Positions 1 to 21,955 of a stretch of DNA of 21,955 nucleotides are shown here, piece by piece. The stretch covers positions 1-21,955 of IMG/VR virus record IMGVR_UViG_3300044675_009182; one strand, written 5' to 3'. Each line of letters starts with the position of its first letter. Within the stretch, counting starts at the first letter, position 1. The position numbers were made by a program, and so were the translations under genes. The notes beneath the pieces were generated by a model. That model did not search any database. It had not been told where the DNA came from and worked only from the letters and a program-made list of their open reading frames with translations. This DNA comes from a virus.

Positions 1-165
1 TCATGCGTTCACCGCGTTTGCGTTCTCGAGTGTCATCGGCTTGACGTCCCACTCTGACTTGCCTAGATTCAGGCTGGCAAAACACTCGGCCGCTTCGAAT
101 GTGTCGTAGAAGCGAACTACGTGCCATGACTTGCCGTTCCAAGTGCGGGCTGCGTACACCATCAT
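1..165 (-). CDS. Small hypothetical protein, 54 aa
   Basis: A short reading frame from a double ATG to a TGA that occupies the first three bases of the window, so it is complete. The product begins MMVYAARTWNGKSWHVVRFY and is mixed alpha/beta in character, with two Trp near the N-terminus, one Cys, no membrane segment and no signal peptide. Its start overlaps the stop of the upstream gene in a TAATG junction, which supports real, coupled translation. It is the third of three small genes downstream of the promoter-like region near 680-700. I do not recognise the family. In phages, such short genes after the lysis cassette often act early or modulate the host, but nothing in this sequence shows a function. 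Confidence 0.6.
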   Translation of the reverse strand: MMVYAARTWNGKSWHVVRFYDTFEAAECFASLNLGKSEWDVKPMTLENANAVNA

Positions 166-359
166 TATTCAGTCACCACCCAATCGCCGAACTCGCCCTC
201 GGTAGTCGGGCGCACGTTGTGCTTGGCAAAGTAGTGGGCGTTCGATTTGCGACTAACCTTGTCGCCGCACCAGGCACAGAATGAATCGCCATTCTCGTCA
301 ACGCGAGCCAACGGAACGCGAGTGATGCCTGGGCGCTTGTGTGTGAATGTCTTTGTCAT
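165..359 (-). CDS. Small C2H2-like zinc-binding protein, 64 aa
   Basis: The product starts MTKTFTHKRPG and carries CAWC (Cys28, Cys31) followed by His42 and His47. The spacing C-x2-C-x10-H-x4-H resembles a single treble-clef or C2H2 zinc knuckle. The N-terminus is basic and the C-terminus acidic (TTEGEFGDWVVTE). One such knuckle in so small a protein could bind nucleic acid or a protein partner; that is inference from the motif alone. The ATG overlaps the stop of the preceding gene (TAATG), and its own stop overlaps the next start in the same way, so the three small genes form a coupled operon. The gene shares the first four residues, MTKT, with its upstream neighbour. Confidence 0.65.
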   Translation of the reverse strand: MTKTFTHKRPGITRVPLARVDENGDSFCAWCGDKVSRKSNAHYFAKHNVRPTTEGEFGDWVVTE

Positions 360-628
360 TATGCACCTGCCTTTGCGAGGTAGTTAAGCTCGCACTGCAA
401 TTCGTACACTGCCATTTCGAAGTTCTCGATGTCGCGAATGTGGACGTCTGTAGCGACTGCCTCAAGGCGGTTGCCGATTTTGAAGTCTGTGCTGTCTGCG
501 TTCCAAATCATCTCACGACCGACTAGGTAAAGACGGAACAAACCGCCGTCTTTGTAAGCGCGAATGTGGCCGTCAGCTGTCTTTGCGTAGCACTTGCCGA
601 GATCTGATGCGTACTGTGTCTTTGTCAT
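359..628 (-). CDS. Small hypothetical protein, 89 aa
   Basis: First gene of the three-gene operon behind the promoter-like region. The ATG at 628 is preceded by a good ribosome site (GGAAGG, about 8 bases upstream). The product starts MTKTQYASDLGKCYAKTADG and is soluble. A beta-rich first half (GLFRLYLVGREMIW) is followed by an apparently helical C-terminus rich in Glu, Leu and Ala. There is no membrane segment and no catalytic motif that I recognise. It is separated from the lysis genes by a terminator hairpin, so it is probably expressed independently of the structural operon. Function unknown. Confidence 0.65.
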   Translation of the reverse strand: MTKTQYASDLGKCYAKTADGHIRAYKDGGLFRLYLVGREMIWNADSTDFKIGNRLEAVATDVHIRDIENFEMAVYELQCELNYLAKAGA

Positions 629-676
629 TTTGTGCCTTCCGTTCGTTGGTCCCTTTCGGGCTTATGAGATAAGTCT

Positions 677-701
677 ATTGTATCCGTGTATACGCTGTCA
701 A
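677..701 (-). promoter_or_regulatory. Promoter-like sequence upstream of the small-gene operon
   Basis: On the minus strand this AT-rich stretch contains TTGACA (701-696) and TACAAT (682-677), both close to sigma-70 consensus boxes. They are only 13 bases apart, too close for a standard promoter. An alternative pairing uses TTGTAT just upstream as the -35 box with an 18-base spacer to TACAAT. A palindromic GTATAC lies between the boxes. The position, after a terminator hairpin and about 50 bases before the first ATG of the operon, is what makes a promoter credible. Confidence 0.45.
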
Positions 702-756
702 TACAAGAGCAATATCGGCGTGGTGTCTTGTTCGTCACATCTCGGGCATAGCGAAA

Positions 757-791
757 GACCCCCACCGCTGGGGGTGCCAGTGGTGGGGGTC
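757..791 (-). terminator. Hairpin terminator after the lysis genes
   Basis: A perfect 10-bp inverted repeat (GACCCCCACC at 757-766 against GGTGGGGGTC at 782-791) with a 15-base loop. Read on the minus strand, the stem is followed by TTTCGC, a weak U-tract. It lies 15 bases past the stop at 806, the last gene of the long structural and lysis run, and before the promoter-like sequence, as expected of an intrinsic terminator. An internal alternative pairing of CCCCCA with TGGGGG is also possible. Confidence 0.75.
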
Positions 792-805
792 GTGGTAAAG
801 GCTGG

Positions 806-1030
806 TTACTCGGCTACGTTTTTATTCGCCTCGAACTCGTCGGAGCCCATGCCGAACTGCTTCTCCTTAGGGTCAATCGCCTTGATGATAGGTCCAAGGA
901 CGGCTGCCAGTCCCGCGGCCGCGTAATCGCGGAGTGGGCGGTTTGGGTCAGCTAAAAACAGGGCGGCAACTGCCGCTGCGGCTGCTCTGAGGTAGGTCTT
1001 GACGACTGGGGGGACGGTATACTTGTTCAT
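806..1030 (-). CDS. Small hydrophobic protein, possible holin or lysis accessory, 74 aa
   Basis: The ATG at 1030 has AAGGAG six bases upstream and overlaps the end of the endolysin gene. Residues about 14-26 (YLRAAAAAVAALFLA) and 36-52 (DYAAAGLAAVLGPIIKAI) are two short Ala-rich hydrophobic segments. The C-terminus is charged (DPKEKQFGMGSDEFEANKN). This layout fits a small two-segment membrane protein. Adjacency to the endolysin suggests a role in lysis, possibly as a holin or antiholin alongside the membrane protein at 1475-1702. The segments are weakly hydrophobic for a transmembrane helix, so a soluble helical-hairpin protein is an alternative. It is the last gene before the terminator. 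Confidence 0.6.
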   Translation of the reverse strand: MNKYTVPPVVKTYLRAAAAAVAALFLADPNRPLRDYAAAGLAAVLGPIIKAIDPKEKQFGMGSDEFEANKNVAE

Positions 1031-1503
1031 TGTGCTCCTTTTTTAGGTCTAGCGATTGCCATGATAGTGCCATAACTGCGCTTCTTGATGTAAAAGCCGT
1101 CGCCATTTGACTGGCTTCCAGCTTTGCTACTCGAAGTGTTGCCTTCCCAAACGTTCATGTACTTCAGCGTCGTGTTGTGCCAGCGAACAATGCCGACGTG
1201 ATCAGGCTGTGCGTCATCATCGAACTGGAAAAAGACCAAGTCTCCGCGCTGTGCTTGTCCGATTGGGACCAGTTGGTTGTTCTTGGTTAGATGCTTAAGC
1301 CACTCGTCGCAAGAAGCGAAGCCTTTTGGCTTGTTCTTTGGAGCGACAGTGTTAATTAAGCCCGCTTCGTGGTAGATCTTTGATGCCGCCATAGCACACC
1401 AAGGCTGGTTGTTAAGCCCAAACCACTTGCCGAAGCTGGTGTCGTTGTTTTTGCCTTCGGTGTAGCCGACGTAACTATCTGCGGATTCTGTTAGGCTTTT
1501 CAT
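1027..1503 (-). CDS. Endolysin, CHAP-type peptidoglycan hydrolase, 158 aa
   Basis: The protein fits a compact CHAP/NlpC-like cysteine hydrolase that would cut the peptide part of the host cell wall at the end of infection. Visible catalytic elements are Cys36 in NQPWCAMAAS, His102 in PDHVGIVRW, and Glu120 with Asn122 in VWEGNTS, in the order Cys-His-polar typical of CHAP. At 158 residues it is essentially one domain, with no separate wall-binding or LysM region and no signal peptide, so export would depend on a holin. The start ATG follows AAAGGGGAG. It overlaps the end of the holin-like gene upstream and the start of the small hydrophobic gene downstream. Amidase versus endopeptidase cannot be decided from sequence alone. 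Confidence 0.85.
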   Translation of the reverse strand: MKSLTESADSYVGYTEGKNNDTSFGKWFGLNNQPWCAMAASKIYHEAGLINTVAPKNKPKGFASCDEWLKHLTKNNQLVPIGQAQRGDLVFFQFDDDAQPDHVGIVRWHNTTLKYMNVWEGNTSSSKAGSQSNGDGFYIKKRSYGTIMAIARPKKGAQ

Positions 1504-1702
1504 TTTTCTCCCCTTTAGTTAGCATCTTGATAACGAGTTCCATTTGGCTCTCGAGTCTTGTGACAGAGTCTTTGAGGCTTGAACCACCGTTCGGCTTCAA
1601 CTCGTTAAGGAAATGCTTAACAAGCCAGCGCACAGCTATAACAAACGAGCCTAGTATCGATATGACTGCGAGTATCAGTGCAGCCCAGTCATTCACGGTC
1701 AT
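1475..1702 (-). CDS. Holin-like membrane protein with coiled coil, 75 aa
   Basis: One clear transmembrane segment occupies residues about 6-26 (WAALILAVISILGSFVIAVR). A predicted amphipathic coiled-coil stretch follows (LKDSVTRLESQMELVIKML), with a strongly basic tail ending RIRR. This N-terminal-anchor plus cytoplasmic-helix plan is seen in small lysis-region proteins of actinobacterial phages (DUF2746-like). It sits immediately before the endolysin and overlaps it, so holin or holin-associated function is the best inference. The start ATG lies inside the end of a short upstream gene in another frame (14-base overlap). Confidence 0.65.
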   Translation of the reverse strand: MTVNDWAALILAVISILGSFVIAVRWLVKHFLNELKPNGGSSLKDSVTRLESQMELVIKMLTKGEKNEKPNRIRR

Positions 1703-1835
1703 TCTTCTCCTTGAGTGCTTTTTCGAGATCTCCGATTCTCGCAGTCAGCATCGCTTTGTCCAGTGCTAGCAGACCGATCTGCTCTCTTAGTGCTGCGATG
1801 ACGACGTTGATGTCGAGTTCTGTTGTGTTATCCAT
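1689..1835 (-). CDS. Coiled-coil microprotein, 48 aa
   Basis: A short complete frame begins at the ATG embedded in the end of the tail-fibre gene (stop TAA at 1828-1830) and ends at a TGA overlapping the next gene. The product begins MDNTTELDINVVIAALREQI and ends KALKEKNDRE. Leu, Ile and Val recur in a heptad-like pattern (IAALREQIGLLALDKAML, then ARIGDLEKAL), so it is probably a short coiled coil. The product fills the only gap between the fibre and holin-like genes, and both flanks overlap, which argues that it is translated. Function unknown; many phages carry a similar small helical protein between tail fibre and lysis genes. Confidence 0.6.
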   Translation of the reverse strand: MDNTTELDINVVIAALREQIGLLALDKAMLTARIGDLEKALKEKNDRE

Positions 1836-3525
1836 TTGTGCCCCCCTCGAGCGACTCTACACGTGCGTGTAAATCTTGAATCAATGCCAGCATGCCAGGC
1901 ACGACGTAGCGGTCGTTCCAGGATTCAATGACGCCTTCAACTTGGTCTGCAGCAACCGAGTAAGCTGTTGCGACTTCTTCTGCAATAAAGCCTGGTAGCA
2001 AAGTGCCAGCTCTATCATCTGCAGCATCTAAGTAATCAGCCTTGTACCTGAATGCACGCACTGGTAAACCAAGCAACTTGCGTGGGTCAAGCTCTGCAAC
2101 TGTGCGAATGTCAACGATGCCCTCTTTGTAGCGCTGGCTTGAAGCTGTGCTGCGTCTTGTGAGTCCAGTGGTGGACGACATCCACGTGTTTGCAGCGTTT
2201 GTGGTGGTTGTAGTGTCCTGGTTGTAGAAGTTCGAAGGAGAATAAAGGTCTCCAGTTGCAACAACGCCAAGCGAGTTCACTTCTAGGAACTTGGTAGAGC
2301 TGTAGGCAATAAGCGCTGACCCTGATGAGACATAACAAAGCGGGTAGGTAGTTGCATTGGCATTGAAAGTGGCGCCATAATGCATCAAAACACCCGACAC
2401 AGAAGCAGGCCCAACCCAACCAACAACAGAGCCAGCTTCTCTAAATGAGATGGCGTTGTTGGCGGCAGAGACTGTGACGCGACGAGTGCCAGTTGATGTT
2501 TGAAGTGTGAAAGCTGTAAGAGTGCCAGCAGACAAGCGGTCAACAGTGATTGAGCCCGCTGCAATTTCGGCTGCTGTGATGGTGTCTGCCGCGATTTCAG
2601 CCGCGGTGATTGTAGCGCCTGCGATTTGATCTGCAGTGATTGTGGCAACTGCGATGTTGCTGGCGGTGATTGTGGTCGCTGCGATTTTGGCGCCAGTGAT
2701 GGTGGCCGCCGCGATGTTGACAGCTTCAATCGTGCCAGTAGCGATTTTTGCGCCAGTGATTGTGCCAGCCGCAATCGAAACAGCCTCAATCGTGCCAGCA
2801 ACCAACTTTGCACCAGTGATGCTGGCTGCTGCGATTCGGTCCGCATTAAGCGTGCCAGCTGAGATGTTGCCAGCGTTGATGTTGGAAACCGTAATAACAG
2901 AAGCATCAATCGTGCCAGCTGTAAGCTTGTTAGCAGAAAGCGAGGCAAGCGCTTCGTTGCCTAGAGTGAAAGCTGAGAATGCGCCACTTGTGTACCTGTA
3001 GAACTTGTTGTCATCGTCGGTGTCAAACCAAAGGTCACCTTCTGCGAATGGCCCAGTCGTTGGCATTGTGGTTTGGCGGTAGATGCGGTTTTTGCCGTCT
3101 GCTGTTGTTTGCGCTGCTGTCGCTGCTGCAGATGCTGCCGCCGCGGCCGATGTTGCAGACGCCGCTGCTGATGAAGCCGCTGCCGCCGCTGAGGCTGCCG
3201 CTGCCGCTGCTGTTTCTGCTGCTGCGATTCCAAGGTCTTGAACAGAAACCCAAGCAGTGCCTGTCCAGTAGTATTGCTTGTTGCCGTCGTCTGTGTCAAA
3301 CCAAACGTCGCCCTCAGTTAGCGGGAAAACAGTGCCGTCGGGTGCTGTCGCCTGTCGGTAGATGTGGTTCTTGCCGTTGACAGAGGCTTCAATCGAGTTG
3401 ATTTCGGTTTGGAGTTCGTCAGTCTCTTCGGTTGTGGCAGCCACGATTGGAATAATAGAAGTCTGAGTCATGCCTGTTGTAGTGACTGTGATTGGCGTGA
3501 TTGTGATTTGCGGACAAAGTGGCAT
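1828..3525 (-). CDS. Tail fibre/minor tail protein with decapeptide repeats and S74-type chaperone, 565 aa
   Basis: Predicted distal tail or host-contact protein. In order: an N-terminal beta region (1-50); a module starting GKN(H/R)IYRQ with GD(V/L)WFDTDD, present twice (about 51-98 and 144-190); between them a nearly pure Ala/Ser/Thr stretch (100-140), probably helical. Residues 201-340 hold about 14 tandem decapeptides of the type IAAGTITGAK, likely a trimeric shaft. A linker and small beta domain follow (341-455). The C-terminus matches the intramolecular chaperone family (peptidase S74): SSQRYKEGI gives a Ser462/Lys467 dyad, then GFIAEEV and a final coiled coil (MLALIQDLHARVESLE). Members of that family trimerise the fibre and then cut themselves off. 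The start ATG follows GGGGGAG. Exact receptor unknown. Confidence 0.85.
   Translation of the reverse strand: MPLCPQITITPITVTTTGMTQTSIIPIVAATTEETDELQTEINSIEASVNGKNHIYRQATAPDGTVFPLTEGDVWFDTDDGNKQYYWTGTAWVSVQDLGIAAAETAAAAAASAAAAASSAAASATSAAAAASAAATAAQTTADGKNRIYRQTTMPTTGPFAEGDLWFDTDDDNKFYRYTSGAFSAFTLGNEALASLSANKLTAGTIDASVITVSNINAGNISAGTLNADRIAAASITGAKLVAGTIEAVSIAAGTITGAKIATGTIEAVNIAAATITGAKIAATTITASNIAVATITADQIAGATITAAEIAADTITAAEIAAGSITVDRLSAGTLTAFTLQTSTGTRRVTVSAANNAISFREAGSVVGWVGPASVSGVLMHYGATFNANATTYPLCYVSSGSALIAYSSTKFLEVNSLGVVATGDLYSPSNFYNQDTTTTTNAANTWMSSTTGLTRRSTASSQRYKEGIVDIRTVAELDPRKLLGLPVRAFRYKADYLDAADDRAGTLLPGFIAEEVATAYSVAADQVEGVIESWNDRYVVPGMLALIQDLHARVESLEGGTNG
2506..2925 (-). repeat. 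30-bp periodic coding repeat, about 14 units
   Basis: Within the tail-fibre gene the DNA repeats with a 30-base period, each unit encoding a decapeptide close to IAAGTITGAK. Units are diverged, with consensus GGCACGATTGA-like cores recurring. The period is exactly ten codons, so the unit count could change without breaking the frame. This is a protein-shaft repeat and not a CRISPR array: there are no invariant repeats with unique spacers. Confidence 0.85.
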
Positions 3526-3533
3526 CGCTCCCC

Positions 3534-4625
3534 CTAGAGTGTAATCGTGTAAGGGTCAACTACTGAGGTGAAATAGCTGACGCGCCAGTTGTCGGCGGTG
3601 ATGGAATGAGCAAGCCCCTCAACCACGCAGTTGATTGTGATAAAGCGACCATCGTAAGTCTCGCGCTTGACTTGAACCAAGTCGTTCAGTTCAGTCTCTA
3701 ACATGTCGGTAGCGAGTGCGCCGATACCGATAGCCGTGAAGTCGATCTGCTCAGCCAAAACCACAGCATCTGAGTCTTTGCGGGCGGCGTAGAGCGCTAG
3801 GTTGGCAGCGCTGGTCTCGCTAAAGATCGGGGCGTCGAGCTTTTTGGACTTTAGACCGTAAGTCGAAACACTTGAAGTGTAGCGGGCTGTCTTTTGAGTC
3901 TTTTTTGGGCCCCTGAAAACGATAGCCTCGTTATAAACATAGTCTGTGCCAGGGTTGGTGATGATGCCGTCGTAGCCCACGCTGTTAGCGTCGCCTTGGT
4001 CTGAAAAAAGAAGCCTGGTTGGGCGAGTGAACTTGTCTGCGATATCAACGAGTGTGGCTACTCCTGTGCGGCTGACGTAAAAACGACCCCCGACGCAGTT
4101 TGCACACTGCTCGAGCATCTCGAGGCAGCTCATGTTTTGTTTTGTCTTTTGCATGACAGTGGTGCCTGTTAGACTGCGGGCAGTCGCAGACCAGTCAGCG
4201 AGGTCAAGAGCGCGAGCAGCACGAACATTTGCAGCTTCTTGGAAGGAGCTGGTTGCAAGGGCAGGCGCTATCGCTTTGGCGATCTGTGCCAAGCCATCAA
4301 CGAAGGTCAAAGAGACGGTCGGGTAGATGCCTTGGTTTACTGCGTTATCCTCTAGAAAACCAGTGTAAATGACGGTTGCGTTGCCTGTGATGCGAACCTG
4401 CATGCCAGCCACCAACACGTTGTACCACGGGCTTGAGGTGTTGCTTGGGTCGAAGGCTCCCGATTGGTTGTTGAGCACAACGTCCGCAGTGCCAGATTCT
4501 AAAAAGTCGTTTTGGTACTGGCGCCCGCGGCGAATGTTTACTTCGAGAAGCAGATCTGCGCTGACGTTAGTGAATGAGCCACCAATGCCGAATGCAACTG
4601 TGAGTGTTGGTGCATTTGCTGGCAT
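3534..4625 (-). CDS. Minor tail protein, probable distal tail/baseplate component, 363 aa
   Basis: Positioned directly after the tape measure (overlapping TAATG), where siphoviruses encode distal tail and baseplate hub proteins. The N-terminal part contains VNIRRGRQYQNDFLESG and ADVVLNNQSGAFDP, a pattern I associate with minor tail proteins that form an OB-like or tube-like fold at the tail tip. Later regions are mixed alpha/beta with a CANCVGG segment. There is no enzymatic motif and no membrane segment. It probably joins the tail tube to the fibre protein encoded next. Whether it is a distal tail protein or the hub itself cannot be separated without structure comparison. Confidence 0.75.
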   Translation of the reverse strand: MPANAPTLTVAFGIGGSFTNVSADLLLEVNIRRGRQYQNDFLESGTADVVLNNQSGAFDPSNTSSPWYNVLVAGMQVRITGNATVIYTGFLEDNAVNQGIYPTVSLTFVDGLAQIAKAIAPALATSSFQEAANVRAARALDLADWSATARSLTGTTVMQKTKQNMSCLEMLEQCANCVGGRFYVSRTGVATLVDIADKFTRPTRLLFSDQGDANSVGYDGIITNPGTDYVYNEAIVFRGPKKTQKTARYTSSVSTYGLKSKKLDAPIFSETSAANLALYAARKDSDAVVLAEQIDFTAIGIGALATDMLETELNDLVQVKRETYDGRFITINCVVEGLAHSITADNWRVSYFTSVVDPYTITL

Positions 4626-6175
4626 TAGAGCACCGCAAACTGACTACCAGCACGACGGCGCATTAAAGTGGCAAGGCCGTTCTTGATTCCATTGACGAGG
4701 TCCCCTTGTGAGACCACAGAGCCCGCGACGTTCACCGTGATGTTGCCCCCGTTCATGGTGGTGTTCTTTGCAATATTGCCGTGCCCAGCTGATGCAAGTA
4801 GCGAAATGGTTGGGCTAGAAATGCCGAGTCTCTTTTGCTTTAGCAAGTTCAAACGGACGGCCTCTCTAGTGATCGGGTCGTCCATGCCTTTCAGCGCCTT
4901 GTTCTTTTGGTTCAGCTTGTCTTGTGCGTTTGCTGACTTGTCAAGGGCCGCGTTGTACTTGATAGTCTCTTCTTTAACGCCCTTCATGTCGAACTTAAAC
5001 TTGCCCATAGCGTCTGCAGCCTTGTCAGAGTCCTTGTTAAACTTGTTGGCAGCGATGCCGATACCGACGAGAGCTACTCCAAAAGCGGCTGCTCCTGCGG
5101 CGGCTGAAATACCACCAGTCGCAAGTGCGGTAGCTGCGGCCGATGCAAGTGAAACAGTGCGCAGAGCTTTCATTACTTTAATAATCGCCTGCACGCCTTT
5201 GATAAGACCAGCCACGGCTGCTGCGGTTTTTGCGCCAAAGAAAGCGGCTGCGATGACTGCACCAAGAGTGACGAACACTTTGGTGTTGCGGGCTACAAAT
5301 GAAAAGATCTCAAACATCAACTTGCCAAATGCTATGCCATAACTAATTGCTAGCTGGAAGGCTGCGGCCAACTTCTGACCATTGAGTTCAACCCACTTCT
5401 GAAGTAGTGGGAGTATGTCTTTTTGTAAATAATCTACGAACTGAACCAAGGCAGGCAAAAGCGCCTTGCCGATTGTTGTCCTAATACTCTCGAAGGAGTT
5501 TTTCAGTGCGATAATCGCGCCCTCAGGAGTCTTGCGTAACTCCTCATTGAAACCCTTGTAAGTCGAGTTGAGCACTTTGACGATGGCTGCAGAGCGCTCA
5601 GCTTCTGTGCCGTTTGAAATCAACTTTTTGGTTTGCTCGTCTAAAACGAAGCCAGCCCTAGTTAAAGCGCCGAATTGACCGTTGAGAGCTTGCGCCAAGC
5701 CGTTTGTCATGGTCTTGAACTGGTCAGCAGACGCAGTCGCGCCCTTTTCAGCTGTTACATAATCGAGGATTGCAGGTGTCAACGCCTGGATAGACGAGGC
5801 CTGCAAATCGAAAGTCGCAAGTTGGGACTGCACAACAGAGACGTTGCCAGCAGAGACCACACCGACTTTTTCGAGTGCTTCGGCTTGTGCATTTAAAATC
5901 TTTACTTGTTCGGCTGTTGCGCCGTTTGTGGTAAGCAAGATCTGGTTGAGTCTGTTTTGCTCGGCCTCTGCGCGGATTGCCGCTTGAACTGAGTCCTTGC
6001 CCAACTTAACTGCGAAAGCACCAGCCGCAAGAGCTGCTAAGCCGAAAGACTTTGCTGCTTTATTTGCGAACTTGCCGAACTGCTTTTCCATTCTTGAAAT
6101 GTCTTTGACAGCGGCTTTTGTGCCTTTGTCTGAATACTGGGTGAGAATGCGAGCGATTACTGCCCCAACTGCCAT
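4625..6175 (-). CDS. Tape measure protein, 516 aa
   Basis: Sets tail length by spanning the tube lumen during assembly and probably helps DNA entry. Evidence is the position after the tail assembly chaperone, the Ala- and Lys-rich helical composition throughout, and hydrophobic segments at about 296-325 (VFVTLGAVIAAAFFGA) and 345-376 (Ala/Gly-rich, ending GVALVGIGIAA), as usual in this family. The N-terminal 40-240 region is helical with a prophage-tail-like pattern (SVVQSQLATFDLQASSIQAL). At 516 residues it is short; at about 0.15 nm per residue it predicts a tail near 75-80 nm (inference). The ATG is three bases after the previous stop, with only a weak ribosome site, so coupling is likely. 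No lytic domain is seen. Confidence 0.88.
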   Translation of the reverse strand: MAVGAVIARILTQYSDKGTKAAVKDISRMEKQFGKFANKAAKSFGLAALAAGAFAVKLGKDSVQAAIRAEAEQNRLNQILLTTNGATAEQVKILNAQAEALEKVGVVSAGNVSVVQSQLATFDLQASSIQALTPAILDYVTAEKGATASADQFKTMTNGLAQALNGQFGALTRAGFVLDEQTKKLISNGTEAERSAAIVKVLNSTYKGFNEELRKTPEGAIIALKNSFESIRTTIGKALLPALVQFVDYLQKDILPLLQKWVELNGQKLAAAFQLAISYGIAFGKLMFEIFSFVARNTKVFVTLGAVIAAAFFGAKTAAAVAGLIKGVQAIIKVMKALRTVSLASAAATALATGGISAAAGAAAFGVALVGIGIAANKFNKDSDKAADAMGKFKFDMKGVKEETIKYNAALDKSANAQDKLNQKNKALKGMDDPITREAVRLNLLKQKRLGISSPTISLLASAGHGNIAKNTTMNGGNITVNVAGSVVSQGDLVNGIKNGLATLMRRRAGSQFAVL

Positions 6176-6178
6176 GTT

Positions 6179-6736
6179 CTATTCTCGCTCTCTGTCTAAG
6201 TTCTTTTGTAAGATGGCTTTCGCGTCGTCTAGTGCTGCCAAGGTCTTCATCTGTGCAGATCTCTTGCGTTCATCAACGGCACGCCAAATCAAACGCGACG
6301 GGTTTTTGATCTCGTCGGTTAGATTACGAATAAACTGAATGCCACTACCTGTGCCGTCCGATTTGCGGCCTGCAACTTCGATGATTGCACCAGCTGCAGA
6401 CTCATTGATAAGCGCACCAGCGCTGGTTGTGTAGTCTTTTCGGACTTTGCCTTGTGCTTTCGTTTTGCGAATGCCTTGCTGAATCACGCCTTGGTTGTAA
6501 GGCGGCCAGCCAGCACCACCACGGGTGGATTTTTTAGGCCTAAGCGGCTCAGTCGTTTTCCAGCCTCTCATAGGCGGCTCGGATTTCACGAAACCACGCG
6601 CTGCCCGTTCTGCATCTGAGAGCACCGAATTGATGACTGCATTGAAGTTCTTGACTGCGGTTTTGTCGAATGCCTTTAACGAAGTAAGAGTCTCCTCAAT
6701 TCCTATGAGGATAATATCACTTTCAGCTTCAGCCAT
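6179..6736 (-). CDS. Tail-region protein of unknown role, 185 aa
   Basis: Lies between the frameshifted tail chaperone and the tape measure, a position usually empty. The ATG overlaps the end of the -1-frame chaperone ORF. The protein starts MAEAESDIILIGIEETLTSL, has an acidic, helical N-terminus, a basic Pro/Gly-rich middle (LRPKKSTRGGAGWPPYNQG) and a helical C-terminus (AVDERKRSAQMKTLAALDDA). The overall pattern of a helix, a basic loop, then a hydrophobic strand is reminiscent of HK97 gp10-type tail completion proteins. The match is by feel only and its genomic position differs from the usual one, so I leave the function open. Confidence 0.6.
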   Translation of the reverse strand: MAEAESDIILIGIEETLTSLKAFDKTAVKNFNAVINSVLSDAERAARGFVKSEPPMRGWKTTEPLRPKKSTRGGAGWPPYNQGVIQQGIRKTKAQGKVRKDYTTSAGALINESAAGAIIEVAGRKSDGTGSGIQFIRNLTDEIKNPSRLIWRAVDERKRSAQMKTLAALDDAKAILQKNLDRERE

Positions 6737-6884
6737 GTTTTTTCGCCCGCTCTTTCAAGTAAACTGTTATTGCTTCAAGTACCCCCTCGGGGGCATCAAG
6801 CAAATCGATCGGAGAGATGCCAGTCTCCACCGAGATAGCGGCGACTGTGTACGTTAAGCTATCTCGGTGGATTCGAAAGACGCG
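6729..6884 (-). CDS. Tail assembly chaperone, second (-1 frame) part
   Basis: An open frame without a good start codon overlaps the end of the 92-aa chaperone gene in the -1 frame and runs to a TGA inside the next gene. After the overlap it encodes LTYTVAAISVETGISPIDLL, then a helical segment (EGVLEAITVYLKERAKK). This is the composition and length I expect of the downstream part of a GT-type tail chaperone. The given interval is the whole stop-to-stop open stretch. The true product is probably a fusion with the upstream ORF through -1 ribosomal frameshifting somewhere within 6857-6884. A separate start (for example GTG within GCTATCTCGGTGG) is a weaker alternative. Confidence 0.7.
   Translation of the reverse strand, partial: RVFRIHRDSLTYTVAAISVETGISPIDLLDAPEGVLEAITVYLKERAKKHG
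6826..6871 (-). promoter_or_regulatory. Perfect 14-bp stem-loop at the chaperone frameshift
   Basis: On the minus strand TCCACCGAGATAGC (6871-6858) is followed, after an 18-base loop, by its exact reverse complement (6839-6826). The stop codon of the zero-frame ORF (6856-6854) lies at the start of the loop. The stem begins three bases after TCT TTC GAA, inside the window where the -1 frame opens. The position fits an RNA structure that stalls ribosomes and stimulates -1 frameshifting. I see no standard X XXY YYZ heptamer, so the slip site is unresolved. Confidence 0.75.
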
Positions 6885-7132
6885 TCAGAGTCCAGTTCTG
6901 CCGACACCACGGTGTCCAAGAACTCGGGGCCCCATGGCTTTACAATAACTCCGTTGGTTTGCATCGACTTCCAGGCCAACCAGTAAACGTGCTCGATCTT
7001 TTGTTCCTCGCCCAGCAACTTCGGCATTCCTTTGCCGTACTGTTGTTCGAATGCCACGATGACTCGAGGAGTCAATCTGTATGATGCCTCGAGGCCGTCT
7101 GTGGTTTTAACCTTGATTGATAAGCCGTCCAT
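6854..7132 (-). CDS. Tail assembly chaperone, first part (G-like), 92 aa
   Basis: Small acidic protein that, by position between the tail-tube proteins and the tape measure, should coat or escort the tape measure during tail assembly. It begins MDGLSIKVKTTDGLEASYRL, with a beta N-terminus, followed by helices (VIVAFEQQYG and IEHVYWLAWKSMQ) and an acidic C-terminus (ELDSDASFESTEIA). The VAFE and YWLAW pattern is typical of actinophage tail assembly chaperones. The ATG has a GGGGGAA ribosome site. The zero-frame stop sits in the loop of a 14-bp hairpin, and a -1 frame continues for more than 40 codons, so a longer fused product is expected at some frequency. Confidence 0.85.
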   Translation of the reverse strand: MDGLSIKVKTTDGLEASYRLTPRVIVAFEQQYGKGMPKLLGEEQKIEHVYWLAWKSMQTNGVIVKPWGPEFLDTVVSAELDSDASFESTEIA

Positions 7133-7150
7133 TTGTTCCCCCTTGTTAGG

Positions 7151-7540
7151 TTATGACTTTGTAATAACGCCGCTGATCGGCCAGGTGACCGAAGCGGTTG
7201 CAAGCTCGCCGACGGCTCCATTGAGCGGAGTCCATTCGGAGACCAAAGCAGTAAAACTGTAAGCTGGAGAGGAGCCCGCAACTGGACGCACAGTAATCGA
7301 GACTCCTGTGCCAAGTGTTGGGTAAATAGTCGCCTCTAGAGCGCTCGCTGCGTAGTCCTGATTGAACTCGAAGTTTACGCTGTTGTCCGCAAGGCCTGCA
7401 ACGCGGGTGCGTGCGGTATTGCCGAAGGCTGTTGTCTCGACTACGTCGTAGTTTGAGCCAAGCGTCACCGAAGTGACGTAGCTTGAAATGTCTGTTGTGC
7501 CGAATGTGACGGCAACGTTCGTGAGGACAATGCGTGCCAC
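7151..7540 (-). CDS. Major tail (tube) protein, second copy, 129 aa
   Basis: A paralogue of the gene immediately upstream. I place the start at the GTG at 7540, which overlaps the previous stop (TAGTG) and aligns with the start of the paralogue (VARIVLTN against MARLVLTN). Upstream in-frame codons would add an unrelated extension. It contains VVETTAFGNTARTR, the pattern shared with tail-tube proteins of actinophages, and a near-identical C-terminal block (YSFTALVSEWTPLNGAVGEL). The third-codon positions of that block differ widely from the other copy, so the duplication is not recent. One or both copies should form the tube that surrounds the tape measure. Confidence 0.82.
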   Translation of the reverse strand: MARIVLTNVAVTFGTTDISSYVTSVTLGSNYDVVETTAFGNTARTRVAGLADNSVNFEFNQDYAASALEATIYPTLGTGVSITVRPVAGSSPAYSFTALVSEWTPLNGAVGELATASVTWPISGVITKS

Positions 7541-7947
7541 TAGATGACCGCCTTTGTAACTTCGCCGCTGATCTGCCAAGTAACGCTAGCAGTGGCTAAC
7601 TCGCCGACAGCACCATTCAAAGGAGTCCATTCGGACACCAAGGCGGTGAAACTGTATGATGGGTTGTCTGCTGCTGTTGTTGCGCCGTTTGGCTTGACTA
7701 CTACTGCAGTGGTTGCGCCAAGCAGTGGGTAGATTGTTGCTTCAACGTTGCTAGTCGCGTAGTCTTGGTGGAACTCGAGTGCTACTGAGTTGTCTCCAAG
7801 GCCGCCAATGCGAGTGCGTGCGGTTGAACCAAAAGCAGTCGTCTCAACAACGTCGTCATTTGTTGTTAATGTGACGCTTGCGATGTGATCACTCAGGTTC
7901 ACTGAGTTGATTGTGATATATGCATTTGTTAGGACTAATCGGGCCAT
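7540..7947 (-). CDS. Major tail (tube) protein, first copy, 135 aa
   Basis: The small beta-rich protein starts MARLVLTNAYITINSVNLSD and contains VVETTAFGSTARTRIGGLGD, a hallmark of short tail-tube subunits. It is followed by a conserved C-terminal beta region (YSFTALVSEWTPLNGAVG). The ATG overlaps the stop of the small upstream ORF (TAATG) and its stop overlaps the GTG of the second copy, so both copies should be made in a coupled way. It differs from the second copy mainly in a longer loop (residues about 84-95, VKPNGATTAADN). Which copy is the main tube subunit is not decidable from sequence. Confidence 0.85.
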   Translation of the reverse strand: MARLVLTNAYITINSVNLSDHIASVTLTTNDDVVETTAFGSTARTRIGGLGDNSVALEFHQDYATSNVEATIYPLLGATTAVVVKPNGATTAADNPSYSFTALVSEWTPLNGAVGELATASVTWQISGEVTKAVI

Positions 7948-8225
7948 TATTCTGCGGCTCCTTCTGCTTGTGGCTTAGTTGGGCTATTGCTAGAAAGATG
8001 TCCACCGCTAACAAGCGCAGCGATGTCGCATCCAGCTTCGAGCAATTCTTTAGTAGCGATTTGGTCGCCTTTTTTCTTGTTGCCGACCTCGAGAGTGTCC
8101 GAGGCGATGGTGTAGTTCTCCTTGACCCCATACAGTGATTCGATAACGATAAGACAGGTAGTCAATATCGCCCATTTGGAAAGTACCAGACTCTGCTGAA
8201 GTGACTCGCAAAGTGTTGCAAGCAC
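7947..8225 (-). CDS. Small ORF after the tail terminator, start unresolved
   Basis: From about 8126 down to the TAATG junction with the tail-tube gene, this frame encodes a plausible 59-residue segment: VKENYTIASDTLEVGNKKKG, then a helix (ATKELLEAGCDIAALVSG) and a polar tail. This strand-strand-helix plan is common in tiny actinophage proteins of the head-tail region. No good start codon lies near 8128. The listed start is a GTG at 8225, 176 bases inside the tail terminator gene and lacking a clear ribosome site. Deleting one G from the G4 run at 8126-8129 fuses this frame to the tail terminator. Independent start, +1 frameshift or an assembly error all remain possible. Confidence 0.55.
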   Translation of the reverse strand: MLATLCESLQQSLVLSKWAILTTCLIVIESLYGVKENYTIASDTLEVGNKKKGDQIATKELLEAGCDIAALVSGGHLSSNSPTKPQAEGAAE

Positions 8226-8520
8226 CGCCCAAAGTTCGGTCTGACTCGATGGCCGCCTTGATTGAGTAGTTGCCCGAACCAGCCAGATATTTGTCTAACT
8301 TGTCCTGTCCAGTACGCTCCGAAAAGCGCTGAACGATAACAAACACATCAAGATTCGACTGGTCGAGGCCGCGGGCGTTGTTCAGATCGAAAGTGAAATC
8401 GAGTTGCCCAACAATGGCGCAGGGTGGGACGATGACATCGGGGACTTGGTCATAGCACCGAAGCCCATCAATGTCGCTGAGATTCTTTTTGAGGCCTTCT
8501 CTGATCTCACTTGGAATCAC
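8050..8520 (-). CDS. Tail terminator protein, 156 aa as read
   Basis: Caps the tail tube and joins it to the head. It starts at GTG 8520, overlapping the previous stop (GTGA), and contains GLRCYDQVPDVIVPPCAIVG, RGLDQSNLDVFVIVQRFSER and GQDKLDKYLAGSG. It also has SIKAAIESDRTLGGACNTLR and ends its recognisable part at YLSYRYRITVW (residue 131). These match the order of motifs in actinophage tail terminator proteins, which normally end near this last strand. The final 25 residues (GQGELHHRLGHSRGRQQEKR and so on) look like out-of-frame reading and overlap the next ORF. The frame probably changes at the GGGG run at 8126-8129 or the tail is tolerated. Confidence 0.8.
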   Translation of the reverse strand: MIPSEIREGLKKNLSDIDGLRCYDQVPDVIVPPCAIVGQLDFTFDLNNARGLDQSNLDVFVIVQRFSERTGQDKLDKYLAGSGNYSIKAAIESDRTLGGACNTLRVTSAESGTFQMGDIDYLSYRYRITVWGQGELHHRLGHSRGRQQEKRRPNRY

Positions 8521-9125
8521 GCTACTAGACCATTCATCTTGCGGAATGGGCGAATTAGTGCCTCAACATCTGGGTCGAGCCGAGATGAAAGACGCACTGT
8601 GCCGAGTTCAGGAGTGCCAGCGATGCCGAATGGAGATTGACGGCGAATAAACAAGCGAGAGGCTTGAATCTTGGTTGCCATCGCGATTTCAGCTGGTACT
8701 GAAGGCCAACCCCACACAGCAGTCACTTTGACAGACTGTGGCAGGTTGTATGGAAAGATGTAAGAGTCGATAGCTAACAAGCGCGACAGCGGCCACCCAC
8801 GACGTGGGTTGTTGACGGGTTCTACCATATAATCATCAGACTGCCAAATAGTGGTGTAGAGCTGGTCAAAGTTGTCGTCTGTTGCGATTTGGTTTAGTGA
8901 CACAAAATCATCAACGTTGCAAGTGTACCAGTCTTGAGCTGTGTAGTAGCGCACAACAGGTGCAGCCGTAGTGCCGTCTCTGTAAAAGAAGCGACCTGTG
9001 TAATCGTCAACCATGCGGCTAGCAGTTAAAATCGCAGCTTCAAGCCCTGTGTCGTCTTGAATATCCTCGATTGCAAGTGAGGTCTTCAGATCAGACAGAG
9101 TGCAATAGCAGTTAGTTAGAGCCAC
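8517..9125 (-). CDS. Head-tail connector (gp6-like), 202 aa
   Basis: Predicted adaptor that binds beneath the portal ring and completes the head. It begins at GTG 9125 with AAAGGAC upstream. The N-terminal helical region (TLSDLKTSLAIEDIQDDTGL, then ILTASRMVDDYTGRFFY) is the pattern of HK97 gp6-like connectors: short helices with a conserved D-Y-x-GR-F/Y near residue 40-47. The C-terminal half has VTAVWGWPSVPAEI, then a helix (ATKIQASRLFIRRQSPFG), also typical. Length is somewhat above the roughly 110 residues of the minimal family because of a beta insertion at 55-130. It is placed between the glycosyltransferase and the tail terminator and overlaps the latter. Confidence 0.82.
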   Translation of the reverse strand: MALTNCYCTLSDLKTSLAIEDIQDDTGLEAAILTASRMVDDYTGRFFYRDGTTAAPVVRYYTAQDWYTCNVDDFVSLNQIATDDNFDQLYTTIWQSDDYMVEPVNNPRRGWPLSRLLAIDSYIFPYNLPQSVKVTAVWGWPSVPAEIAMATKIQASRLFIRRQSPFGIAGTPELGTVRLSSRLDPDVEALIRPFRKMNGLVA

Positions 9126-9140
9126 GCTGTGTCCTTTTCT

Positions 9141-9836
9141 CTAGCTGTTCTCGTTGAGTTGCCAATCAATGTGATGCTTTTCGTCGAGCCAGTAAGTCTT
9201 TTGGTGCGGCAAGATAGCCGCGGTGTTTACGTAAATCGGAAAGCCAAGTTGTCTAACTCTGCGACTAAAGAGCAGATCTTCACTTATCCAAATGCCATTG
9301 AGTGGGCCGTCCCAAAACCAGCACCAGTCGGTGCCTTGGTGTGGGTCTGCCATTTCGCGCATCTTTTCGAGTACGCTTCTGTGTATCAGTAGGCAACCAG
9401 TGCCACAAGCGTCGATCTCGAAAATCGCGTTGCGGTCGTACTTGTTGAGCGGTAGAAAGCCCTCGGGCGCGTCTTGGAATATCGCGGGCACGGGCTGAGG
9501 GTAAAGGTTTTGGTCGGCATTAAAAGCCGCGAACACAAGCCCCGAGACCACTGGGCGCTCTTTGTCGTGCGCTGTGTTGATAAGCAGATCGAACACTTGA
9601 ACTGTAAGTTGCTCGTCGGTGTCTATTAGCAAAAGCCAATCAGAAGTGGTGTTATCAAGAAAAGCCTTGACCACTCGATTTCGCAACTTGCTAAGAAGCC
9701 CTGAGCCCTTGATGCGAATAAACGGGCCAAGTGTGGAGCCGCGAGACTGTGCCAGCTGGACCATGCGAAAGGCGAAGTCGCCGTTCACAGAGCCTGGGTC
9801 ACAAACCCCGATTGATACTTTATGACTTGATTTCAT
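9141..9836 (-). CDS. Glycosyltransferase, GT-A fold (GT2-like), 231 aa
   Basis: Expected to move a sugar from a nucleotide sugar to an acceptor. It shows a metal-binding DTD motif at residues 72-74 (WLLLIDTDEQ), preceded by an N-terminal nucleotide-binding region (VSIGVCDPGSVNG). ACGTGCLLIHRSVLEKM and WISEDLLFSRRVRQLGFPIY follow, the acceptor-side pattern of GT-A enzymes. No membrane segment or signal peptide is seen, so it acts in the cytoplasm, possibly on phage structural proteins. Similar genes occur directly after the capsid gene in actinophages. The start has a strong GGGGGAG ribosome site right after the hairpin that follows the capsid gene. Substrate and sugar are unknown. Confidence 0.85.
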   Translation of the reverse strand: MKSSHKVSIGVCDPGSVNGDFAFRMVQLAQSRGSTLGPFIRIKGSGLLSKLRNRVVKAFLDNTTSDWLLLIDTDEQLTVQVFDLLINTAHDKERPVVSGLVFAAFNADQNLYPQPVPAIFQDAPEGFLPLNKYDRNAIFEIDACGTGCLLIHRSVLEKMREMADPHQGTDWCWFWDGPLNGIWISEDLLFSRRVRQLGFPIYVNTAAILPHQKTYWLDEKHHIDWQLNENS

Positions 9837-9852
9837 ACTCTCCCCCTGAGAG

Positions 9853-9894
9853 GCACAGAGCAGATGAGTCGGGGGAGTCTCACCTGCTCTGTGC
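9853..9894 (-). terminator. 16-bp hairpin after the capsid gene
   Basis: GCACAGAGCAG (9894-9884 on the minus strand) pairs perfectly with CTGCTCTGTGC (9863-9853). Five further pairs, one of them G-U, extend the stem to 16 bp around a 10-base loop. It lies 22 bases after the capsid stop (9916-9918) and ends 17 bases before the ATG of the next gene. No U-tract follows, so it may act as a partial terminator or a 3'-end stabiliser that raises capsid mRNA over downstream genes. Confidence 0.75.
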
Positions 9895-9915
9895 TTGTTC
9901 TATTGTTCCCTCAGA

Positions 9916-11265
9916 TTAGAAGGAAGGTGCTACCAAACCAGTGCCTGAAATAATCGAGGCAGCGCCTGGGTAACGTCCAGCTGTGAATGCGCTAAATCCG
10001 TAAACGACAGTCTTGATTGTCAAGCTGCCTGGAGATGTTGCATCGAAACGGAGTGAGAACGGTGAGCCTGGTTGCTCCCATAGGTGCATTTCGCGTGAAT
10101 CAACAAGGTAGATTTCGTCCTGGTTGGTTGCTGCGCCGTAGGTTGTGCCTACGTTTGCATCTGTGATGATTGGAAGACCTAGAAGCTGGTAGCCTGAGTT
10201 CGCGTATTGTGCGACTCCTGCACCTTGTGCAACTGCGTTCATTACACCGTTAGCTGTTGGTACAACTACTGGGCGACCTGTTGAGTCTGTTGCGGCCAAA
10301 AGGAACGCAAGGCGACGTGGGTGCATAATCCAGTGAGTTGGAGTTGTGAAGACGTTGCTCTGTACTTGCTGCAAAGCGTCTGCTAGCTTTGGGTACAAGA
10401 GTGCGACTGTTGGTGTTGTCGCTGTGAATGTGATTGCGTTTCCACCTGAAGCGCGGATACCGAGCATCTGGCCGTTTGAGCCAGTACCGTTCAGAATCTG
10501 TGAGTCAAGTGTTGTGTGCCATGAACGAATGAGGTCTGCAACGACGAATGTGTCGATGCCTGTACCGCGCTCGATTGCTTGGCGTGATAGGTCCTGTTGT
10601 CCAGCGATTGTGCGCACGTTAACAGTGAGCAGTGTGTCGTCAGCATCAGTCTCTGAAACTGCTGTGTTCTGTGTTTCCTGAACTGCAGTCGATGTGCCAG
10701 TCGTCATTCTACTGATTTCAAGCGTCATACCACTTGGTGGCAGTGCCATCTTGTTTGTTGCGAAGTCGGCTGTTGGGCGTCCTGCGCGAGCTAGCGGAGC
10801 TGCTAATTCAGTGAGATATTGAGGTACCACAAGTCCTACGAAGTTGCCAGTTCCAACGTCACGACGCTCGACTGACTCTTCTTTCATGTGGCGAGCTAAA
10901 CGCTCGTTTGCTGAGTAGTCGTTGCGGAACTGAGCATTGAACGCGTCCTTGATAAACGAGTTCTCAGAGTCTGCTGTGTATGTGCGAGCCTCTGATACGA
11001 CGCGAGCGCCGCCTACTGCTGCAGGTGTTGCAACTGCCACTACTGATGCACGTGCTTCTGCAGCCTTAATGTCTGCGTCAGCCTGTGTTTTTAACTTTTC
11101 GATTTTTGTATCGAGTGAACGTGACTCTTCTACAAGAGCGTCAACCTTCTCGGTCTCCTCTGCAGTAAGGTCGGTGCGGTTCTCTTCAGCTACTGCTTCA
11201 AGAACTGCATCCATTTCTGCCTTAACTGCATCACGGCGCTCGATTACTTTGTCAAGATATGACAT
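9916..11265 (-). CDS. Major capsid protein, HK97 fold, 449 aa
   Basis: Forms the icosahedral head. I choose the ATG at 11265, with AAGGAG upstream, over upstream in-frame codons that would add a Ser/Thr-rich stretch unlike a capsid. Residues 1-72 are a charged coiled coil (MSYLDKVIERRDAVKAEMDA, then VEESRSLDTKIEKLKTQAD), the scaffold-like delta region usually removed by the prohead protease. The rest has the HK97 pattern: PQYLTELAAPLARAGRPTAD, LPPSGMTLEISRM, an E-loop-like segment, HWIMHPRRLAFLLA, and a P-domain-like end (FSLRFDATSPGSLTIKTVVY). It sits directly downstream of portal and protease. A hairpin follows the gene. Confidence 0.93.
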   Translation of the reverse strand: MSYLDKVIERRDAVKAEMDAVLEAVAEENRTDLTAEETEKVDALVEESRSLDTKIEKLKTQADADIKAAEARASVVAVATPAAVGGARVVSEARTYTADSENSFIKDAFNAQFRNDYSANERLARHMKEESVERRDVGTGNFVGLVVPQYLTELAAPLARAGRPTADFATNKMALPPSGMTLEISRMTTGTSTAVQETQNTAVSETDADDTLLTVNVRTIAGQQDLSRQAIERGTGIDTFVVADLIRSWHTTLDSQILNGTGSNGQMLGIRASGGNAITFTATTPTVALLYPKLADALQQVQSNVFTTPTHWIMHPRRLAFLLAATDSTGRPVVVPTANGVMNAVAQGAGVAQYANSGYQLLGLPIITDANVGTTYGAATNQDEIYLVDSREMHLWEQPGSPFSLRFDATSPGSLTIKTVVYGFSAFTAGRYPGAASIISGTGLVAPSF

Positions 11266-11380
11266 TGTATTCTGCTCCTTATGAGTTTGATTCGAGGTGG
11301 TGGCGATTGTGCTCACGGCGCTTTTGGGGTGTGAGTCTCGCTCCGACTTCGGCATCTGCTAGCGATTTACCAGCAGAATC
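11266..11380 (-). other. Leader region between protease and capsid gene
   Basis: A 115-base gap, long for this tightly packed operon. It carries the capsid ribosome site (AAGGAG) and a short inverted repeat (TCTGCT...AGCAGA). I see no convincing promoter boxes and no small gene with good coding character. The in-frame extension of the capsid ORF through here is Ser/Thr/Lys-rich and unlikely to be translated. Confidence 0.4.
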
Positions 11381-12349
11381 TTATTTTGTGCTGTTTACGA
11401 TGGCCTTTGCAAGGCGAAGTGAAATCGAGCGCGGTGTCGCGGCTTCGATCTCGGCTGGAACCTCTTCAGGCTCTTCAGGGTCTTCAGTCATTGGTTCGTC
11501 TTGGGCGCTCATCAGAGCCGCCAACATTTCGACTGCTTCCATAACGTATTCGTGCCCCTCGGACACCTTCTCAAAGACGCTTTGCAATACGACAAGAGAC
11601 TCGCCTGAGATCTCGCGACCTTCTTTGACGGCTTGAATTGCTCTTGCGAGGTGCTCGCGTGCTTCGACTGTGGTAGTCGGATAAGCTGGGTAGGTAACGA
11701 CTGAAACGTCGCCGTCTGCAAGTGAAACTTCGGTCAGCGTGCGCTCCGATCTGTCAGAGTTCCACTTTTGACGAATAACGCGGAATGCGAAGCTCATCTG
11801 ATCGACGTCGCCTCGTTGAATAAGGGTGTAAAGGTCTCGGGCTTCGCTAGTGTCAGGCAACTCTGCATCAAAACGCAGACCGACTTCGTCCTCGGAGAGG
11901 GTAAGCGTCTCGTTCTTTGTGCGAGCCAGCGGCAAGCCTTCGTGGTTGATTAATAGGCGGACATCTGGTGTCTCGCTGAGTGTCTTGCGGAAAGCGCCAG
12001 GGGCGATGCGCTCGCTGAATGGAAGTGGGACGCTGGGGTCGTTGAAAACAGCCGCATAGCCCGACAGGCGCATAACACCGTCGTCCTCTTGGCGTGTTTC
12101 GACGTTGCGCACTGTGTAGGTGCGACGCTCGATCTTTTTCATCTTGCTCCTGTCTTCCCCGACGGATTCGCGCTGGCTAACTTCACCACCTGGCTCCATG
12201 TCCTCAGAAACTGAGACTGCAACCATTTGGTCAATCGCGCCTTGCTTTGTATCATGGCAACCGAGTGTGGTGTAGCTGCCGTCTGATTCTTCTTTAACTG
12301 TCGCCCAGCCTGAGCAGTCGCTCTGCTGGTCCGAAATGTAGTATGGCAT
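11381..12349 (-). CDS. Prohead protease, U35 family, with N-terminal module, 322 aa
   Basis: Cuts the scaffold region from capsid subunits during head maturation. The core matches HK97-type proteases: LSGYAAVFNDPSVPLPFSER and IAPGAFRKTL, LLINHEGLPLAR with catalytic His136, GDVDQMSFAFRV with Ser186, and VTYPAYPTT. Residues 1-50 form a separate module (CSGWATVKEESDGSYTTLG, CHDTKQGAIDQMVAVSVSED) seen in some actinobacterial phage head proteins. An internal ATG at 12142 (Met70) has AGGAG five bases upstream, so a shorter 253-residue form equal to the classical protease may also be made. The acidic C-terminus (EDPEEPEEVPAEIEA) is usual. The start overlaps the portal stop (TAATG). Confidence 0.87.
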   Translation of the reverse strand: MPYYISDQQSDCSGWATVKEESDGSYTTLGCHDTKQGAIDQMVAVSVSEDMEPGGEVSQRESVGEDRSKMKKIERRTYTVRNVETRQEDDGVMRLSGYAAVFNDPSVPLPFSERIAPGAFRKTLSETPDVRLLINHEGLPLARTKNETLTLSEDEVGLRFDAELPDTSEARDLYTLIQRGDVDQMSFAFRVIRQKWNSDRSERTLTEVSLADGDVSVVTYPAYPTTTVEAREHLARAIQAVKEGREISGESLVVLQSVFEKVSEGHEYVMEAVEMLAALMSAQDEPMTEDPEEPEEVPAEIEAATPRSISLRLAKAIVNSTK

Positions 12350-13782
12350 TACTCGACCTCATAGACTGATAGTGGGTTTGCTGGGTCAATCGTTGAAACT
12401 TGTTGCAACTGACCTGTTGGCACTCCCGTGTGAGTCATCGGTGGCAACCCGACCGCTTCGAGGACCGATTTCGGCTCGAAACCAACCTGAATTAAGTTGG
12501 TAGCGATCTCGGTGCGTAGTTTCATACCGACATCTTTAGCGTCTGATGCGTCGATGTTCTGCAAGGGAACTCTGTACTGGTCGCCTGATTCACCAAGCGG
12601 ACTCAGATCTTCAACAGCTCTGACGTCATTGAGTGAAAGGAAACCCTCGTTCAAACCTTTGGTGTAAGCGTCGTAGCGCTCGAGTGTGGTGCCGCGAAGT
12701 AGAGCATCAAGGTTGAACTTGATGAAGCCGTCAGGCTCGGGCAAAAGAGGTGAGAGTGCTTGCTCTAGACGCTCCAAGAGTGGGCGCAGTGAGTGTTGAA
12801 CGAAAGAAAGGTTTTGAGCTTCAACTGATGCAAAGCTCATGGCTCCAGCCACTGGGTGGCCAAGTAGTGAAATCGGAACGCGGAACAAGCGGGCAATCTC
12901 TTCGACTCCGAAACGGCGTACTTCGAGAAGTTGGGCGTCAGCAGCGTTGAGCATTAGCGGCTTGAATGAAGCGCCACCAGTCAAAACACCGAGCTTGCCA
13001 GCGCGGTATGGGCCTGTGTGTGAAAGATTCCAGTTGCGAGCGATGTCTGTGATCTGCTCCTCAGTCAGTTCGCCTGGAGATTCAATCACGCCGCCTGGGT
13101 TTGCGGCGTTGCCAAAGTAGCTAGCTGCGTAAACCTCGGCTGCCATCGCAGAACCTAGAGTAACCCGAGCGGCGCCGATTGGACCGAGGCCTAAAAGTTG
13201 GCCAGGGAGTCTGAACATCGGAATATGAAGCATCTCGCGCTTCGTTAGTATCATGGTTTTTGTGGCACCCTCTGCAGATTGTAGCCCGTCGTACAGGCTG
13301 TTCTGACTGTTTGTGCCGATTGTGACTTCGTAGTAGATTTCGGCTTCTGCACTTGGACGGCGAATGCGCACGTTCTGCGGGTTAACGCAGTAGAGTTCTA
13401 CAACATCACCCATTTCGTCGCGGGTGGTTAGGATAAAAGCGTTGCCGTGCAGGTTTAGAGAGGAGACAACTTGCTCAAAGAACTCGAGGCGTGTAGTGTC
13501 AGGGTTTGGGTTGTTCACCCAAGCTGGTTGCTCGCCATAAACCACGGCGTACGGGATTCGGTTGCGGCCGCGGCGAACGTAAGCGCCAAGCGGCAAAGAC
13601 GCGATGGTGTCGCCCAAAAGGCGCACACAAGCATAAACAGTTGACATGCGAATCGCAGTGTCGGCATTGACATCAACGCCAGCTGGAGACGAGTATGCAG
13701 GACGACCAGGCACAAGCGGCTCGACGAACTGGTTCTGAGCGCGTTGCTCACCTGCTGCTCGCAGTCTTTTCGATAAGCTCAT
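12349..13782 (-). CDS. Portal protein, HK97 type, 477 aa
   Basis: Forms the dodecameric ring at the packaging vertex. Clear family patterns: MSTVYACVRLLGDTIASLPL (residues about 46-65), a wing/stem region with LHGNAFILTTRDEMGDVVEL and the VNPQNVRIRR strand, REMLHIPMFRLPGQLLGLGP, and the late EIARLFRVPISLLGHPVAGA with SFASVEAQNLSFVQHSLRPL. Length fits the family (about 400-480). The ATG overlaps the stop of the upstream glycosyltransferase (ATGA). It is followed directly by protease and capsid, the standard head order. What is unusual is that terminase is separated from it by about six kilobases of appendage genes. Confidence 0.93.
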   Translation of the reverse strand: MSLSKRLRAAGEQRAQNQFVEPLVPGRPAYSSPAGVDVNADTAIRMSTVYACVRLLGDTIASLPLGAYVRRGRNRIPYAVVYGEQPAWVNNPNPDTTRLEFFEQVVSSLNLHGNAFILTTRDEMGDVVELYCVNPQNVRIRRPSAEAEIYYEVTIGTNSQNSLYDGLQSAEGATKTMILTKREMLHIPMFRLPGQLLGLGPIGAARVTLGSAMAAEVYAASYFGNAANPGGVIESPGELTEEQITDIARNWNLSHTGPYRAGKLGVLTGGASFKPLMLNAADAQLLEVRRFGVEEIARLFRVPISLLGHPVAGAMSFASVEAQNLSFVQHSLRPLLERLEQALSPLLPEPDGFIKFNLDALLRGTTLERYDAYTKGLNEGFLSLNDVRAVEDLSPLGESGDQYRVPLQNIDASDAKDVGMKLRTEIATNLIQVGFEPKSVLEAVGLPPMTHTGVPTGQLQQVSTIDPANPLSVYEVE

Positions 13783-14858
13783 TTAGTGGCCTTTTCCTTG
13801 TTGTTTAGTTGGTACCAGCCGTCGTCCCAAAGGGTCAACAGCCTCTCAAAGTAGTCTTGGTATTTTGGTGCTATCGCTTCGAGTGAGTATTTCTCGATTG
13901 CTTGCTTTCTGATCTGCTTGCGGTTCAAAGACTTGACGTCTTCTGCCGCCTTAATGAAGTCTGCAAGAGTGCGACACCTGAAGCCAGTCACTCCGTGAAC
14001 GTTGGTCTCAACAAAAGCGCCCCAGTCAGTTGTGATGGTTGGAGTGCCGCAAGTCTGAGCTTCGACCACGATATTACCGAAAGGCTCGATGTAGGTCGTC
14101 GGCGCAAACAACGCAATCGCGCCACCCATCAACTCTGCCCGTTTTTTGGGGCCAATGTTGCCGATGAACTCGCCATAGCCGCCGTTTGGTTGGCCAGGAC
14201 CCGCGATGATGAGCCTCTTACCGAGGCGCTCGCAAACCTCTTGTGCGATGTTGTAGCCTTTTCGCTCGATCAGCCTGCCAATAAAAAAGTAGTAGTCGCC
14301 GTCGCCTTTGCCAGCTGGGAACATCTCAGGCTCGAGATATCCGTTGATGACCCCATCAAAGAAGTTGCCATCTACTGTGGTCGGATTCTTGTGCCCTGCA
14401 TAGACGGAGTGCATCCATGCGTAGGACTCAAAAACGCGATACCGTGCGAATGTGCCGCCGTAGCCAATGCCAAACTCCACCGACATGTGGTCAGGGAAAG
14501 CATCTGCGATTGGTTTATGTGCGTAGCCACCGATCAGACAAATGAAGTCTTTTGGTCGGAGCCTTGTTGTCATCTCGCGAACGACGTTTGCATTGAAGAT
14601 CTGCCAGTGCGGCAGTGTTGTGTCAAACGAGGCTGTCGTGTAATGACCGCCTGCAGTTGCAGCTTCTCGTTGCTTTTCGTTGATGCAAGTGACCAACTCC
14701 GTCACTGGCGCTTCGTTCTGCTCTCCAGCGTAAAGAATGACCTCATGACCCAAATCTGTCATCATAATGCAGAAGCGCCTCACCTTTTCAGTGAATGCGC
14801 AGCTTGTAAAGTCTTTAGTTGTGTTTGTGTGTGGAAGAGATACGACGTGAAATCTCAT
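13779..14858 (-). CDS. Glycosyltransferase, GT4-like (GT-B fold), 359 aa
   Basis: Retaining-type enzyme expected to use a nucleotide sugar. The C-terminal half has FFIGRLIERKGYNIAQEV, KRLIIAGPGQPNGGYG and the E-x7-E motif EPFGNIVVE (Glu258 and Glu266), then GTPTITTDWGAFVETNVHG, all characteristic of GT4. The N-terminus (MRFHVVSLPHTNTTKDFTSC) is acceptor-binding and more individual. I start at the ATG 14858, with GGGGGACC upstream, over a GTG at 14879 that overlaps the previous stop. Between the appendage island and the portal it may modify a virion protein or host surface sugars; no acceptor is visible. No signal peptide. Confidence 0.87.
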   Translation of the reverse strand: MRFHVVSLPHTNTTKDFTSCAFTEKVRRFCIMMTDLGHEVILYAGEQNEAPVTELVTCINEKQREAATAGGHYTTASFDTTLPHWQIFNANVVREMTTRLRPKDFICLIGGYAHKPIADAFPDHMSVEFGIGYGGTFARYRVFESYAWMHSVYAGHKNPTTVDGNFFDGVINGYLEPEMFPAGKGDGDYYFFIGRLIERKGYNIAQEVCERLGKRLIIAGPGQPNGGYGEFIGNIGPKKRAELMGGAIALFAPTTYIEPFGNIVVEAQTCGTPTITTDWGAFVETNVHGVTGFRCRTLADFIKAAEDVKSLNRKQIRKQAIEKYSLEAIAPKYQDYFERLLTLWDDGWYQLNNKEKATK

Positions 14859-14878
14859 TGGTCCCCCGACCTTTTCCA

Positions 14879-15106
14879 CTAGAGTGCTGCGATTTCTTCT
14901 GCTGTTAGACCAAGGGCGGCGAGTTTTGCTTCTGCTGATGCTTTTGCCGCTGCTTTGGCTTCTAAAACTGCTTGTTTTTCGGCCATTTCTTGACGGTAAA
15001 TAGCTGCATCTGCTTCGCGTTGAGCTATTTCCTGTTCAGTTAATTGCAAGATTTGAGATTGCCCTGTTGAACAATCAACTATGACTTTAGTAAGTGGTTG
15101 TGACAT
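14879..15106 (-). CDS. Small coiled-coil protein linked to fibre genes, 75 aa
   Basis: Begins MSQPLTKVIVDCSTGQSQIL, then a long charged Ala-rich helix (EEIAQREADAAIYRQEM-like) and a conserved end (SAEAKLAALGLTAEEIAAL). I have seen this plan (VDCSTG, a helical arm and a terminal A-K-L-A-A-L-G-L-T-xx-E motif) in small phage proteins encoded beside fibre or receptor-binding genes, sometimes called tail fibre assembly-like. It therefore probably belongs to the appendage island. The ATG has AAAGGGA upstream. It is the last gene of the island before the glycosyltransferase. The biochemical role is not established. Confidence 0.75.
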   Translation of the reverse strand: MSQPLTKVIVDCSTGQSQILQLTEQEIAQREADAAIYRQEMAEKQAVLEAKAAAKASAEAKLAALGLTAEEIAAL

Positions 15107-15120
15107 ATTTTCCCTTTCGT

Positions 15121-15618
15121 TTAGGCTCTTTTAATGCCATATAGTGAAATACGAGTTCCAATTCTTAGTGCTCCGCCTAGCGCACTTTGAAACAAAACTG
15201 AAGTTACTGCACTGTTGGAGTTTATAGTTCCGCCTGACCACTGCATAGCCAAACCTGATGTTGAGGTTGTTGGATTTGGCGCTGCTGTTACTCCAATCGT
15301 TGTTTTGTATTTGCCAGTATCTGAATAGTTTGGCACATTGATCGTACCAGCTGCAAATGTGTTTACTATTTGGTTAATTGTATAAAATTGTGGTGTAGTT
15401 CCGCCAGCCCTTAACGCAGTAGTATCATACATATCAGTATATCGAATTGCGTACGCAGCACTGTCGTAATTGATATTAAAGTACGAAATAGCCGAATCTG
15501 TTCCTGATGCGCTTATAATGAACATGAGGTCGCTATATAGGCTAGGAATTGAACTAAAAGTAATCGAAGTTTCCGAACCTGTGCTTGTAGTTTGAGTCTG
15601 AATGTGAGTAATTGCCAT
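15121..15618 (-). CDS. Appendage/receptor-binding-type protein, paralogue 3, 165 aa
   Basis: One of three adjacent beta-rich proteins of one family. It has the N-terminal strand pattern SITFSSIPSLYSDLMFIISA and a middle strand GTINVPNYSDTGKYKTTIGV. The C-terminus ends GTRISLYGIKRA, matching the S-x-F/L-S-L-Y-G-I end of the other two. This fold family is common but poorly described in phages and is inferred to be a beta-sandwich on fibres or decorations. Its start ATG is one base after the stop of paralogue 2, so translation is coupled. Base composition is about 40% GC in sampled lines, lower than the head genes, which suggests separate acquisition. Role in host binding is inference. Confidence 0.72.
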   Translation of the reverse strand: MAITHIQTQTTSTGSETSITFSSIPSLYSDLMFIISASGTDSAISYFNINYDSAAYAIRYTDMYDTTALRAGGTTPQFYTINQIVNTFAAGTINVPNYSDTGKYKTTIGVTAAPNPTTSTSGLAMQWSGGTINSNSAVTSVLFQSALGGALRIGTRISLYGIKRA

Positions 15619-15619
15619 G

Positions 15620-16105
15620 TTAGTTTATCCCATATAAAGAGAAAATGGAGCCCGATATAAAACTTTCAGCGCCTTCAAGTGAAATGGTTATTTTATTAAT
15701 AGCCTCGGTTTTGCGCCATGAGTTCCACATGGTTACCATGTTGGTGGTGTCAGCAGTTCCCCACGAATTACTGATTTTGAAACCAGTGGTTTGTGCATAG
15801 TTTGGAATGTATATGTACCCACCGTTAAACTGCGCGTTACTTGTTAGATAATTCCTAGCAACACTCTGGTTTGCGTATTGAGCTGCTTGATTGCCACCCA
15901 CAGATTGATTTTGCCAACCAATCGCTCCATAAGAAGATGTGTTGTCGTCATTGTATCTAGTCTCTAACCAATACTGATTGCTTGGAGCAGTTGTTTTTGC
16001 AATAACAACTACATACAAATCCCTATAAGATTGCGAAATTAAAGAAAACGACACAGTAGTTTGATTTGAGCCAATTGTTTCTGTGGCTAATGCAACCATT
16101 GACAT
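15620..16105 (-). CDS. Appendage/receptor-binding-type protein, paralogue 2, 161 aa
   Basis: Second member of the triplet. Shared marks are VSFSLISQSYRDLYVVVIAK near the N-terminus, GGYIYIPNYAQTTGFKIS in the middle, a WNSW/NKITISLEGAE strand, and the ending ISGSIFSLYGIN. No enzymatic motif, membrane segment or signal peptide is seen; Asn, Ser, Thr and Tyr are abundant, as on carbohydrate-contacting surfaces. The start overlaps the stop of paralogue 1 (TAATG). GC content is locally as low as about one third. Sequence identity to the other two is low outside the framework positions, as would be expected if the exposed loops had diverged to fit different partners. Confidence 0.72.
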   Translation of the reverse strand: MSMVALATETIGSNQTTVSFSLISQSYRDLYVVVIAKTTAPSNQYWLETRYNDDNTSSYGAIGWQNQSVGGNQAAQYANQSVARNYLTSNAQFNGGYIYIPNYAQTTGFKISNSWGTADTTNMVTMWNSWRKTEAINKITISLEGAESFISGSIFSLYGIN

Positions 16106-16707
16106 TATGAAATCCTAAATCCGTAAAGACTCAAAACTGAGCCTGTTGCTACATTTCCTGCAGCACAGCTGATGTTTATTGACGTGATCGCGCTTTGATT
16201 GTCCCACATACCACCACCAATTACCATTTCTGGGTCATCGGCTGTGCTGTTTGTATCGTACGCAGCGTTCACTTGTACCACTTTCTTTTTACTAGTAGAT
16301 GCAAAGTCGGGGATTGTGTACATGGCCATACTAAACTGGTTTGTCATATTAACTGGAGTTGTCATCGAGCCTGACGTGACTGACGCGTCAATAGATAATC
16401 TCCCCACCCCAGCAAAAGTTTGCAGAGTTCCACCGCCTTGGTATAGCGCTATCCTGGTGTAATTGCCACCCGAGTCATTGTTAAACCTTAGTCTAAGAAG
16501 TGTACTTTGTGTGTTTTCGGTTGTTTTAATGTAACACACTAAGCGCAAGTGTGTAAACGAAGTGTCAAGACTGCTAAAAGTAACGTCAGTTTGTGGCGAA
16601 CTGGCTATATACCGTTGCATTAGCGCAAAATCGGTTTTTATAGGACTGTTGCCAATCCCGCCGTAGCCTCTAACTGTGCTATTAGCAAATGAAGTCAGTA
16701 TTGGCAC
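16105..16707 (-). CDS. Appendage/receptor-binding-type protein, paralogue 1, 200 aa
   Basis: First and longest of the triplet. It begins at a GTG (16707) with AGAGGGGAAA upstream. An N-terminal extra segment of about 35 residues (MPILTSFANSTVRGYGGIGN) is absent from the others and could anchor it. The shared domain follows: VTFSSLDTSFTHLRLVCYIK, LLRLRFNNDSGGNY, YTIPDFASTSKKKVVQ, MWDNQSAITSINIS, and the end ATGSVLSLYGFRIS. The domain is a recurrent phage beta-sandwich of uncertain function; I infer a virion surface role from its neighbours, a fibre with an Mtd-like N-terminus and a collagen-like protein. No catalytic residues recognised. Confidence 0.74.
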   Translation of the reverse strand: MPILTSFANSTVRGYGGIGNSPIKTDFALMQRYIASSPQTDVTFSSLDTSFTHLRLVCYIKTTENTQSTLLRLRFNNDSGGNYTRIALYQGGGTLQTFAGVGRLSIDASVTSGSMTTPVNMTNQFSMAMYTIPDFASTSKKKVVQVNAAYDTNSTADDPEMVIGGGMWDNQSAITSINISCAAGNVATGSVLSLYGFRIS

Positions 16708-16719
16708 GTTGTTTCCCCT

Positions 16720-17511
16720 CTAGGCGAACTTGGTCTGTGTTTCAAGCACTGTGAATGTTGCAGATGCTGTTTTAATAATTGTGAATGTGTAAGCATCAAT
16801 AGATGAGGCATTGCCCGCTGAGATCGCTGCTGGAACTTTTGGCGTTACTGTGCTACCGTCGATCTGAATGACGTTTGGATAGTAAGCAGTCGCGCCGTTG
16901 GTGTTTAACCAAACAAGTGTGATTGCGTCGCCAGTGGCAAGCGCTGTGTTAAGCGAAACGCCGCTTGAGTACCTAAAGTTAAGAGTGTGGTTAGCTGTTG
17001 CATTTGATGTGTAGTACCAAACAGATGCAGTTGCCACATCAAAGTTGATTGTGCCAGTAGCGGCCGAAGCCACAACGTTGACATCTTCTTCAAGTCCTTT
17101 CACAACACCATCACTAAAAGTTGCAGTGTTAATGACTGGGCTAGTTAGAGTCTTATTAGTAAGAGTTTGTGCGGTTGTAAGATCAGCAGTAACAGCAGTG
17201 TCAATTGAAACCGTAACTGTTCCGCTTGTGCCGCCACCAGATAAACCAGTGCCAGCCGTTACGCCTTCAATGTCACCAGCCACAACGTCCCAGCTTGTAA
17301 CTGTGCCATCTGTTTTAAGGAACTTACCAGCTTGACCTGTTTGTGATGGAATGTCAACTGAGTATGGCAGTGTCGCCCATGCAGTCGAGCCGTTGCCAAC
17401 TTTAAACTTGTAGGTATCTGTTTCAATACCCATCTCGCCAGCCGCAAGCGTTGGGTTTGCGCTGGTCCAGTTTGCTGCCGTGTCTCGGCGTTGCTGCATT
17501 CTTGCTGTCAT
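16720..17511 (-). CDS. Fibre protein with Mtd-type N-terminal domain, 263 aa
   Basis: The N-terminal 50 residues (MTARMQQRRDTAANWTSANP, then GEMGIETDTYKFKVGNGSTAW) match the N-terminal domain of major tropism determinant-like proteins, which forms a trimeric base. A Gly/Thr-rich middle (GTGLSGGGTSGTVTVSID) contains the common TLTNKTLTSPVI motif. The last 120 residues (from about VNVVASAATGTINFDVATAS through YYTSNATANHTLNFRY and AYTFTIIKTASATFTVLETQ) are a beta domain that I associate with fibre-related proteins of cyanophages and other aquatic phages. It lacks the C-type lectin part of true Mtd, and no reverse transcriptase is present in the window, so it is not a diversifying Mtd. The start has AGGAG upstream. 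Confidence 0.82.
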   Translation of the reverse strand: MTARMQQRRDTAANWTSANPTLAAGEMGIETDTYKFKVGNGSTAWATLPYSVDIPSQTGQAGKFLKTDGTVTSWDVVAGDIEGVTAGTGLSGGGTSGTVTVSIDTAVTADLTTAQTLTNKTLTSPVINTATFSDGVVKGLEEDVNVVASAATGTINFDVATASVWYYTSNATANHTLNFRYSSGVSLNTALATGDAITLVWLNTNGATAYYPNVIQIDGSTVTPKVPAAISAGNASSIDAYTFTIIKTASATFTVLETQTKFA

Positions 17512-17530
17512 GTCTCCTGCTTTCGCTTGT

Positions 17531-19760
<2,230 letters not shown>

Positions 19761-19761
<1 letters not shown>

Positions 19762-19901
19762 TAATCAGCCTTTTCTGTAGCCCAAACGAGGAATGAACCG
19801 AGAGCGATTAATGCAATCGGTGGAGAGAACAACGCAAGCCCGACAGTCACTAACGCGACGCCAGTGATCTCGACCAAAACGCTAAAATCAAAACGCTTCA
19901 T
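19761..19901 (-). CDS. Small membrane protein, 46 aa
   Basis: I choose the ATG at 19901, which has AGGAGA upstream and lies 8 bases after the terminase stop. A longer in-frame start would overlap the terminase gene. The product is MKRFDFSVLVEITGVALVTV followed by a second hydrophobic stretch (GLALFSPPIALIALGSFLVW) and ATEKAD. The hydrophobic part is about 30 residues with a Pro-Pro break, fitting one long or two short membrane segments. Function unknown. It separates terminase from the appendage island, and its stop overlaps the next start. Confidence 0.65.
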
Positions 19902-19908
19902 GTTTCTC

Positions 19909-21468
19909 CTAGACTTGAATAGTGTGGTAAGTGACTTTGGGTGCAACGGGCTCAGGATTGACAAGAGCTTCGGTGCGGCCTAGGTAAGCGAGAACTGCGG
20001 CGATTAAGCCGTCGATCTTGTGGCTCTGAGAAGGCTTCATGACTTGACCATACCGAGTTGGTACCGCATTGGTCACGTGCCTTGTAAGCTCTGCTGCGCC
20101 GTTGTGCTTCAGGCGTCCTTCAAGTATGTCTTCAAGGAACCTGTCAAGCCCTTGTGCCATCAGCTTTCGCTGGCTGGAAGGATAAACTGCAACTACTTTG
20201 TCAGCAAAAGTCGAGTTCCAAGCGTCCAAATAAGACTGCCAACCTGAAGGGTCGGCCCAGATCTTGTGGACTTTGTACTTCGCAAATGCGATTCGAACAG
20301 CTTCATCAACTTCAACTCTTGGAACTTCCCAACCATAGCCCGCAGGGCCAGGCGGTCTTTCCCAACACTCGAGTTGAAAAATCTTGCCGTCTTCAATTCT
20401 GCAAGCGACGAGCACTGTGGCGTCGTCTTTGCGAGAACCGTCGTACCCGAGAACGACCTCGGTGCCTTCTGCCAGTTCCTCAGGCTCTGCCGCTGCGTTC
20501 CAAGCTGTAATGTTCATATAGCGGTCGGTGTCTGTGGACGGCTGATTCAAAAAGTAGCGTCTTGCGTCCGATGCTTTTGTCATCGGGTCTTGTATTTCGG
20601 CCATTAGACGTGGAATGTCTAGCCATTTAAAAGCGGGCCCATACACGACAGCAAGTGCTTTTTTAAGCTGCTCACTGTCCTGCAGGTCGGGGACCTCGGG
20701 CGCTTGCTTGTGATCGAATAACAGGCCTGGATTTTTTGTGCGGCCTTCTTGTATCGAAATCCATAAGCGGTGCGTTTGTTCGGCGATTGATTCCTCGCCT
20801 ACCGAGTACATTGTCGAAGTCTCCAGCATCCAAGGGTCTGCAGCCTTTCGCTTGGCGAGATTTCGCCTTACGGTTTCGTGCATTCGCTTGAGCTCGGGGC
20901 TCGAATAGAGGTGTGTTTCGTCAGCAACAGCGAAAGACTCTTTTCCACCGTCTTTTGATGCTGATGCTGCTGTTGATGGGACGATTTCGCCGCCACCTTT
21001 TAAAAAAGTGCGTGTGAGTCCGACGTCGATGCCTGGGTACTCAGTGCCAAAGTTCGTTTTGATGTGCTCGAGCATATAGCGCACGTTGTCGTATGTGTTG
21101 CCCGACTGTGACTCTTCAGTTGCTAGACATCTGATGAACGGGTACTGAACTGGGCGTCCGATTGGATTGCCGAAGGCGTCCCAACGGTCAAAGCGAGCAG
21201 GGCCGAGAGCCTCAAAGCAAACGAGCATTCCAGCAAGCTCCGACTTCGCACGACCTTTTGGTCGAGAAAAGAAAGCTCGTCGTGTAACTCGCCGCCCATG
21301 TTTGTCCAGTTCGTAGGCTTTTAGTATGAAAGCCGCTTGCTCGTCGTCTAAGTTGATGGCCTCACCTTGCACGTCGCCTGGGCCGTGAACTAGATAAGTC
21401 TCAATCCAGTCAATCGCGTCCCAACCGAGTGAGATGAAGCTACTCTGTTGTCGTTTCTTCTTTGTCAA
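19909..21468 (-). CDS. terL: Terminase large subunit, 519 aa
   Basis: The ATP-driven motor and nuclease of DNA packaging. The N-terminal ATPase has HGPGDVQGEAINLDDEQ, a Walker A-like SRPKGRAKSE (about 68-77; Arg and Ala in place of the usual Gly/Thr pattern, as in actinophage enzymes), Walker B FAVADETHLY (Asp183 and Glu184) and a coupling motif LETST. The C-terminal nuclease has acidic positions at YDGSRKDDAT (Asp343), IWADPSGWQ (Asp406) and HKIDGLIAAVL (Asp486), consistent with an RNase H-like metal site. The start is TTG at 21468 with GGGGGAACT upstream, overlapping the small subunit by 29 bases. Actinophage kinship is judged from remembered motifs. Confidence 0.94.
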   Translation of the reverse strand: MTKKKRQQSSFISLGWDAIDWIETYLVHGPGDVQGEAINLDDEQAAFILKAYELDKHGRRVTRRAFFSRPKGRAKSELAGMLVCFEALGPARFDRWDAFGNPIGRPVQYPFIRCLATEESQSGNTYDNVRYMLEHIKTNFGTEYPGIDVGLTRTFLKGGGEIVPSTAASASKDGGKESFAVADETHLYSSPELKRMHETVRRNLAKRKAADPWMLETSTMYSVGEESIAEQTHRLWISIQEGRTKNPGLLFDHKQAPEVPDLQDSEQLKKALAVVYGPAFKWLDIPRLMAEIQDPMTKASDARRYFLNQPSTDTDRYMNITAWNAAAEPEELAEGTEVVLGYDGSRKDDATVLVACRIEDGKIFQLECWERPPGPAGYGWEVPRVEVDEAVRIAFAKYKVHKIWADPSGWQSYLDAWNSTFADKVVAVYPSSQRKLMAQGLDRFLEDILEGRLKHNGAAELTRHVTNAVPTRYGQVMKPSQSHKIDGLIAAVLAYLGRTEALVNPEPVAPKVTYHTIQV

Positions 21469-21889
21469 GTTCCCCCACCACTCTCAACAAACGAGTTCGT
21501 CGCTGATCAGATAGGGTCTTGTTAGATTTGGCCCCCTCTGCTTCACCATCAACCTGCAACCGAAGTCGCATTCTGTCTTCAGGTGTAGCGCCAAACTTAG
21601 CGACTCGGAGTCGCAATTCTGCTCCCACGTTGTCACCGTTCCAATAGGACGAGTGCAACAAGGCTGTATCGATTAAAAAGTCCCAGTCAGTGTCTGTGAA
21701 AGTGGCGGCTTGCGCTGACTTGCGCCATGTGTCCCACCAACGGAATGTCTGCGAGTGCCAAGGGTAACCAGCTGGCAGATCTGGGCCGCGCAAGATGCCG
21801 TCCTGTATGACCACCTGAGTGGGTACTGGGTCAGCGTTTCTGCGTCTGCGCTGGTCTGCGTCTTTTGGTGCTGGACCTTTGCCTGCCAT
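21440..21889 (-). CDS. Terminase small subunit-like protein, 149 aa
   Basis: Precedes and overlaps terL, the usual place for the DNA-recognition subunit. The start is the ATG at 21889 with AGGAGA upstream, giving MAGKGPAPKDADQRRRRNAD. The ORF continues 12 codons further up but with no ribosome site. The basic N-terminus suits DNA contact. Further on come PAGYPWHSQTFRWWDTWRKS, DTDWDFLIDTALLHSSYW and a helical end (MRLRLQVDGEAEGAKSNKTL), a plan I recognise from actinophage small-terminase candidates. A classical helix-turn-helix is not obvious, so the assignment rests on position and pattern. Confidence 0.82.
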   Translation of the reverse strand: MAGKGPAPKDADQRRRRNADPVPTQVVIQDGILRGPDLPAGYPWHSQTFRWWDTWRKSAQAATFTDTDWDFLIDTALLHSSYWNGDNVGAELRLRVAKFGATPEDRMRLRLQVDGEAEGAKSNKTLSDQRRTRLLRVVGELDKEETTTE

Positions 21890-21955
21890 GTGTCTCCTAA
21901 AATGCAAAAAATGCGAATATGTCAAATCCCGAATCCGTACGCGCCGCGTTCTTTG
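21890..21955 (-). promoter_or_regulatory. Leader upstream of the terminase operon
   Basis: The edge sequence before the small terminase start contains TTGACA on the minus strand (21925-21920), then AT-rich DNA with a repeated GCATTTT, and the AGGAGA ribosome site. A -10 box at the expected 16-18-base spacing is not clear. It could be the late promoter of the long minus-strand operon, but the window ends too soon to judge. Confidence 0.35.

Follow-up and report, generated by a model that had tools for sequence, protein, structure and literature searches.

Probable programmed -1 ribosomal frameshifting beside a conserved hairpin in a putative tail assembly chaperone gene of an uncultured siphophage

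Results

Two overlapping reading frames between the tail tube and tape measure genes

We analysed a 21,955-nucleotide stretch of an uncultured virus (IMG/VR record IMGVR_UViG_3300044675_009182), called the window below, and collected the features of the locus under study in Table 1. The preliminary description had reported a 92-aa ORF stopping at 6854 and a -1 frame open from 6884 to 6729, and we found both at these coordinates, the -1 frame running from 6884 to its own stop codon at 6731-6729. The 92-aa ORF is placed between the tail tube genes and the tape measure gene, with the 185-aa ORF intervening before the latter. The tail tube genes are 2 tandem, overlapping and similar ORFs (7151-7579 and 7540-7947, minus strand), both resembling major tail (tube) proteins. 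The head and tail module also contains 2 glycosyltransferase-like genes (9141-9836 and 13779-14879, minus strand), a perfect 11-bp inverted repeat with a 20-nt loop lies in the gap after the major capsid gene (9853-9894) and is possibly a terminator, and a long ORF at 17531-19414 (minus strand) encodes collagen-like GPTGATG repeats, which account for the long open frames found there on the other strand and in the other frames. Most matches of the terminase and capsid proteins are to actinobacterial phages (approximately 35-42% identity), which makes an actinobacterial host likely.

Table 1. Features of the frameshift locus and neighbouring genes in the window.
Feature	Coordinates	Strand	Evidence or remark
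Zero-frame ORF, 92 aa	6854..7132	-	Putative gpG-like short form of the tail assembly chaperone; >370 IMG/VR loci
-1 frame ORF, putative T-like extension	6729..6884	-	-1 amino acids conserved from the CGA codon in 106 unique junctions
Putative start of the translated part of the -1 ORF, CGA codon	6875-6873	-	
Proposed slip site G_TCT_TTC	6875..6881	-	Upstream -1 stops in relatives and invariant downstream Arg; TTTC conserved in the sub-clade
Proposed re-pairing tetranucleotide U_UUC	6878-6875	-	
Spacer from slip site to stem, GAA, 3 nt	6872..6874	-	6 nt in CCC-type relatives
5' arm of the putative stimulatory stem, TCCACCGAGATAGC	6858..6871	-	Covariation and synonymous constraint
Loop, 18 nt, with the zero-frame stop TAA (6856-6854); -1 reading LTYTVA	6840..6857	-	Wobble changes, conserved -1 amino acids
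3' arm of the stem, GCTATCTCGGTGGA	6826..6839	-	Rare synonymous codons frozen
ORF of 185 aa, downstream; start overlaps the end of the -1 ORF	6179..6736	-	Context
Tape measure protein gene	4625..6175	-	phrog_1533 tape measure, E 1.3e-8
Major tail protein gene	7151..7579	-	phrog_4574 major tail protein, E 1.9e-23

The arrangement is that of a tail assembly chaperone gene, placed after the major tail protein gene and before the tape measure gene and having a conserved second half in another frame without a start of its own. The G part had no family match in Pfam or PHROGs. Modelled with AlphaFold (mean pLDDT 82.8), the first half gave good matches to unnamed viral proteins and weak viral matches (E 0.1-0.4) to proteins named tail assembly chaperone, and a fold search of the PDB with this model returned no significant match. 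Known tail assembly chaperones are highly divergent, so the lack of a family match is weak evidence, and by position, size and two-frame layout the gene most likely encodes such a chaperone.

Relatives were collected by scanning IMG/VR with the first ORF, an alignment and 3 second-half queries, which yielded more than 370 loci with 165 unique junctions; when a slightly longer stretch was counted, 106 unique junctions carried the TCCAC stem base. No match was found among cultured phages with the window's own protein halves, nor in a contig scan of genomes with the T part as query. Distant members of the family led, with weak scores (E 0.01-0.03), to Pontimonas phage phiPsal1, of the cultured phages the nearest one identified by synteny.

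The -1 frame is conserved directly after the TTC codon

The bases between TTC and the zero-frame stop codon serve 2 frames each. In the 106 unique junctions the -1 frame reads F/L, R, I/V, H, R, D/N/E and S over this stretch, and the zero frame reads F/S/L/stop, E/G, S, T, E/A/V/G, T/I/K/S/N and A/L/V/P/R from the same bases. Both -1 arginines are invariant (106/106), the first through 4 codons (AGA, CGA, CGG and AGG) and the second through 5 (CGA, CGC, AGA, CGT and CGG), the serine is likewise invariant (106/106), and the histidine is found in 105 of the 106. This conservation sets in at the codon immediately 3' of TTC, and comparison of the relatives shows, at the level of sequence, use of the -1 frame from the CGA codon onward. 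The loop is also translated in this frame, judging from the LTYTVA-type residues that are kept among relatives while the wobble bases vary.

The slip site is a reduced heptamer in the clade of the window

In the window the codons TCT (6880-6878) and TTC (6877-6875) lie at the point of shift, TTC ending 3 nt before the stem. There is no in-frame X_XXY_YYZ heptamer at this site, which reads G_TCT_TTC, and its U_UUC has the Z_ZZN pattern (PMC5009743), on which one tRNA or more can pair again after a -1 slip. L041-type relatives read TGA TGA TTC TTT CGG in the -1 frame, so that the shift cannot occur upstream of TCT, and in 18 unique junctions a -1 stop lies 3 codons ahead of the arginine. In a neighbouring clade, L258 has a zero-frame stop immediately 3' of CCT TCC, which puts the shift there at or before these codons. 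The comparison thereby shows a shift position that, as read from these sequences, lies within TCT/TTC (6880-6875).

The absence of a standard slip site, as claimed in the preliminary description, holds for the sub-clade of the window but not for its relatives, as 38 of the 106 unique junctions combine the same stem with a canonical heptamer (CCCAAAT/C, CCCTTTT or AAATTTC). These heptamers (C_CCA_AAT, C_CCT_TTT or A_AAT_TTC) lie at the site or one codon upstream. The remaining 68 have CCCTTCC (22), CCCTTCT (5), TTCTTTC (28) or GTCTTTC (13). CCC-type heptamers stand 6 nt from the stem and the TTTC type 3 nt. The codon preceding TTC is always TCT in the clade of the window and AAT in neighbouring sub-clades, and the base preceding TCT in the window's clade is U or G. 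In 2 loci with CCCAAATTTC and 1 with CCCTTCTTTC the 2 slip positions overlap, and these loci look like intermediates of a one-codon move. From this comparison, the site of the window is best read as the remnant of a heptamer that has kept its second-codon half alone (NNU_UUC), shifted by one codon towards the stem. Published shift sites include the minimal Z_ZZN form as well as heptamers whose first codon is imperfect, that of T7 gene 10 among them (PMC5009743); the window's site is therefore a reduced form of a known type and not a new kind, reduced sites of this type being already on record.

Additionally, C_CCT_TCC, with a canonical first half and an imperfect second half, recurs as a slip candidate across several clades (L249-type, L211-type and the distant L309 and L310), and a large group of distant relatives (L327-L383) has GAA GAA AAA AAA followed by an immediate zero-frame stop, a run of 8 A that could also permit transcriptional slippage. 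We rejected transcriptional slippage at the window, as only 3 T occur in a row at the site.

The hairpin is maintained as an RNA structure

The perfect 14-bp stem with the stop codon in its 18-nt loop (6871-6826), noted previously, was recovered with both arms fully paired. The hairpin stretch has a fold energy of -29 kcal/mol (z -3.2, with 1 of 200 shuffles equally good) and its stem is the longest perfect hairpin of the window for loops of 3-30 nt; no 14-bp perfect hairpin appeared in 20 dinucleotide shuffles of the whole window. Across 102 sequences, 970 of the 1020 cells of the 10-bp core are paired. Shuffling the 3' letters of each column among sequences gave at most 923 paired cells in 500 trials, and recoding the 3' arm synonymously with the family's own codon usage gave at most 764 (mean 736) in 1000 trials. 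Stem pairing tests of this kind leave some effect of shared ancestry; the synonymous test runs sequence by sequence, and taken in this way it gave p 0.003 for the window alone and p <0.05 for 75 of the 102 sequences. The codons point in the same direction: the stem valine is GTG in 91 of 99 cases, although this is the rarest valine codon elsewhere in the region (13/121), and TCG encodes the stem serine in 61 of 74 cases, compared with 11 of 157 elsewhere.

An alignment of relatives, proposed in the preliminary description as a check for covariation, revealed pairs that vary in concert. At pair -9/+26, C-G is replaced by A-T, each side having changed about 5 times on the tree, and pair -7/+24 is found in the forms A-T, C-G, T-G and G-T. 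L278-type relatives retain an 8-bp stem with its register shifted along the 3' arm, and the lower stem is mismatched in 2 sub-clades with the 3-nt spacer. RNAalifold on all 102 sequences gave a weak consensus fold (-5.47 kcal/mol) with a covariation-term bonus of zero, which we attribute to an upper stem that differs between sub-clades and to several pairs that never vary; the pair counts and the codon test are for this reason the stronger evidence. The stem is retained throughout the clade, and relatives lacking it, which had been considered as grounds against the frameshift, are not the case there. Comparison thus shows selection on the stem that, judged from sequence variation, acts on it as RNA, and chance folding was rejected as its source by the synonymous recoding, the covariation and its rank as the longest hairpin in the window.

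Alternative explanations

We considered whether the hairpin might be a by-product of coding or have another role, for example in stabilising the mRNA or in coupling to the gene downstream. Both arms are coding, and a comparable hairpin is missing from most of the distant homologues that have CCCTTTA or A-run slip sites; but the pairing is far above what the amino acids require, the pairs covary and the stem begins 3 or 6 nt past the slip site, all of which make these explanations improbable. The position of the stop codon, in the loop of a strong hairpin immediately 3' of the coding part, recalls T4 gene 60, where the ribosome hops over a hairpin. Such bypassing deserves hardly any credence here, given that the codons of the loop and arms are selected for their -1 amino acids, with wobble positions free to vary in the loop, and so are translated. 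Production of the second half as a separate protein from its own start, either the GTG at the 3'-arm valine codon or a downstream TTG, would dispense with frameshifting altogether, and GTG is indeed present at that codon in 91 of the 106 unique junctions. The codon is otherwise GTT, GTA or another one, however, no Shine-Dalgarno-like sequence precedes the GTG in the window, the conserved -1 codons start far upstream of it, directly after TTC, and the stem accounts for the retention of GTG. An independent start is accordingly very unlikely, and the relatives share no start codon preceded by a ribosome-binding site, the kind of strong start that the preliminary description had weighed against its own reading.

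Within -1 frameshifting, the slip could also involve a single tRNA, TTC occupying the P site and GAA the A site. The heptamer begins with U in 28 and with G in 13 unique junctions, with about 4 changes on the tree, which indicates that the first tRNA need not re-pair exactly, and U_UUC by itself matches the minimal Z_ZZN shift site (PMC5009743). Conversely, these TTTC-type sub-clades have no codon other than TCT or AAT before TTC, and bacterial ribosomes pause when a stem-loop lies 11-12 nt 3' of the first base in the P site (PMC7282821). The stem starts at base +10 if TCT occupies the P site, and about 2 bp would then be open, compared with about 5 bp already open if TTC does. From this pause distance we favour a slip that takes place while TCT and TTC occupy the P and A sites, or in the translocation step that follows, and regard the single-tRNA slip as possible but the less probable course. 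The P-site slip on TTC put forward in the preliminary description was right in placing TTC at the shift, while the geometry and the conservation of TCT fit the TCT/TTC arrangement better.

Discussion

The conservation in the -1 frame and the covariation of the stem back the earlier proposal that a -1 frameshift at TTC, beside the stem, joins the 2 chaperone halves, and we consider it highly probable, from the comparison of sequences, that this siphophage gene uses programmed -1 ribosomal frameshifting. Most ribosomes would end at TAA (6856-6854) and release the 92-aa G form, which would make the short form the major product. A ribosome whose P and A sites are occupied by TCT and TTC would reach the base of the stem at the mRNA entry and pause, and in a fraction of cases slip back by one base, with tRNA-Phe re-pairing from UUC to UUU and tRNA-Ser shifting onto GUC, where pairing is poor. 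Reading would then resume at CGA-ATC-CAC and continue via the stem and the loop, giving a 134-aa G-T fusion. We infer that the stem stimulates slippage, as well as which tRNAs move and when, and the 2 products may act like gpG and gpGT of lambda. The poor re-pairing of the P-site half (UCU to GUC) counts against the frameshift. A tRNA-Ser reading UCU has a G-U pair in the middle when placed on UUC, and on GUC, as in the window, there is an extra mismatch. The stem would compensate for this weak first half of the slip site.

As interpreted here, the locus shares with lambda gpG/gpGT and their counterparts in dsDNA phages the position before the tape measure gene, a pair of short and long products with a common N-terminus, the -1 direction and a frame change close to where the first ORF ends (PMC5009743); it differs in the lack of a canonical heptamer, the covarying 3' hairpin and the absence of a detectable sequence family match. 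Mycobacteriophage Bipper has, similarly, a chaperone annotated as a joined CDS between the tail tube and tape measure genes. The full heptamer of T7 gene 10 is G_GUU_UUC. As in the window, its first codon re-pairs imperfectly (X_XX = G_GU) and UUC can re-pair to UUU, but it is a capsid gene in which a terminator sequence more than 200 nt 3', rather than a hairpin directly 3', is involved (PMC5009743). E. coli dnaX resembles the window in its simple 3' stem-loop and IS1222 (A_AAG type) in its Z_ZZN-type shift site (PMC5009743), whereas the dnaX and IS-element slip sites are A-rich and belong to unrelated genes. The most studied spacers are of 5-9 nt (PMC5009743), and that of the window, with 3 nt, is shorter, which counts against the frameshift as well, as do the mismatches in the lower stem of the 2 sub-clades with this spacer.

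In phiPsal1 (MG835450), gene 016 has a first half distantly similar to the family (28.9% identity and E 0.01 to a distant member) and an overlapping -1 ORF, and the order of major capsid, glycosyltransferases, neck, tail completion, tail tube, gene 016, a hypothetical gene and tape measure resembles that of the window. Its structural module likewise contains glycosyltransferases. Unlike the window, phiPsal1 has the slip candidate A_AAA_AAA beside the stop codon and no significant matching hairpin. The -1 frame past TCA AAA AAA TAA reads KITGLGDSSAHWTIAMLACETHISPRELMELDPRMLWTMQRYLVSRAQ..., and this chaperone second half is unannotated (MG835450.1, approximately 11065-11232; L386:286-453).

The median hairpin energies by slip class are -25.3 kcal/mol for GTCTTT, -22.6 for TTCTTT and -17.7 for CCCAAA, the strongest stem going with the weakest site, in an association that is not significant and amounts to about 2 independent comparisons on the tree. 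It is conceivable, and we put it forward tentatively, that the slip site moved and decayed against a fixed RNA stem, which would carry most of the stimulation, from an ancestral canonical heptamer 6 nt from the stem, through intermediates of the CCCAAATTTC and CCCTTCTTTC kind, to a clade with U_UUC as its sole slippery element, 3 nt from a stem lengthened to 13-14 bp. If this is true, the natural relatives would be a ready-made series on stem strength versus slip-site quality.

We found no account of this chaperone family in the open-access literature searched, nor of a tail chaperone site that combines U_UUC with a hairpin. The comparative support is strong, and these results would place programmed frameshifting in many uncultured phages for whose chaperone no matching family was found in the libraries searched. 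The second half of such genes may go unnoticed where annotation depends on canonical slip sites or on families already known, and in phiPsal1 it is unannotated. The presence of canonical and reduced sites around a single conserved stem makes it possible to test how far a hairpin can compensate for a weak slip site in bacteria.
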